Source: Nostoc sp. TCL240-02 (GTDB taxonomy: Bacteria > Cyanobacteriota > Cyanobacteriia > Cyanobacteriales > Nostocaceae). From it: DNA of 64,000 bases. The notes beneath the pieces were generated by a model. The model had not been told where the DNA came from and ran no database searches. It was given only the letters and a program-made list of their open reading frames with translations. The translations under genes and the position numbers were made by a program. The DNA lies in contig NZ_CP040094.1 of NCBI RefSeq assembly GCF_013343235.1, forward strand, positions 4,030,501 to 4,094,500. The letters run 5' to 3'. Below are positions 1-64,000 of the stretch, piece after piece (within the stretch, counting starts at the first letter, position 1; every line of letters begins with the position of its first letter).

Positions 1-38
1 TTTTTATTCACTTAAGTACTTGTGCAAAGCTATACGCT

Positions 39-65
39 GTAGGGCAATTCGTGAATTGCCCCTAC
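39..65. repeat. Short dispersed palindrome (GTAGGGGCAATTC family)
   Basis: An imperfect palindrome built on GTAGGGCAATTC and GAATTGCCCCTAC. A close relative lies at 38835-38862. Both sit in gene-free DNA, as expected of the short hairpin repeats scattered through Nostoc-type genomes. Confidence 0.7.
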
Positions 66-274
66 GGTAAATCGTGGCTTTCACTGCTTTTTTGCCTACT
101 GAAGTTTGTCAGCACACAGCAAAGCGAAAATCACCTATCCCTGAAAATCGGCTCAACTTCATGATTCTTAATCATGCTAGGTTCCTCTAGTGGCTGACAG
201 AAGTCCCACAATCCAATAGGCTGATCTTAAAGTGGTAATTTTTCACTGAGTCGTAAGAACTACCTATACAGAAA

Positions 275-604
275 ATGTCTCTTAAAATAGTCCAGAACTT
301 TGATGGCAGTTTCACTCTGGAAGCACAAGCCCAAGAAACTTTGTTCAACTTATTGACAAGCGATGCTTTCTTAAATCAAATTCGTCAACAATTGCAGTGT
401 GAGCAAGTTAAATTTACAGAATTGATTTTTCAACCAGTTCCTTATAGCTTAACTACAACTAAAGGAATGCCAGCAGAGTTTGAAAAGTATCATGAATCTG
501 ATGAATATGCCATCATCAATGTACCACCAAATTTCATGTTTAGTGCTAAAATTTTTAAACCCAGTCGCCTTTGTGCAATTTACCAAAAATTGGGTAATGG
601 GTAA
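275..604 (+). CDS. Hypothetical protein, 109 aa
   Basis: A 109-residue reading frame opening with ATG 275 and ending just before a GIY-YIG gene on the same strand. I do not recognise the family. The protein is soluble-looking, with no signal peptide or membrane segment. The middle has mixed alpha/beta character and the last third carries a proline/asparagine stretch (NVPPNF). There is no clear Shine-Dalgarno before the ATG, which is common in cyanobacteria. The 73-bp gap to the next gene would allow co-transcription. It is kept as a gene because codon use looks like its neighbours and no competing frame is present, but function is unknown. Confidence 0.6.
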   Translation: MSLKIVQNFDGSFTLEAQAQETLFNLLTSDAFLNQIRQQLQCEQVKFTELIFQPVPYSLTTTKGMPAEFEKYHESDEYAIINVPPNFMFSAKIFKPSRLCAIYQKLGNG

Positions 605-677
605 TTTTAAAGATAAATTTTTCCCTAATTAGCAATTTTCCATTCTGAAGGCAAATAGTAAGTTTGATATTTGATAT

Positions 678-1226
678 ATGGGTCTTGAAATAAATCTTTC
701 TTCTTTGGCAACCCTGGAATACATTCCTTACATTGATGATAGCGGTCAATTACCTGAACAATTTCAAGGTAAAATCGGGGTATATGCTATTTTTGACCAA
801 GAAAAAGTGCTGCAATTTGTAGGATACTCTCGTGATGTTTATCTCAGCCTCAAGCAGCATTTAGTCCGTCAGCCACAGCAATGCTATTGGATCAAAGTTC
901 AAACTATTGAACGCCCTAGTCGCACAGTTTTAGAAAATACTGAAAATGCTTGGATTGCTGAAAATGGCAGTGTCCCTTGGGGAAATGGGGATCAAAAGGA
1001 AAAATGGACTCATCCCATTGATGTAAAATTGATAATGACACCTGAAGAACAGGCAAAATATCAAAATCCAGCTAATGATGAATTAGCACAAATGAAAATT
1101 ATTAAAAATGTGGCGCGGAGAGTAGAAGCAGAAATTTCAACGCAATTATTAGAAGTGCGTGGTTTGCAAATGCAAGTTCGCTTCAATCCTAAATTGAAAG
1201 AAGAAGGTTTATTAGATTTGAAATGA
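678..1226 (+). CDS. GIY-YIG nuclease family protein
   Basis: A 182-residue protein whose first half matches the GIY-YIG fold. IGVYAIFD (about residues 33-40) stands for the GIY strand and FVGYSRDV (about 48-55) for the YIG strand plus the following helix, which carries the usual Arg. A conserved Glu further on (ENTENAW region) could be the metal ligand. GIY-YIG domains cut DNA in repair, restriction and mobile elements, but short cyanobacterial single-domain versions like this have no established role. The C-terminal half (about 120-182) is charged and helical. It lies between an unknown small gene and a Ser/Thr kinase gene, 47 bp upstream of the latter. Fold assignment is fairly secure; nuclease activity is not proven. 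Confidence 0.75.
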   Translation: MGLEINLSSLATLEYIPYIDDSGQLPEQFQGKIGVYAIFDQEKVLQFVGYSRDVYLSLKQHLVRQPQQCYWIKVQTIERPSRTVLENTENAWIAENGSVPWGNGDQKEKWTHPIDVKLIMTPEEQAKYQNPANDELAQMKIIKNVARRVEAEISTQLLEVRGLQMQVRFNPKLKEEGLLDLK

Positions 1227-1273
1227 AGGTTGTTTTGGGAAAACTATCTTATGAATATCGCTTATAATCTCCC

Positions 1274-2737
1274 ATGACAATACAGCTGCTAAACGATCGC
1301 TATCAAGTTATCCGCACACTGGGCGCTGGTGGGTTTGGTGAAACCTATCTAGCAGAAGATACCTATATGCCCTCAAAGCGCCGTTGTGTGGTTAAACAGC
1401 TAAGACCAATTCACAATAATCCCCAGATTTACCAGTTAGTGCAAGAGAGGTTTCAACGGGAAGCAGCTATTCTCGAAGAACTCGGTGGTGCAAATGACCA
1501 AATTCCAGCATTGTATGCCTATTTTTCCTCTGGCGGACAATTTTACTTAGTCCAGGAGTGGGTTGAAGGTGATACCCTAACTGGAAAAGTTCAAAAGCAG
1601 GGGCTATTTAGTGAAGGTGCTGTCCAGGAATTATTCATGAATTTATTACCCGTCCTGGATTATGTTCACTCTAAGCACATCGTTCACCGCGATATTAAAC
1701 CGGATAACATCATTGTGCGTCATCGTGATGGTAAACCAGTGCTGATTGATTTTGGCGCTATCCGGGAGTCAATGGGAACTGTAGTAAATTCTCAAGGCAA
1801 TCCTACAAGTTCGATTGTGATTGGTACACCTGGCTATATGCCGAGCGAACAAGCCGCAGGTAGGCCAGTTTATTCGAGTGATTTATACAGTTTAGGAATG
1901 ACGATAATTTATTTACTCACTGGTAAACAGGCGCAACAACTAGAGACGGATTCCCAGACGGGTGAAATTGTGTGGCGACAGTATGCGAGTCATGTTAGTC
2001 CAATCATAGCAGGAGCGATTGATAAAGCGATCGCATATCATCCGCGCGATCGCTACCCCACAGCTAGAGCAATGCTGGATACTTTACAGAACATCGCAAA
2101 TCCAATTCCACCAACGCAACCTATCTTGACTCAACCAACTATAATTTCTGCACCACCACCCCAGACAGTGGCTGTCAAACCACGGCCTAATCCTCAAGGT
2201 AATAGTCAGAATAATATCCTTTTGGGCAGTTTGATTGCAGGTGGGCTAATCGGTGTATCTGTGATTATTAGCCAGGTATTAACAAAACCTACTCAATCTA
2301 CAGCAGACAAAACGGTGTTACCTTCAGAAACACCCTCAACTGTTCCAAGCCCGGTGATAGAAACTCCTAAATTTATACCAACTACCTCATCTGTTCCTAC
2401 TCAAATTACACCCACTCCAAAGACATCAATACCGCCAGTTGACACCACGGCTGTCAACACTTATTTATGGCTTTCCCAAAGACTTGTAACTGATTCAGAT
2501 TTGGATGGTAAAGACGGTTTTGAACTAGATATTATGCGAAATTCGATTTTTGCTAGTCATGGCCGCCGTTTTGATACTCCTGAATTGCAAAATTACTTTA
2601 ATAACCAACCTTGGTATCGTCCTATATATTCACCACGAGCATTTCCATCTAAACTGCTGTCAAAATTAGAGCAGCAGAATGTCGAGTATATCAACAAATA
2701 TCAAGATCGTTACGGCTTGAGATATTTTAAGAAATAA
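1274..2737 (+). CDS. Membrane-anchored Ser/Thr protein kinase with C-terminal YARHG domain
   Basis: A 487-residue Hanks-type kinase. The glycine loop GAGGFGETYLAED, the ATP-binding lysine in VVKQL, the catalytic loop HRDIKPDNIIV, the metal-binding DFGAI and the activation-segment GTPGYMPSEQ are all present, so the kinase (about residues 8-270) should be active. A proline/threonine-rich linker follows, then one membrane helix (about 315-335), a second Pro/Thr-rich linker, and a C-terminal domain with an ASHGRRF core matching the YARHG family. With one helix the YARHG domain would lie outside the cytoplasmic membrane and could act as sensor or cell-wall-binding module; that is inference. Substrate unknown. 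The 47-bp gap from the GIY-YIG gene permits shared transcription. Confidence 0.9.
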   Translation: MTIQLLNDRYQVIRTLGAGGFGETYLAEDTYMPSKRRCVVKQLRPIHNNPQIYQLVQERFQREAAILEELGGANDQIPALYAYFSSGGQFYLVQEWVEGDTLTGKVQKQGLFSEGAVQELFMNLLPVLDYVHSKHIVHRDIKPDNIIVRHRDGKPVLIDFGAIRESMGTVVNSQGNPTSSIVIGTPGYMPSEQAAGRPVYSSDLYSLGMTIIYLLTGKQAQQLETDSQTGEIVWRQYASHVSPIIAGAIDKAIAYHPRDRYPTARAMLDTLQNIANPIPPTQPILTQPTIISAPPPQTVAVKPRPNPQGNSQNNILLGSLIAGGLIGVSVIISQVLTKPTQSTADKTVLPSETPSTVPSPVIETPKFIPTTSSVPTQITPTPKTSIPPVDTTAVNTYLWLSQRLVTDSDLDGKDGFELDIMRNSIFASHGRRFDTPELQNYFNNQPWYRPIYSPRAFPSKLLSKLEQQNVEYINKYQDRYGLRYFKK

Positions 2738-3405
2738 GTTTAAGCAAGAGGCAACTGGAAAGAAGGCTTTCTGAATTTTACTGAGTTTTTTCAAAAATCA
2801 ATCAAATATAAGCCTTATATGTTGGCAGGGGCTTACTAGTGTAAGCGGTTACACTCGATACATTTATTGCAAATATTCTTGTAAATGCTATAACTTCTAA
2901 GTATATTAGCTTGAACTTATCAAAGGATTTCTTGCTACTTATTAGATAATATCTAGGTTGTCTAGTGTAATATACTAGACTTATGACTAAATATTTAATA
3001 GCCTAAAATAGCTAGATATTAGAGACTAGTCCTACCGAAGCCTATATAGAGTGAGAGCTAAACTGTTTTTTTCTACGCCAAATTCCATCTCTAGATACTA
3101 GGCCGTTTCAGAACCAGGCATTTATATTTAATATATAAAATTGCTATCTCGAAGATTAGTAATCCATAAGTTAAAGAAATGCCATTTTTATAATTTCTTT
3201 GTTATTTTGTATTTAACGGGACAGTTCTTCCCGATTTGGTGGGCTTAAATAACAATTAGTTAGACAATTTCCCTCCAAAGATCCATGTAAATTCTTTGCA
3301 TTGTGCTTATTTTTCTGCATAATTTCCAAGCATAATGCAAATTGGCTCGACAGATTAGATGGTAATATTCCATTCGGCAAATAGTTCATCTACACAAGGA
3401 AAACC
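2738..3405. other. 668-bp AT-rich intergenic region with two perfect inverted repeats
   Basis: No coding frame was recognised. Two compact palindromes stand out. At 2838-2855 AGTGTAA and TTACACT flank a 4-nt centre. At 2960-2980 GTCTAGT and ACTAGAC flank a 7-nt centre. Both have 7-bp perfect arms and could be operators or hairpins for the Mo-nitrogenase-like gene downstream. Neither has a T-run, so they are unlikely to be terminators. Confidence 0.5.
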
Positions 3406-3777
3406 TTGCCTACTACTATGCTTAAAATCAAGAATCAGCGTATTTTTTTGCCTGCGTTTATTCAACCTTTAGGACAAAATAATCTAGCAGATAGCAAAAA
3501 GGAATTAGATAAACCTAAATTAGATTTATTGCAACCATTACGTCAATGGCTGGATGAAATTGAGATTCAGAATCAGAAATTAGCGAAATTTATTGCTAAA
3601 CTGATTCCTGCTCAGTGTCCATTCGAGCGTGATATCAAGCTTTTTGGTCGCAAAATAGGACACATTCCGCCAATGTGCAAGCTCAATCCACTTTATAACG
3701 AACTTGTCTACTTGCGTTTTCGCGCTTTGTGTTATTTAGTAGATCAGTGTGGAGAGGATATTCAATCCTACTGCTGA
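3406..3777 (+). CDS. Mo-dependent nitrogenase C-terminal-like protein
   Basis: A 123-residue protein that I assign to the cyanobacterial family annotated as Mo-dependent nitrogenase-like (Mo-nitro_C). Recognisable pieces are LLQPLRQWLDEIEI, the cysteine in IPAQCPFERD, GRKIGHIPPMCKLNPLYNE and the arginine-rich RFRALCYL. Its role is unknown; the family name comes from a domain and does not mean nitrogenase activity. The start drawn is TTG 3406, five bases after AAGGA (3396-3400). The in-frame ATG at 3418 is the alternative but would leave a 17-base gap to that Shine-Dalgarno. A cupin gene follows after 21 bp, so the two probably form an operon. No nif genes are nearby. Confidence 0.8.
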   Translation: MPTTMLKIKNQRIFLPAFIQPLGQNNLADSKKELDKPKLDLLQPLRQWLDEIEIQNQKLAKFIAKLIPAQCPFERDIKLFGRKIGHIPPMCKLNPLYNELVYLRFRALCYLVDQCGEDIQSYC

Positions 3778-3798
3778 ACATAACTAGAAAAACGCAAC

Positions 3799-4071
3799 AT
3801 GGAAATTCAAATTGAGCATCGGCCCAGACAAGAACGCCTCAATGAATTGGGTGTCTATAAATGGGATATTTGGAGAAAGGAAGTCTCAAAATTCCCTTGG
3901 ACTTATGATTCTCAAGAAACTTGTTACTTTTTGGAAGGCGATGTGGTTGTTACTCCTGATGGTAAACAGCCAGTTCAAATGGGTAAAGGCGATTTGGTGA
4001 TTTTTCCGGCTGGAATGTCCTGTATCTGGGAAATTACAAGCGACGTGAAAAAACATTATTACTTTGATTAG
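3799..4071 (+). CDS. Single-domain cupin protein (DUF861/cupin_3 type)
   Basis: A 90-residue protein that is one conserved beta-barrel. The run WRKEVSKFPWTYDSQETCYFLEG-type strand pair, the turn PDGKQPVQMGKGDLVIFPAG and the closing strand CIWEI are typical of the (S)-ureidoglycine aminohydrolase-like cupin_3 family. Many members bind a metal or a small ligand, but substrate cannot be read from the sequence. It starts 21 bp after the Mo-nitrogenase-like gene and most likely shares its transcript. A shorter overlapping frame in another phase is only a shadow. Confidence 0.85.
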   Translation: MEIQIEHRPRQERLNELGVYKWDIWRKEVSKFPWTYDSQETCYFLEGDVVVTPDGKQPVQMGKGDLVIFPAGMSCIWEITSDVKKHYYFD

Positions 4072-4521
4072 TCAATAGTTAAGATTGATCCCCGTTCTCT
4101 TCTTGATGATCTACAAAATCAACACCTCACAACATCTCATAAATTTAGGTTTTTATTATAGGTAGGGTTCGCAACGAGTATCGTAGGATAAAGTAGCATA
4201 TTTGGTAAATTGCTTATATCCATATCTGTCAAAACTCGTTGCGACTCCATTACCTAAACAATATTCATAAAAATAAATAGCCCCATTTTCTGCATATTTG
4301 GCAGAAAGTTGATGGCAGATATCTAAAAATATGAAAGTCATTGATCCCCAACAATTTTAGCGAAGTCGGGGATCTTGCTATTGAAATTTATCATAGCGCT
4401 CGCTACTACTGCGAATCTTGGGAGTTCATAATCAAGTTAGTGGGAGTTTAGTTACAGAAGATGCTATTCAGCAGAGAAGGGTTTCGTCTTACCACAATTT
4501 TATTGAGGAAAATCATTAAAA
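4072..4521. other. 450-bp intergenic region with a spaced inverted repeat
   Basis: No gene is supported. Ten-base perfect arms CGCAACGAGT (4170-4179) and ACTCGTTGCG (4234-4243) are separated by 54 bp. A 61-codon minus-strand frame covers this inverted repeat, but it has no recognisable family, no convincing ribosome site and biased composition, so it is not called. Confidence 0.5.
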
Positions 4522-5268
4522 ATGTTACTGCATTTGAGTACTTGGCAAGAAGTCGAAGCTTATTTACAGCAGTCAAAGGGGATTATTTTCCCTATTGGTT
4601 CTACAGAACAACATGGGCCAACGGGGTTAATTGGTACTGATGCCATTTGTGCAGAAGCGATCGCAGCTGGTGTGGGTGATGCAACTGGCGCGATCGTTGC
4701 CCCTACAATTAATGTGGGCATGGCACTGCATCATACTGCTTTTCCTGGCACAATCAGTCTGCGTCCTAGCACATTAATTCAAGTAGTTCGAGATTATGTA
4801 ACTTGTTTAGCCAAAGCTGGTTTTAGCAAGTTCTACTTTATCAACGGACACGGTGGTAATATTGCCACCCTCAAAGCGGCGTTCTCCGAAACTTATGCCC
4901 ATTTAGAAGATTTGCAGATTGCCAATGCTCAACAGGTACAGTGTCAAGTGGCAAACTGGTTTATGTGCGGTTCTGTATATAAGCTAGCTAAAGAATTATA
5001 TGGGGATCAAGAAGGTTCTCATGCAACACCAAGTGAAGTAGCCCTCACCCAATACGTTTATCCACAAGTGATTAAGCAAGCACCCCTTTCACCAGAAGTT
5101 GCAAGCGGACACAGGATTTATAGTGCGGCTGACTTTCGAGTACGTTATTCAGATGGACGTATGGGATCAAATCCTGGTTTAGCAACACCAGAACACGGAA
5201 AGCAATTTTATGATTTGGCGGTGAAAGAACTCAGCAATGGATATTTGGAATTTGTGAACGCAGATTGA
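4522..5268 (+). CDS. Creatininase family amidohydrolase
   Basis: A 248-residue protein of full family length. The metal-binding signature is complete: IGSTEQHGP (Glu29, His31), the following Asp40 in GTDAI, FINGHGGN (His110) and the downstream Glu164 in QEGSHATPSE. These ligands match the two-metal site of creatininase and of related enzymes such as mycofactocin- and riboflavin-pathway amidases. The family cuts or makes amide bonds of small nitrogen compounds. The true substrate cannot be told from sequence and creatinine itself is unlikely in a cyanobacterium. The gene stands alone on its strand, followed by a G-rich low-complexity tract. Confidence 0.9.
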   Translation: MLLHLSTWQEVEAYLQQSKGIIFPIGSTEQHGPTGLIGTDAICAEAIAAGVGDATGAIVAPTINVGMALHHTAFPGTISLRPSTLIQVVRDYVTCLAKAGFSKFYFINGHGGNIATLKAAFSETYAHLEDLQIANAQQVQCQVANWFMCGSVYKLAKELYGDQEGSHATPSEVALTQYVYPQVIKQAPLSPEVASGHRIYSAADFRVRYSDGRMGSNPGLATPEHGKQFYDLAVKELSNGYLEFVNAD

Positions 5269-5328
5269 AGGAGGCAAGGGGGCAAGGGGAAAGGGGCAGG
5301 GGGCAGGGGAGCAGGGGGTAAGGGGCAG
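5269..5328. repeat. G-rich low-complexity tract
   Basis: A run of GGGGCA/GGGGAA-like units directly after the creatininase stop codon. Similar tracts occur at 6054-6103 and, as the C-rich complement, at about 44441-44498. No function is evident. Confidence 0.8.
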
Positions 5329-5439
5329 AAAGTAGAAACTCTATCTAATGTGTGAGTGCTGCTTTACCCTTTCCCTTTCCCCCTTAACCGAAAAGTATTG
5401 GGGCTACGCACGCCTACGCACTAATTCCTACAAGTAAGC

Positions 5440-6042
5440 TCAAAATTTATTTTTTAATTGCCGCAATTGCCACATTTTCCAGAAATAGCTAGAAATCCAA
5501 TTGGTAATCATGTGAGCGACAATCGGCACTAATAGGTTGCCCGTAAGCAAGGCGCTATATGCCAATACCATCCCAACAATTGTTGCCCAAATTACATAAG
5601 GCCATTGTTGAGAACCACTAAAATGCAAGATGCCAAAGCAAAAACTAGATACAATGACAGCCAGATGATCTAATCCTAAAGCTGACAGCATTACACCCCG
5701 AAATAACAATTCTTCACTCAACCCCGGTAGTAAACCGAGCCAAATTAAGTCTGGTAAGGCTAAGGGCTTCAGTACGACTTCTAGATAATAATCTGCACTT
5801 TTACGATAGGGAGTCCAAACGCGATAAGCTATGCCACTTAAGGCGGTGATGACGAATCCCAATCCTATACCCAACAGCAAATCTTTCTCGTCCCACTTCC
5901 AGGAAAATAGGGAAAAGTTACCAAAGTGCAACGAGAGTTTGGCGACTATCAACAAAATGATTGCAGTCGCTCCCATTGCCCCAAGTACTTGGATGCGTGT
6001 CAGATATGGAATTTCTGGCTCTTGTTTTTGTTGTTCAACCAC
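5440..6042 (-). CDS. CPBP family intramembrane glutamic endopeptidase
   Basis: A 200-residue membrane protein of the Abi/CPBP (Rce1-like) family. The three catalytic motifs are intact: EELLFR (Glu110-Glu111, Arg115), FGILH (His140) and HMITN (His177, Asn181). Five to six hydrophobic segments fill the rest, starting about residue 18. The family cuts peptides inside the membrane. Cyanobacterial members have been linked to bacteriocin self-immunity or protein maturation, but no partner gene is present here. It lies downstream of the DUF3326 gene on the same strand with an 80-bp gap filled by a G-rich tract. Confidence 0.9.
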   Translation of the reverse strand: MVEQQKQEPEIPYLTRIQVLGAMGATAIILLIVAKLSLHFGNFSLFSWKWDEKDLLLGIGLGFVITALSGIAYRVWTPYRKSADYYLEVVLKPLALPDLIWLGLLPGLSEELLFRGVMLSALGLDHLAVIVSSFCFGILHFSGSQQWPYVIWATIVGMVLAYSALLTGNLLVPIVAHMITNWISSYFWKMWQLRQLKNKF

Positions 6043-6053
6043 GGGTTTTTAGG

Positions 6054-6103
6054 AGAAGGGGGCAGGGGCAGGGGCAAGGGGAAGGGGCAAGGGGAGATTG
6101 GTT
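6054..6103. repeat. G-rich low-complexity tract
   Basis: Repeats of GGGGCA and GGGGAA between the CPBP protease start and the DUF3326 stop. It is the same sequence type as 5269-5328. Confidence 0.8.
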
Positions 6104-6123
6104 TGTAGCTGTGATTCAGGGAG

Positions 6124-7206
6124 TTAGTATAAATTTAACTCCTTACTTTTAATTACTGGCTGCAAAGGTGATAGTTTGGGACGGAGAGCGGAGGGGTTAA
6201 TGCCTGCTTTGTGTGCTACTAATACGCCTACTGCTTCTAAATATGAGTTTACCTGTATAACTTTGATCCCCAACGGTTGGGGAGGAACTTTGATTAGAGT
6301 TTTATTTTCTTCTACTGTAATTATTTGGCATCGTCTTTGGCTTAAACTCAGTAAAGCACTGCTACCACAAGCATTTGCAGGTGCGATCGCAGCATCCACT
6401 TCATCTGCCCAAATATCTCCTTTTTCTGATGCAATCGCTGCTTTATCTATTATAAATTGTGGGGCACGACTTAATCCTACAAGGACGCACGGCAAAAAAG
6501 TATAGCCCAATTCTTCGGCGGCGGAACGGGGAGATAAATCAGGTTGTGGAGGTTCGCTCAAAAGGGCGGGAGAATGGGCGCAAGGAATTTGAAAGGTTCG
6601 CACTAGCAAATGACTAATTACGGCTTCTGCACCCGCTAAGGGATCAACGCCTTCACCGTGGCGATATTTTTGTACTGCTTCTGAGTCCATATCATCGGGG
6701 AAACGGGCAACAACTGCGATCGCTTCTGCCCCCGCTTTTTTAATTAATATCTCAGCTGCCCGTAATAAACTATCCGGGTTGCCAATTGTTCCCCAACTCG
6801 CTCCCGATGCTGTAGTCCGTAATTCTACATTTAATGGTGCATCTGTAATTACATAATCTGTTAAGGTCAATCCTAGAGTTGCTCTGACTGCATCGGCTGC
6901 TTGTATATGTCGTAGCCGTAACTCTGGCTCAATGGCTTGGTCTAAAAGCAAACCTACTTTGTTGCTGCGGACTGGACGCAAACCCCAGCATCCAGAGGCG
7001 AATTTGTCAAGTCCGTAACCTTCAACATAAGAAGCATTTGGCAGATTCCAATACAAACTTGCGCCATTCATGACATTGGGGTGAGTAATTAGGCGATCGC
7101 AAACCTGTGCTATAACTTTGGCAACAGGCAAAGCATCTCCTGCATAACCCCCAATGGCAGCCCCAATGCCAGTTGGTACGATTAAAATAGCGGTGTATGG
7201 ACGCAT
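6124..7206 (-). CDS. DUF3326 family protein
   Basis: A 360-residue soluble protein that I recognise as the DUF3326 family, shared by cyanobacteria and plastid-bearing plants. Characteristic stretches are the N-terminal IVPTGIGAAIGGYAGDA, the glycine-rich GLDKFASGCWGLRP, DYVITDAPLNVELR and CGSSALLSLSQRR. There are no membrane segments. The repeated Gly/Asp-rich loops suggest a nucleotide- or cofactor-binding enzyme, but no reaction is established, so no function is given. It sits upstream of the CPBP protease gene on the minus strand. The start at 7206 (MRPYTAIL) fits the family N-terminus. Confidence 0.85.
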   Translation of the reverse strand: MRPYTAILIVPTGIGAAIGGYAGDALPVAKVIAQVCDRLITHPNVMNGASLYWNLPNASYVEGYGLDKFASGCWGLRPVRSNKVGLLLDQAIEPELRLRHIQAADAVRATLGLTLTDYVITDAPLNVELRTTASGASWGTIGNPDSLLRAAEILIKKAGAEAIAVVARFPDDMDSEAVQKYRHGEGVDPLAGAEAVISHLLVRTFQIPCAHSPALLSEPPQPDLSPRSAAEELGYTFLPCVLVGLSRAPQFIIDKAAIASEKGDIWADEVDAAIAPANACGSSALLSLSQRRCQIITVEENKTLIKVPPQPLGIKVIQVNSYLEAVGVLVAHKAGINPSALRPKLSPLQPVIKSKELNLY

Positions 7207-7263
7207 ATTGAGTTATGAGTTATGAATCAGAAGCCATCAAATACTAACTCCTAATTCTTATAC

Positions 7264-7283
7264 AGACGCGATTAATTGCGTCT
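7264..7283. repeat. Short REP-like palindrome (AGACGCGAT family)
   Basis: AGACGCGATTAATTGCGTCT, an imperfect 20-bp palindrome. Family members occur at 16834, 23173, 29138, 32544 and 44276, all outside genes. Confidence 0.75.
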
Positions 7284-7344
7284 CTAATTCTAAAAGTTGT
7301 TTGAAAAGTGTTTCACTGTAACTTTAGGCACTTTTCAATCCACC

Positions 7345-9717
7345 CTAACCCCGTAAAGTTGAAATTTTTTCAACTTGTTTCGGAGCTTTTATTTCAGTAA
7401 ATAGCTGAACTCCTTGATTAAAATTAAGTTTACTTTCATCAGGCTTTGCCATCTTTTGATAAGTTAAACCTAATTGATAATAAGCTTCAGCTAGATCGCA
7501 CTTAGCACCTATTTTATCCAACAGTTCGATTGCTTCTCTATGATGAACTAGGGCTAATTCAAAATTTGCTTGTTGTCGATTTATTTCTGCTAAACCATTG
7601 AGTGTTTTTGCTTTTACCTGCATATAATGACTTTCTTCAGCAAAAGTCAAAGCTTGGTGGAATATCTGATTTGCCTGAGAAAATTCTCCTAAATTGACAT
7701 AAGTTTGACCCAAAATTTGCATAAAATAGACAAATCTTCCAGTCTGTTCTATCAGTTTTTCGTTCGTAATATTTTGATAAGCTATATCTGCTAATGCAGA
7801 TGAAGCATCAGGAAAACCTAAATAAGAATACACCAAAGCTAAACAAACTGAAGCTTTTTCTGCCCAGCGATGATGCTCGGTATTTTGGGCTAGGTAAATT
7901 ACTTGTTGAAATAAATTTGCGGCTGCCTCTAGTTCCCACAAATCTATTTTGTAAAGACCAATACTTAATAAAGAATCTACCTCTAACATCCTCAGATAGT
8001 AAACTGGATGTTTATTTTCTGGCTGAGGTACAAGTGATTTGAGTGCTTGGGTTACCAGAGTAATAGTCTTCTCTTGACAGACGATCGCTTGACTAATTTT
8101 CCCTGTTATCCAATATAGATCGCCTAGTATATTATAAAGTTCGCTAAGATTTTGGTCATTTTCTAAATTGTTTACAACTTGATTAATTGCAGTCAGTATC
8201 GGCTGAATTAAACCCATGCGATACAAGGTACTACCAAGAGGTAAAAACTGCTGCCATTGATTATTTCGGCTTTTTAAAATTACCTTACCCGCTAACTCAA
8301 ACTCATGAATTTCTATATAATGATAATATGCTTCTAGAGCTTGTAAAGCATCTTTAAAAGTTTCAATTTGTTTAACACTAGCTGTCCAAAACTCTGCTGC
8401 TTTGTGGTTGGCAATTTCCCATTCATCGCTGGGGCGTAAACGCGCGATCGCTTCTTTCTGAATCACCGGATGCAGCCAGTATTCACCTTTATCGCACTCC
8501 ACCAAAGACCGATTTCTCAAGGAGGCGATGATTTGGCGATGTTGATCGGGTGGGACATCCCAAAGTAAGCAAAATAACCCTGGTGATGGGATGGTGGGTA
8601 TATCTTGGTAACGATAACATCCAAAACGGCAAAGTAAGCGATATGCTTGGGGGTCAAGAGTTTGCAAACGATTGATTTGACTAACGGCTAAATTTTTTAA
8701 GTCCGTTGCTGCTAAAGGATCGGCATGATTTTCTTGCCAATAAAGAACCATGTCACCGCCAAAATCCTCCTGAATCGAACCGCAGAGAATTCCCATTGCT
8801 TTAGCATTACCGCCATAAGTGCGATGCATGATTTGCAAAGTTGGCGAGTCGATGGCTAATCCTCGGTTGCTAAAAAACTTTTGCCATGCGCTTTGATCTA
8901 AACTAGGAAGCCGATAGTGATTCACATTCAACCCAGGTTCACAAAGGCGATCGCGACTGGTAATCAAGGTGACAGATTGCACTCTCGCATCAGCTAAAAT
9001 CCGCAATAGTTCTACATAGTTGCGGTGAGAAGCAATCAACCCACCTTGTTGATCTAATGCAGGTTCCAGATTGTCAATTAACACCCCAATTCGCCGATTG
9101 TGGAGTTCGCGCTTGAGTCTTCCCAATGTCACCCCAAATTCTACCCCAGGTTCTTGATCAAAGTCTTGTTTTAGCCATTCTTCTACTACTCGTTCGGCGG
9201 GGGTGATATTCTGCGTTTCCTTCGCCATCAGCAGTTCTAAAACCAAGTCAAACTCTTGATGAAGATATTGCTGCGCTAGAGTAGTTTTGCCTAAGCCTCC
9301 CTCACCTTGGATAACAATGACTTTCGAGCCTTGATTTACCAAAGTATTCAGGTGAGCGATCGCTTCTGTTCGTCCAATAAAATTGCTATCCTCTAATTTT
9401 GGGGTGAATTGGTGCGATCGCGAGTAATCAATCAGACTGGATGATATTGCAGTCGTTTTTCTCAGAACCCGTTCCAAAGTAGCACGACAATTACTTTTGG
9501 TTATCTTTTCTCGCAATACCTTAGAAAGTAACTTCCATAACTGAGAACCAGCATCCTTGGCGTGTCCTTCCGTACAGCCGTAAGCATGAGCGATATCCAA
9601 GTATTTTCTACCCAACCAAACTTGCACAAGAATCACTTTTTGCAAATCGCTCAACCGTTCCCCAGTCTGAGGGGGAATTATGGCATCTAACCATGCTAAT
9701 GCTGCTTCAGCGTCCAT
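7345..9717 (-). CDS. STAND-type NTPase with N-terminal HTH-like region and C-terminal TPR-like repeats
   Basis: A 790-residue protein. Residues 1-90 form a helical region like the HTH found at the N-terminus of vWA-MoxR-associated and NB-ARC proteins in cyanobacteria. The NTPase follows: Walker A GEGGLGKTT (138-146), Walker B IGVLIDN (about 210-216) and an ITSRDRL sensor motif (about 255). A winged-helix-like region follows, and then from about residue 470 to the end helical TPR-like repeats (GDLYWITGKISQAI, GLTYQKMAKPDESK). STAND proteins are signalling switches that oligomerise when a ligand binds the repeats; some act in anti-phage defence. No effector domain (TIR, nuclease, protease) is fused here, so a regulatory role is as likely. 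It lies beside a VapBC-like module on the same strand. Confidence 0.85.
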   Translation of the reverse strand: MDAEAALAWLDAIIPPQTGERLSDLQKVILVQVWLGRKYLDIAHAYGCTEGHAKDAGSQLWKLLSKVLREKITKSNCRATLERVLRKTTAISSSLIDYSRSHQFTPKLEDSNFIGRTEAIAHLNTLVNQGSKVIVIQGEGGLGKTTLAQQYLHQEFDLVLELLMAKETQNITPAERVVEEWLKQDFDQEPGVEFGVTLGRLKRELHNRRIGVLIDNLEPALDQQGGLIASHRNYVELLRILADARVQSVTLITSRDRLCEPGLNVNHYRLPSLDQSAWQKFFSNRGLAIDSPTLQIMHRTYGGNAKAMGILCGSIQEDFGGDMVLYWQENHADPLAATDLKNLAVSQINRLQTLDPQAYRLLCRFGCYRYQDIPTIPSPGLFCLLWDVPPDQHRQIIASLRNRSLVECDKGEYWLHPVIQKEAIARLRPSDEWEIANHKAAEFWTASVKQIETFKDALQALEAYYHYIEIHEFELAGKVILKSRNNQWQQFLPLGSTLYRMGLIQPILTAINQVVNNLENDQNLSELYNILGDLYWITGKISQAIVCQEKTITLVTQALKSLVPQPENKHPVYYLRMLEVDSLLSIGLYKIDLWELEAAANLFQQVIYLAQNTEHHRWAEKASVCLALVYSYLGFPDASSALADIAYQNITNEKLIEQTGRFVYFMQILGQTYVNLGEFSQANQIFHQALTFAEESHYMQVKAKTLNGLAEINRQQANFELALVHHREAIELLDKIGAKCDLAEAYYQLGLTYQKMAKPDESKLNFNQGVQLFTEIKAPKQVEKISTLRG

Positions 9718-9837
9718 TGTGTAACGACGAGGAGAGTTCAGATTTTAGGGACAACTATAAATCACTCTACAGTTATGTTGCTGGAGTTTTCGGATAAGAT
9801 TCTGTAAATCCGACTTTTTTCCCGACTTTTGCAAACT

Positions 9838-10263
9838 TTATTCAAAATTCAGCAGCAAGTTCTTGAAAGGATTACTGTTATTCCAACGGTAGGTATTAAA
9901 GTCTCGTTGATCAACTGTCAAAATTCGCCCATGTCCCAGATGTTCTGCTAAAACAACTAGAGAAGCATCTGCCATATCCATTGGCAAATCGGCATATTTT
10001 TCCATGAGTTCAACTATGCGTCCAACATGGTGACTTCGTAAATCAAACACCTCAAATGCTTCCTGTGCAACCTCTCTCAAAAAAGTACATTGAGCATTAT
10101 TACCACCTCCTCTAGCAAGAAGAAGGTAACAAGTTTCGGTAATTACAGGGTAAGTAGTGACTAGTGGTTCATTGAGAGCATTTAAAACTTGTATTGCTAA
10201 TTGATGGTATTGATCGTTTTGGTTCCCAAGTGCAACGAAAAAGCCAGTATCAGCGATGATCAT
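9838..10263 (-). CDS. PIN-domain ribonuclease toxin (VapC-like)
   Basis: A 141-residue PIN domain with the acidic cluster of the family: Asp5 (MIIADTGF), Glu43 (VITET), Asp96 and Asp99 (PMDMADASL) and Asp118/Asp121 (TVDQRDF). These residues bind the metals used to cut RNA, often tRNA or rRNA. The start codon overlaps the end of the antitoxin gene by 14 bp, the usual translational coupling of type II toxin-antitoxin pairs. All catalytic residues are present, so the toxin looks active. Confidence 0.9.
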   Translation of the reverse strand: MIIADTGFFVALGNQNDQYHQLAIQVLNALNEPLVTTYPVITETCYLLLARGGGNNAQCTFLREVAQEAFEVFDLRSHHVGRIVELMEKYADLPMDMADASLVVLAEHLGHGRILTVDQRDFNTYRWNNSNPFKNLLLNFE

Positions 10264-10519
10264 ACTTTTCTTGCATTAGCGATCTTACAATGGTTTCGGA
10301 ATTAGCAGCTAAGTCAGTTTCTCCTTTGAAACAGCCGATAAATTTACTTTGCTTAAGTTTAGCTAAGGGATCTGTTTTTTGTTGCTGAAGTTGTTGATAG
10401 CGCAGTTCAATCAAAGATTTAATTGCCTCTACTGTATCTTGGTCAGCCTCCTGTTGAATATAGGCAAGCTTTTGAGCATATTCTTCATCTAGCTGAATAT
10501 CAAAATTCTTCATCGCCAC
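10250..10519 (-). CDS. Antitoxin partner of the PIN toxin
   Basis: An 89-residue acidic, mostly helical protein placed first in a two-gene unit with the PIN toxin. Its N-terminal strand (NFDIQLDEEYAQKLAYIQ) resembles the DNA-binding start of ribbon-helix-helix or similar VapB-like antitoxins. The C-terminal part (LKQSKFIGCFKG...SLMQEKYDHR) is the kind of tail that plugs a PIN active site, and is common to cyanobacterial antitoxins of this group. Such antitoxins usually repress their own promoter, which would lie between 10520 and 10607 and be divergent from the Uma2 gene. Assignment rests mainly on position and overlap. Confidence 0.8.
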   Translation of the reverse strand: MAMKNFDIQLDEEYAQKLAYIQQEADQDTVEAIKSLIELRYQQLQQQKTDPLAKLKQSKFIGCFKGETDLAANSETIVRSLMQEKYDHR

Positions 10520-10607
10520 TAACTTGGAACGTTTACCTAAAGTATATCGTCCGCGTCGAATCGTCTAGAATAAAACTCATTAGGTAACATCAGCACCATC
10601 ATTACTT

Positions 10608-11309
10608 ATGGTGAAATCAGACCCCCGTCAATTGCCTAGCAGTGCTGAACTTCCTTGTTCAGACGATACCCCTGTGGATAACGAAGACCAGAACTTTATT
10701 CCTAACTTGCTTCTCTTCTTGCTGCAATATATTTGGGCAAACCGTAATGACTGGTTTTTCAGTGCGGATATGGGCGTTTACCATACTACAGGGGTTAGTC
10801 CACTTGTACCGATTGTAGCAGACGGATTTTTGAGCTTAGGTGTAGAACGCCGCAAGGAAGGTAAATCTCGTAAAAGCTATGTTGTTTGGGAAGAAAACAA
10901 CATTGTGCCTATCTTGGCTTTAGAAATTGTCTCTTTAACTCCGGGTGGAGAATATGACAAAAAATTAGACACCTATGCCAAGCTAGGGGTACTGTACTAC
11001 ATTATTTATAATCCAGAGTATTGGCAAAGAGACCGTCACCAACCTTTTGAAGTTTATCGCTTAGTAGATGGTAGCTATCAATTGCAAATTGGTGAACCCT
11101 TTTGGATGCCAGAAATTGGTTTGGGAATCGGGCGATCGCAATACATATCTGGTAATATCCAGCGTCAGGTTTTGTATTGGTATGATCAACAAGGAAAGCG
11201 CTATCAAACTCCAGAAGAAGCTGAACAGCAAACTCGCCAGCAGCTTGAATTAGTGCAACAACAACTTGAGCGTTATCGTCAGCAATTTGGTGAACTGCCA
11301 GAAGCGTAA
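10608..11309 (+). CDS. Uma2 family (PD-(D/E)XK-fold) protein
   Basis: A 233-residue protein of the Uma2/DUF820 family, very abundant in cyanobacteria. The fold is marked by VADGFLSLG (putative metal-binding Asp), the ILALEIVSLTPGGEYDKKLDTYAKLGV core (split E-x-V and the Lys of the nuclease motif) and YYIIYNPEYW. A glutamine-rich coiled coil fills residues about 205-233. The family shares the restriction-endonuclease fold and many members probably descend from transposon-linked nucleases; a cellular role is not established. It is transcribed away from the VapBC pair. No Shine-Dalgarno is visible before ATG 10608. Confidence 0.9.
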   Translation: MVKSDPRQLPSSAELPCSDDTPVDNEDQNFIPNLLLFLLQYIWANRNDWFFSADMGVYHTTGVSPLVPIVADGFLSLGVERRKEGKSRKSYVVWEENNIVPILALEIVSLTPGGEYDKKLDTYAKLGVLYYIIYNPEYWQRDRHQPFEVYRLVDGSYQLQIGEPFWMPEIGLGIGRSQYISGNIQRQVLYWYDQQGKRYQTPEEAEQQTRQQLELVQQQLERYRQQFGELPEA

Positions 11310-11344
11310 GGGGGCGATTGCTGATGTTTGTTATTAACAATACA

Positions 11345-11379
11345 TTAGCCCTCACCTAGAAATTTAGGATGAGGGCTAA
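11345..11379. terminator. Strong hairpin between convergent genes
   Basis: Ten-base perfect arms TTAGCCCTCA and TGAGGGCTAA, with further pairing CCTA/TAGG inside. It lies between the ends of the Uma2 gene (+) and the 46-residue gene (-) and probably stops transcription from both sides. Neither strand has a good T-run, so it is not a textbook intrinsic terminator. Confidence 0.65.
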
Positions 11380-11403
11380 CATCGCTGACATAAAGATGAG
11401 TAG

Positions 11404-11544
11404 TTAAATCTTAGGCATTCCTTTAAAGTAAGGGTTGACAAAAGTTCCATCTTTCTTAATGTAGCCTTTAACAACTTTTACTTTAGATATTTTAAGTGCT
11501 TTGGGTGACTTTGGTGGCTTCGGTAGCTTTGGTGTTTTAGACAT
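11404..11544 (-). CDS. Small lysine-rich protein, 46 aa
   Basis: An ATG frame of 46 codons, found by reading the strand directly. It opens MSKTPKLPKPPKSPKALK and ends with VKGYIKKDGTFVNPYFKG. The N-terminal half is a Lys-Pro repeat like histone H1 or protamine tails. The C-terminal half has the Gly-Tyr-x-x-Lys-Asp-Gly-Thr-x-Val-x-Pro pattern seen at the ends of many small cyanobacterial proteins. A purine-rich AAGGGAA ribosome site lies about 8-10 bases before the ATG. Very basic; it may bind nucleic acid or the envelope, but function is unknown. The codon-level pattern and ribosome site support a real gene. Confidence 0.7.
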   Translation of the reverse strand: MSKTPKLPKPPKSPKALKISKVKVVKGYIKKDGTFVNPYFKGMPKI

Positions 11545-11886
11545 TTTCTTGTTTCCCTTTAAATAAATAGCTTCTAAGATTCTTTATCTATAGTGAACTC
11601 GGAAACGGAAAACCACCTCAGCAAAAATTCTAATTTTTCTAAATAACTCGTAAAGATAAGAGAAATATGTGTTATGAGCTTCAAGATTTATTATTTTTTA
11701 TACCAAAAATATTCGTTTTGATCTGATTAGCTAATCCTCAATATCAAATCAGCACAATTCAAATCCGGCTTTTTCCTCGACTCTTCCAACTGCATCAGAT
11801 AAAACTGCCGACTTCAGCCGACTGACAAAAGGAAGTGCGATCGCTTAGGCTATTGGGCATAGAGATAAAAATTTAAGTATAAAAAT
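11545..11886. other. 342-bp AT-rich intergenic region
   Basis: It holds the upstream regions of the small lysine-rich gene (-) and of the ferritin-like gene (+). No repeat, RNA gene or clear promoter boxes were recognised. Confidence 0.4.
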
Positions 11887-12828
11887 ATGCTTAACACCCT
11901 CAGCCCAGTTAGAGAAGACTTAGCAGGTCAAAGCTATCCCAGTCCTAACTACCTGCAAACACAACATCGCATTCGTTCCCTCATAGACAAATATATTGCA
12001 GTCGAACAACTACACGATCGCTTGCAAGATTTACCGATACAGTTTGCCGATCCCCAACCCCGTCCCTGGAAACACATCGACTGGCGAACAATCAATCGCA
12101 ATCAAATTATCGGCTTAGACGCAGAGGTATTTTTATCTATCTTGATAGGTGCGATGGATACAGAAGCTCCCATTCGCAGCTATACCCAAACCAGTCGGCA
12201 GTATTTGGAAAAATTGCATCCTCAGATGGCTCGGTTTGTTGGTGGAACAGTCGGTGAAAGTGGCGAACTGCTAGAACTTGGTTTGTGGGAAAAAGAAGAA
12301 CGTCAGCACACACCAGCATTAATCAAAGTCTACGCCCAATTAACAGGCGAGAAAATTACCCCAAAACTTCGGACTGTTAGAAGCTATCTTCCCACAGATG
12401 ACCCTCACGAAGACCTATATCGCCACGGCTTACACCGCATTGCCACAGAATACGGTGCAACCTGTCTTTATATTTGGTTGATGGCTCATACCACAGGCGC
12501 ACTCCAGGATGTTTTAGAGGAACTGGCACAGGATGAAATCAACCATACAACCAAATTCTGGGGGTTTGGAGTCTGGACTTTTCCTGATACTGGGTTGATG
12601 AGAATTGGACGCACACTCATCAAAACGCGATCGCAAAACTATCAGCGTAACAACCTTATGCGTACTCTCCGCCGTATGATGGGTACACTCAACTGGAATG
12701 CTTGGTCATTAACTAACAAAGCAACTCTCCTCTTCACCTTCACTTACACAATGCATCGCCTGTGGAGTTGGAACAACACCCTCACACCAAAATATTTGCA
12801 AGATTTATTTGAAATAAATCATCAGTAA
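11887..12828 (+). CDS. Ferritin-like diiron protein
   Basis: A 313-residue helical protein. Two ExxH motifs, EERQH (about residue 138) and DEINH (about residue 218), with additional Glu residues in the paired helices ([10 protein letters not shown] and TEYGATC), form the ligand set of a carboxylate-bridged diiron site as in ferritin-like oxygenases and acyl-ACP desaturases. No signal peptide. The substrate is unknown. The stop is 20 bp before uppS, so the two genes are probably co-transcribed. A link with isoprenoid or membrane-lipid metabolism is an inference from that pairing only. Confidence 0.75.
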
Positions 12829-12848
12829 TAACAAATAACAAAGGAAAA

Positions 12849-13595
12849 ATGACAAAATTACCCACCGATTTAAACCCGCAAAAAATACCCCAACATATCG
12901 CCGTCATCATGGATGGTAACGGACGATGGGCAACCAGTCGAGGATTACCGCGCATTGCTGGACATCGCCAAGGAGCAAAAACGCTCAAAGAACTATTGCG
13001 TTGCTGCAAGGATTGGGGAATCAAAGCGTTGACAGCCTACGCTTTCTCAACAGAAAATTGGCAGCGTCCTGTTGAAGAAGTAGATTTTCTGATGCATTTG
13101 TTTGAGCGATTACTACACCGTGAGTTGGCTCAAATGCATCAAGAAGGTTTACGAATCTCGTTTATTGGAGATTTATCGGCTTTACCTAAGTCTCTACAAA
13201 CGGAAATGGAACGTTCTATGAGAGAGACGTTGAATAATCAAGCAATCCACTTTACTGTTGCAGTCAACTACAGTAGCCGCAACGAAATTACTAAAGTTTG
13301 TCATCAAGTAGCTCAACTCGTACAACGTGGCGAACTCAGTGCGGAACAAGTAAATGAAAGTCTTATAGAACAACATCTCTACACAGCAGACACTCCAGAA
13401 CCCGATTTACTGATTCGGACTAGTGGTGAGATGCGGTTGAGTAATTTTCTCTTATGGCAAATGGCGTATACAGAAATGTATTTCACCGATATTCTTTGGC
13501 CAGATTTTAATCGAGAAGCATTATATCAGGCTTTGTTGAGTTACCAAAATCGCGATCGCCGTTTTGGTCAAGTTAAAGCTTCACTGTCAGCTTAG
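12849..13595 (+). CDS. uppS: Isoprenyl transferase (undecaprenyl diphosphate synthase family)
   Basis: A 248-residue cis-prenyltransferase of normal length. The catalytic [10 protein letters not shown] (Asp22), the RxGHRxG-like [20 protein letters not shown] and the C-terminal [15 protein letters not shown] substrate-binding arginines are all present. It adds isopentenyl units to farnesyl (or geranylgeranyl) diphosphate to give the C55-range lipid carrier for peptidoglycan and glycans. AAGGA stands shortly before the ATG. It follows the ferritin-like gene by 20 bp and is closed by a strong intrinsic terminator at 13641-13675. Confidence 0.95.
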
Positions 13596-13640
13596 GCTAT
13601 CTGGAAAACCTTTCTCCTGAAATGAGAGAGACTTTGATCG

Positions 13641-13675
13641 CCCCTTTCCCAACGCGGAAAGGGGTTAGGTTTTTT
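13641..13675 (+). terminator. Intrinsic terminator after uppS
   Basis: CCCCTTTCC and GGAAAGGGG form a perfect 9-bp stem with a 6-base loop, followed shortly by a T-run (GGTTTTTT). It lies 46 bp after the uppS stop codon. Confidence 0.9.
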
Positions 13676-14364
13676 GCTGCTATGAAGCATAAAGTAAAAG
13701 CACCCACATTACCAGGATGGTATATGAGCGCTAAGAAATTTAAACATTATTGAGGATAATCTATCTGCTATGACAGACCGAAGTAACTATAAGAATAGCA
13801 GGCGGTGGGTAAATAAACTGCAAGGGTAGTTACAAATGTTTTGTTAAAAATATTACTTACTGTAAGGTATTGCTTATTTTGCTAAAGTGTGGTATTCGAT
13901 ATCCTCTAAAAATTTTCTTTATGCGATCGCTATGAAGCTTCTCTGGGATGAAACTGGTTAACAATCCCAAGATAAATGATTTCCGTCCTTTTCCTCCCGA
14001 TCTTCCCTACACTCCAAATTAATTTTTTGGGTAAATTACTCATTGCTACGTATTCAGCCTCTAATCTCGGCTAAATACCTATATTCCTTATCATAAAATC
14101 AGACGGATGTAATTATTATTTTGCCAATAGTAATTATCAAAACTCTCAATATGATTATTTGTTAATTCTTTCCCAAAATAGTATTTACTATAATTTAATA
14201 CTTGCGATATAAGCTGATTTTGCGGTAAGTCAATTCAGAAAAATCCTGATATAAAAAATTTAAAGTTAGCAAGATTCTCTGGCTAAATCTACTTTAAATT
14301 TACTTATCAATCAATTTCAAAATCGCAATTAATTTTTACCATATTATGTGTGTTAGGAGTGATC
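13676..14364. other. 689-bp AT-rich region upstream of the porin gene
   Basis: No gene recognised. It is strongly AT-rich over the last 300 bp and is presumably the regulatory region of the porin gene. I looked for a Fur-box-like 19-mer and found no convincing match by eye. Confidence 0.4.
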
Positions 14365-16254
14365 ATGGCGAAATATCTACTAGCTTCTGCTAGTGGGATG
14401 GGATTTTTATGCTTAATTGCCGGGTTATCACCTGTGCAAGCCCTTCCTAATTTAGAAATTGCAGATAAGAATTTAGCTATTAATCAAAATGATAGCAGTT
14501 ATCAAAAAAATGATTCTCATCAAAGCAACTTGACAAATAATATCTCCAGTGAATTGCTGATAGATAATGAGAATCAAAAAAATGAAGATTTAGGTGTAGA
14601 TTCTGCTGTTAAGTTTCAGCAGCAACTGACACCAAAATCTATAAATTCATCTCCATCCTCAGACAAACTTGCACAAGTAACATCTGTATCCCAATTATCT
14701 GATGTACAACCAACAGATTGGGCTTTTCAGGCACTCCAGTCTTTAGTTGAGCGCTATGGTTGCATTGCAGGTTATCCCAATCAAACCTATCGCGGTAATC
14801 GGGCGATGACTCGCTATGAATTTGCTGCTGGCTTAAATGCTTGTTTAGAACGAATCAACGAACTGATTGCCACTGCAACTGGTGATTTGGTTAAGAAAGA
14901 AGATTTAGCCACGTTACAGAAACTACAAGAACAATTTACGGCAGAATTGACAACATTGCGGGGTCGAGTAGATGCTGTAGAAGCTCGTACCGCAAAACTA
15001 GAAGCAAATCAATTTTCTACGACTACTAAACTTAATGGAGAGGCAATTATTGCTGGTGTTGGTGCTACCGGCGGCGCTCCTAATAACAGCGACTCGAACA
15101 TCATCCTAGTTAATAGAGTGCGATTAAATCTTACCACTAGCTTTACTGGTAAAGATTCATTAATTACTGGATTACAAGCTTATAACTTTTTGGGTGGAGC
15201 CGATGGACAAGGTAGCCTGCAACAAAGTTTAGGATTAGCTTCACCTCTTTTAAGTTCTAGTAGCGCTCGTACCAGTTTTGAGCCGCAATTTCCGGGGTTA
15301 AATGTCAATACTTTGTCGAGCGTTGGTGCAAACAGTGTTCAGCTTTACAAATTACTGTATATTTTTCCCGTCGCTAATAAATTAACCTTGTTTGCGGGAA
15401 CTGCGGCGGAAACATCAGATGCTTTCCCAGCAATTACGCCTTTTTATGGTGAAGGACAAGAGTCAATATCTCGTTTTGGCAACTTAAATCCAGTGCTACG
15501 GGTTTCTGGTGGGACTTCGGGTACTGGTTTAGCATCGGCGGCGGGATTTATTTATAGTATTTCCCCGAATTTGGATTTACGAGCTTTATACGGTAGCGTC
15601 AATGCCAATTTACCCCAAAAATCTGCTGATGAGGTACTACCAGGAGTTTCTACAACACCTTTGGGGGGTGGTGTATTTAGTGGAAGTAGTATTGTTGCTG
15701 CACAGTTAACCTTCAAGCCCAGTCCTGACTTAGATATTGGTCTAAACTATGCCAATAGTTATCACGAAATCAATATTTTAGGTACTGGATTAATTAGTAG
15801 TGATGTTGGTGCTTTATCTGGTGTTGACGCTGGGACACCCGTCAAACTCAACTCCTTTGGCGGTACGGTAACATGGCGATTGTCTCCCAAAATAGCCTTA
15901 TCTGGCTACGGTGCAGCACTATTTGTTGATGCTGCTTCAAATAGCGTGAATGCTTCCACCACCTTTACAAGTTGGATGGCGGGAGTTCACTTCAGAGATT
16001 TATTCAAGTCAGGAAACACTGCTGGGATTCTTTTTGGTCAGCCTCTTTTCCGTAGTGATACTGGTGGTTCTGCTCAACTTACCCCCACAGGAGACAATCG
16101 GGCGACTCCTTACCATTTAGAAGCCTATTATCGCTTTCAAGTTAGCGATAATATCAGCATTACTCCTGGTGCCTTTGTTCTTTTTAACCCAGAAGGTAAC
16201 AGTAACAATGAAACTACAACTGTAGGTGTACTTCGGACTACTTTTACATTCTAA
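14365..16254 (+). CDS. Iron uptake porin, SLH and OprB domains
   Basis: An outer-membrane porin of about 629 residues. A signal peptide (MAKYLLASASGMGFLC to about Ala26) is followed by a low-complexity Asn/Ser region. An SLH domain (VSQLSDVQPTDWAFQALQSL to about residue 170) binds the peptidoglycan-linked polymer. Next comes a short coiled coil (about 175-215), then a C-terminal beta-barrel of the OprB/cyanobacterial porin type ending in aromatic TTFTF. Family members are the main outer-membrane proteins of cyanobacteria and pass inorganic ions, including iron. The start used is ATG 14365, five bases after AGGAG (14355-14359). An upstream in-frame GTG at 14350 is unlikely because it would overlap that ribosome site. 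Confidence 0.92.
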   Translation: MAKYLLASASGMGFLCLIAGLSPVQALPNLEIADKNLAINQNDSSYQKNDSHQSNLTNNISSELLIDNENQKNEDLGVDSAVKFQQQLTPKSINSSPSSDKLAQVTSVSQLSDVQPTDWAFQALQSLVERYGCIAGYPNQTYRGNRAMTRYEFAAGLNACLERINELIATATGDLVKKEDLATLQKLQEQFTAELTTLRGRVDAVEARTAKLEANQFSTTTKLNGEAIIAGVGATGGAPNNSDSNIILVNRVRLNLTTSFTGKDSLITGLQAYNFLGGADGQGSLQQSLGLASPLLSSSSARTSFEPQFPGLNVNTLSSVGANSVQLYKLLYIFPVANKLTLFAGTAAETSDAFPAITPFYGEGQESISRFGNLNPVLRVSGGTSGTGLASAAGFIYSISPNLDLRALYGSVNANLPQKSADEVLPGVSTTPLGGGVFSGSSIVAAQLTFKPSPDLDIGLNYANSYHEINILGTGLISSDVGALSGVDAGTPVKLNSFGGTVTWRLSPKIALSGYGAALFVDAASNSVNASTTFTSWMAGVHFRDLFKSGNTAGILFGQPLFRSDTGGSAQLTPTGDNRATPYHLEAYYRFQVSDNISITPGAFVLFNPEGNSNNETTTVGVLRTTFTF

Positions 16255-16888
16255 CAAGACCTCCAAATAGCCACGCCATCATTTTCCATACCATAACTAG
16301 CAGGCGAATATCCTCCTAAAATTAACACTCCTGAAAAGGAGTGTTGAGGATAAAATAATCACTAAATAAATAAGTAGAAAGTCGGTGGACGATTATCGAA
16401 TAATATTTTTTTGCATAAAATATTTTATGAAAAACTGCTGCAATGCTTAGATTGGGCTACGCCTACACTACTCTAAAAATAAAGTGCGTAGCTCATCAGA
16501 GATATCGTCTCACACATAACCTAATTGTTTCTTTTACCTGAGTTTTTAGTTTGATTTGAAAGTTGGTGCTTTTGTATAACTTGCTCAATTTGGCAAGTCA
16601 CTGCATTTATTCTGTGTTTAACCTTATCAAAATCAAGATTTACCCAAATATAAGCTTTATTAAATTTTTCTTGATTGTTATTCATATATTACTTTTATTG
16701 TCAAGATATTTTGTTATATCTATACAATATAGCTATCTCTATTTTTAAACTACTTTCTCTAGAGGTATAAGTAAATATGCTTAATATTTACTTAAGGTTT
16801 TATCTGCTAGAAGTTCAATCGCCATCTACTGAAAGAGACGCGAAGTATCGCGCCTCTAAGAAGCAAAACCCAAATTATCAGTATTAAC
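16255..16888. other. 634-bp intergenic region between convergent porin and thioredoxin genes
   Basis: It contains a hairpin AACACTCCT/AGGAGTGTT at 16324-16345 just after the porin (no T-run on the plus strand). At 16834-16857 there is a REP-like palindrome of the GAGACGCGA type. A 61-codon frame in the middle is rich in Leu/Ile/Phe from AT-rich DNA and is not called as a gene. Confidence 0.5.
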
Positions 16889-17206
16889 TTAAATCTTTGT
16901 TTGTAGATATTGCACCAACTGCGGTGCTTGCATCACTCCCTCTATCCTATCCACAGGTTGACCCTGCTTAAACAATACTAAGGTTGGGAGAGAGGCAATT
17001 TTGTACTCAGTGGCTAAATCTGTGTATTTTTCTGTGTCAATTTTGACAATCCGTAGGCGATCCTTAAGTTGGAGATTGACTTGCTCTAAAATTGGCACCA
17101 TCATCTGACATGGGCCACACCAGTCAGCGTAAAAATCTACTAATACAGGTACATCAGAAGCAGACAGCATCTCTTCAAAGCTGTTAAATTGTTTTTTAGT
17201 TGCCAT
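16889..17206 (-). CDS. Thioredoxin
   Basis: A 105-residue thioredoxin with the WCGPC active site (Cys30, Cys33 from the chosen start), VLVDFYADW before it, the cis-proline in SLPTLVLF and the C-terminal VQYLQ helix. It reduces disulfides in the cytoplasm using ferredoxin- or NADPH-thioredoxin reductase. The N-terminus MATKKQFNSFEEML looks most like the cyanobacterial y-type (Slr0233-like) group; that subtype call is from memory. The frame is open seven codons further upstream (to 17227), but the family N-terminus favours the ATG at 17206. Confidence 0.92.
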   Translation of the reverse strand: MATKKQFNSFEEMLSASDVPVLVDFYADWCGPCQMMVPILEQVNLQLKDRLRIVKIDTEKYTDLATEYKIASLPTLVLFKQGQPVDRIEGVMQAPQLVQYLQTKI

Positions 17207-17680
17207 GTGACACACGCCGATTTTCAATTGTTTGTTTCAATAGTAATTCTTAGAAAATAAAATCGGTACAAGTTTATGGGTTTTGTTGGGAAAATATTAG
17301 ATTACTCAATATAGATTGATTTACCCGCAAAAATCTTAAATATTTATAATAAAATCTATATATCGTGTGTATTTATGTATATGGATTAGATATGTATTTA
17401 AACCTATCTTGGCTGCCTAAATAAGGTAAGTTTGCACAATAAAATCATAATATGTAAATAAAAATTAACTAGGCTAAAACCCTTATACCTATTGCCTGTT
17501 GTCTATTGCCTTATCCCAAAGCTAAATATAAGGGATAACTTATCTATAAAATATCTAATCTGCAGGATGACAGCAAGATTGTCATCCTAAAGAGTGAGAT
17601 TTTATCCAGACAATAATCAGATGTTCCCTAAATCACCATAAGATAATTAGCGCGGTATTTCTAAGATTGAGGAACATTAA
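17207..17680. other. 474-bp region upstream of fabG with a perfect hairpin
   Basis: An AT-rich divergent promoter region between thioredoxin (-) and fabG (+). A perfect stem AGGATGAC/GTCATCCT (17564-17588, 9-nt loop) lies about 90 bp upstream of the fabG start and could be a regulatory hairpin or a short repeat. No other feature recognised. Confidence 0.45.
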
Positions 17681-18427
17681 ATGACATTATTACAAGGTAA
17701 AGTTGCAATTGTCACAGGCGCATCACGGGGAATAGGTCGAGCGATCGCAATTGAATTAGCTTCACAAGGAGCGATCGCAGTTGTCAATTATGCCAGTTCG
17801 AGCGCTGCGGCTGAGGCAGTTGTTACAGAAATTACAGCAGTGGGAGGTCAGGCGATCGCTATCCAAGCAAACGTTTCTAAAGGCGATCAAGTAGACGCAC
17901 TAGTTAACGCCGTTATGGAAAAGTTTAGCCGTGTGGATATCTTAGTCAATAACGCAGGGATTACGCGCGACACACTGCTTTTGCGTTTAAAGCCAGAAGA
18001 TTGGCAAGCTGTAATAGACCTTAATCTAACTGGTGTTTTCTTATGTACACGCGCTGTCAGTAAAATTATGCTCAAGCAGCGATCGGGGCGAATTATTAAT
18101 ATTACCTCCGTTGCTGGGCAGATGGGCAACCCAGGTCAGTCCAACTACAGCGCCGCCAAAGCAGGTGTAATCGGCTTCACCAAAAGCGTTGCCAAAGAAC
18201 TGGCTACTCGCGGTATTACCGTTAACGCCGTCGCCCCTGGTTTCATCACCACCGATATGACTAGCGATCTCAATAACCCCGAAGATATCCTAAAATACAT
18301 CCCCCTCGGTCGCTTTGGTCAGCCTGAAGAAATCGCTGGTATGGTGCGCTTCCTCGCCGCAGATCCCGCCGCCAACTATATCACCGGACAAGTTTTTAAC
18401 GTCGATGGCGGAATGGTCATGGCTTAA
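17681..18427 (+). CDS. fabG: 3-oxoacyl-[acyl-carrier-protein] reductase
   Basis: A 248-residue short-chain dehydrogenase with the NADPH-binding TGASRGIG (12-19), NNAGIT (90-95) and the catalytic Ser143, Tyr156 and Lys160 (ITSVAG and YSAAK). The C-terminal [13 protein letters not shown] is typical of FabG. It carries out the first reduction in each round of fatty-acid elongation in the cytoplasm. GAGGAA precedes the ATG. It stands alone here. Other SDR members reduce acetoacetyl-CoA (PhaB), but the length and motifs fit FabG best. Confidence 0.93.
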
Positions 18428-18702
18428 ATAGTGCTGAGTTAAGAGTCATTGCAAGGAGGCAGGAGACAGAGGTTAGTTTTCCTCCTGCCTTCATCTGAAG
18501 AGATATATTTACGTTGACACACAACATAATTCTTCTGTAGAGTGAGTGCGTAATACCGTTTCACTTTCAGGTTGATCGAAATAGACCGCAGGGGGACAGA
18601 ATTAGAGACAAACCTATTTGTATCAAGCATTTCGTGAAATGGTATCAGCCCTAATCTTAAAAGATTAGTCTAAAACTGAATGAAAAATATTCCCTAGCAA
18701 AG

Positions 18703-19923
18703 ATGACTAACTCAGCACCAAGTCGTTTGGGTGAACTCGCCAAACTGTTTTTTAAACTTGGCGTTATCGGCTTTGGGGGCCCGGTTGCCCATATTGCCAT
18801 GATTGAAGATGAAGTGGTTAAGCGTCGTCAGTGGTTGACAAGGGAGCATTTTCTGGATTTGCTGGGCGCAACTAACCTAATTCCTGGGCCAAATTCCACA
18901 GAAATGGCTATCCATATAGGATACATCTATGCAGGTTGGCTGGGGCTGATTGTCTCAGGTGTTTGTTTTGTCTTACCTGCGGTTCTAATTACTGGGGGGT
19001 TTGCTTGGGTTTATGTTGCCTACGGCACTTTACCTCAAGTAGCTCCCCTCCTTTATGGCATTAAACCGGCTGTTTTAGCAATCATCATCAATGCCCTCTG
19101 GGGCTTGGCAAAAAAGGCTGTGAAAACTCGCCAATTGTTGGTAATTGCTTTGGCTGTTGCATTAATAACATTATTATTCAAATTAAATGAAGTAATTGCC
19201 CTATTAGTTGGGGGATTGCTGGGTATGGTTTGGTTACATTCTGGTGATAAAAACGACAAGCCAGGAGATAAAGCCAACTTTCTCATTGCTAGTCTTACCA
19301 CAGGCGCGACTTTAAAGGCATCAACAGTTGTTGCTGCATCGGTAGCTACCGCATCTACTGCAACCAACGTTTCTCTATGGCAGTTAGGTTGGTTTTTTCT
19401 GAAAGTCGGTAGTGTGTTGTTTGGTGGTGGCTACCTTTTGGTAGCTTTTCTCCAAGGAGGATTAGTTCAAGAATATGGCTGGCTGACACAACAGCAGTTA
19501 CTAGATGCGATCGCAATTGGTCAATTTACTCCCGGGCCAGTACTTTCCACTGCTACATTTATTGGATATATCATTGCTGGCATCCCTGGCGCAATCGTTG
19601 CCACAATCGGAATTTTTCTACCTTCTTTTGTTTTCGTTGCTGCCCTGAATCCCTTAATTCCCCGCTTACGGGCCTCTTCTTGGACTAGAGCATTTTTGGA
19701 TGCTGTGAATGTTAGTGCTGTAGCGCTAATGGTTGTTACCACCCTGCAACTGGGGGCAGCCACCTTAAGATTACCACAAGCTCCATTTGTAGATTTTCTC
19801 GGCTTGGCGATCGCGATCGTCTCAGCTATTTTAGCTATTCGTTTCCGCATCAATGCTGCATGGCTAGTTTTTGGTAGCGCTTTTATTGGATGGGGCGTTA
19901 CACTCTTGGGCTACACTCGTTGA
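18703..19923 (+). CDS. chrA: Chromate transporter, ChrA-type (two CHR domains)
   Basis: A 406-residue membrane protein with the two homologous CHR halves of the long-chain family. The first half holds FGGPVAHIAMIEDE and ATNLIPGPNSTEMAIHIGY (residues about 20-75). The second holds LFGGGYLLVAFLQGG and IGQFTPGPVLSTATFIGY (about 235-295). About ten to twelve hydrophobic helices are separated by a charged cytoplasmic loop (about 180-215). Members export chromate, probably in exchange for sulfate-like anions or with protons. In a cyanobacterium the physiological anion may be different. No chrB-like regulator is adjacent. Confidence 0.9.
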   Translation: MTNSAPSRLGELAKLFFKLGVIGFGGPVAHIAMIEDEVVKRRQWLTREHFLDLLGATNLIPGPNSTEMAIHIGYIYAGWLGLIVSGVCFVLPAVLITGGFAWVYVAYGTLPQVAPLLYGIKPAVLAIIINALWGLAKKAVKTRQLLVIALAVALITLLFKLNEVIALLVGGLLGMVWLHSGDKNDKPGDKANFLIASLTTGATLKASTVVAASVATASTATNVSLWQLGWFFLKVGSVLFGGGYLLVAFLQGGLVQEYGWLTQQQLLDAIAIGQFTPGPVLSTATFIGYIIAGIPGAIVATIGIFLPSFVFVAALNPLIPRLRASSWTRAFLDAVNVSAVALMVVTTLQLGAATLRLPQAPFVDFLGLAIAIVSAILAIRFRINAAWLVFGSAFIGWGVTLLGYTR

Positions 19924-20468
19924 AATTGCATATTTTATCAAAACAGAATTCTGGAATCATACGATTTCTTGGTGAGGCTGCGCCAAATTTTCTTAGCTTC
20001 TTTTTTCTTTTTGTCCTTCTCTAACGAGACGCTGCGCGTAGCTTGCTTCTCCGTAGGAGTATGCGACCTTTGCGGTTCGTTCCTCACATAGTTTGGCGCA
20101 TCTTCATACAGAATTAGTATCATGACCTTCGCCAGAGCTTCTTAAACAAGACAAAAATATAGATATACTAAATCTTGCTTTCAAAGTATTTTCATGTGAT
20201 AATCACCATTAACTCCGGTAATTTAGTAAAGTTACAGTAGTTTTTCGATAGTTGAACAATTAAGTTTTTATCTGTTTAGAGACTATAAGCATGGTAGTAG
20301 ACATACCAGTTTCTAGCTTAAGGGGTGCTATCTAGAAAAAGTTTGCTACTTTGTGTAGTAGCAGACATCATATTTGAGGTTGAAATTATAAATATTTAAA
20401 GATAAATTATTTGTGCCAATTTTTATCTATAACTTCCATTCCATAATCTAAATTTTTCAAGGTGAAAT
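19924..20468. other. 545-bp intergenic region
   Basis: It contains a dispersed repeat-like stretch at about 20020-20080, with GAGACGCTGCGCGTAGC and CTCCGTAGGAGTATGCGACC, of the kind scattered in Nostoc genomes. The rest is AT-rich upstream sequence of the GST-like gene. A minus-strand frame across the repeat is not a gene. Confidence 0.5.
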
Positions 20469-21686
20469 ATGTCAATTCAAAACACCGTATCTAATTGGGA
20501 AGAACTATTAGAAATTGCTCAAAAAAGTACCCCAGCTCGACGAGTGCGTAGACCAGGGAAATCCCCCTCCACCGCTCCTATTCCTAGCAGCCTTCATAAA
20601 CTACCACCAGATACAGAACCGCCAGTATTGCTCTACCGCGATACTAACTCTTGGTGTCCATTTTGCGAACGGGTTTGGTTTGCTCTTGAAGAAAAAGAAA
20701 TTCCCTTTGCAACGGAGTTTATCGACTTGACTAACAAGCCTAAATGGTATACAGATTTAGTTCCTACAACCCTTGTTCCGGCTGCCAGAATTGAAGGAAA
20801 GTTAGTCTATGAATCCAAGGATATTCTGTTAGCATTAGAAGAACGATTTGGTTCAACTTTGCTTCCTGAAGACCCAGAGGAAAACGCAGTTGCTAGGCAG
20901 TGGCTTGAAGAAGCTGAAACCAATGGTGTGAGAGATATCGCTTACAAATTTCTCCGACAAGCCCCGGAAGATCCTCATGAATTAGCAAGCTTACAGACAG
21001 CTTTTGAAGCTAAATTAGACGAACTTGAGCAACTTCTAGGAAAGTATTCTGGCCCCTACTTTTTGTCAACATTTAGCGTGGTAGATATTACCTATAGCCC
21101 CCATTTAGATCGCTTGGCGGCTAACTTACCTGTTTATCGGGGATATCACCTCAAGGGAAATCCTCGGTATCCTCGCATCAACGCTTGGTTTGAAGCACTC
21201 AAACAGCGTCCTGCTTATCACCGCGTCAAATCCGATGATACCACCAACAATTTACTTTTGCGTCGCCGATGGGGTGTGATACCAATCAGCAATCCTTTGC
21301 CCCCAGATCCAGCAATTAGCCAGGAAATCCAATTTAGGGCAGAGGCGGCTGAGAGATTGGCTGATAACCGAGAAGTTGCTTTAGGAGACATCCTGAAAAA
21401 CTCCGGTGTGCAAGCATTGGCGGTTAATGGCGACACAACAGCCGTTAAAGAAGCGGTTGATTTCCACCTCAGATTGCTGGCTGACTATCTGATTAATGGC
21501 AACGGTGCAGCATTACCGTGGGGGCGCGTGGGCGGCAAAGACAACGCCGATCCGAATGTGGCTGCGGTTGGAGCCATTACACTCGCTTATGTGAGAAATC
21601 GGATCTGTGCGCCACGGGATATGAGCGCTGGTGCAGCAACTGCATTCCGGGCAGCAGCAGATAAGGTGTTGGCATCTCTTTATTAG
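20469..21686 (+). CDS. Glutathione S-transferase family protein with a C-terminal extension
   Basis: A 405-residue protein. Residues about 50-130 are a thioredoxin-fold GST N-domain with a Cys-Pro-Phe-Cys site (WCPFCERVWFAL, Cys63 and Cys66), VPAARIEGKLVYESKDI giving the cis-Pro/Glu-Ser glutathione site. The all-helical GST C-domain follows to about residue 260. The last 130 residues (AERLADNREVALGDIL to the end) are an extra helical domain. Plain GSTs are about 220 residues, so this is a long form also found in cyanobacteria and plants. A redox-active CxxC suggests glutaredoxin- or omega-like chemistry. AAGGTG precedes the ATG. Confidence 0.85.
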   Translation: MSIQNTVSNWEELLEIAQKSTPARRVRRPGKSPSTAPIPSSLHKLPPDTEPPVLLYRDTNSWCPFCERVWFALEEKEIPFATEFIDLTNKPKWYTDLVPTTLVPAARIEGKLVYESKDILLALEERFGSTLLPEDPEENAVARQWLEEAETNGVRDIAYKFLRQAPEDPHELASLQTAFEAKLDELEQLLGKYSGPYFLSTFSVVDITYSPHLDRLAANLPVYRGYHLKGNPRYPRINAWFEALKQRPAYHRVKSDDTTNNLLLRRRWGVIPISNPLPPDPAISQEIQFRAEAAERLADNREVALGDILKNSGVQALAVNGDTTAVKEAVDFHLRLLADYLINGNGAALPWGRVGGKDNADPNVAAVGAITLAYVRNRICAPRDMSAGAATAFRAAADKVLASLY

Positions 21687-21778
21687 CGATCGCTACCGAC
21701 AGGTTAAGATCCGATCTCGCATAGTGGTAGTCTGGAATTTATTTTTTATATTTTTAATGTTTCCGTAACTACCAAATT

Positions 21779-21927
21779 GCTATAGGACTCATATTTGATT
21801 CCGTGAAAAAACTCCGTACAACTCAAAAAGCCTTCTTTCCTATTACCTATTGCCTCTTGCCTTCCCACGCAAGTAAATATGGCTACGCCACGCTGCGTGA
21901 ACAAAAATCAAAGCGGATTCCTATAAC
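21779..21927. mobile_element. MITE-like element with terminal inverted repeats, copy 1
   Basis: About 149 bp bounded by imperfect 22-bp inverted ends (TATAGGA...TTTGATT at 21779-21800 against its complement at 21906-21927). A second copy at 36286-36422 shares the ends and internal blocks (CAACTCAAAAA, CCTTCTTTCCT, ATGGCTACGCCACGCTGCG). It carries no coding frame. Confidence 0.7.
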
Positions 21928-21960
21928 GCTCAGACTTTAATAACTTTTGCAAGATGTCTA

Positions 21961-22503
21961 TTACTTCAAAGGTAGAAAAATTTGTAAAGTTGTCTCTTTT
22001 TTTACTACACTTCTGAGACTAATATGGCCACCGTGAGATTGAATTATTTGTTGAGCAATAGCTAACCCTAAACCGAATCCTCCGGTTTTGCGAGAGCGTT
22101 TCTTATCTACCCGATAAAATCGCTCAAATATATATGGTAAATCATTTTTGGGAATCCCAATTCCATTATCTATAACTTGAATTACAGCAGAATGAGACTG
22201 AGTAAATAAGTGCAACTGCACTTGTCCTCCAGCAGGAGTATATTTACAAGCATTATTAACTAAATTTACAACTGCTTGATAAAGCAAGTTAGCATCACCA
22301 AGCACAGTTACACTGTTATTAGGCAATTTAGAAATTAAACTAATATGTTGTGCATCTTGGTGTGTGACATAATCATTTTTTATCTGTACAAGTAAACTCT
22401 TGAGGTCAATTTCTTTTAGCGATTCGGTGGGTAATTGACCTTGAGAACGTGCTAAAAACAGCAGATTAGTCACCAGAATACTCATTGACTGGCCGATATC
22501 AAA
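21961..22503 (-). pseudogene. 5'-truncated sensor histidine kinase
   Basis: The open frame from ATG 22485 gives 174 residues: the end of the dimerisation helix (SILVTNLLFLARSQ) and a complete ATPase domain with N box VNLVNNACKYT, DNGIGI, FERFYRVDK and GGFGLGLAIA. The phospho-accepting His, sensor and membrane parts are missing. Kinase-like codons (F-D-I-G-Q-S) continue six codons upstream of the ATG to 22503, where a stop appears and similarity ends inside the 5' region of the divergent gene. This points to a deletion or rearrangement that removed the front. The remaining ATPase could not work as a normal kinase. Confidence 0.8.
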
Positions 22504-22514
22504 TTATTCTACCT

Positions 22515-23102
22515 ATGGTATTGCTAGGAATTGCCTTTTGGACTGGTAGTGATTTGTTAACAAAAAAAATATTAGGATTCTCTTATAGGACGCTGGATAA
22601 GTTGCAAGCTGATACACTGCCACAAGTCGAGCTAACACTTAATTTTACAGTGGTTGATATGAAAGTAGAGAAAGAGCAAAAATTTACTCAAGTAAAGATT
22701 AAAACAGCAAACTCTCTGCTAAAAAGGTTAGAAATTGAAATTCCTAATTCCAAATTTCCAGAAGTAGCGATCGCACAAAAGTTTGGACTATATCCTCAAC
22801 AACAAGAACTGATGCTTAATCAACAAATACAAGTAAAAATTCCTGTGACTTTAAAAGTAATCAAAGCTGAAATTGAAAAAAAGCAAGGACTTAGCTTTAT
22901 TGAGGTTAGAACCGCTAATAATACTCTACGGAAGTTGGATTTTGTTTTACCAGTAACTGAGATTAATATGGTAGAAGCAATGACTGCTAAGTTACTAAAT
23001 TTATCTCCTGAAGAAGTCAGAAAGCTAATACGGTATCAAGTTCAAAATCAATCTTGGTTAAAACCTAAAATAAAGAAAGCCGCTAAAACTGAAATAATTT
23101 AA
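22515..23102 (+). CDS. Hypothetical protein with internal duplication
   Basis: A protein of about 195 residues from ATG 22515, or 205 from TTG 22485, which overlaps the truncated kinase and is less likely. An N-terminal hydrophobic stretch (MVLLGIAFWTGSDLL) suggests a membrane anchor or signal. The rest shows two related halves: TVVDMKVEKEQ...VKIKTANSLLKRLEIEIP and KVIKAEIEKKQ...VRTANNTLRKLDFVLP. Each is a beta-rich unit followed by a helix with a short hydrophobic end. The family is not recognised. The upstream region appears to have been replaced by the kinase remnant, so expression may have changed. Confidence 0.6.
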   Translation: MVLLGIAFWTGSDLLTKKILGFSYRTLDKLQADTLPQVELTLNFTVVDMKVEKEQKFTQVKIKTANSLLKRLEIEIPNSKFPEVAIAQKFGLYPQQQELMLNQQIQVKIPVTLKVIKAEIEKKQGLSFIEVRTANNTLRKLDFVLPVTEINMVEAMTAKLLNLSPEEVRKLIRYQVQNQSWLKPKIKKAAKTEII

Positions 23103-23140
23103 AATACCAATAACGAGTAAATTAGTAGAGACATATTAGT

Positions 23141-23210
23141 CAATACAGTTCAGATAAGACTAAAACATTTGTAGAGACGGCGATTTATCGCGTCTCTTTG
23201 AACCGTATTG
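23141..23210. mobile_element. 70-bp MITE-like element flanked by a 10-bp direct repeat
   Basis: Ends CAATACAGTTCA and TGAACCGTATTG are inverted with one mismatch. The direct repeat ACATATTAGT flanks it at 23131-23140 and 23211-23220, as expected for target duplication. The centre holds the AGAGACGGCGATTTATCGCGTCTCT palindrome (23173-23197). A partial copy in the opposite orientation lies at about 44276-44325. Confidence 0.7.
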
Positions 23211-23252
23211 ACATATTAGTATGGGGGCGCAAAGTGCAATTTCGCCTTTCTA

Positions 23253-24578
23253 CTAAAGTTGATTCCGCGCTTTGAGTTGCAGATATCGCTCAACTACCTG
23301 ATCGGCAATTTGATTTGCTGGTGCATCTAGTACTAATACACCTTTTTGTTTCAATTGAGCGAATGCTACTTGTCTTTGCATTAATAAATCGAGTGCGACT
23401 GCACGGGCATAAGCTTCTGTAACATTATCTGTAAAAGTGTGTGCCAAATGGTCAACTTGTGGATCTCGCAAAGTAACACAAAATGGCAGATAGCGAGGCG
23501 CTAATTTGGAGAGTGCAGCCAAGAGTTCCGTAGAGGCGGTGACATCAACTAAGTCGGTAATTACGACTACAAGCGCCCTCCGAGTTTGTCGCTGTAAAAC
23601 ATTTGTTACCGCCCCTAAATAATCAGATTCAAATAAGACTGGTTGAATTGGAGTTAGGCGATCTATTAGCTGATTTAAATGATGTTGACCACGTTCTGGG
23701 GGAATCCATGTGTGCATTTGGCGGTCAAATACACCAACACCAACGCGATCGCCTCGATGTAACCCCGCCAATGCTAAGGATAAGGTTGCATTCAAACCCC
23801 AGTCAAATCGCTGTAAATTCTGCACCTTTGCGGTCATCAATCGTCCGCGATCGAGCAAGATGAGTAAAGTTTGTTCCTGTTCTGGTTCTAAGACCCTCAC
23901 CAGTGGCGTTGCATTCCCATAAGCCCCAACCCGACGGGCGGTAGCCTTCCAATCAATAAACCGCAAATCGTCACCAGTGCGATAGTTCCGTAGTTCAGCA
24001 AACTCTGTACCAATACCAGTTTTACGAGATTGTCGCATTGATCCTGATGATTGCAATGTTAAACGAATTGTGAGCGATCGCAATCCCACCAAATCAGGAT
24101 AAACTTTCACTGGCAAACTTTGGGAAATTTGCCAATCATCCCAAGCTAATCCCCAAATTCCCAACTGTCGGACTTGAATATTTCCCCAAGGGAACTCGCC
24201 GCGCTGTGTTGGATTGACAGTATATGTCAATTCTTGGGTGGTATTACTAGGAATAATTGCCCGGTGTGTGAGTGTTGATACACCAAATCCTGTTGGGTAG
24301 TAATCGCAGATTTCAATTAAGGCGTTGGTATTCGGCGATGTTACTTTTAGGATGACTGGATTATCCCGCCCAATGGATAATCGGGATGGCAATTCGCGGG
24401 TAATTTGCACGCGAGAACGCCGCACCTGTAAGCCATCTGCAACCATCAATCCGAGAATTATGGCATCAAATAGCACAATAATGGCAATCGCTGTTTTAAT
24501 GCTAAGAAAAAGGCATAGGATCGGGGCGATCGCTATACCTAAAACTAGCAACAAATAAACTCGTTTGGAAGGAAGCAT
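23253..24578 (-). CDS. DUF58 domain protein
   Basis: A 441-residue protein. Two hydrophobic helices at the N-terminus (about 7-55) anchor it. A beta-rich middle follows, then the DUF58 signature FAELRNYRTGDDLRFIDWKA (about 190-210) and a vWA-like domain with LILLDRGRLM. DUF58 proteins usually pair with MoxR AAA ATPases and transglutaminase-like proteins in complex assembly, but no MoxR gene is present here. It starts 28 bp after the cmpD-like gene on the same strand and may be read from that transcript. No evidence links it to transport. Confidence 0.88.
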   Translation of the reverse strand: MLPSKRVYLLLVLGIAIAPILCLFLSIKTAIAIIVLFDAIILGLMVADGLQVRRSRVQITRELPSRLSIGRDNPVILKVTSPNTNALIEICDYYPTGFGVSTLTHRAIIPSNTTQELTYTVNPTQRGEFPWGNIQVRQLGIWGLAWDDWQISQSLPVKVYPDLVGLRSLTIRLTLQSSGSMRQSRKTGIGTEFAELRNYRTGDDLRFIDWKATARRVGAYGNATPLVRVLEPEQEQTLLILLDRGRLMTAKVQNLQRFDWGLNATLSLALAGLHRGDRVGVGVFDRQMHTWIPPERGQHHLNQLIDRLTPIQPVLFESDYLGAVTNVLQRQTRRALVVVITDLVDVTASTELLAALSKLAPRYLPFCVTLRDPQVDHLAHTFTDNVTEAYARAVALDLLMQRQVAFAQLKQKGVLVLDAPANQIADQVVERYLQLKARNQL

Positions 24579-24606
24579 TTTAGAACTTAGGAGAATGACG
24601 ATTAGT

Positions 24607-25464
24607 TTAACCTACGTCATCATGGGCAAAGCGGTTAAAGAGGAAATCCAGAGCATAATTACGTAGTTGGTAGTATTGGGGATCTTCCATGATGCGGGCG
24701 CGATCGCGGGGACGAGAAAAGGGAATTTCCATGACTTCGCCAATTTTTGCGTGTGGGCCATTGGTCATCATTACCAATTTATCTGCCAAAAATAGTGCTT
24801 CGTCGATATCATGGGTAATCATCAGTACTGTACAACGGTTATCGCCCCAAATTTTCAGCAATTCTTCTTGTAATTCTTCTTTGGTGATGGCATCCAGCGC
24901 TCCAAAGGGTTCATCTAAAATTAAGACTTTGGGACGAATCGCCAAAGCACGGGCGATGGAAACCCGTTGTCTCATCCCCCCGGACATTTGCATTGGTTTC
25001 TTTTCCATTGCATCAGCCAGTCCCACCATTGCTAAATGATCGCGCACGATCGCTCTTTTTTCAGCTTGTGGTTTGTTGGGATAAACGGCGTTAACAGCTA
25101 AATAGATGTTTTCAAAAGCAGTCCGCCACGGTAGCAGGGCATAGTTTTGGAAGACAACCATCCTGTCTGGGCCTGGTTTGGTAATTGGTTCTCCTTCGAG
25201 TAAGACTTCGCCGGAGGTGGGAAAGTTAAAACCGGATACCATATTTAGTAGTGTCGATTTGCCACAGCCGGAGTGGCCGATAACGCAAATAAATTCGCCT
25301 TGTTCGACGTTGAGGTTAACGCCGTCGAGTACGGTGAAGGGGCCTTTTTTTGTGGGGTAGACTTTGGTAACGTCTTTAATTTCTAGGAAAGGTCTGCGGG
25401 TGGTGGTTGCAGAGGATAATGGTTTTCCTATTGTGTTTGTAGCTGTAAAGTTGCGGTTTTGCAT
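24607..25464 (-). CDS. cmpD: ABC transporter ATP-binding protein, CmpD/NrtD type
   Basis: A 285-residue ATPase. Walker A GHSGCGKST (63-71), Q-loop VVFQNYALLPW, signature MSGGMRQRVSIARAL, Walker B ILDEPFGALD and the switch His in ITHDIDEALF are intact. It powers uptake together with the CmpC ATPase half. The C-terminal AHDD ending fits the CmpD/NrtD group. Bicarbonate rather than nitrate is inferred from the operon's binding protein. The gene is the last of the transporter set but lies 609 bp from cmpC, separated by a MITE and a 21-bp array. Confidence 0.8.
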   Translation of the reverse strand: MQNRNFTATNTIGKPLSSATTTRRPFLEIKDVTKVYPTKKGPFTVLDGVNLNVEQGEFICVIGHSGCGKSTLLNMVSGFNFPTSGEVLLEGEPITKPGPDRMVVFQNYALLPWRTAFENIYLAVNAVYPNKPQAEKRAIVRDHLAMVGLADAMEKKPMQMSGGMRQRVSIARALAIRPKVLILDEPFGALDAITKEELQEELLKIWGDNRCTVLMITHDIDEALFLADKLVMMTNGPHAKIGEVMEIPFSRPRDRARIMEDPQYYQLRNYALDFLFNRFAHDDVG

Positions 25465-25547
25465 GGTATTTGGGGTTTAAAATGCTTAATGTACGCGATG
25501 TGCAACTGAATATTCTGACCTCTCTCTAAACCTCTCCCCTAGAAGGG

Positions 25548-25711
25548 TCTACGGTGTACACATATCTCTGTACCAAACCAAAGTCGTGTAGATCCTCCTA
25601 AATCCTCCTTAAAAAGGAGGACTTTGAGAGGTTTTTGCCCCCCTTTTTAAGGGGGGTTGGGGGGATCAAAAGCTTGGAGTCCACTCTCAAAGACTTGTGT
25701 GTACACCGTAG
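25548..25711. mobile_element. 164-bp MITE with 9-bp target duplication
   Basis: Perfect 14-bp inverted ends CTACGGTGTACACA (25549-25562) and TGTGTACACCGTAG (25698-25711). The 9-bp direct repeat CTAGAAGGG lies on both sides (25539-25547 and 25712-25720). Inside are palindromic blocks (CTCCTTAAAAAGGAG and CCCCCTTTTTAAGGGGGG). There is no coding frame. It was inserted between cmpC and cmpD. Confidence 0.88.
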
Positions 25712-25779
25712 CTAGAAGGGGGTAAGGGGTTGGATTTTTTGTTGGTTTTTCCAAATGACATGAAAAGTCAAATCATAAT

Positions 25780-26031
25780 GGAGTTCAGAAGCTCATTAAC
25801 GGAGTTCAAAGGCTCATTAATGAAGTTTAGAGGCTCATTAATGGAGTTCAAAAGCTCATTAATGGAGTTCAAAAGCTCATTAATGGAGTTCAGAGGTTCA
25901 TTAATGAAGTTCAAAAGCTCATTAATGGAGTTCAGAGGTTCATTAATGAAGTTCAGAGGCTCATTAATGGAGTTCAGAGGCTCATTAATGGAGTTCAGAG
26001 GCTCATTAATGGAGTTCAAAGACTCGTGCGT
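25780..26031. repeat. 21-bp tandem array, 12 units (first array)
   Basis: Twelve head-to-tail 21-bp units, first base 25780. The consensus is GGAGTTCAGAGGCTCATTAA plus T; the last unit is degenerate. Units differ by single A/G or C/T changes. Because 21 is a multiple of three, long frames exist on both strands (seven-residue repeats such as EFRGSLM), but these are by-products. There are no spacers, so it is not CRISPR. Confidence 0.92.
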
Positions 26032-26073
26032 GATATCCTACTTCTCCCACTCCCTCTTTCTGTCACCAGTTTT

Positions 26074-28074
26074 TTATGACGCGAGTTTTCTTCTTGGTGC
26101 ATCAAGAACAACTTCGGCGACTGAAAAATCACGTTTAATTGTCAAACTGTTGAGATAGGCGATCGGCTCGTCGGCGTTAAAGGGAGTACCATCAAAGAGT
26201 TTGATCGGTTGGCGAATATAGCTAATATCCAAACCTAATTCTCGTGCGGCGGTACTGAAAACACGCACTCGACAAACCCGTTCCACAACTTCTACCCAAT
26301 TTCTGGGGAAGGGAGTGTCACCCCAACGCGCCAATTGACTCATAATCCAAATTTGTTCGGTGCGGCTGGGGCGGTTAATGGCAGATTCAGAATAAAACTG
26401 GTGATGAGCATAGTCTCGTAAGGGATGATCTAAGCTACAGACATTATTATCTGGATCTTCGAGTTGAATGTATTCTAAATCTGTACTAACATAATCTCGC
26501 CCTGCTAAAATTTGCCGAATTTCTTGGGCATTGTCGGGATTTGCACAATACTGGCAAGCTTCTAATAAAGCTTTGGTTAAAGCAATGTGCGTATTTGGAT
26601 AGGTTTCTGCCCAATTTTCCCGCACACCAAGAACTTTACCGGGGTGTCCCAACCAAACTTCTAAGTCGGTAGCAATGGTAAAGCCGACACCTTCCACAGC
26701 AGCGCGGTAGTTCCAAGGTTCGCCCACGCAGTACCCATCAATGCTTCCGGCTTTTAAGTCGGCTACCATCTGCGCTGGAGGAATGGTCTTCATATCCACA
26801 TCGCAATCGGGGTCAATTCCACCAGCCGCTAGCCAGTAACGCAGCAACAAGTTGTGCATAGATGCGGGATGTACTACCCCCATTGTGTGCCTTTGTTCGC
26901 GGGTGCGAAGCAGATATCTTTTGAAATCTGATAAGGTTTGCACGCCTTGGTCGTAAAAGTGTTTTGCCAAGGTGATGGCGTTACCGTTGCGAGTCATGGT
27001 TAGGGCGGTAACAACAGGCAGAGGTTGGTTATTATGTCCTCCCAAAGTTAACCACATTGGCATCCCGGAAGGCATTTGAGCCGCATCCAAATAACCGCCG
27101 CTTATGCCATCGACGATACCCCGCCAGTTGCTTTCGCGCACAAGGTTAACTTCATCTAAACCATGCTTGGCAAAGAAACCTTTTTCTTTAGCAACTGCTA
27201 AGGGGGCGCAAGCTGTTAGAGGTAAAAAGCCAATTTCTAGGTTAACTTTTTCTAATCCATGACGGGCTATGTCGGCAGTTTTCCGCGCCCGAATTTTCTT
27301 GATGCGTTTTTGCTGATTGAGGAAGTAAATCATCTCACTCCGCAAGCTGTAGTAGCTAGGATGTTCTACTACTTCCATCCGCTTGCGGGGTCTGGGAATA
27401 TCTACTTCTAAAATGTCACCAATTTTAGATTCGGGGCCGTTGGTTAGCATCACGATTCTGTCAGATAACAGCACCGCTTCATCGACATCATGTGTCACCA
27501 TCACGGCGGTAACTTGATTTTCTTCGCAGATTTGCATCAGTTGTTCTTGCAAATTGCCGCGTGTGAGGGCATCTAACGCACCAAAGGGTTCATCTAGCAA
27601 GAGTAATTTGGGGCGAATTGCTAGGGCGCGGGCGATCGCAACTCGTTGCTTTTGTCCACCTGATAACATCCCCGGCTGTTTGTCAGCATGGGGACGCAAA
27701 CCCACCATATCAATATGTTTTTCGATAATGGCGTTGCGTTCCTCGGCGGATATACCCCTCATTACCGAGTCTACAGCGAGGGCAATATTTTCTCTTACCG
27801 TTCGCCAAGGTAATAGCGAATAATTTTGGAACACCACCATTCTATCTGGGCCAGGTTTGGTGATCCTCTGTCCTTCTAAGGTGACAAGACCCTCGGTTGG
27901 CAAATCCAAACCCGCAATCATATTTAATAGAGTGGATTTACCGCAACCGGAGTGACCAATTAAAGAAACGAATTCTCCTTTTTTAATTTGGAGGTCGATT
28001 CCTTTAAGGGCGATATATTTGCCACCACCAGTTAATTCAAAAACTTTTTCAATTTGATCGACAGCTACGAACAT
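26074..28074 (-). CDS. cmpC: ABC transporter ATPase fused to a substrate-binding domain, CmpC/NrtC type
   Basis: A 666-residue fusion. Residues 1-260 are an ABC ATPase (Walker A GHSGCGKST, signature LSGGQKQRVAIARAL, Walker B LLLDEPFGALD). Residues about 280-666 are a binding-protein-like domain related to CmpA/NrtA ([29 protein letters not shown]). In known CmpC and NrtC proteins the fused domain senses substrate or effector inside the cell and controls transport. All ATPase motifs look intact. The ATG at 28074 is only two bases after a heptanucleotide repeat array and has no Shine-Dalgarno, which is odd. The gene belongs to the minus-strand unit cmpA-cmpB-cmpC-cmpD. Confidence 0.82.
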   Translation of the reverse strand: MFVAVDQIEKVFELTGGGKYIALKGIDLQIKKGEFVSLIGHSGCGKSTLLNMIAGLDLPTEGLVTLEGQRITKPGPDRMVVFQNYSLLPWRTVRENIALAVDSVMRGISAEERNAIIEKHIDMVGLRPHADKQPGMLSGGQKQRVAIARALAIRPKLLLLDEPFGALDALTRGNLQEQLMQICEENQVTAVMVTHDVDEAVLLSDRIVMLTNGPESKIGDILEVDIPRPRKRMEVVEHPSYYSLRSEMIYFLNQQKRIKKIRARKTADIARHGLEKVNLEIGFLPLTACAPLAVAKEKGFFAKHGLDEVNLVRESNWRGIVDGISGGYLDAAQMPSGMPMWLTLGGHNNQPLPVVTALTMTRNGNAITLAKHFYDQGVQTLSDFKRYLLRTREQRHTMGVVHPASMHNLLLRYWLAAGGIDPDCDVDMKTIPPAQMVADLKAGSIDGYCVGEPWNYRAAVEGVGFTIATDLEVWLGHPGKVLGVRENWAETYPNTHIALTKALLEACQYCANPDNAQEIRQILAGRDYVSTDLEYIQLEDPDNNVCSLDHPLRDYAHHQFYSESAINRPSRTEQIWIMSQLARWGDTPFPRNWVEVVERVCRVRVFSTAARELGLDISYIRQPIKLFDGTPFNADEPIAYLNSLTIKRDFSVAEVVLDAPRRKLAS

Positions 28075-28076
28075 AG

Positions 28077-28195
28077 GGGATTAGGGATTAGGGATTAGGG
28101 ATTGGGGATTGGGGATTGGGGATTGGGGATTAGGGATTGGGGATTGGGGATTGGGGATTGGGGATTGGGGATTGGGGATTGGGGATTGGGGATTA
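28077..28195. repeat. Heptanucleotide tandem array (GGGGATT/GGGATTA), about 17 units
   Basis: Seven-base units, mostly GGGGATT with several AGGGATT variants, fill the space between cmpB and cmpC up to the cmpC start codon. Such short tandem heptanucleotide repeats are known from heterocyst-forming cyanobacteria. Degenerate units continue to about 28222. Confidence 0.92.
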
Positions 28196-28257
28196 GGAGT
28201 TGGGAATTAGGAATTGGGAATTAAGAAAATTCTTTCCCAGTCCCCAGTCCCCAGTCC

Positions 28258-29097
28258 CTATTTCTGCTCTGCTGGTAAAATCTTGTTTTGCAGCCAACCC
28301 ATCGCTTTATCTAGGAGTAAACCAACGACACCGATATAAACTAGAGCTAAAATAACTTCGCTGACGTTGTTATTTTGATAGGCATCCCAGATAAAAAAGC
28401 CAATTCCGACAATACCGGACATGACGATTTCGGCGGCGATAATGGCTAACCAAGCTAAACCGATCGCAATTCTCAAACCGGTAAATATGTAGGGTAATGC
28501 CGCCGGAATCAAAATATTAGTGAAATATTCTTTGCGGCTAAGTTGCAGAACTTTGGCGACATTGTTGTAATCTTGGGGAATTTGGGTAACGCCGACAGCA
28601 GTGTTAATTAAGATGGGCCAAATCGCAGTAATGAAAATTACGAATAAGGCGGCTGGTTCGTTTTGTCGTAAAGCTGCTAAAGAAATCGGAACCCAAGCTA
28701 GAGGCGGTACAGTCCGCAGTAGTTGAAAGATCGGATCTAAAGCTTTAGACATGGTTTTATTGACACCAATCAAAACGCCCAAGCCAATACCAACGATCGC
28801 AGCTAGGGTATAACTGATCGCAACCCGTTTCAGACTGGCGAGAATCTGCCAAAATAAACCTTTATCCAGCCCACCCCGGTCATAAAATGGCCAAAAAATG
28901 AGAACCCAAGTATCTTGAACAACCTGTATTGGCCCTGGTAATGTAGCGCCCGGAGTCCAAGCGAAAAGTTGCCAGAGAACGAGGAAGATTGCGATCGCGA
29001 TCGCTGGTGGTATCAGATTAGGAAATTGCTTTTGCAAACCGGATATAAAGCTATTATTCAATCTAGGGCTTGCAGGGCGTTTTTGAGCTATTGTCAT
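28258..29097 (-). CDS. cmpB: ABC transporter permease, CmpB/NrtB type
   Basis: A 279-residue inner-membrane permease with about six helices. A cytoplasmic N-terminus leads to IAIAIFLVLWQLFAW. The EAA loop region that docks the ATPases is near NVAKVLQLSRKEYFTNILIPAALPYIFTGL. The binding-protein-dependent permease pattern (GIGLGVLIGVNKT, AWLAIIAAEIVMSGIVGIGFFIWDAYQ) matches the taurine/nitrate/bicarbonate group. It forms the channel for the anion delivered by the binding protein. It lies between cmpA (82 bp upstream, with a REP-like palindrome in the gap) and cmpC. Confidence 0.82.
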   Translation of the reverse strand: MTIAQKRPASPRLNNSFISGLQKQFPNLIPPAIAIAIFLVLWQLFAWTPGATLPGPIQVVQDTWVLIFWPFYDRGGLDKGLFWQILASLKRVAISYTLAAIVGIGLGVLIGVNKTMSKALDPIFQLLRTVPPLAWVPISLAALRQNEPAALFVIFITAIWPILINTAVGVTQIPQDYNNVAKVLQLSRKEYFTNILIPAALPYIFTGLRIAIGLAWLAIIAAEIVMSGIVGIGFFIWDAYQNNNVSEVILALVYIGVVGLLLDKAMGWLQNKILPAEQK

Positions 29098-29137
29098 GAT
29101 GCTGGATTCTCCTCAAATTTTATTTTTTATTTGTTTT

Positions 29138-29157
29138 AGACGCGATGAATCGCGTCT
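29138..29157. repeat. REP-like palindrome AGACGCGAT-type between cmpB and cmpA
   Basis: AGACGCGATGAATCGCGTCT, a 9-bp-arm palindrome lying in the cmpA-cmpB gap. It could modulate expression of the downstream operon genes if it folds in RNA. Confidence 0.75.
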
Positions 29158-29179
29158 CTACAAGAGTTTAATCGTGCCT

Positions 29180-30562
29180 CTAAATACTGACTTTTTTGAT
29201 TTTCAAATTATTCAAATATTCTTCTGGCTTTTCGGGGTCGAATTTGATGCCATCAAAAAACTCTTCTACACCACGGGATGTATTTGTGGGAATATCAGCA
29301 GCAGGAATCCCAGCTTCTTTGGCAGCTTCTTTCCAAATATCTTCGCGGTTGACTTTGTTAATCAGTTCCTTAGCCTTGGCAGCATTATTGGCAATATAAT
29401 CTTTTGGCAAGAATCCCCAGCGAACGTTTTCAACTATGAACCATAAATCGTGACTCTTATATGGATAGGAAACACTACCTTTTTCATCTTTCCAGTAGTA
29501 AGCCGCCATTGATTTATCATCAATTTTGCGACCATCACCCATGTCATATTTACCTTGGTATGGCTCGGCTAATATTTCCGGTGAAGGAAGATTGAAATAA
29601 TTCCGTCCAGCGAGAATTTTAGCGGCTTCTTTGCGATTATCAAAATTATCTAACCATTGTTGGGCTTCCATAATTCCTTTTAAAATCGCTTTGGTAGCTT
29701 TAGGATTTTTATCAACCCAGTCGCCTCTCATGGCGAGATATTCTTCAGGATGATTTTTCCAAATCTCTGCGGTTAATGCTGCTAAGTAGCCGATTTTGTC
29801 TTGCACCAGACGATATGGCCAGGGGTCGCCTGTACTAAAGGCATCCATTGTTCCTGTTTTCATGTTGGCTACAGTTTGCGCCGCAGGTACTGTGAGCAAC
29901 TTGACATCTGCATCTGGATCTAAGCCGCCTGCTGCTAACCAGTAGCGAATCCACAAATCTTGGTTGACGTGGGGAAAGGTAAATGCAGCTGTGAAGGGTG
30001 TTGAAGATTTTAATTCCTTCAGCAAAGACTTAGCGCTGGCGAGTTGTAAACTAATACCTTTGCCTTGGTGCTTGTTTGCGATCGCAATTCCATTCCCATG
30101 TGTAATCAATTGACATAAGACATACATGGGAATTTTTTTATTTCCCTTGGTAATTAAACCTTCTGAAATTAAATGTGGCATTGGCATCTGCCATTGACCG
30201 CCATCTATACCACCACCCGTCGAACCAATTTCTACGTTGTCTCTAGCTGCACCCCAAGAAGCTTGTTTAGAAAGGCCAACATCAGTCATCCCATACTTTG
30301 CAAAAAAGCCTTTTTCTTTAGCAATAATTAAAGGAGCCGCTTCTACAATGGGTATATATCCTAATTTGACTGTAGTAGTTTCTGGTGTTTGTTCGGGACT
30401 AATATTAGAAACCGATTGAGCAGTTGGTTGTGCTTGAGTGCTTCCACCTGTGAGGTTGTCAGGGGGATTGCCCAAGCAGCCTTTGAGGAATACAGCACTC
30501 GCAGATGCTCCGGCTGCAAAGATGAATTTGCGACGGGAAATTTGATTAAAAAATTCTGTCAT
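29180..30562 (-). CDS. cmpA: Bicarbonate-type substrate-binding lipoprotein (CmpA-like)
   Basis: A 460-residue binding protein. A twin-arginine start ([15 protein letters not shown], Arg10-Arg11) ends in a lipobox with Cys29 (FLKGC), so it is exported folded and lipid-anchored. The mature part carries features I remember from CmpA rather than Nrt[69 protein letters not shown] and [11 protein letters not shown]. NrtA has different residues at these ligand-loop positions. CmpA feeds the CmpBCD transporter with bicarbonate at low CO2 under the LysR-type regulator CmpR. Start: ATG 30562 preceded by AAGGAGAT; the frame extends to a TTG at 30577 that lies in the ribosome site. Confidence 0.82.
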
Positions 30563-31241
30563 AATATCTCCTTTCAAGGTAAATTTTATTTTTTATAGCT
30601 ATGACAATTTAGGCAAGAAAAATGTTGTGTTTCTTGCATTATCTAATGATTAATCAAGCTATATTTGCCAACGTAAACGCAGCCATTTCATAAATGACCC
30701 GGCTACTTATATAAAAACTCGGCTAATTTATTGGCTCTGCTCTAGTGTGACGCAGAGGCATCATTCACCTTGTTGAAATCAGTTTACAGCCTTTGAAGCC
30801 TAATTTGTTAATTTAGAGCCTCGAATTATTAAACAAATATTAGATTGGATCTATAAGGAAAAATTTATCTATTTTTATTAAGTATAGGAATAATTTCTAA
30901 TATATAAACTTTTATCTATGAAGACTATTATGTCTGCATCATTATTTCCTATTATCACTAATTTTATAACTTAAGTTTAGTCACAATTTGCTATATATAA
31001 GTTTTTATTTATCATCACTATTATGTTGAGATTATGTTTTAAAAATGCACAATTGTTATATGTGTCAATTTCAGCTAGAACTAACTAAGGTATTGATTTG
31101 TATCAACTTTAAAATAAAAAGTGATTTGAGGACTTCCAAAGAAAAAATACCCAACAATCTATTGTGAGGTAGGCATCTTGCTTACCCCACAACATGGGAT
31201 AACTTATTTCCTCGAAATCTCTGATAGTTGTTGCGATTAGT
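30563..31241. other. 679-bp AT-rich region upstream of the transporter operon
   Basis: It holds the presumed promoter and CmpR-type control region of the operon on the minus strand and the end of argJ's neighbourhood on the other side. No gene or RNA recognised. A palindromic TTA...TAA pair occurs near 30640-30655, but its spacing (9) does not match the TTA-N7/8-TAA pattern I recall for CmpR, so no operator is claimed. Confidence 0.4.
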
Positions 31242-32483
31242 TTACGTAGTGTATTCGGCGTTAATCCTCACATAGTCGTAACTCAGATCGCAACCCCAAG
31301 CTTTACCCACGCCATAACCATTGCCAACGTTAACTGAGATTAACACCGTATCCTCTTGGAGATAAGCGCTTGTCGCTGCTTTTTTTAAATAAGCACTCGC
31401 TGCTGCACGATCAAAAGTTAAGGGTTGCCCATTTTCTAACATTAAAAAATTCCCTAACTTAATTTGCAGGTTTTCTTGCTCAAAGGGTATACCTGCACGT
31501 CCGGCGGCGGCGGCGATGCGTCCCCAGTTGGGATCTCGTCCAAAGATTGCAGATTTAACTAGGGATGAACCAGCGATGGTTTTGGCTATTTGTCGGGCTG
31601 AAATTTCATCATGGGCCCCTGTTACTTCCACTTCTATTAGACAAGTTGCGCCTTCACCATCACGAGCGATCGCTTTGGCTAAATGCTGGCAAACTGCTGT
31701 TAACATCGCCTCTAATTTCTCTGCTTCTGCGCCCCATTCTATAATTGCTGGGGTACGAGATTGACCATTTGCCAAGGCGATTAAGCTGTCGTTGGTACTA
31801 GTATCACCATCCACGGTAATGGAATTAAAGCTTCTATCTGCCGCCCTTGCTAACATTTGCTGCCACAGGGCTGGGGAAACCACAGCATCACAAGTAACAA
31901 ATGCCAACATGGTTGCCATGTTGGGGTGAATCATGCCAGAACCTTTGGCAATACCACCAATTCGTACTGGGCGATCGCCTACAATTGTCTCTAAAGCAAT
32001 AGATTTTGTTACCAAGTCTGTAGTGATAATGGCCCCAGCTGCGGCATCTGAACCTGTTGCTGATAGTGCTGCTACTACTTTGGGAATTCCACTTCGCAAA
32101 GCATCCATCTTAATTCTTTGACCGATCACACCAGTGGAAGCTAATAAGACGGATTCAGACGAGATGTTTAGTGCGTTAGCTATTGCCAGAGAAGACTCTA
32201 GGGTATCAAGGTAGCCTTGATTACCTGTAGCGGCATTTGCTTGTCCAGCGTTGCAAAGGATGGCACGAGCGCTAGGTTTGGCTTGCAAGCGTTGGCGACA
32301 ATATTCGACACAGGCAGCTTTAACTTGACTAGTGGTGAATACACCAGCTGCGATCGCTTCCACCTCTGAGAATATCAATGCTAAATCCGGCAACCCCGAA
32401 GGTTTCAACCCTGCGGTTATTCCCGCCGCCTGATACCCCCTTGGTGCTGTGACACCACCTGTAATTTTTTGCCAATCTGCCAT
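31242..32483 (-). CDS. argJ: Bifunctional glutamate N-acetyltransferase / amino-acid acetyltransferase
   Basis: A 413-residue ArgJ. The self-cleavage site is HPNMATMLAF with the nucleophile Thr191, which becomes the N-terminal residue of the beta chain. NAGQANAATG, the oxyanion region STGVIGQ (about 116-122), KGSGMIHPN and the C-terminal GYGVGKAWGCDL are conserved. The enzyme moves the acetyl group from N-acetylornithine to glutamate, recycling it in arginine synthesis, and in the bifunctional form also uses acetyl-CoA. It is full length. Upstream on the same strand lie two candidate small RNA genes and gatB. Confidence 0.95.
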   Translation of the reverse strand: MADWQKITGGVTAPRGYQAAGITAGLKPSGLPDLALIFSEVEAIAAGVFTTSQVKAACVEYCRQRLQAKPSARAILCNAGQANAATGNQGYLDTLESSLAIANALNISSESVLLASTGVIGQRIKMDALRSGIPKVVAALSATGSDAAAGAIITTDLVTKSIALETIVGDRPVRIGGIAKGSGMIHPNMATMLAFVTCDAVVSPALWQQMLARAADRSFNSITVDGDTSTNDSLIALANGQSRTPAIIEWGAEAEKLEAMLTAVCQHLAKAIARDGEGATCLIEVEVTGAHDEISARQIAKTIAGSSLVKSAIFGRDPNWGRIAAAAGRAGIPFEQENLQIKLGNFLMLENGQPLTFDRAAASAYLKKAATSAYLQEDTVLISVNVGNGYGVGKAWGCDLSYDYVRINAEYTT

Positions 32484-32543
32484 TATTCTTCCTTACAACT
32501 ATCAGGTTGGATAGGTCAATTTGTACTTTAAAAAAGTGCGAAG

Positions 32544-32563
32544 AGACGCGATTAATCGCGTCT
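32544..32563. repeat. Perfect 20-bp palindrome (AGACGCGAT family)
   Basis: AGACGCGATTAATCGCGTCT is fully self-complementary and is the best-preserved member of the REP-like family in this window. It lies 60 bp upstream of the argJ start. Confidence 0.8.
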
Positions 32564-32708
32564 GTACAAGAGTTATGAGTTTCCCCCAGTTCCCTTGCTC
32601 CTCAATTCCCAGTGACTATTATGAGTTTATTTGCTGATGGCAATAATAATGCACCTGTTGGCGATTAGCATAATTGTTTTACCTTTCTTATGACGAAAGA
32701 CAAAGATG

Positions 32709-32736
32709 AAAAAAGAGAGCGACCCAAGTTGCTCTC
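32709..32736 (-). terminator. Intrinsic terminator of candidate sRNA A
   Basis: GAGAGC and GCTCTC pair across a 10-base loop, followed on the minus strand by TTTTTT (32709-32714). It is also placed to stop read-through from gatB. Confidence 0.85.
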
Positions 32737-32759
32737 CAGCTCATTACGGTGCATCTTTT
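32709..32759 (-). ncRNA. Candidate small RNA A (tandem sRNA pair)
   Basis: A predicted transcript of about 51 nt on the minus strand. It begins about 7 bases after a TATACT -10 box, contains AAGATGCACCGTAATGA then GCTGGAGAGC, and ends in a GAGAGC/GCTCTC hairpin followed by six T. The same layout, with the same length from -10 box to last T (63 bp) and the same core GATGCACC...ATGA.CTGGAGAGC, recurs 152 bp away (copy B). Not recognised as a known family. An alternative is that these are successive terminators of gatB, but conservation upstream of the hairpin argues for independent genes. Confidence 0.6.
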
Positions 32760-32765
32760 ACTCAC

Positions 32766-32793
32766 AGTATAGATTTGATTATCTAAGAGTTAA
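32766..32793 (-). promoter_or_regulatory. Predicted promoter of candidate sRNA A
   Basis: On the minus strand, TATACT (32766-32771) as -10 and TTAACT (32788-32793) as a weak -35, 16 bases apart. Placement relative to the conserved transcript matches copy B. Confidence 0.5.
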
Positions 32794-32860
32794 TACTTAT
32801 TAATTAAGGTTTTTTCTAAAATTTTAATTAAGCTGCTCCGTGAATACCACAAAGCTAGAT

Positions 32861-32888
32861 AAAAAAGAGAGCTACTTAGGCAGCTCTC
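32861..32888 (-). terminator. Intrinsic terminator of candidate sRNA B
   Basis: GAGAGCT and AGCTCTC form a 7-bp stem with an 8-base loop, then TTTTTT on the minus strand (32861-32866). Confidence 0.85.
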
Positions 32889-32911
32889 CAGATCATCAGG
32901 GTGCATCTACT
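32861..32911 (-). ncRNA. Candidate small RNA B (tandem sRNA pair)
   Basis: A predicted transcript of about 51 nt starting about 7 bases after TATAGT. It has TAGATGCACCCTGATGA then TCTGGAGAGC, and ends in the stem GAGAGCT/AGCTCTC plus six T. Compared with copy A the -10 region, the ATGCACC block, the CTGGAGAGC block and the terminator stem are kept, while the loop and spacer bases vary. It lies between gatB (ends 33239) and copy A. No ribosome site precedes the internal ATG. Confidence 0.6.
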
Positions 32912-32917
32912 TACCAC

Positions 32918-32947
32918 ACTATATCATTTTAGGTATGCGGGTAGTCA
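32918..32947 (-). promoter_or_regulatory. Predicted promoter of candidate sRNA B
   Basis: On the minus strand, TATAGT (32918-32923) as -10 with TGACTA (32942-32947) as a possible -35, 18 bases apart. Confidence 0.5.
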
Positions 32948-33147
32948 CCAGTTTTTATATGAAGATTCCATGAAGAAATACCGAGCAAATACTTACTTGG
33001 GAATTGGGAAGAGATAAAAGAGACAAAGAAAAAACTTGTTTAATTCTCGTTGTCCCTCTCATCTTCCTACTCCAGTACTCTCTACTGCTTCACCCTTCAA
33101 ATCTGACCTAACAGACTAATAGCGATCCATCGCATTAATTTTGCAAG

Positions 33148-33203
33148 GTTTGTAGTAATCGATTTATCGCTCAGTTTTAAGCACTAAAGTGCTTACTACA
33201 AAC
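33148..33203. repeat. Palindromic element with 11-bp arms downstream of gatB
   Basis: GTTTGTAGTAA (33148-33158) and TTACTACAAAC (33193-33203) are perfect inverted arms. A nested palindrome GCACTAAAGTGC lies next to the right arm. It is a dispersed-repeat type and sits 36 bp past the gatB stop. Confidence 0.7.
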
Positions 33204-33238
33204 TTTTACAACCCTTCAGGAACTTATGGGACAGACTA

Positions 33239-34714
33239 CTAGGCGTTCAGTTTCTTTTCTACCAATTCGTTAGTCAGCTTCGGATCGGCACGTTTGGCTG
33301 TCTTTTTGAGAACTTGTCCAACAAAGAAGCCTTTAAGGTTGGTGTTACCGTTGCGATACTTTTCTAGTTCTTTGGGATTGGCGGCTATGACTTCATCAAC
33401 GATGGGTTCTAGTACACTAGGATCGGTGATTAACTCAAGACCTGCAAAGGCTTTTTCAGGAGAAATCCCATTGAGCAAATCTGGCAACTTTTCTTTAGCT
33501 TGAGCATTGCTAATTTTCCCGGTTTCAATGCGAGTAATGATCTCAGCTAAATTAGTGGGAGTCAGCCCGATTTGAGTAATACTGAGTTTTTGCTTATTAA
33601 GGTAGGCGGCAATATCTTGAGTAATCCAGTTTGCAGCAGCTTTGGGATTTGCTCCAGATGCGATCGCAGTTTCAAAATATTCCGTTACTGGACGATCTTC
33701 TGTCAATACTCGCGCATCATAAGCCGAAAGCCCCAACTCACTTTCATAATGATGGCGTTTTTGGGCTGGTAATTCTGGTAATTCGCTGCGCCACTTCTCT
33801 AATTCTGAATCCGTCACCTCAATTGGTGCTAAATCTGGTTCGGGGAAGTAGCGGTAATCGCTAGAACCTTCTTTTACCCGCATACTACTTGTGCGTTGAG
33901 CGCCTTCTTCCCACAGCCGAGTTTCTTGGATGATGCGCTCGCCTGCTTCGATGGCGGCGATTTGGCGCTCAATTTCGTAGTCAATCGCTCGTTGGATGGC
34001 GCTGAAGGAGTTCATGTTTTTAATTTCTACCTTGGTGCCAAATTCCTCTCGTCCTACTGGACGCACAGATATGTTGACATCGCAGCGCAGAGATCCTTCT
34101 TGCATATTGCCATCACTCACGCCGAGATAGCGCACAATCCGGCGTAACTCTTCGGCATATTCAGCAGCTTCTAATCCAGAACGCAAATCAGGTTCCGAGA
34201 CAATTTCCACTAACGGTATACCTGCGCGATTGTAGTCTACCAGAGAATAGGAAGAACCAGAGAGGCGATCGCTACCCGCATGTACCAATTTTCCTGCATC
34301 TTCTTCCATGTGCAGACGTGTAATACCAATGCGTTTGCGGCTGGGATTGCCTTCAGCATCTACCAATTCTATTTCTAACCAACCATGTTCTGCGATCGGT
34401 AGATCGTATTGAGAAATTTGGTAATTTTTGGGTAGGTCAGGATAAAAATACTGTTTCCGGTCAAACTTGCTATATCTTGCAATTTGACAATTCAGTGCCA
34501 AACCAGTTTTGACAGCGTATTCTAATACTTTTTCATTGAGTACAGGTAAGACCCCAGGTAAACCCATACAAACCGGGTCAATGTTAGTATTTGGGTCAGC
34601 ACCAAATGCCGTAGAGCTATTAGAGAAAATTTTGGTCTTGGTACTCAACTGACAATGGGTTTCTAGACCAATAATCGCTTCATACTCAGTTTTTACAGTT
34701 GTAGCAGTCGTCAT
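33239..34714 (-). CDS. gatB: Asp-tRNA(Asn)/Glu-tRNA(Gln) amidotransferase subunit B
   Basis: A 491-residue GatB of normal length. Landmarks are YEAIIGLETHCQL at the start, the metal/ATP-pocket region GLPGVLPVLNEKV, RKQYFYPDLPKNYQISQYD, HMEEDAGK, DYNRAGIPLVEIVSEPD and the C-terminal YqeY-like tRNA-binding tail (SNAQAKEKLPDLL, GNTNLKGFFVGQV). With GatA and GatC it converts mischarged Glu-tRNA(Gln) to Gln-tRNA(Gln), using ammonia from glutamine hydrolysis. gatA and gatC are not in the window, which is common in cyanobacteria. Confidence 0.96.
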   Translation of the reverse strand: MTTATTVKTEYEAIIGLETHCQLSTKTKIFSNSSTAFGADPNTNIDPVCMGLPGVLPVLNEKVLEYAVKTGLALNCQIARYSKFDRKQYFYPDLPKNYQISQYDLPIAEHGWLEIELVDAEGNPSRKRIGITRLHMEEDAGKLVHAGSDRLSGSSYSLVDYNRAGIPLVEIVSEPDLRSGLEAAEYAEELRRIVRYLGVSDGNMQEGSLRCDVNISVRPVGREEFGTKVEIKNMNSFSAIQRAIDYEIERQIAAIEAGERIIQETRLWEEGAQRTSSMRVKEGSSDYRYFPEPDLAPIEVTDSELEKWRSELPELPAQKRHHYESELGLSAYDARVLTEDRPVTEYFETAIASGANPKAAANWITQDIAAYLNKQKLSITQIGLTPTNLAEIITRIETGKISNAQAKEKLPDLLNGISPEKAFAGLELITDPSVLEPIVDEVIAANPKELEKYRNGNTNLKGFFVGQVLKKTAKRADPKLTNELVEKKLNA

Positions 34715-34844
34715 AATATCACTAATTTCAGCATAATCCTTGTAGTGGTACTATTGTAGCGGCGTATTGAGTTGCGCTGAAGACGGTTATTTCGGTGAGT
34801 AATGCTTACCCTGATGAGCTTGAAAAGGAAGTTGTAAACCTAAG

Positions 34845-35003
34845 ATGAAGAAAATCTTGATTATTGGTTCGGGGGGTGCTGATAAATCTACCCTAGTCAG
34901 CGAACTGGGAACCATCTTAGGCTTACAAGTCATTCACTTAGATACTTGGTACTAGAATTCTGGCTGGGTTGAGACTCCTATTGATCGTTATTATCAAAAA
35001 GGA
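34845..35003 (+). pseudogene. Remnant of a P-loop adenylate-kinase-like (topology modulation) protein
   Basis: ATG 34845 opens MKKILIIGSGGADKSTL, a P-loop of the small kinase family sometimes called DNA topology modulation protein, followed by VIHLDTWY. A TAG at 34953 stands where the family usually has a Trp-like position. Downstream codons NSGWVETPIDRYY continue the family pattern, then run in frame into a PIN-domain remnant at 35004. The P-loop reads GGADKS, with Asp in place of the usual Gly. Only about 53 of the usual 170-180 residues remain. Confidence 0.75.
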
Positions 35004-35461
35004 ATTTTAATTGACACAAATATCCTGCTTCTCTTCTTAGTGGGAAGTGTCAATAAGGAACGAATAACTAGATTTAATCGAACCCAGCAATTTCTACCAG
35101 AAGATTATGATCTTCTGTTAGCATTCATTGCAAAATTTAAAAAGCTTGTAACAACTCCGAATATTTTAACAGAAGTTAATAGCCTTACAAATCAACTTGG
35201 TGAAGCTGAATGTTCTCAATGTTTTACAATATTTGCTCAATTTGCTAAAAATGTTGATCTTTTAGATGAATGCTATGTAAAAATTTAGATGCTGTTAATA
35301 CTGATGAATTTGTAAAATTCGAACTTACTGACAGTGGAGTCCTGATTTTATCTAAAGGCAATTATCTTGTACTAACTGATGATCTCAAATTAGCAAATTA
35401 TCTTCAGAGTGTAGAAATTGACATGATTAACTTTAACAACATTCGTCTCTTTAACTGGTAG
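35004..35461 (+). pseudogene. Decayed PIN-domain gene
   Basis: From 35004 the frame reads ILIDTNILLLFLVGSVN, a PIN start whose initiator has become ATT. It continues with the acidic NILTEVNSL and reaches a stop at 35286. The next frame carries the missing C-terminus (ELTDSGVLILSKGNYLVLTDDLKLANYL to INFNNIRLFNW, stop about 35461). A single A missing from the run at 35279-35283 explains the shift. Acidic residues are mostly kept. It is probably a toxin-family gene lost by start mutation and frameshift, with no antitoxin gene beside it. Confidence 0.75.
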
Positions 35462-35707
35462 TAAAATATAAAATTTCACCACATACCTATCCCACCAACC
35501 TATAGTAGTTCGCTCAATGGGGTAAATATGCACACAACTAGCTCCCCTTAAAAAGGCTACCTCTAATTCCCTCCTTTTCAATAAGGGTTAGGAAGGATAA
35601 AGCCTTTACAATTCACAAGGGAATTAATTAAATAATTATTAAAAATATATGTGCCCCTTAGTTAATCCCTGAAAGTATTTAATAATAAATAAAACTATTA
35701 AACAAAA

Positions 35708-35734
35708 TTAGCACTCAAGGCTTGTTAGTGCTAA
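35708..35734. promoter_or_regulatory. CIRCE-like operator 1 (HrcA site)
   Basis: TTAGCACTC-N9-TAGTGCTAA, one mismatch from the CIRCE consensus TTAGCACTC-N9-GAGTGCTAA. It ends directly before the -35 box of the promoter at 35735-35762. Confidence 0.75.
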
Positions 35735-35762
35735 TTTACAATTGAAGTTTAATACCTATAAT
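35735..35762 (+). promoter_or_regulatory. Promoter bracketed by CIRCE-like operators
   Basis: TTTACA (35735-35740), a 16-base spacer, and TATAAT (35757-35762). Predicted transcription start about 35769, inside the second CIRCE-like site. The next gene begins at 35924, giving a leader of about 155 nt. A second TATAAT at 35868-35873 has no good -35. Confidence 0.7.
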
Positions 35763-35789
35763 TTAGCACTCAAGGCTAGCTAGTGCTAA
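35763..35789. promoter_or_regulatory. CIRCE-like operator 2 (HrcA site)
   Basis: TTAGCACTC-N9-TAGTGCTAA again, starting on the base after the -10 box and covering the predicted start point, the classical CIRCE position. Six T follow, so as RNA it could also act as a terminator-like hairpin. The N9 spacers of the two copies share AAGGCT. Confidence 0.75.
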
Positions 35790-35923
35790 TTTTTTATTTA
35801 ACTTTAACACTTACGATATAAATCGAAAGTATAATTTTCATAGATGCTTAAGTTAGGCTATAAGTATTATAATAGAGAAAAAGTAAAGCTTCCTGCAAGT
35901 AATTTATAACTCGGAGTACTAGC

Positions 35924-36274
35924 ATGAAATACACTTTTGATATTGTAGGAGTATCTCCACTTTTGCAGTTTTTTAATCACCAACAGCAAAATGAGCAAAA
36001 ACCACCCCACCAAGGTGTGGAATACTTGGGGATGTATACGTGTACACTAGATACCTTTCTAGAATCGGTAGAATCCGTTCCAGCCAAGTGGGGTTGGAAT
36101 CTAGATCAAGTGGTAGATACCGTGATTCAGTTTTGGTTGAACAACTCAGACAGTATTAGTTATTGGAAAGTACGTTTAAGTAATGCTGGTAAAGATAATT
36201 TACTAGTCGCAAGATTGGCAGATATAACCGCCTTACAAGCTGAATTTGAATCCCTTCTAGATAAGAAATGGTGA
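35924..36274 (+). CDS. Hypothetical protein, 116 aa, under CIRCE-type promoter
   Basis: A 116-residue soluble protein of unknown family, with a GGAG ribosome site 10 bases before ATG 35924. It begins MKYTFDIVGVSPLLQFFNHQ; a proline/glutamine patch (QQQNEQKPPHQG) follows, and the C-terminal half is Trp-rich (PAKWGWNLDQV, SYWKVRLSN) with a final helix. No signal, membrane segment or catalytic motif is seen. Its promoter is flanked by two CIRCE-like operators, so HrcA-dependent heat-shock expression is inferred. It is not a chaperonin or small heat-shock protein of known type. Confidence 0.75.
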   Translation: MKYTFDIVGVSPLLQFFNHQQQNEQKPPHQGVEYLGMYTCTLDTFLESVESVPAKWGWNLDQVVDTVIQFWLNNSDSISYWKVRLSNAGKDNLLVARLADITALQAEFESLLDKKW

Positions 36275-36285
36275 ATAGATAGCTA

Positions 36286-36422
36286 GATATAGGACTCATA
36301 TTTTATTTTTGAAAAAGCTCAGTACAACTCAAAAATCCTTCTTTCCTCTTACCTGTCAACACAAGTAAGTATGGCTACGCCACGCTGCGCTAACAAAAAT
36401 CAAAGCGAATTCTTATAGGAGT
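36286..36422. mobile_element. MITE-like element with terminal inverted repeats, copy 2
   Basis: About 137 bp related to 21779-21927. It has the TATAGGACTCATATTTTATT start, shared CAACTCAAAAA, CTTCTTTCCT and ATGGCTACGCCACGCTGCG blocks, and the AATCAAAGCGAATTCTTATAGGA-type end. It lies 12 bp after the CIRCE-linked gene. Confidence 0.7.
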
Positions 36423-36448
36423 AAGGATTGCTGTGCCTCCAAGCAAAA

Positions 36449-37459
36449 TCAATGCTTTTCTCTGTTATTTTCGTTCTCAAGTATTTTGAGAATTTTGAGA
36501 TATAGATTTTCTACTCTTTTGGTCTGAACTTCACCAAATGATGCGTAGTGACTTAAGCTAGGAGCGCCATTTACTTCAAGGATTGTATAATCTGCTATTG
36601 GTAAGGTTATATCACTAGCAAGAATGTCCACACCTGCTAATCTCAGTTGCATATCTTTTGTAATACTTACTGCGAGTTTTCGAAAATCAGGATGAATACT
36701 TTCTGTAAAGTCTACTGCCTCGCCTCCAGTGGATAAATTTGCATTATCTAAAAGATATACAATATTATTCTTAGGTATCACACTACTAAAATTTAGCTTC
36801 CGTCTTCGCAAGTTTTTTTTAATTCTGTAATCTTCAAAATCTATAATTTCTTTTCTACCATTTTTGATAAAACTTTCCTGCTTGTGTTGCATAAGTTCTA
36901 AAACATTAGACTGACCATCCCCGTTTATAAATAGGGGAATTCTTTGATATGCCGAAACTACTTCATCATCAAGTACTACAATTCTATAATCATTACCATT
37001 ATAAAATCTTTCAACAATAAAGCCTGAGACTTTTTGTAAGATTTTCTTGGCTATTTGATAGTATTCTTGCTTATTATAAACCTTGGTAACAAATATTCCT
37101 TGACTGAGATTAATTGGCTTGACAATTACAGGAAATCCCAACTCCTTAGCATAATAGAATCCTTCATCTATATTTCTGACATTAGCTATTTCTTCGCATA
37201 ATTCTTCACTAAAAAATGTTTTTCCTTCAGTAACTTTGTAGCCAAAATTTTTCAAAAAAAAGCTGGAAACACTTTTATCTTTTGCTATTGCTGTTGAACC
37301 CGAAGAATTAATACTAAATCTGGTATTTTTAAAAAAAGTTTTATTACCATTTTTAAAGGTAATCAGTCCCACAAAGGTGCATTCTGGATCTACTAAAACT
37401 ACTGCTCCTATTTCCTCTGCTACTTTTTGAATGATTGATGTTACAAATGGTGTTTCCAT
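36449..37459 (-). CDS. Stand-alone ATP-grasp ligase related to cyanophycin synthetase
   Basis: A 336-residue ATP-grasp protein. GFPVIVKPINLSQGIFVT holds the nucleotide-binding Lys and glycine loop, and GFIVERFYNGNDYRIVVLDDEVV the hinge. LLDNANLSTGGEAVDFTESI and GVDILASDIT...YTILEVNGAPSL supply the Mg-binding Glu and Asn. These last motifs match the ATP-grasp domain of cyanophycin synthetase (CphA1) and of GshF-type ligases. CphA is about 870 residues with a Mur-ligase half; this protein has neither that half nor the CphA N-domain. It therefore probably joins an amino acid or peptide carboxylate to an amine. The substrate is unknown and no peptide precursor gene was found next to it. Confidence 0.85.
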   Translation of the reverse strand: METPFVTSIIQKVAEEIGAVVLVDPECTFVGLITFKNGNKTFFKNTRFSINSSGSTAIAKDKSVSSFFLKNFGYKVTEGKTFFSEELCEEIANVRNIDEGFYYAKELGFPVIVKPINLSQGIFVTKVYNKQEYYQIAKKILQKVSGFIVERFYNGNDYRIVVLDDEVVSAYQRIPLFINGDGQSNVLELMQHKQESFIKNGRKEIIDFEDYRIKKNLRRRKLNFSSVIPKNNIVYLLDNANLSTGGEAVDFTESIHPDFRKLAVSITKDMQLRLAGVDILASDITLPIADYTILEVNGAPSLSHYASFGEVQTKRVENLYLKILKILENENNREKH

Positions 37460-37840
37460 TATGATAACTATAATTTTATCGGGGGAACTTAATATTAATT
37501 TTCAAATGAGCTTTTGATAGTCTCTTTTAAGACATTAGCGTTAAGTTTACCACTGATACTGATTTTCCTTCTGCGTATGCAAACAAATCATGAAAACTCA
37601 ATATTTGGCAAACCTTCTGCTTGAAGATTTTTTGGTGCTGAAAACAGTTGCAAATTAAGGCTTTGAGATTCATAGCTACCTGAAAATTACAACTTAATTG
37701 GTCTAAAATTTAGCGCTAAGTGTTGACAACTTATTAATAATCGAATAACAAGGTGGCAGCAGCATAAAAAAAGCGTTAGTGCATTCCTACTTAGAAACCA
37801 ATTAACGCCCTTCATTAAACTTCATACGGATAACATCATT
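37460..37840. other. 381-bp divergent intergenic region
   Basis: Upstream DNA of the ATP-grasp gene (-) and of the 78-residue gene (+). Short complementary pieces GCGTTAGTG and AATTAACGC lie just before the small gene. Nothing else was recognised. Confidence 0.4.
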
Positions 37841-38077
37841 ATGCCAGAAAATAAGGTTAACCAAGCTTCTAAATCAGACAATCAGCCTATTGCTTATAAA
37901 GAACGCCTCAATTCTTGGGCAATCGCTCGTCAGCTTCCTAATACGCAACGGGAAATTGTTGCTCGCTTCCGCAGCCGTTCTGATGCTGATGGCTATATGC
38001 GACACCTCCCCCAGGAAATACCAAATGCTTCATATATGGTTGTTTTTGATTGCCAACGCGAAGCATCTGTAATTTAA
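37841..38077 (+). CDS. Conserved-looking small hypothetical protein, 78 aa
   Basis: A 78-residue protein from ATG 37841. After a polar N-terminus it has YKERLNSWAIARQLPNTQREIVARFRSRSDADGYMRHL and ends SYMVVFDCQREA. The pattern (beta strand, helix with Arg-Ser-Asp-Ala-Asp, beta strand) looks like a small alpha/beta fold of about 60 residues, which I remember as common in cyanobacterial genomes, without a function. A second frame inside it is a shadow. Confidence 0.7.
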   Translation: MPENKVNQASKSDNQPIAYKERLNSWAIARQLPNTQREIVARFRSRSDADGYMRHLPQEIPNASYMVVFDCQREASVI

Positions 38078-39029
38078 AGTACAAATTTCGGCAATAGACC
38101 TATTTTCAAAATAGGGAACAGAGAAAGAAATTTTCGTTCTAGATTGTGTTCGCTTAGGGGGTGCTTTGTCCTTACTCTGTTCATTAGTATCTTTTTACAT
38201 TTTTGTGGTGAAAAGGGAAGGATTAAGGGGAAAATCCAATCCCTTTAACCCTTGCTCTTAATCTCTCTTTTTGCCCGCAAAAAATTAAAAATGTGTAGGT
38301 GTAGCTCGTCGAAAGCGAGCAGCGCTCACTACAAACTAATTTCAATACAGCAGTTTTCCTTTCCATAAAGTACAAAGCTACTGGTTTAGAGGCAGGGGAC
38401 AGGAGGTAGAAACTCTTTATATATGATGCGTGAATCCTGCATTGTATACCTCACTTACTTGCAATTCTCTGTATTTATTACATTACTTAATTTCCTTTGA
38501 TTATTCTCGCCTACTTACTTAATTAGAAGCAGAAGTTATTAAATTTTTTACCATTATATTAAACCTCATCTATATTGAAACATAGAGTTTTTTAAAAAAT
38601 ATATTTATGTAGATTGGGTTGAGTGAAACATAACGCAAGATTACCACCTTATTTATGTTGGGTTAAGCGATCGCTGCACCCAAACGACAAAACTACGGTT
38701 CTCAAGGTAGACGAGGTTTATATACAAATATATTACTAGGAATTACGTACTGTACAAAAAAGCTATATTATGGATCAACGTAAATACGTCGTTTTAGATT
38801 TCTATTAATCATTGATGGTAAATAGACCTGCGTTGTAGGGGTAATTCATGAATTGCCCCTACGACGGATCTTGTTTTTCAATTTATCTATACTTGGTCTT
38901 TCCTGTCAATGCGTAAGTCCGAATTACTTAAAAAATCAGTAATTGCCCCCTTGCTATTGATATTTTAAATTACTTAAAAGTAAAGGTTAGTGTAATAAGC
39001 CCTGAAAGAAAGTGCTTGAGGGTTAATAA
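38078..39029. other. 952-bp intergenic region upstream of the LOV kinase
   Basis: No gene found. It contains a palindrome-rich dispersed-repeat stretch near 38296-38335 (CTCGTCGAAAGCGAG), a HIP1 site, and the hairpin listed at 38835-38862. GTACTGTAC at about 38748 is a short palindrome of unknown meaning. Confidence 0.45.
38835..38862. repeat. Short dispersed palindrome (GTAGGGGCAATTC family)
   Basis: GTAGGGG-AATTCATGAATT-CCCCTAC with one mismatched pair. Related to 39-65. Confidence 0.8.
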
Positions 39030-42000
39030 GTGGTCAAACAGTGCCGATATCACTGGTTAAAAGCTGTGATATTTTTCCACAAACAAAAATTACTAGCTTT
39101 ATTGCTGGGAATTTTCTTCTCAATCTCTGTAGTTTTACTCTGCCAGCGACTTTCAATTCAGACTCTAAGTTTATTAACACAAGTAGTATTGATTACAGGG
39201 TTATTGGTTGTCACGCTGACATTATCAATTTGTTTTGTCCTGGCGATAAAAGTAAATAATCAGCAAATAGCACTCATAAATCAGGAGCTAACTCATAGGA
39301 TTTTAGAGCAAAAACAGGTAGAAATTACCCTCCGCGCCAGTGAAAATCGTCTGCGCCAGTTACTAGAAACTGTCAAAGTCATCCCTTGGGAATTAGACTT
39401 GAAAACTTGGCGATTTATTTACGTTGGGCCACAAGCGGTAGATTTGTTAGATCATGCGATCGCACAATGGTACGAAGAAAATTTTTGGGTTAATCATCTA
39501 CATCCACATGACCGAGAAAAGTCTGTTCATTTTCGTCAAGAAGCAATTGCTAGATGTGAGAATCACGAATTAGAATACCGGATGTTAGCAGCCGATGGGC
39601 GAGTTGTTTGGCTACGAGACGTTGTTAGCGTAGTTGAGGAAGCAGGAACTCCTACTATGCTAAGGGGGTTTATGTTTGACATTACTGATTTAAAGCAGGT
39701 TGAACAAACCTTGAGACTCAGAGAGAGGGCACTTGCTGCTACCAGTAATGGAATTATTATTGCCGATGCCAGACTTCCCTATAATCCGATTATTTACGTC
39801 AACTGCGCTTTTGAGAAAATAACAGGCTACAGTGCTGCTGATGTGATTGGGCAAAACTGTCGATTTTTGCAACGCACAGATCGCCAGCAACCAGCACTCA
39901 ATGAACTGCGTTCATCTCTTCAAGCTGGAACAAGTTGCAAAGTTATTCTCCGCAACTATAGTAAAGATGGTATCTTGTTTTGGAATGAATTGAGTATTTC
40001 TCCTATTCATGACGAAAATGGCAAATTAAGCCACTTTATTGGAATTCAGACAGATATTAGCCAGCGCAAGCAAGCCGAAGCCAGTCTGCATCGGCAAGCC
40101 CTCACTTTTGAAAACATGCATGATGGCGTAATTATCACAGATTTAACCGGAAATATTATTGACTGGAATCCTGCTGCCCAAAGCATGTTTGGCTATACCA
40201 AAGCCGAGATTTTGGCTAAACATGTCAGTATTTTGCATCAGCCGGAAGTAGCCGCAACATTAAGCACCAAAATTCTCGAAAAAATCAACCAGCAAGCGCG
40301 CTGGTCAGGGGAAATAAACTTTCTTCGTAAAGATGGCAGTCAGGCAATTTGCGAAACAACAGTAGTCTCTTTACAGGATGAACAAGGAGAAACTGTTGCC
40401 ACTGTTGGCATCAATCACGACATTACCGAAAACAAACGAGCTAAAGAAGCATTGCAACGGCAATTGCATCGTACCCTGCTACTTGAACAAATTACTCAAG
40501 AAATTCGTCAAAGTCTTGATACCAGCAAAATCTTTGAGACGGCTGCTACCCAAATTGGACAAGCTTTTAAAGCCGATCGCTGTCTAATCCATTCTTACAT
40601 TAGCGACCCCATTCGCCGAATTCCCCTAGTAGCAGAATATAATACACTCCCCGGTTACTGCTCCATGCTGAAATTGGAAGTTCCCATGACTAACAATCCT
40701 CATGCAGAGCAGATGATGGCACAAGAAAGTGCGATCGCCTCTCCTGATGTGTATGCCGATCCTTTACTTAAGGCGACTGAACCTATCTGCCGAAAAATTA
40801 AACTGAAGTCTATGCTGTCAATCCGCACCTCCTATCAAGGAGAACCCAATGGTGCGATCGGATTACATCAGTGCAGCTATTTTCGCCAGTGGACACCAGA
40901 CGAAATCGAATTACTAGAAGCAGTAGCGGCTCAACTAGGTATTGCTCTAGCACAGGCTCACTTACTGGAACAAGAAACCCGCCGACGGGAAGAACTTACC
41001 TTGAAAAACTTTGCTTTGGAGCAGGCAAAACGTCAGGCTGAAGCCGCAAATCGGGCAAAAAGTGAGTTTTTAGCAATGATGAGCCACGAAATTCGGACTC
41101 CAATGAATGCTGTTATTGGCATGACCGATCTCCTGCTGAATACTGACCTCACCTCCCAACAGCAAGACTTTGTAGAAACAGTTCGTAGTAGCGGAGATGC
41201 TTTGCTTACCATCATCAATGACATTCTAGATTTCTCCAAAATTGAGTCGGGAAAACTGGAATTAGAAGAACAGCCTTTTGATTTGAGAGCTTGTGTGGAA
41301 CAGGCTATTTCTCTATTAGCCCCGAAAGCTGTCCAAAAAGATATCGAACTAGCTTACCTAATCGAACCACAAGTTCCCACTCAGATTGTTGGCGATATGA
41401 CACGTCTGCGCCAAGTCTTAATGAATCTCCTCAACAACGCCATTAAGTTTACTGAATATGGAGAAGTGGTACTCTCTGTTGAACTGGGGGCTGGAGATTC
41501 AGGGAAGCAGGGGGAAAATTCCTCTCCTCTGCACCCTTCCCCCGTTCGGCTACGCTCACGGCAAGCCTGCTCCTCTACCTCTTCCGAGTCCCCAATCCAA
41601 ATTCAATTTGCCATCAAAGATACAGGTATTGGCATCACGCCAGAGAAGATAGAGCGGTTATTTCATCCCTTCACTCAGGCTGATGTCTCCATGACTCGAA
41701 GATATGGCGGCACAGGGCTAGGACTAGTCATTAGCAAGCGGCTTAGTAAGATGATGGGGGGCACTCTTTGGGTGGAAAGCCAAGGGATTGTTGGTGGCAA
41801 TCCTAGCCCTAGATGGAAAAGTAGAGAATTATTATCATCTCCTTGCTCTTGCCAAGGTTCAACATTCTACTTCACGATTACTGCCCAAGTGTCTGCTGTA
41901 CTAGAAGCTGAATTTAGTAATTCGCCGATGCAGCTTCAGGGAAAGCGCCTGTTGATTGTGGATGACAATCTGACTAACTGCCAAATTATCAGCTTGCAAG

Positions 42001-43193
42001 CAGAGTCTTGGAAAATGGAAACTTATGCTGCCAAATCTGCGAAAGAAGCGTTAGCTCAACTTGCTCAGGGGACACAGTTTGATATTGCCATTTTAGATAT
42101 GGAAATGCCGGAAATGGATGGCATAACCCTAGCTCGTCAAATCCGCAGGCAATCTGGTTGTCAAAATCTACCTTTAGTAATTCTCACCTCTTTAGGTAGA
42201 GGAGAAACATTCTCTGACTTTGGTGATCTCGATGCTGCCTCTTTGAGCAAACCCATCAAACAGTCTCAACTCTACGATGTTATGACCCGTGTTTTAGGAA
42301 ATCAGCCAAGCCAAGTGAGTATTTCTGATTTTCCCTTGGTCGTTCGGCATTTGACCGATCCACTGCCACTACGGATTCTTTTGGCAGAGGATACGGTTGT
42401 CAATCAGAAAGTTGCTTTACTAATGCTACAGAAAATAGGTTATTCGGCTGATGTCGTAACTAATGGGGTAGAAGTACTCAAGGCTTTGGAAAAACAGCCT
42501 TATGACCTAGTGTTGATGGATGTTCACATGCCCGAAATGGATGGGTTAGAAACAGCTCAGAGAATCTGTCAAGAATGGGAAGTTGGTTTTCGTCCATATA
42601 TCATTGCGATAACTGCCAATGCGATGCGAGGCGATCGCGAAATTTGTCTTGCTGCTGGTATGGATGACTACATTAGCAAACCGATTCAGCTTCAAAAATT
42701 AGCTCAGGCACTCAGCAAATGCCCACGCCAAAGAAGTCTTGAAGTTACTTCTATAATCAAACAAGATCGAGCGATGTACTTAGAATTCCAACCTTTGCAA
42801 GATATTCTCCAAGAAGAGCAAAACCAGACATTAAAAAGTGCCAAAATTGATGCCAAAATTCTCCAATCCTTACGGGATATAGTCAGAGGCGATCGTGTTG
42901 TATTTGCTGAACTAATTAAGTGTTATCTTACAGAGACACCGAGACTGGTACAAGATATTAGGACTGCGATCGCAAATCGGGATGCCCAAACTATATGGAA
43001 AGCAGCCCATCAACTTAAGTCTAGCAGTGCCTCAATTGGAGCGATCGCTTTAGCACAGCTTTGCAAGGTTTTAGAAGCACAGGGACGGAGCAGTGAACTA
43101 GATAACAGCGTAGAATTACTCACGCAGTTATACCAGGAATATGAACAAGTTAAAACTGCGTTAGAAAAAGAACTTGCGAAGGAAACGCCATGA
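39030..43193 (+). CDS. Hybrid sensor histidine kinase with LOV, PAS, GAF, two REC and HPt domains
   Basis: A 1387-residue phosphorelay protein. Two membrane helices (about 20-75) and a coiled coil lead to PAS 1 (about 105-220). The next PAS (about 232-345) has the LOV signature GQNCRFLQ with the flavin-adduct Cys277, and [16 protein letters not shown] and FIGIQTD, which carry the flavin-contact Asn and Gln residues. PAS 3 (350-470) and a GAF (about 490-650) without a bilin Cys-His follow. The kinase core is SHEIRTPMN (His686) and the ATPase domain (DTGIGI, GGTGLGL). REC1 (Asp1023), REC2 (Asp1164) and HPt (His1327) complete it. Two in-frame repeat-like insertions lie in the ATPase domain. Start GTG 39030 after GAGGG. 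The stop overlaps the next gene by 4 bp. Confidence 0.92.
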
Positions 43194-44158
43194 CAGCTAC
43201 TGCTCAAGAAAGCCAATCTTTAGTTCTAATTGTTGATGATGAGCCTTTTATCCGCATGATACTTCGGCATTTTTTAGAGCGGGAAGGCTATAAAATAGCG
43301 GAAGCTCAAAATGGTAGAGAAGCTTTAACTGCTTTTAAGGAACTGCGCCCTGACATAATACTTCTTGATGCCATCATGCCGGACATGGATGGGTTCGAGT
43401 GTTGCACTAACTTAGAACTTCTTGATTGCAGCAAGCACACTCCAGTTTTAATGATTACAGGACTTGAGGATCAAGAGTCAGTTGATCGGGCATTTGCAGT
43501 CGGGGCAATAGACTATGTTACCAAACCGATTCACTGGCCAGTTTTGCGACAACGGGTAAAACGCTTGATTCAGCAATCTCAGTTACAACAAAAACTGGAA
43601 ACCGTTAATTTGGAATTGCAGCGATTAGCTACTATTGATGGATTAACTCAAATAGCTAACCGCCGACGCTTTGAAGAGTATTTGAACCAAGAGTGGCAGC
43701 GTCTAAAACGGGATCAACGGCCTCTTTCCCTGATTCTTTGCGATGTTGATTTCTTCAAATTATATAACGATACTTATGGACATCGAGTAGGCGATCGCTG
43801 TCTTCAAAAAATTGCTAAGGCCATCAAAGATATTATTAAACGTCCCGGAGATTTAGTTGCCCGTTATGGTGGGGAAGAATTTGCTGTGATTTTACCTAAC
43901 ACAGATACCGAAGGGGCGACTCATGTAGCCAAGAAAATTTGCCATACTATCCGAACATTGGCAATACCTCATGAAAATTCCCAAGTCACTCCTCATGTAA
44001 CCATTAGTGTTGGGTTTACGACAGAAATTCCTCAGTCAGACGCTGACTTGGAAGAAATGATTGCCGCAGCAGATCGGGCATTGTATCAAGCAAAGGCAGC
44101 AGGACGCGATCGCTTTGTGCAAGATATTTTACTACCCAAAAATAAAAATTTCCGTTAG
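43190..44158 (+). CDS. Response regulator diguanylate cyclase (REC-GGDEF)
   Basis: A 322-residue protein. An N-terminal receiver domain carries the acidic pair VDDE and the phosphorylated Asp in [11 protein letters not shown] (about 61). The C-terminal GGDEF domain has an intact active site (YGGEEFAVI) and [14 protein letters not shown] for GTP binding. It should make cyclic di-GMP when phosphorylated. An RxxD inhibitory site is not obvious before GGEEF. ATGA overlap with the hybrid kinase stop implies coupled translation, so that kinase is the likely phosphate donor. Confidence 0.93.
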
Positions 44159-44767
44159 TGCGACAGTTTGGCACACACTTTCTATCCGATACATTCCGCC
44201 AAACCAATCACATCAGTTTCATTCATATAGCAATACGCTTGGGTTAAGGGCTACTGGCAAAAATTTTGGTTTTTCGAGACGCGATACGCCGTCTCTACAA
44301 ATGTTTTGGTCTGATCTGAACTGTATTAAGATATGAGCGGTAAGAATCCCTAATTAAGGTTTGTGGCAAAAGCCTTGTAATATCATGTCCGGCTGATTAG
44401 TTATAATTTCCGCATCTGTGTAAAAACCTGAAAATCCTTTCTCCCCGTGCCCCCTGCTCCCTGCCCTCTGCCCCCTGTCCCCTGCCCCCTGCCCCCTTGC
44501 AGTCTTAATGATAAGTCTTTAACCGGACACAATACAAGTTCAGTTGCGCGGGATTTGTGAAGTAGTGCGATCGCGGCTTGATATCATTAGAAAAGCGATC
44601 GCGGTTCCGTATGAGCGATCGCTAGATTAATCCCTAACCACAGGGATTGATTATGACAATTATATTTGTTGTAGTACTTTAATGATTGCAGTGCTAGCCC
44701 CCTCATTTCGACACTCTTAAAAGATAAAAAGAATTGCTCTACTGTAATATTAGAAGAAAGTAAAAAT
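44159..44767. other. 609-bp intergenic region with repeats
   Basis: It contains a GAGACGCGA-type palindrome (44276-44295) continuing to about 44325 as a reversed partial copy of the 23141-23210 element. A C-rich low-complexity tract lies at about 44441-44498, and three HIP1-like GCGATCGC sites at 44568-44620. No gene recognised. Confidence 0.6.
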
Positions 44768-45646
44768 TCAAAATTTGGGTTCCTTTTTCAATACCATTAT
44801 TTGTCTCAAAATAGCCGTACACAATGGACTGTCACTATCTAAAAAACCATTCACGATCGTAAAGTGGTTTTCATTGGGCTGTGGTAAATATTCACCAGGC
44901 AATTCTTTTTCTTTCCATGCAGCCAGAAAATCTAGCGATTGTCGTTCAAACTCTGAAGTCTCTTTGCCGCCATAAGTTACAAGTAGAGAACCAGCTTTTT
45001 CAGGAAGATGACGGATAGGACTATTGCGAAGAACTTCACCCCAAGTCAATTGTATTTTGGGTTGTAGCCAAGTGTAGGGAAATGGCATCAAATCAAATAA
45101 ACCGCTAATAGCACAACCACCTTTAATGATGTCATCTGGTAGTCCATAGTCGTTTTTCCAGTCTGTAGCCATAAGCATCGCAGTTAAGTGACCACCGGCT
45201 GAGTGACCAGCTACATGGATGCGATTGGGGTCTGCACCAAAGCTTTCTGCGTTATTATAAATCCAGGCGATCGCTGAACGATTTTGGCGGACAATCTCAT
45301 CAATGGTTACTTTGGGACACAAGGCATAGTTGACCACCACCACTGTAACATTGGCAGCTACAAGACCTTGGGCGACAAAGCTAAAATCTTTACTGTCGGA
45401 CATTATCCAATAGCCACCGTGGATAAATACCAAAATTGGTGCTTGTGGTTGCGTTGCAGGAAAAATATCTAGATGTTCGACTACGGTAGAACCAAAAACA
45501 ACATTTAGATGACAGCGTAATTTTTCACGCACCTTAGCACTGTTTGCGGCATACAAATTCATGTATCCAGGTATATCAAGACCTAGTTCACTGGGATTGT
45601 ACTGGTAATCTAGCTCGGCTTGAGTTTGAAAATTTTGATACAGCAT
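44768..45646 (-). CDS. Alpha/beta hydrolase (carboxylesterase / kynurenine-formamidase-like)
   Basis: An alpha/beta hydrolase of about 292 residues. The oxyanion motif HGGYW, the nucleophile elbow GHSAGGH (Ser), a late Asp/Glu around VTYGGKE and the catalytic His in ENHFTIVNGF fit the HSL/BD-FAE-like esterase group that includes arylformamidases. The fold and triad are complete, but the substrate is open. There are no tryptophan-degradation genes nearby. The frame extends twelve codons upstream to a TTG at 45682; ATG 45646 is preferred, though no Shine-Dalgarno supports either. Confidence 0.85.
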   Translation of the reverse strand: MLYQNFQTQAELDYQYNPSELGLDIPGYMNLYAANSAKVREKLRCHLNVVFGSTVVEHLDIFPATQPQAPILVFIHGGYWIMSDSKDFSFVAQGLVAANVTVVVVNYALCPKVTIDEIVRQNRSAIAWIYNNAESFGADPNRIHVAGHSAGGHLTAMLMATDWKNDYGLPDDIIKGGCAISGLFDLMPFPYTWLQPKIQLTWGEVLRNSPIRHLPEKAGSLLVTYGGKETSEFERQSLDFLAAWKEKELPGEYLPQPNENHFTIVNGFLDSDSPLCTAILRQIMVLKKEPKF

Positions 45647-46326
45647 TGAGTTTTCTGGTTTAGGGCAAATGATTTTAATCAAAACAAATTCATTCTGTTA
45701 GCGGATAGCTAGGGTTTAGCCCATTCTGACTCCTGAACGAAAAAGCGGATAGCGCAGCGTAAAGCCTGCGGCATAGCGTCTCGTAGAGAGCGTCGCGTCT
45801 TGATTTTGACTTCTGAATTCTTCTTCAACTAAATTTTTGAGTGAATTAATTCCTTATAAAGTCAAAGTCTTACGTTGCTTTAAATTAGTCATAAGAATCG
45901 CTAAACAATTACATGAAACTTGATATGAGAAACAGCCTATAATATTACTGAAATACTCATCATAAATCTGATTAAAGTAAGTGATATAACAAAACACAAA
46001 ACCTTCCCGCCACGCATTTTATTACTGAATTTTATAAGATTTTCATAAAAGATTTAAAACATCTATTCACACAAATCAATAAAATAAAAAAGTAAATAAT
46101 GCTGTAGAATTTCGGTGTAAGTCCTTTGATAAATTTACTGTTTTTGCGTTCTATTACGCAAGTTTAATTTTTATTCTTGAATAAAAATTCACTATTTTCT
46201 GACCTTTGTAAAGTTAAGATCAAATAAATCATTGAAATAATTGATCTACTCCTTGTGATAGTTGCGGTGGTAAGCGCTATCTAGACAATCTTTAGCTTGA
46301 GTAAGACAAACTAAGGAGGTTGATTC
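45647..46326. other. 680-bp intergenic region
   Basis: About 45745-45800 is a dispersed-repeat stretch (AGCGCAGCG, GTCTCGTAGAGAGCG). The remainder is AT-rich. It ends with an intact-looking AAGGAGG ribosome site (46313-46319) for the decayed gene that follows. Confidence 0.45.
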
Positions 46327-46661
46327 ATGTTATGTATTGAAGAATTGATCAACTTAGATTTGTTTCAACAGCTTTCTAAAGAGCAATTAGAGTAGATTTG
46401 CGATCGCGCTCAAACGGATGAACTAGGAACCAAAGAAGTATTGACACATAAGGGAGAACCGGGATACCGCTTATTTAGCCTAGTCAAAGGTAATGAATCT
46501 TACCCGCTAGACAGAAGGAGTTGAAATTTCCATTGGGCAACATGAAGCCCCATCATTTTTTAGTGAAATTCCAGTACTTACCGATGGTATCTGTGACAGT
46601 GCAGGCATTGGCAAATTGTCAGTTCTATGAAGTTAAGCAGATATTACACCGTCAAAGTTAA
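46327..46661 (+). pseudogene. Decayed cyclic-nucleotide-binding-domain gene
   Basis: ATG 46327, seven bases after a perfect AAGGAGG, opens MLCIEELINLDLFQQLSKEQL, then a TAG (46393-46395). The same frame goes on with HKGEPGYRLFSLVKG. A shift gives EGVEISIGQHEAPSFFSEIP and another VQALANCQFYEV. Together they spell a cyclic-nucleotide-binding (CAP_ED) domain like those heading cyanobacterial redox or kinase proteins. One stop and at least two frameshifts make it a pseudogene. Its partner domain is absent. Confidence 0.8.
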
Positions 46662-47255
46662 GGATGCCTAGTTTACCTATGTAGGCATCGCTCTCTTATG
46701 TGAAGCGTATGCGATCGCAGTGTATCCCAAGATTGGCGAAATCACTGCTGATGTTGGCCATTGGAGTGGGGAGTTGGCGGGAAATCTGGCGCGAAGATTT
46801 GGTTTAGTAGATCCTTTTGGTATAAAAGCATCTGCTGAGGGAAAACTTAAAACAAGACCCTGTACTGATGGGATTCAAATTACAAATTATCGAGGATGAA
46901 AGTATTACCCCACAATACCTTTACGATTTTGACAATTCATATACTGACTGTAGTTCTGCAACGGCTAAATATAAAAGCTGAACCTACCAAAACATTTAGA
47001 TTCTCTATGTAGCCAAATTTATGGGCAAAACCATGATTATTCACAGCTTCCCCGCACCGCATAAAAGCTTAAAACGCACTTATATAAGCATTTTTAAGCA
47101 TTTTTTCAAAATTTCTAATTTTAATAAGGACAAATTAAAACTCCTTTGACACAATAGGACAGAAACAGAGAGGTATCTAATATTCTCATCTCTCTGTATA
47201 TATGACTAGGCGACTAGACTAGTATAAAAAAACCAAGCCACTTATCCAAAATACG
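46662..47255. other. 594-bp region, possibly degenerate coding sequence
   Basis: Around 46720-46900 one plus-strand frame stays open (ITADVGHWSGELAGNLARRF) without start or recognisable family. It may be the tail of the decayed gene before it. The last 200 bp are AT-rich upstream sequence of the decarboxylase-like gene. Confidence 0.35.
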
Positions 47256-48491
47256 ATGAACCCCAACAACCCTTTGCAGACAATGCAAACAAGTTTCCAT
47301 ACGGCTTTAGGTGCTGTTAGTGAATTTACGGCCCTACTTCAGGAGCCCCAAAAACTCACCAATTACTTTACCAGAATGCAACAAAAGCCGGATCAATTGT
47401 TCCAAGATTTAGCAGTAAAAGGCAAAAATATGGAACAAGATATGAATAGTTTTTTCAAAAATTACTTTTGCGGAGGTGGTGACAAATCACCATATCCCAA
47501 ATATATAGAACGGGCAGATGGGCAGGCTTTTAACCAACCCTATGAAATCAAAGGGACAAAAATGTACGGCTTTGTCGTTGAGGGTTCAATGGCGAAGTTG
47601 CAAGAGGTGTGTGATAAATATCTCAACGATCCCAATAACGGAGAGATTGAATATCGCCCAGCGATGAACTATCTCGTTCTGACATTCAACAAGATAGATT
47701 CTTTAAGTTCCATCTATCCTCCCGACTATGACAAAGGAACTGTGCATGAAGAAGAAGCCATCTTTTGGATGTTAACAGTGGTAGGTAAAAGAGTCGGGCC
47801 TTTATTTATAGCCGAACGCCTAGCTTGGTTTATGCCTTACGTGTACGTGAATAATTCTCCCATCCTAGTTTCGGGTAGAGAAGTCTATGGCTTCTTTAAA
47901 GAACTTGGCCTATTTCAGATCCCTGAATTAAATCAAGAACCAGATTTATTCACTGTAGATACCTTAGTATTTAAAGAATTTTCTCCTACAAGCCAATCTC
48001 TAGATGCTCGCCTGCTGGAAGTTCAACGCGTCAATACAGGAGAGAAACATCAAGCCATCAAGACATGGGACACCTTTGAGGAAGCAGCAAGAGCGATCGC
48101 TAGTTTATTATTTGACAAAAACGAAATTCTGATTCCTGGCTTACAGTTACCCTTCAATCTCCTCGAATATCTCTTAGAAAAAATCGTCCCTCTCGTTACC
48201 CTTAAACAAATCCGCGACGTAGAAAACAGCAAAAAAGCCTGCTATCAAGCACTGATTGAATCCCCCATGCAACTACAAACCTTCTATGGCGGAAAACTCT
48301 TTGGCGATCAATTTCAACTAAAAATCAATAACTTCGCTAGCCAACCAATCGTCCAAGACTTAGGACTACATAAAGGCTATCCCGCAGGTAGCGAATCCAT
48401 AAATATCCCCGTAAAACTCGGTTTCGTGCTGCACTTCGACTTCACCCTCAAAGATGGGAAAACCGTTTGGCAAGCACCACAGAAAAATTAG
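47256..48491 (+). CDS. Acetoacetate-decarboxylase-like protein
   Basis: A 411-residue protein. From about residue 90 it resembles the acetoacetate decarboxylase fold: MYGFVVEGSMAKLQEVCDKYL, MNYLVLTFNKIDS, WFMPYVYVNNSPILVSGREVYGFFKELG. The GREVYGF motif precedes the active-site lysine region; here it reads FKEL (Lys215, Glu216), where classical decarboxylases have two neighbouring lysines. Catalysis may therefore differ, for example cyclase or dehydratase-type reactions known in this superfamily. The N-terminal 80 residues are helical and not recognised. It is followed after 148 bp by a flavoprotein gene, probably one operon. Confidence 0.7.
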   Translation: MNPNNPLQTMQTSFHTALGAVSEFTALLQEPQKLTNYFTRMQQKPDQLFQDLAVKGKNMEQDMNSFFKNYFCGGGDKSPYPKYIERADGQAFNQPYEIKGTKMYGFVVEGSMAKLQEVCDKYLNDPNNGEIEYRPAMNYLVLTFNKIDSLSSIYPPDYDKGTVHEEEAIFWMLTVVGKRVGPLFIAERLAWFMPYVYVNNSPILVSGREVYGFFKELGLFQIPELNQEPDLFTVDTLVFKEFSPTSQSLDARLLEVQRVNTGEKHQAIKTWDTFEEAARAIASLLFDKNEILIPGLQLPFNLLEYLLEKIVPLVTLKQIRDVENSKKACYQALIESPMQLQTFYGGKLFGDQFQLKINNFASQPIVQDLGLHKGYPAGSESINIPVKLGFVLHFDFTLKDGKTVWQAPQKN

Positions 48492-48639
48492 CATTGGGCA
48501 AATATAATTCCCTACTACACAAGCAAAGTCCATCTAATGCAAAATCAAGGGTTTACTAACCTGCGAAGGCAGGTTTTGCCTGTGTAGCCGCGACTTCTAG
48601 TCGCCCAAACTTTCTCAACTAGCATCAGGAAAAACAAAT

Positions 48640-50949
48640 ATGTCTGAAACCTTTAAGCCCAAAAAAATCGCTATTTTAGGCGGTGGAATATCATCCCTAA
48701 CCACTGCTTATGAATTAACCAGTCAATCAGGGTGGGATAGTCTCTACGATATTACTATTTATCAAACAGGTTGGCGTTTGGGTGGTAAATGTGCAACTGG
48801 ACGCAATATCAAACCCCATACACCCAATTCTGAACCAGACTATCGCATCGAAGAACACGGACTGCACATTTTTTTTGGATTCTACGAAAATGCTTTTCGT
48901 CTACTCAAGCAATGCTACGACGAATTAGGTGGTAACGGGCCTTTCAGCACCATAGAAGACGCATTCAAGCCTCACAGTCTCATCGTCTTAGAAGAATACA
49001 TCAATAAAAATTGGAAAACTTTACCTTTTGATTTTCCTACCAATTCTCTAGTTCCTTGGGAAGGCGGCGGCATTTCTTCCCTTTGGGAACATATCTGCAC
49101 AACCATTGAATTTGTCATTCAGACTTACGGAGTAATTGATGATTATAGTCAGTCAAAGTCTACCAAAAGTTCTTCAACATCTTTTGCCAAACAAATGGCA
49201 TTAGGCAAAGAGGTAATGGAATGTTTATCAGATAGTAGTCTCTTACAGTTTCCTAGCCAGTTGATTCAGTTATTTCTCCAACAACCCATGTTTTGGGGAG
49301 GATGGCTGAACAATATCAACCAATTTATTGGTAATATCCTTCAAAACCTAGATTTGACTTCTGAAAAAGTATTTTTAAATCTTGCCTACAACCTAGCTAA
49401 ATCACTTCCCAAAAATACCAAAACTCACAGACGCGAACATCATCAGTTAATTCTTAAGCTCATAGACCGCTTTAAAGAACACTTAATCTCTGAGATAGAA
49501 TCTAAGATTGGGCAAAACCCTGATATGTTGTGGCGTTTAACACTCATCGATTTAGCATTAGCAAACATCCGGGGTTTGTTTGTCGATGAGATAATTGATT
49601 TTCGTTCCCTAGACAGTTTAGATGAGTACAACTACAAAGACTGGCTACTAAAACACGGAGCTAGAGAATCAAGCGTTAAATCAGCATTTATTCGCGTCTT
49701 ATACGATTTAGTGTATGGTTTTCCAGAAGGTAATACCGATAAACCCCAACTAGCAGCCGGAACAGCTATTCGTGTCCTCACCACTATCTTGTTCAAATAC
49801 AATGGCGCAATCATGTGGAAAATGCAATCAGGGATGGCAGATGTAGTCATCACTCCACTATATGAAGTGCTAAAGCGTCGTGGTGTAAAATTCAAGTTCT
49901 TCCATGTTGTCAAGCAGTTACATTTGGATCAAAATCAGCAATCAATTGCCAGTATAACTTTGGCTCGTCAAGTAAATTTAAAAAACCCAAAGCAAGAATA
50001 TCAACCACTTATCACAGTTAAAGACATTCGTTGTTGGCCTAGTGAACCTCTTTACGATCAGATTGTCGATGAAGAAGCCCAAAAACTCCAAGACCAAGAA
50101 ATTAACCTTGAGTCATATTGGACACCTTGGCAGAATGTAGATAAAATTACCCTCACTAAAGGCAATGATTTTGATATTGTGTTGCTGGGAATTTCTATAG
50201 CCGCTTTACCCTCCATTTGCAGTGAATTGCTCCATGCTAAAAAAAATCCGGCTCACCAAAAATGGAGCGAGATGTTAACGCAAGTCAAAACAGTAACTAC
50301 TCAAGGCGGACAAATATGGCTGAAGCCTACCTTATCGCAATTAGGATGGCAACAACCTAGCCCTGTGCTAGGAGCTTACGTTGAACCACTTGATGTCTAT
50401 GCAGATATGAGCGAGTTAGTACAACGAGAAAATTGGCCTTCCGATTATTATCCTTACAATGCAGCTTATTTCACGGGTGTAATTGCAGATCCAGGGATTC
50501 CTCCCCACACAGCTTATGATTTTCCAGATAAAGCTCAAAAAAAGGTACAACAAGAAGCAATTAACTTCCTGAATAATCACATCGGACAGCTTTGGCCTGA
50601 TGCTACTCAGCCAAAAAATCCCCAAGGATTGAATTGGGATTTACTAATAGATTTTCAAAACCGTCAGGCAGTAGAACGCTTTAAAGCTCAATACTGGCGA
50701 GTTAACATTAACCCATCAGAACGATATGTGCTGTCTGTACCTGGAAGTAGCAAGCATCGGCTCAAAACTGATGAATCTGGGTTTGATAACCTTTATCTAG
50801 CTGGCGACTGGATTAACAACGGTTACAATTCCGGTTGTGTAGAAGCTACAGTCATGTCTGCAATGCAAGCAACACGAGCTATTCTAAACCAATGCTTCCA
50901 TATAAAATACACCAAAGAAATTATTGGTGAGTGGGATTCTTGGTTATAA
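48640..50949 (+). CDS. FAD-dependent oxidoreductase, phytoene/zeta-carotene desaturase-like
   Basis: A 769-residue flavoprotein. The dinucleotide-binding start KKIAILGGGISSLTTAYEL (about 8-26), QTGWRLGGKCATGR and EEHGLHIFFGFYENAFRLLKQ are the amine-oxidase/carotenoid-desaturase pattern. The C-terminal NLYLAGDWINNGYNSGCVEATVMSA closes the FAD site. It is longer than typical desaturases (about 450-500) because of a helical insertion around residues 170-340. The substrate is probably a hydrophobic polyene or other lipid. CAGGAAA precedes the ATG. Its partner is the decarboxylase-like gene upstream; a giant sensor kinase starts 187 bp downstream. Confidence 0.82.
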   Translation: MSETFKPKKIAILGGGISSLTTAYELTSQSGWDSLYDITIYQTGWRLGGKCATGRNIKPHTPNSEPDYRIEEHGLHIFFGFYENAFRLLKQCYDELGGNGPFSTIEDAFKPHSLIVLEEYINKNWKTLPFDFPTNSLVPWEGGGISSLWEHICTTIEFVIQTYGVIDDYSQSKSTKSSSTSFAKQMALGKEVMECLSDSSLLQFPSQLIQLFLQQPMFWGGWLNNINQFIGNILQNLDLTSEKVFLNLAYNLAKSLPKNTKTHRREHHQLILKLIDRFKEHLISEIESKIGQNPDMLWRLTLIDLALANIRGLFVDEIIDFRSLDSLDEYNYKDWLLKHGARESSVKSAFIRVLYDLVYGFPEGNTDKPQLAAGTAIRVLTTILFKYNGAIMWKMQSGMADVVITPLYEVLKRRGVKFKFFHVVKQLHLDQNQQSIASITLARQVNLKNPKQEYQPLITVKDIRCWPSEPLYDQIVDEEAQKLQDQEINLESYWTPWQNVDKITLTKGNDFDIVLLGISIAALPSICSELLHAKKNPAHQKWSEMLTQVKTVTTQGGQIWLKPTLSQLGWQQPSPVLGAYVEPLDVYADMSELVQRENWPSDYYPYNAAYFTGVIADPGIPPHTAYDFPDKAQKKVQQEAINFLNNHIGQLWPDATQPKNPQGLNWDLLIDFQNRQAVERFKAQYWRVNINPSERYVLSVPGSSKHRLKTDESGFDNLYLAGDWINNGYNSGCVEATVMSAMQATRAILNQCFHIKYTKEIIGEWDSWL

Positions 50950-51136
50950 TGAGGTGCATTTTAACAAACTCAACAAAAATTAGCATTATTTAGGTTGTTA
51001 AAACCTATACTATCTGATAAATCGATACATTTTTAATGTTTGTTCTATAACAGATTTTAAAAATGTATTTATTATTCTTTTAATAATAGGTTCATTAGTT
51101 GGAACTTTGAAGTTTTTTTAAATATTAGTATTACCA

Positions 51137-54100
51137 ATGATTACATTATCGAATTACCAAATTATAGAATTAATTGATGAGGGGATAAAAACTGCTGTTT
51201 ATCGAGCCAGGAGAAATCAAGATGGTCAAATAGTAGTTATTAAGCTTTTAAAAACAGAATACCCTGAGCTAAGAGATATAGCAGCCTTTAAACATGAATA
51301 TGAGCTAATCAAAAATTTAGATATCTCAGGAGTTATTCAAGCTCATAGCTTAGAAAAATACAACAATGGTTTTGCTATTGTTTTAGAAAATTTTGATGGA
51401 ATTTCTCTATACAAAACTATCCAGGCAGAAAAAATTGAGTTACGAAATTTTCTCAATGTAGGCATTCAAATTACTCAAGCTTTAGGTGAATTACACCAAA
51501 ATAATATTATCCATAAAGATATTAAACCACAGAATATTATTGTTAATTTAGCAACCTGTCAAGTTAAAATCATTGATTTTTCTATCTCATCATTGCTTTT
51601 TCAAGAGAAAGCCAAACTCAATAATCCTGATTTGCTTGAAGGAACTCTAGCCTATATGTCTCCAGAGCAAACGGGAAGAATGAATCGGTCAGTTGATTAC
51701 CGTACAGACTTTTATTCCTTGGGTGTAACTTTTTATGAAATGCTCACAGGTCAGTTACCATTCTCAGCAACCGATCCAATGGAGTTAGTTCATTGTCATA
51801 TTGCTAGACAACCCATAGCAGTAGAACAATTAAATCCACAAATCCCTCAAGTAATTTCTGCAATTATTATGAAATTACTCAGCAAAACTGCTGAGGGAAG
51901 ATATCAAAGTGCTTTTGGAATTAAAGCTGATTTAGAAACTTGTCTCGATCAATTAGAGCAAACTAACTCTATAACCAACTTTTCTATTGGCCAGCGGGAT
52001 CATTCTAGCCAACTGCAAATTCCCGAAAAGTTGTATGGACGAGAAGCAGAAATAGATATCTTAATGAATGCTTTTGAAAAAGTTAATCAAGGAAATAAAG
52101 AATTAATATTGGTTGCAGGTTACTCAGGTATTGGTAAATCAGCATTAGTTAACGAAATTCATAAACCTGTTATCAAAAACAGAGGCTATTTTATTGCTGG
52201 TAAATTTGAGCAATTTCAGCGCAATATTCCTTATGCTTCCCTGATTCAAGCATTTCAAGAGTTAATACAGCAATTACTGACAGAAAGTGAAGCACAATTA
52301 TCTACTTGGAAAGAAAAACTTTTAGAGGCTTTAGTTCCGAATGCTCAAATTATTATTGATGTCATTCCTGAACTAGAACTGATTATTGGTAAACAACCAG
52401 AAGTCCCACAACTAGCTTCAGCAGAAGCACAGAATCGCTTTAACTTGGTTTTTCAAAAGTTTATCAATGTGTTTGCTCAAAAAGAACATCCATTAGTTGT
52501 ATTTTTAGATGATTTACAATGGGCAGATTTAGCTTCATTAAAATTAATTCAGTTATTGATTACAGATGCTGAAATTCAATATTTATTACTCATAGGAGCT
52601 TATCGAGATAATGAAGTTGATGCTAGCCATTCTTTAATGTTAGTTTTGCAGGAAATTGAAAAGAATAGTAGCCCCGTCCAGATTATTTACTGTCAAAATC
52701 TAAAAATTACTCATATTTGTCAATTAGTTAGCGACACTCTAAAATCTAGTTTAGAAAATTCCAAAGAGTTAGCAAAATTAATTTTCAATAAAACTGCTGG
52801 TAATCCATTCTTTATAAATCAATTACTCAAGTTCATTCATAAAGAAAATTTACTTTTGTTTGATTTTCTTACTGGTCAATGGCAATGGGATATTCAGCAT
52901 ATTCAGATGTTAGAAATTACTGATAATGTTGTTGAATTAATGATAGGTAAAATTCAAAAACTCAAATATACTACACAAAATATTTTAAAAATAGCTGCAT
53001 GTATTGGCAATCGATTTAATTTAAAAATACTTTCTTGTATTAACGAAAAATCTCATAATGACACAGCTTTAGAGATTTGGGAAGCATTACAAGCTGGTTT
53101 AATTATACCTTTAAGCGATAATTATAAACTACCACATCTATTAGATTATGTTGAGATTTTTGTAATTGATTATAAATTTCTTCATGATCGCGTTCAACAA
53201 GCGGCTTATGCTTTGATACCCAATGAGCAGAAAAAGGAAATTCACTTAAATATTGGTAGGCTGCTATTAAAGAATATAGATGAAAGTTTACTAGAAGAAA
53301 GAATCTTCGATATTGTTAACCAATTAAATATCGGTATTGAACTGATTACCTCTCTAGAAGAAAGATATAAAATAGCAAAGTTAAATCTTATTTCTGGGCA
53401 GAAAGCTAAGGATTCTGCTGCTTACGAATCTGCTGTAAAGTTTCTGAGGCAAGGTCTAAGTTTACTTGCAGTCGATTGTTGGCAAAACTATTATGAATTA
53501 ACTCTTAGTCTCCATGTAGAAACCGTAGAAGCAGAGTATTTAAATACAAATTTTGAGCAAGCAGAAGCATTATTTACCAGTGTGATAAGTAATAGTAAAA
53601 CTATTCTGGATGCTGTTAAAGTATATGAGAAAAAAATTCAGTTCTATGTTGCTCAAAATCAAATGCAAGAAGCATTAGATTTAGATTTGCAGGTGCTAGA
53701 GATGCTGGGAGTTTCTTTATCTCAAACTCCACCAGCAGATTTAAAAGTTGAAGAATTAGTCAATCTACCAGAAATGACTGATGCTCATAAGCTAGCTGCT
53801 ATGAGGATACTAATGACAGCTATGCCTCCGGCTTATTTAGCCGATCCTGCACTTTTACCACTGATTGCTTTTACGATGGTTGATTTATGTGTGCAGTATG
53901 GCAATTCATCTTTTGCAGCTTATGCCTATGGTTTTTATGGGCTAATTTTATGTGGGCCTCTTAAGGAAATTGAATCAGGTTATAGATTTGGTAAATTATC
54001 TTTGCAGATTTTAGATAAATTCAACGCTAGAGAAATAAAATCTAAAGTTTATGCACTATTTAATATTTTTGTTAGACATTGGAAAGAACATATTAAAGCA

Positions 54101-56473
54101 ACTATAGAACCTTTACAAGATGGTGTTCAAAGTGGTTTAGATACAGGTGATATTGAGTATGTGGGGTACAATGGATTATTAGTTTGTTGGCATCCTTTTT
54201 GGGTTGGAGAAAACTTAGAAATTGTTGAACAAAGACTAGAACAATATATTAATTTAGCACACAAGATTAAGCAAGAGCATTTTACCATTTGTTTGCTTAT
54301 TTTAAAACAAATGGTAATCGAACTAGTTCAAGGGACTGATAATGAATCTTACTTAGAAGGTGATAGTTTTAATGAGTCCGTAATGCAGAGAATGGCAGGA
54401 AATATTACAGCTATCTTTTATAGTTATCTTGCCAAAAGCATTTTGAGTTATTTCTTTAAAGATTATAGCCAGTCTGTTAAAAATGCTCAATTAGCACAAC
54501 AGTATGAAGTTGCCGTTAGTGGGACTGTTTATCTATGTGAATATAAATTTTATTATTCTCTGGCATTGTTAGCCTTCTTTTTAAAGACTACTTCTCAAAC
54601 AGATACAAAAGCTGATATAGAGATAGTAGAACAAAATCAAAAACAATTAAAAGAATGGGCAGATCATGCACCTGTAAATAATCAGCACAAATACGATCTA
54701 GTAGAGGCAGAAAAAGCACGATTTTTAGGCCAAGTCTTAGTAGCAATGGAACACTACGATCGCGCGATTCAAGGGGCTCATAATTTTGGATATATTCATG
54801 AAGAGGCGCTAGCTTATGAATGTGCAGCAGAATTTTATCTCAGTCTAGGAAGAAATGAATTTGCCTCACTATACATGACAAAGGCACATTATGGTTATCG
54901 CCGTTGGGGAGCAAGTGCTAAATTTAAGGATCTGGAATCAAAATACCCAGAATTAATTGCTAAGGTTTCCGCTCACTCTCAAATAGGCTTTATAAGTAAT
55001 ACTATTACTACTTCTACTGCTAATGAAAAGTCAAGTGGTCTAGATTTTATTACAGTTATTAAAGCATCGCAAGCTTTATCAGAAGTAATTTTATTGGAAA
55101 GTTTGCTAGAAAAATTAATGACAATTGTAATTGAGAATGCTGGCGCTCAAACTGGTATTTTACTTCTAGAGAAAGGAGGAAAATTATTTATTGAGGCTCA
55201 AGCAGATGTAGACCAAGATGATTTAACTGTTGGTCAATCAATACCAGTCGAAAACAGTCATAAATTGCCTATATCTGTAATTAATTATGTCACAAGAACA
55301 AAAAAGGATGTGGTTTTATCTGATGCCAGTAATGAAGGTAGTTTTATGATAGACCCGTACATTATTGAGCATCGTATAAAATCTCTTATGTGTACTTGTA
55401 TTGTGAATCAAGGCAAAGTAATTGGGTTACTTTACTTAGAGAATAATTTAACAGTGGGAGCATTTACGTCAGATAGAATACAAGTATTAAAAATACTATT
55501 TTCGCAAGCAGCTATTTCCTTAGAAAATGCCCGACTCTACGCAAATTTAGAGGAGAAAATTGAGGAAAGAACGAGGGAGATAAATGATAAAAATGTGCGA
55601 TTAAATCAAACACTGCATGAATTAAAATTAGCTCAAGCTCAACTTATTCAAACAGAAAAAATGTCCAGTTTGGGTCAAATGATTGCTGGTATTGCTCATG
55701 AAATTAATAACCCTGTAAGCTTTATTCATGGCAATTTAGATCACATTAATAATTACACACAGGATTTACTTAGTTTAATTAATATTTATCAAAATATCTA
55801 CCCTAATGTAGCACCAGAGATTGAAGAGTTTTTAGAGAATATTGATGTTGATTTTATTAAAGAAGATATACCTAAAACTTTATCTTCGATGAAAATTGGC
55901 ACGCAACGCATTCGAGAAATTGTGCTGACATTGCGTAATTTTTCTCGGTTGGATGAGGCTGATATGAAACCTGTTAACATTCATCAGGGAATTGAGAGTA
56001 CGTTACTAATTTTGCAAAGCCGTCTTCAAGTCAAACCAGGTAAGCCTGCAATTGAGATTATCAAAAATTATAGTGAGTTGCCAAACGTGGAATGTTATGC
56101 TGGGCAACTCAATCAGGTATTTATGAATATTCTGAATAATGCGATTGATGCTTTAGAAAGGTCAAATAAGGAAACAACAGCAGAGGTAATTAAGAGTGAT
56201 TCTAGTGCGATCGCTATTCGTACCCAATTAGTCAATCCTGATTTAGTGGCTATTTTCATTAGGGATAATGGGGTTGGTATGAGTGATAGTGTTAGACAAA
56301 AAATATTTGATCCTTTTTTCACTACTAAACCTGTGGGACAAGGTACTGGTTTAGGATTATCAATCACTTATCAAATTGTAGTAGATAAACATCACGGGAC
56401 AATAGAGTGCATTTCAGCACCTGGACAGGGTGCAGAGTTTATTATTCAAATTCCCTGTCGGCAAAAGCGGTAA
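51137..56473 (+). CDS. Ser/Thr kinase - STAND ATPase - GAF - histidine kinase fusion
   Basis: A 1778-residue multi-domain signalling protein. Residues 1-265 are a Hanks kinase with HKDIKPQNIIV (Asp128) and GTLAYMSPEQ; the metal motif reads DFS instead of DFG. About 290-800 is an AAA/STAND ATPase (Walker A GYSGIGKS, Lys334; Walker B LVVFLDDLQWAD). About 800-1290 are helical TPR-like repeats, about 1320-1470 a GAF domain, then a coiled coil and histidine kinase IAHEINNPVSF (His1521) with ATPase motifs DNGVGM and GQGTGLGL. This arrangement is that of the HstK-like kinases of heterocyst-forming cyanobacteria. No receiver is fused, so a separate response regulator is needed. Same strand as the preceding flavoprotein gene. 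Confidence 0.92.
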   Translation: MITLSNYQIIELIDEGIKTAVYRARRNQDGQIVVIKLLKTEYPELRDIAAFKHEYELIKNLDISGVIQAHSLEKYNNGFAIVLENFDGISLYKTIQAEKIELRNFLNVGIQITQALGELHQNNIIHKDIKPQNIIVNLATCQVKIIDFSISSLLFQEKAKLNNPDLLEGTLAYMSPEQTGRMNRSVDYRTDFYSLGVTFYEMLTGQLPFSATDPMELVHCHIARQPIAVEQLNPQIPQVISAIIMKLLSKTAEGRYQSAFGIKADLETCLDQLEQTNSITNFSIGQRDHSSQLQIPEKLYGREAEIDILMNAFEKVNQGNKELILVAGYSGIGKSALVNEIHKPVIKNRGYFIAGKFEQFQRNIPYASLIQAFQELIQQLLTESEAQLSTWKEKLLEALVPNAQIIIDVIPELELIIGKQPEVPQLASAEAQNRFNLVFQKFINVFAQKEHPLVVFLDDLQWADLASLKLIQLLITDAEIQYLLLIGAYRDNEVDASHSLMLVLQEIEKNSSPVQIIYCQNLKITHICQLVSDTLKSSLENSKELAKLIFNKTAGNPFFINQLLKFIHKENLLLFDFLTGQWQWDIQHIQMLEITDNVVELMIGKIQKLKYTTQNILKIAACIGNRFNLKILSCINEKSHNDTALEIWEALQAGLIIPLSDNYKLPHLLDYVEIFVIDYKFLHDRVQQAAYALIPNEQKKEIHLNIGRLLLKNIDESLLEERIFDIVNQLNIGIELITSLEERYKIAKLNLISGQKAKDSAAYESAVKFLRQGLSLLAVDCWQNYYELTLSLHVETVEAEYLNTNFEQAEALFTSVISNSKTILDAVKVYEKKIQFYVAQNQMQEALDLDLQVLEMLGVSLSQTPPADLKVEELVNLPEMTDAHKLAAMRILMTAMPPAYLADPALLPLIAFTMVDLCVQYGNSSFAAYAYGFYGLILCGPLKEIESGYRFGKLSLQILDKFNAREIKSKVYALFNIFVRHWKEHIKATIEPLQDGVQSGLDTGDIEYVGYNGLLVCWHPFWVGENLEIVEQRLEQYINLAHKIKQEHFTICLLILKQMVIELVQGTDNESYLEGDSFNESVMQRMAGNITAIFYSYLAKSILSYFFKDYSQSVKNAQLAQQYEVAVSGTVYLCEYKFYYSLALLAFFLKTTSQTDTKADIEIVEQNQKQLKEWADHAPVNNQHKYDLVEAEKARFLGQVLVAMEHYDRAIQGAHNFGYIHEEALAYECAAEFYLSLGRNEFASLYMTKAHYGYRRWGASAKFKDLESKYPELIAKVSAHSQIGFISNTITTSTANEKSSGLDFITVIKASQALSEVILLESLLEKLMTIVIENAGAQTGILLLEKGGKLFIEAQADVDQDDLTVGQSIPVENSHKLPISVINYVTRTKKDVVLSDASNEGSFMIDPYIIEHRIKSLMCTCIVNQGKVIGLLYLENNLTVGAFTSDRIQVLKILFSQAAISLENARLYANLEEKIEERTREINDKNVRLNQTLHELKLAQAQLIQTEKMSSLGQMIAGIAHEINNPVSFIHGNLDHINNYTQDLLSLINIYQNIYPNVAPEIEEFLENIDVDFIKEDIPKTLSSMKIGTQRIREIVLTLRNFSRLDEADMKPVNIHQGIESTLLILQSRLQVKPGKPAIEIIKNYSELPNVECYAGQLNQVFMNILNNAIDALERSNKETTAEVIKSDSSAIAIRTQLVNPDLVAIFIRDNGVGMSDSVRQKIFDPFFTTKPVGQGTGLGLSITYQIVVDKHHGTIECISAPGQGAEFIIQIPCRQKR

Positions 56474-56548
56474 TTTAGCATCAGATATGTCATCAAAAAA
56501 TGCACCAATATTAAATCCCTTCCAGACGAAAACACATTGTTTAATTAA

Positions 56549-56567
56549 TGTGACTAACTTAGTCACA
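56549..56567. other. 19-bp near-perfect palindrome between convergent genes
   Basis: TGTGACTAA-C-TTAGTCACA. It lies between the ends of the giant kinase gene and hoxF, where a bidirectional stop signal might be expected, but no T-run follows on either strand. It could also be a protein-binding site. Confidence 0.55.
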
Positions 56568-56583
56568 CTCTCTAATATGAGCT

Positions 56584-58212
56584 TTAACTAATGGGTTTGT
56601 CGATCAAAGCCAAATACTCATCACGGAAATAACGTAAGGTACTAAATACCGAATTGGGTGCAGACTGACCAAGACCACACAAACTAGTATGCTTCACCAT
56701 GTCGCATAGTTCTTCCAACAATTCCAAATCAGCAAGAGATGCTTTACCTTCACTCATCTTTGTTAATAACCGATACAACTGCACCGTTCCCACCCGACAA
56801 GGAATGCACTTACCACACGATTCATCCATACAAAATTCCATGAAAAAGCGGGCGACATCCACCATATTGGTAGTTTCATCCATGACAATCATGCCGCCGG
56901 AACCCATCATCGAACCCAATCGAGTGAGTGATTCATAATCTACCGGACTATCAAAAGCTGTTGCTGGAATACACCCCCCGGAAGGGCCACCAGTTTGTAC
57001 TGCTTTTACCACACCACCATCTGGTACGCCACCGCCCATTGTTTCCACAATCTGCTTTAATGAAGTTCCCATCGGTACTTCTATCAAACCTGTGTTACGG
57101 ATTTTGCCTGCCAATGCAAAAACCTTTGTGCCTTTACTCTTTTCGGTGCCAATGCTGGCGAACCAGTCAGCACCTTTGCGAATAATGGGTGCAATATTAG
57201 CGTAGGTTTCAACGTTATTAATTAAAGTAGGATGACCCCATAAACCAGACTCAGCAGGGTAGGGCGGACGGGGATGAGGAGTGCCGCGTTTACCTTCAAT
57301 AGAAGCCATTAAAGCAGTTTCTTCACCACAAACATAAGCCCCAGCACCGATACGAATATCAATTTTAAAATCAAATCGAGAGTTGAAAATTTGAGTGCCC
57401 AAGATGCCAAGGCGTTGGGCTTGACGAATGGCAGTTTGCAGACGATTGATAGCAATGGGATATTCTGCCCGAATGTAGATATAGCCTTGATTTGCGCCTA
57501 CAGAATATGCTGCGATCGCCATTCCTTCCAAAACGCGATGAGGATCACTTTCTAAGACGCTACGATCCATAAATGCCCCCGGATCTCCCTCATCGGCGTT
57601 ACAAATTACGAATTTGCGATCGCTTTGTTCGCTACTTTTTGCTTTGGCAACTGTTGCCCATTTTAAACCTGTAGGATAACCAGCACCACCACGTCCCCGT
57701 AAACCACTGCGGGTAATCGCATCTACTACTTTGTTGGGTGTCATCTCCCGTAAGACATGGTAAAGCGCTTGATAACCTTTGGTGGCAATATAAGATTGAA
57801 TCCGTTCTGGGTCGATTTTGCCACTGTTTTCTAAAACAATCGGCATCTGAGACGTAAAAAATGGATGAGTTAAATCACCTTGTTGAACTGTTGTTTCTCC
57901 TCCATTGAGAGCAGTGATAATTGAGGAGGCATCACTAAGTGTAACTTTCTCATAAAGCGTATCTAGACTTTCTGGTTCGGTGTTTTTCCTAACCTGTACT
58001 AATGGGCCTTTACAGCACAAACGCATACAACCAACGCCACGAACTTCTACTGTTTCTGCCAAATTTTCTGCTATGACACCCTCTTCCAAAAGCTGTTTGA
58101 CGGCTTGTGAATTGGCAGATAGACAACCAGCTGCAACACAACAACGAATTTGCACAGGTTTCTCTAAAGCACGTTCTTTTTGGGAAATTTCAATTAATTC
58201 AGGTAGATCCAT
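56584..58212 (-). CDS. hoxF: NAD-binding diaphorase subunit HoxF
   Basis: A 542-residue NuoF-like flavoprotein with an extra N-terminal thioredoxin-like [2Fe-2S] domain, as in HoxF ([11 protein letters not shown], Cys in [12 protein letters not shown]). NAD and FMN sites are [26 protein letters not shown] and [13 protein letters not shown]. The 4Fe-4S cluster is held by [12 protein letters not shown] and a later Cys (TSLCGLGQ). It passes electrons between NAD(P)H and the [NiFe] hydrogenase through HoxU, or perhaps into NDH-1. It overlaps hoxE by 14 bp. hoxU, hoxY and hoxH are absent from the window, consistent with the split hox organisation known in Anabaena/Nostoc. Confidence 0.9.
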
Positions 58213-58732
58213 CTTGCAACCATCCTTTGATGCGCTTAAGGACTGATTCAGCAGTTTGATTGCCTAAAACAGTACCATCAAAAACTACAGCAGGCGCAAT
58301 TCCACAAGCACCCAGACATCTTGCTGTTAACAGTGAAATTTGACCATCTGCTGAGGTTTCACCAGCGTGAATGTGAGTAGACTTTTCTACGTTTGCCAGG
58401 ATAGCTAGAGCGCCTTTGACGTAACAAGCTGTACCCGTACACACCACACAGGTATGCACGCCACTAGGTGCAAGTGAAAACAAATGGTAGAACGTGGCAA
58501 CACCATAAACTCGACTAGGTGGCAGTTTGAGACTATGAGCAATGTAAATTAATATATCGTTTTCTAAATAGCCAAAAAGTTCCTGCGCTTTATGCAATAT
58601 TTCAATGAGTGCATTCTGTTCATACTGGTAGCGTTTGATAGTTGCTTCCAGCATTTTAAAGCGCTTATCACCGTGAGTTAGAGAAGATATCTTTGTTATG
58701 TTGTTACTTTTAACACCAGATATTGAATTCAT
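58199..58732 (-). CDS. hoxE: Diaphorase [2Fe-2S] subunit HoxE
   Basis: A NuoE-like protein of 177 residues from ATG 58732. The [2Fe-2S] ligands are the two cysteines of [12 protein letters not shown] and two in [11 protein letters not shown]. The N-terminal helical part ([22 protein letters not shown]) is typical of the family. It joins HoxF in the diaphorase part of the bidirectional hydrogenase. Start choice: GGAGAGG lies about 8 bases before 58732; the frame runs open to a TTG at 58795, which lacks a ribosome site. The 14-bp overlap with hoxF implies translational coupling. Confidence 0.9.
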
Positions 58733-59121
58733 CGTTTGAGCCTCTCCTTTTTTCAGGATATTATGAGTCTCACAATTTTGATGATAGGAAAACAACTTGA
58801 GGAACTTGTGAGGAGAGTAAGTAAATTTTTGGCGTTGCTGGATAAGGATATGATTTAACCAGGCTCCAGGCGCAGAGATCCAGAGAAAAGACTTATAATT
58901 TAGAGAATAATGCCTAATTTTCGCCGCGTTATCAATGCTATAAGTTTATATCCTCACAACTTCCACAGATTTTTGGCTTAACCTCAATATATAGACAAAA
59001 CAGGGTTTAAACGCCGAGGCAGAAGAAATCCTAATCTTCCGCCTCTTACTTTCTGCCACGCCACCTGCTACAAAAGATAGAACGTAGTCAGTGGTTCCTC
59101 TACTTTTATTGTTGAGGTGTG
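58733..59121. other. 389-bp divergent region between hoxE and pfkA
   Basis: Promoter region for both directions. No operator (LexA- or AbrB-type, known for hox genes in other cyanobacteria) could be identified by eye. No repeats of note. Confidence 0.4.
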
Positions 59122-60210
59122 ATGACTATGCAAAAACGACTTGGCATTCTTACCAGTGGTGGCGACTGTCCCGGACTTAATGCTGTGATTCGGGCAGTTG
59201 TTAGCCACGCCACCCTCACTTATAACTGGCAGATAGTGGGTATTCCTTATGCAACTAGAGGGCTTTTAGAGAGAAAGGCAATTCCTCTGAGGATACATGG
59301 TCTAGACCTACGTGGGATTGACCCCTTGCTGAATATGGGAGGTACAATTTTGGGTAGCATCAACAAAGGTGATACTTTAGCTCATATTGACGAGATTGTT
59401 GCAGGCTATCATGCTTTAGAACTAGATGCCTTAATTGGTATTGGTGGAGATGGCAGTTTAGCAATTCTCAACCAACTACAAAGCCAGGGAAACTGGCAGT
59501 TTATCGCCATTCCGAAAACAATTGATAATGATGTCGGCAAGACAGAAAGAGTAGTTGGGTTTGATACGGCGGTTAATACGATTGTTGATGCTTTGAATCG
59601 TTTGACATTTACAGCGGCCAGCCACGATCGCGTCATGATTGTTGAAGTTATGGGACGCAAAGCAGGTCACTTAGCACTACACTCCGGCATTGCAGGTGGT
59701 GCAGATGTGATTTTGATTCCCGAAATTCCCTATACAATAAAAGGTGTGTGCGAACATTTAGCAGAATTACGCGATCGCTGGGGACGTAGATTTGCAATTA
59801 TCGTTGTGGCAGAAGGCGCTCAAATAGCAGCCGATTCATCTAGCCCTCCATCCTGCGAAAAGCCATCCTGTGGTATGGGTCAATATATTGCCGATGAACT
59901 TCGCTGTTGCAGTAACCATCAAATTGACATTCGGGTTTCCGTTTTAGGACACATCCAGCGAGGTGGTATTCCCTCAGCTTTAGACCGTTTGTTAGCAACC
60001 GCTTTTGGCAAAGCTGCGGTAGATTTATTAGCTGATGGACAATCTGCACAGATGGTAGCTTGGCAAAATGGACAAGTTGTAGCAGTTCCTTTAGAAGCAG
60101 TCTTGGCTTGTAGTCCATGTTTTGTAGATGCCAATAATTTCTTAGTGCAAACTGCGCGATCGCTCAGTACCTATATGGGAGATGTTTCTCCGACAATAAC
60201 CACAATTTAA
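59122..60210 (+). CDS. pfkA: 6-phosphofructokinase
   Basis: A PfkA of about 362 residues. GILTSGGDCPGLNAVIR binds the nucleotide, GIGGDGSLAIL carries the Gly typical of nucleoside-triphosphate users, and PKTIDNDV holds the catalytic Asp plus a Lys next to it. VEVMGRKAGHLAL, LIPEIPY and VLGHIQRGG complete the fructose-6-phosphate site. The GGDG plus PKT combination is neither the pure ATP (E. coli) nor the pyrophosphate (GGDD) pattern, so donor preference should be tested. The extra insertion with SSSPPSCEKPSCGMG (about residues 235-250) is unusual, Cys-containing and may be a redox site. GAGG (59114-59117) precedes alternative starts GTG 59119, ATG 59122 and ATG 59128. Confidence 0.93.
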   Translation: MTMQKRLGILTSGGDCPGLNAVIRAVVSHATLTYNWQIVGIPYATRGLLERKAIPLRIHGLDLRGIDPLLNMGGTILGSINKGDTLAHIDEIVAGYHALELDALIGIGGDGSLAILNQLQSQGNWQFIAIPKTIDNDVGKTERVVGFDTAVNTIVDALNRLTFTAASHDRVMIVEVMGRKAGHLALHSGIAGGADVILIPEIPYTIKGVCEHLAELRDRWGRRFAIIVVAEGAQIAADSSSPPSCEKPSCGMGQYIADELRCCSNHQIDIRVSVLGHIQRGGIPSALDRLLATAFGKAAVDLLADGQSAQMVAWQNGQVVAVPLEAVLACSPCFVDANNFLVQTARSLSTYMGDVSPTITTI

Positions 60211-60288
60211 TAACTCTTGGTTTGCCCATTTTTTAATGAGTTAGGAAAAATAGGCATAAAATAGGGAGCGATATCTTCCCATTAAATC

Positions 60289-60640
60289 ATGTCCAAGCCT
60301 GGGCTTCTAAAAGGTTAGAGACGTTGAAAACATTTTTTGGAGAAGAGTTACGTGGACTCGACCTTACAGATGACCGTCTAGAAGCTCTATTACGTTACCT
60401 CGAATGCGATCGCAACTGGTACTCATTTGAGTCAATCCTAAACGAGAAACTGCACGTCCCACTGCTGAACTGCTTCTTGCTGTATTTAAGGAAATTACCC
60501 TGCTATTGATTGAGATTAAAAATGAAGTTTACGCCCATTTGACTACTCTTTCTCCGTTACAACAGCGTATTCTTGTTTTGCTTGGGTTTCCGACTACTAT
60601 TTACACCCAACTTGGTGGTCAATCTTTTATCCCTGAGTAG
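60289..60640 (+). pseudogene. Frameshifted small gene of unknown family
   Basis: From ATG 60289 the frame reads MSKPGLLKG, then a stop. Adding one T at GGTTAG (about 60315) continues ETLKTFFGEELRGLDLTDD through ESILNEK. Adding one A at GAAAC (about 60448) continues TARPTAELLLAVFKEI to QLGGQSFIPE and TAG 60640. The repaired protein is about 116 residues, mostly helical. Two single-base losses in homopolymer runs disrupt it. I do not recognise the family; a transposon-associated origin is possible but unproven. One 61-codon segment alone would look like a gene but is only its middle part. Confidence 0.65.
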
Positions 60641-60650
60641 CCTTTTTTCT

Positions 60651-60681
60651 AACTCCCGAAAAAATGGGCGAACCGGGAGTT
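60651..60681. terminator. Hairpin after the frameshifted gene
   Basis: AACTCCCG (60651-60658) and CGGGAGTT (60674-60681) pair over a 15-base loop, 10 bp after the stop of the decayed gene. There is no T-run after it, so the function is uncertain. Confidence 0.5.
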
Positions 60682-60817
60682 ATCATTTGTAATTTGGATC
60701 TTTGCCAAGCAAAACCCAACTCTCTAGGCGATGTCTAGGACGAGCTACGCCTACCTAGTTTTGGAACAAATCAGCGATCGCTATCGCTATATTCATCTCA
60801 AGTCAGGCAATCACTAC

Positions 60818-61069
60818 AGACTTGTGTTCTGAACCAACGGGCTTGTGTTCTGAACCAACGGGCTTGTGTTCTGAACCAACAGGCTTGTGTTCTGAACCAA
60901 CAGGCTTGTGTTTTGAACCAACAGGCTTGTGTTCTGAACCAACGGGCTTGTGTTCTGAACCAACGGGCTTATGTTCTGAACCAACGGGCTTGTGTTCTGA
61001 ACCAACGGGCTTATGTTCTGAACCAACAGACTTGTGTTCTGAACCAACGGGCTTGTGTTCTAAACCAGC
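60818..61069. repeat. 21-bp tandem array, 12 units (second array)
   Basis: Twelve 21-bp units, first base 60818, consensus GGGCTTGTGTTCTGAACCAA plus C. Variation is confined to a few A/G and C/T positions; the last unit is degenerate. Each unit contains the palindrome GTTCTGAAC. The frames through it on both strands (CSEPTGL or SPLVQNT repeats) are by-products of the 21-bp period. No spacers, so it is not CRISPR. Confidence 0.92.
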
Positions 61070-61172
61070 CGATTATTTTGGTAAAGCCTAGGGGACGATA
61101 ATTCTCAATCACAATGAATGCATAAGCGTAGCCCATCCCAGACATCGCCTCTTCATCAACTATGCCCAAAAC

Positions 61173-63959
61173 TCAGTAGCTAGAATAGTCAGCAGTTGAG
61201 AGGGATTTTTTGACTTCAATTTCGGCTTTGACTACAGTAGGATCATCTGTCCGTTCGATATCAAAACCCAGTTTCTCACAAACTTTTTGCATACCGTAAT
61301 TATCAACCAAGATATCAGCAGTAATTTTATTTAGTTGCTCATCTCGACTGACTTGCAGTAACCTTTGTAGTAACTCGGTTCCTATACCTTGGCACTGAGA
61401 GCGATCGCACACCACAATAGCAAATTCTGCCTCATTCGTACCATGTATTTTACTTAACCGCCCGACTGCTAAGATTTCCCGTGTCTGCGTTTCGGGGTTT
61501 TGATATTCCACAACTAGGGCTACTTCGCGATCGTAATCAATAAAACAGATGCGTGTCAGTCGTTCATGGGCTACTCTGGATTGGAGCTTAATTAAGTGAA
61601 AATAACGAAAATAAACGCTTTCCTCTGAGAGTGTCTTGTGAAATTGCACCATCAACGGTTCATCTTCTGGACGGATGGGACGAATAATAACCGGAGTGCC
61701 ATCTTTCATTGTCCATTGGCTGATATATTTTGTAGGATAGGGTCGAATTGCTAACTTTGGTAGTTCGTTTTGTTTAACATTCGGTTCGTGCAGGATAATC
61801 CGCGCATCGAGGGCAATTAATTGTTCAGATGAAGCCAGCAACGGGTTAATATCGATTTCCTTAATCCAACGTTGTTCGATAACTAATTGACTAAATACCA
61901 CCATTAATTGTTCAAGGGCAGCCATATCAACACTTTTGCGTCCCCGGACTCCTTTAAGCGCTTTGTAAATCTGCGTTTGCTCCATCATCCGCCGCGCTAA
62001 AGTGGTATTTAGGGGTGGAAGTGCGATCGCGCGATCGTGAAAAATCTCAACTAGTTGTCCTCCTGTGCCAAAAAGCAACACCGGGCCAAACTGTGCATCA
62101 ATACTACTGCCGATAATCAGTTCATAACCAGCCATCTTTACCATCGGCTGCACGGTTACACCTAAAAAATGCTCAACACCTACTTTTTCATTCACTGATT
62201 TTGCAATAGTGTTGTAAGCGTGTCGTACAGCTTCAGCATCTCTTAGATTTAACTGCACACCGCCAACATCGGTTTTATGAGTAATTGTGTGGGAAAACAC
62301 CTTTAAAACAACTGGATAACCAATTTTTTCAGCACATTGAACTGCTTCATCCTCGCTTTTAGAAACGCAAGTTGCAACCACCGGAATCCCATAAGCAGCT
62401 AAAATTTGCTTCGATTCAAACTCTGTAAGAATATTTCGCTTTGCTTGACGTGCTGATTGGATAATTTTTTCCACACAGTTACGGTCTGGTATCCCTGAAG
62501 CAGAATCAAGTGCAGGCATTATGGGAGTTTCGTAGATACCACGCAGGTTATAACTAGACTGCCACATATAACTAAATATTCGAGCAGCAGTATCAGGATA
62601 AGGATATGTGGGAATATGGTTGCGATTGAGAATCATCTCACCTGCTGCAATATCTGCTCCTCCCATCCAACTAGCAAGGATGGGTTTAGCAGCTATCTGT
62701 GCATAAGGTTTCAATTGCTCGGCTGTTTGGGTGGGGTCTGTCATAGCTTGAGGTGTGAGAATCACCAATAAGCCGTCACTACTAAGGTCTTTAGCAGCAA
62801 TTTCTAAGGCTTTGGTATATCGCTGTGGGTCAGCGTCGCCCAGAATATCAATCGGGTTGCCATGACTCCAATGTGCTGGTAAGAGTTGATTAAGGGATGC
62901 GCTAGTTTCTTCAGAAATTGGTGCAACTTCTCCACCCGCAGCAATCAAAGCATCAGTCGCCAGGACTCCAGGGCCACCTGCGTTAGTTAAAATTGTCAGC
63001 CGTGGCCCTTGGGGACGGGGTTGTTTTGCCAGTACCTCTGCCATATCGAACAAATCAGAGATGCTGTTGACGCGCAACACTCCACAACGCCGGAAAGCTG
63101 CATCCAGAACTTCATCACTTCCTGTCAGTGCGCCAGTATGGGAAGCAGCAGCTAAAGCAGCAGCTTCAGTGCGACCTGCTTTTATGACAATAATCGGTTT
63201 AGTTAAAGCAACTTCCCGCGCTGCTGACAAAAACGATCGCGCATTTCCAATTGATTCCATATAAATGACAATACTTTTGGTGTGCGGGTCATCACCCAAG
63301 TAGTAAATCAAATCTCCCCAACCCACATCCAGCATTGAGCCAAGAGAAACAAAGGCGCTAAAACCAACGTTTTCCCGAAAACTCCAATCAAGGATAGCCG
63401 TACAAAGCGCTCCACTTTGACTAATGAAGCCGACATTCCCAGGACGCGCCATTGTGCTGGCAAAAGTTGCATTTAAACCTGTGCGTGGACTCATTACACC
63501 CAAGCAATTAGGGCCAATAATCCGCATTTTGCCACGATGCGCTTGCTCAAGTATTTGCTGTTCTAAGGCTACACCCTCAGCACCAGCTTCTTTAAAACCA
63601 GCACTAAGGATAATTGCACCTTTCACACCTGCATCCACGCACTCAGCAATAATACCTGGAACTGTTGTTGCAGGGGTGGCAATCACTGCCAAATCAACTA
63701 ATTCTGAGACATCAAAGATAGTCGGGTATGCTTTGATTCCCAGAATGCTGTGCCGTTTGGGATTAACAGGGAAAACAGTTCCACCAAAAGGATTGCCGAT
63801 CAAATTCCATAGTAGGGTGCGTCCAACACTACCAGCTTTTTCGCTAGCACCAATTACAGCAACACTTTTTGGGGTAAAAATAGTATCAAGGGGGTTAGCT
63901 TTTTCAGTTCGCAAAATATCATAGGCGCGTTCAACAGATGACTGGATAGGCTTTTGCAT
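61173..63959 (-). CDS. ADP-forming acyl-CoA synthetase fused to GNAT acetyltransferase
   Basis: A 928-residue fusion. CoA-binding domain (about 25-160: [24 protein letters not shown]), succinyl-CoA-ligase-like flavodoxin fold (about 170-460, with [12 protein letters not shown] and the phospho-His region [14 protein letters not shown]), and ATP-grasp domain (about 500-715: [29 protein letters not shown]). Then a GNAT domain (about 745-905: [19 protein letters not shown]) that binds acetyl-CoA. The first part is like archaeal acetyl-CoA synthetase (ADP-forming). The whole matches Pat/PatZ-type protein lysine acetyltransferases, in which the synthetase half is often inactive. Here the His-containing motif is kept, so activity is possible. 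Alone on the minus strand near the window end. Confidence 0.9.
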
Positions 63960-64000
63960 GAGTTGCTGTTACCTGTGGTGGAAATATCTTTTAAAGAAGT

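Follow-up and report, generated by a model that had tools for sequence, protein, structure and literature searches.

A predicted short RNA of the NsiR1 superfamily in tandem between gatB and argJ of Nostoc sp. TCL240-02 and its relatives

NsiR1, HetR and other described short RNAs

The closest described system is NsiR1 (Rfam RF02399), the hetF-linked short RNA of heterocystous cyanobacteria. According to the accessible sections of the papers cited here, NsiR1 is multi-copy and tandem (PMC9045159), each copy having its own promoter and terminator, and an array is on record in Nodularia (PMC3610870). NsiR1 of PCC 7120 is reported to act in antisense on hetF and, at the translation start, on alr3234, and its sibling copies are reported to differ in their targets (PMC9045159). 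For the regulatory inputs, the same kind of partial sources define the DIF1 promoter motif (PMC6133370), place hetZ directly under HetR and have HetZ act, directly or indirectly, through DIF1 promoters (PMC11298460). The core GGG-N5-CCC is described as indispensable for HetR binding (PMC4649674; PMC4192349), and the HetR site of hetP, a direct target, is given as GAGGGGTCTAACCCCTC (PMC4192349).

Two further reports deserve mention. In Limnospira indica, which forms no heterocysts, the accessible text describes an expressed RNA of 57 nt, RNA162, said to resemble NsiR1 (PMC8400943); the likeness is by description, without its locus, and RNA162 may not be of the gatB type discussed below. In PCC 7120, the available part of PMC4734099 lists the verified sRNA 4547237r (51 nt) and NsiR8 (4547556r) at 171 nt, with homologs of both reported only in heterocystous genomes. 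The size of 4547237r is similar to that predicted here, and its start lies 319 nt from that of NsiR8, against 318 nt between the gatB-argJ units of genome G062, but the 171 nt of NsiR8 and the restriction of both RNAs to heterocystous genomes set them apart from the gatB-argJ units. The two may be the gatB-argJ pair of PCC 7120, a lead in which the match in spacing may be a coincidence. The accessible text of the PCC 7120 HetR ChIP-seq paper does not contain the words gatB or argJ, and no peak in its table, where most rows are given as locus tags, is labelled with either name. No description of a gatB-linked NsiR1-like RNA was found in the literature searched, whose scope did not extend to supplement tables, Ionescu 2010 or Brenes-Alvarez 2020, so that an earlier mention is possible.

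Two units between gatB and argJ and their kinship with NsiR1

The window, by which we mean the whole stretch of 64,000 nt analysed, covers positions 4030501-4094500 of the genome of Nostoc sp. TCL240-02, a single contig of 7.89 Mb. The first-pass annotation, made from the letters alone, had described two 63-bp units on the minus strand, 152 bp apart, between gatB and argJ. This description was confirmed: the units lie at 32709-32771 and 32861-32923, share 76% identity, and are flanked by genes that NCBIfam models identify as gatB and argJ (Table 1). Both units also contain every element ascribed to them, namely a TATAnT box, GATGCACC, CTGGAGAGC, a GAGAGC/GCTCTC stem and six T; the predicted start lies about 5 nt beyond the box. 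The seed of unit B is altered (CACCGTAATGA), and unit B is a derived copy of the tandem pair. The folding z-scores of the 52-nt forms are -2.78 for unit A and -0.50 for unit B; the fold signal alone is modest, and the comparative evidence is stronger. Just downstream of gatB, the window also holds an inverted repeat (33145-33206) with 27-nt arms that are 78% complementary.

Table 1. Positions, within the window, of the two units, their elements and the neighbouring genes
Feature	Position	Strand	Basis or remark
Unit A, 63-nt form	32861-32923	-	upstream copy
Unit B, 63-nt form	32709-32771	-	second copy
Unit A, predicted RNA (about 52 nt)	32861-32912	-	predicted start 32912; end of T-run 32861
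Unit A, seed GTAGATGCACCCTGATGAT	32892-32910	-	alignment, per-position counts in 317 distinct units, Rfam alignment
Unit A, terminator hairpin and T-run	32861-32889	-	covariation count, fold
Unit A, -10 box TATAGT	32918-32923	-	sequence; kept in relatives
Unit A, decayed HetR-type core GGT-GACTA-CCC	32939-32949	-	about -37 to -27; one base off GGG-N5-CCC
Unit B, predicted RNA with diverged seed GATGCACCGTAATGA	32709-32760	-	sequence; R1 score
Unit B, terminator hairpin and T-run	32709-32737	-	sequence, covariation count
Unit B, -10 box TATACT	32766-32771	-	sequence
Unit B, upstream remnant half-site AAGTATTAACTCTTA	32784-32798	-	palindrome register
gatB, upstream anchor of the sRNA locus	33239-34714	-	NCBIfam TIGR00133; synteny
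argJ, downstream neighbour	31242-32483	-	NCBIfam TIGR00120; synteny

Comparison was based on an alignment (A1) of 32 diverse units that include both A and B, and a covariance model, R1, was derived from it. In this alignment the 9-bp terminator stem is paired in 92.7% of cells, and it covaries: the covariation value is 0.331, compared with 0.215 (sd 0.018) in shuffles, none of 500 of which reach 0.331, and with a maximum of 0.160 when the stem is slid. Conservation had been placed earlier in the 5' part and in the terminator stem; the stem bears this out, and the 5' part is better described as one block reaching from the promoter as far as about position 19 of the RNA. Since the units were gathered by the seed pattern GATGCACC with at most one mismatch, the invariance of positions 6-13 is partly due to selection. 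In its own genome R1 scores unit A at 73.9 bits and unit B at 55.5 bits, values that are not independent because both sequences are in the model, and the NsiR1-type copies at 25.1 bits or less. The window pair combines an R1 match with a position between gatB and argJ, the two marks of this subfamily.

At the gathering score no Rfam family is found in the window. The Rfam search proposed with the first-pass annotation was informative for one unit only: with the threshold relaxed, NsiR1 comes up for unit A at 32.7 bits (E 2e-4), short of its gathering score of 39, but not for unit B, and no other match in the window is informative. Of six distant loci, three show NsiR1, again below its threshold, and no family other than NsiR1 attains E 0.01 in any of the six. 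The 5' block GTAGATGCACCCTGAT is common to unit A (16/16) and the hetF-linked NsiR1 copies of the same genome, and has diverged in unit B. The earlier doubt about kinship with NsiR1 has therefore to be given up, given the sub-threshold match of unit A and this common block. The hetF-linked array of the genome lies at 3891184-3892389, about 170 kb from the window pair, which is not in that tandem array. The two types share the block, the short size and the tandem arrangement, but the window pair differs by its gatB-argJ position, its GAGAG-type terminator and the lack of the DIF1 motif, TCCGGA at -35 being found in neither unit; its relatives differ further by a HetR-type palindrome, present in most of them, and by their occurrence in genera without heterocysts. 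To judge from sequence, the window units represent a distinct gatB-argJ subfamily with the same 5' block, another terminator and another promoter.

Additional NsiR1-type copies occur in the same genome. Nine other copies passing the filter have a DIF1-like motif at -34 or -35 with at most one mismatch. A second array near 5.927 Mb (G000 C1:5927393-5927737, minus strand) comprises three NsiR1-type units away from hetF, both units that pass the script filter carrying DIF1-like motifs. A single NsiR1-type gene with TCCGGA at -34 lies between cobM and lgt (G000 C1:6725208-6725258, plus strand); it is found in the same place in genomes G494 (L386) and G201 (L387), and G245 (L383) has one NsiR1-type gene beside cobM. 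The cobM-lgt site appears to be a third conserved locus of the NsiR1 superfamily. An array of ten NsiR1-type units in tandem, carrying DIF1-like motifs, occurs in a genome from another family of the order (L374, G494 C1:1239913-1241159), and hetF was not found in the 10-kb stretch around it. One further pattern match, in L103, was dismissed as a chance match.

Distribution, promoter classes and co-occurrence with HetR

A first, strict pattern matched 1 of 59 genomes and missed the units of the window's own genome because it was too rigid. The 271-bp stretch with both units has DNA matches in 49 of the 59, i.e., in all 35 genomes of the genus (own included) and in 14 of 24 outside it, in some genomes restricted to the unit A part, and the pair is therefore conserved far beyond chance and is not specific to the strain. 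Eight related genomes have a single unit with an A-like 5' part and a B-like downstream flank, as expected from recombination between tandem copies. The covariance-model search of cyanobacterial genomes, which had also been suggested at the outset, extended this range: at E<=0.01 R1 matches 217/217 genomes of the family (6 with E>1e-6 only) and 272/388 of the class (81 with E>1e-6 only), and at E<=1e-7 it matches 86/386 genomes of the phylum. Weak matches to the terminator only, such as that in genome G289, were not counted as members.

When named genomes were scanned with a 24-base pattern from unit A, at least 117 stretches matched, 80 of them named among the matches listed, including Symplocastrum, Microcoleus, Microseira wollei, Coleofasciculus, Argonema and Limnofasciculus. 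None of these is known to form heterocysts. Units were found by script in 123 of 127 loci, with both genes in the stretch in 62, gatB alone in 24, argJ alone in 24 and neither in 13, and 4 of 217 pattern units in the same set lie on the strand opposite to the genes. Seventy-five of the 80 named loci passed the unit filter; among these matches, 38 loci have one unit, 18 two, six three, nine four, three five and one six. Species present under both a handle and a name had their distinct sequences counted once. gatB lies directly upstream in 14 of 20 more distant stretches, and of the 299 distinct units whose stretch includes gatB or argJ, 191 have both genes, gatB before and argJ after them. Many cyanobacteria, some of them without heterocysts, thus have predicted units of this type next to gatB.

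The promoters were compared in 532 distinct units, 103 of which, with neither gatB, argJ nor hetF in the stretch, were left out. Allowing one mismatch, the palindrome GGGG-N5-CCCC is found in 186 of 299 gatB/argJ units, starting mostly at -39 or -40, and in 0 of 130 hetF-side units, while DIF1 at -38 to -32 is found in 0 of 299 and in 120 of 130 (84 of them exact), respectively; composition shuffles yield 0.5 palindromes and 5.7 DIF1 motifs per 299 units, and 0.5 and 1.9 per 130. The two promoter classes separate by locus. A single DIF1 motif among 337 GAGAG-type units belongs to a DIF1-type unit let in by the loose filter. Since DIF1-type copies with the same 5' block, single or in arrays, also occur outside the order, both classes are widespread.

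The palindrome contains the published core of HetR, GGG-N5-CCC, and looks like a HetR site. It resembles the promoter palindrome of hetP, often with TCA following, but the product here would be an sRNA, the site is putative and the core in the window copies is decayed. When the Nostoc and B types are set aside, the exact core is present in 172 of the 283 distinct units that remain, and 267 have it with one mismatch; in DIF1 units the figures are 0/219 and 2/219. With G and C runs longer than three, however, a spacer of 6 or 7 fits about as frequently as one of 5. Among the matches listed, the exact core is present in at least one unit of 52 of the 63 named loci outside the Nostoc type (62 of 63 with one mismatch) and in 0 of the 12 Nostoc-type loci. 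Nostoc-type A units have GGT-N5-CCC (0/38 exact, 35/38 with one mismatch), and B-type units have a half-site, 0 of 17 keeping the core even with one mismatch. The window follows suit, with five of six core bases in unit A and a half-site in unit B.

It was initially thought that the gatB-argJ class is independent of HetR, an idea dropped when co-occurrence was considered. With HetR called by PF03574, 77 of the 386 phylum genomes have both RNA and HetR, nine the RNA only, three HetR only and 297 neither (phi 0.91); outside the window's own family the counts are 35, 9, 2 and 297. A set of 80 class-level genomes, hand-picked from those with strong R1 matches and spread over families, has HetR in 79, the match in G537 being a fragment at a contig end; nine of the 80 are also in the 386. 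Genome G246 has the RNA and lacks HetR. Of five genomes with a single seed match, three lack HetR (G051, G483, G770) and two have it (G390, G457); among the matches listed, the 21 other genomes of the seed-match set all have HetR. The palindrome is absent in eight of the nine HetR-less phylum genomes with the RNA, the exception being G042, which keeps GGGG-N5-CCCA, whereas all 14 HetR-bearing loci compared with them have it in at least one unit. As seven of the eight belong to one genus (g82), the eighth being G051, they amount to two independent cases. In these seven g82 genomes (L324, L394-L399) the RNA persists without the palindrome, and gatB and argJ were not found in the stretches examined. 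Shared descent explains part of the association between RNA and HetR, so that a Fisher p value computed for it would be too favourable, and the two may track each other only through descent in the same lineages.

Alternative readings and a proposed HetR-linked RNA

The reading we favour, at a probability of roughly 70%, is that the units are genes for trans-acting sRNAs of the NsiR1 superfamily at gatB-argJ, with promoters of their own, an ancestral promoter under HetR control and a seed that pairs with mRNAs. The most serious competitor is that the palindrome is read by another regulator which shares the distribution of HetR, the RNA itself not being HetR-controlled. Such a regulator would account for the window genus, which has HetR and no exact core, for the near-palindrome in HetR-less G042, and for the survival of the RNA in the nine HetR-less phylum genomes and G246; we consider it unlikely, given that the published HetR core is part of the motif, which is also similar to the site of hetP, and that the RNA follows HetR with a phi of 0.91. 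It is less probable still that the units are hetF-type NsiR1 copies of the usual kind at an outlying site, with the same expression in heterocysts. The same 5' block, the Rfam match and the reported multi-copy, tandem nature of NsiR1 (PMC9045159, accessible sections) speak for this, but DIF1 at -35 is present in 0/299 gatB/argJ units as opposed to 120/130 hetF units, the score stays below the NsiR1 gathering score, and the same locus is present in named genera that are not known to form heterocysts.

The location on the same strand as gatB and argJ, with terminators between the two genes, could also suggest a cis element, i.e., an attenuator or leader of argJ or the terminator at the end of gatB, rather than a free RNA. 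This is very improbable, since every unit comes with a conserved promoter and seed of its own and some species have a unit away from argJ or from both genes. In the genus there is a conserved argJ-leader element (window 32622-32700, minus strand) containing GGTGCATT, which could pair with GATGCACC; across 126 distinct leaders of many genera there is no pairing signal (mean duplex energy -14.87, compared with -14.83 in shuffles; mean z -0.02), and the argJ leader was rejected as a general target. Hardly credible is a gene for a small peptide with the ATG in GATGCACC as its start codon, even though 255 of 317 distinct units have no stop in this frame over 62 nt: third codon positions are equally fixed (positions 12, 15 and 18 in 317, 316 and 316 of the 317, in a block partly selected by the pattern), the spacing to the T-run differs between units by single bases, about 6 nt before the ATG leave no room for a ribosome site, and several hetF copies stop after MHPDN.

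What the first-pass annotation had called independent short RNAs is supported as regards the own -10 box, the exposed conserved 5' seed, the intrinsic terminator and the wide conservation, and is not supported as regards separateness from NsiR1. For the favoured trans-acting RNA we infer the following mode of action. Each unit would be transcribed from its own promoter into an RNA of about 52 nt, with the exposed, unpaired 5' seed GTAGATGCACCCTGATGAT followed by the terminator hairpin, and by analogy with published NsiR1 the seed would pair with the start regions of mRNAs and block their translation. When the complement of the seed was searched as a 17-mer with at most two mismatches in at least 26 genomes, no target was found (reversed-pattern control, 0-1 per genome), a search for near-perfect complements that would miss ordinary imperfect targets; all 20 stretches to which such complements were traced hold family members, 18 by the filter and two (L383, L393) on re-inspection. 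Tandem duplication would alter the dose and let the seeds diverge, unit B being such a diverged copy.

As the ancestral promoter of the locus would carry the HetR-type palindrome GGGG-N5-CCCC at about -39, direct switching by HetR is proposed, the sister copies beside hetF and elsewhere being presumably switched through DIF1 promoters. At the level of the family the proposed link to HetR is strong; for the two promoters in the window it is weak. With the palindrome decayed in the window genus, HetR control there may be weak, changed or lost, and it is least secure in the window strain itself, in view of the GGT-N5-CCC core of unit A and the half-site of unit B. It is tempting, at somewhat less than even odds, to regard the gatB-linked sRNA as a core ancestral direct target of HetR, from or beside which the NsiR1-type copies would have arisen under DIF1, i.e., HetZ-dependent, promoters.

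The gatB-linked RNAs appear to be relatives of NsiR1, the heterocyst RNA, and to form a family that is widespread and has drawn little notice. The NsiR1 family would thereby fall into two classes that share a seed and differ in their input, a division relevant to the assembly of heterocyst control. A short RNA of this kind, with a palindrome of HetR type, occurs in 77 of the 80 HetR-bearing phylum genomes and offers one concrete, testable gene. If the proposal is true, the gatB-linked sRNA would be a HetR target in HetR-bearing cyanobacteria, heterocystous or not, and, given the two promoter classes, one seed would receive input from both arms of the HetR cascade, from HetR itself and from HetZ through DIF1. 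A conserved sRNA output of this kind would then be one answer to the role of HetR in species without heterocysts.
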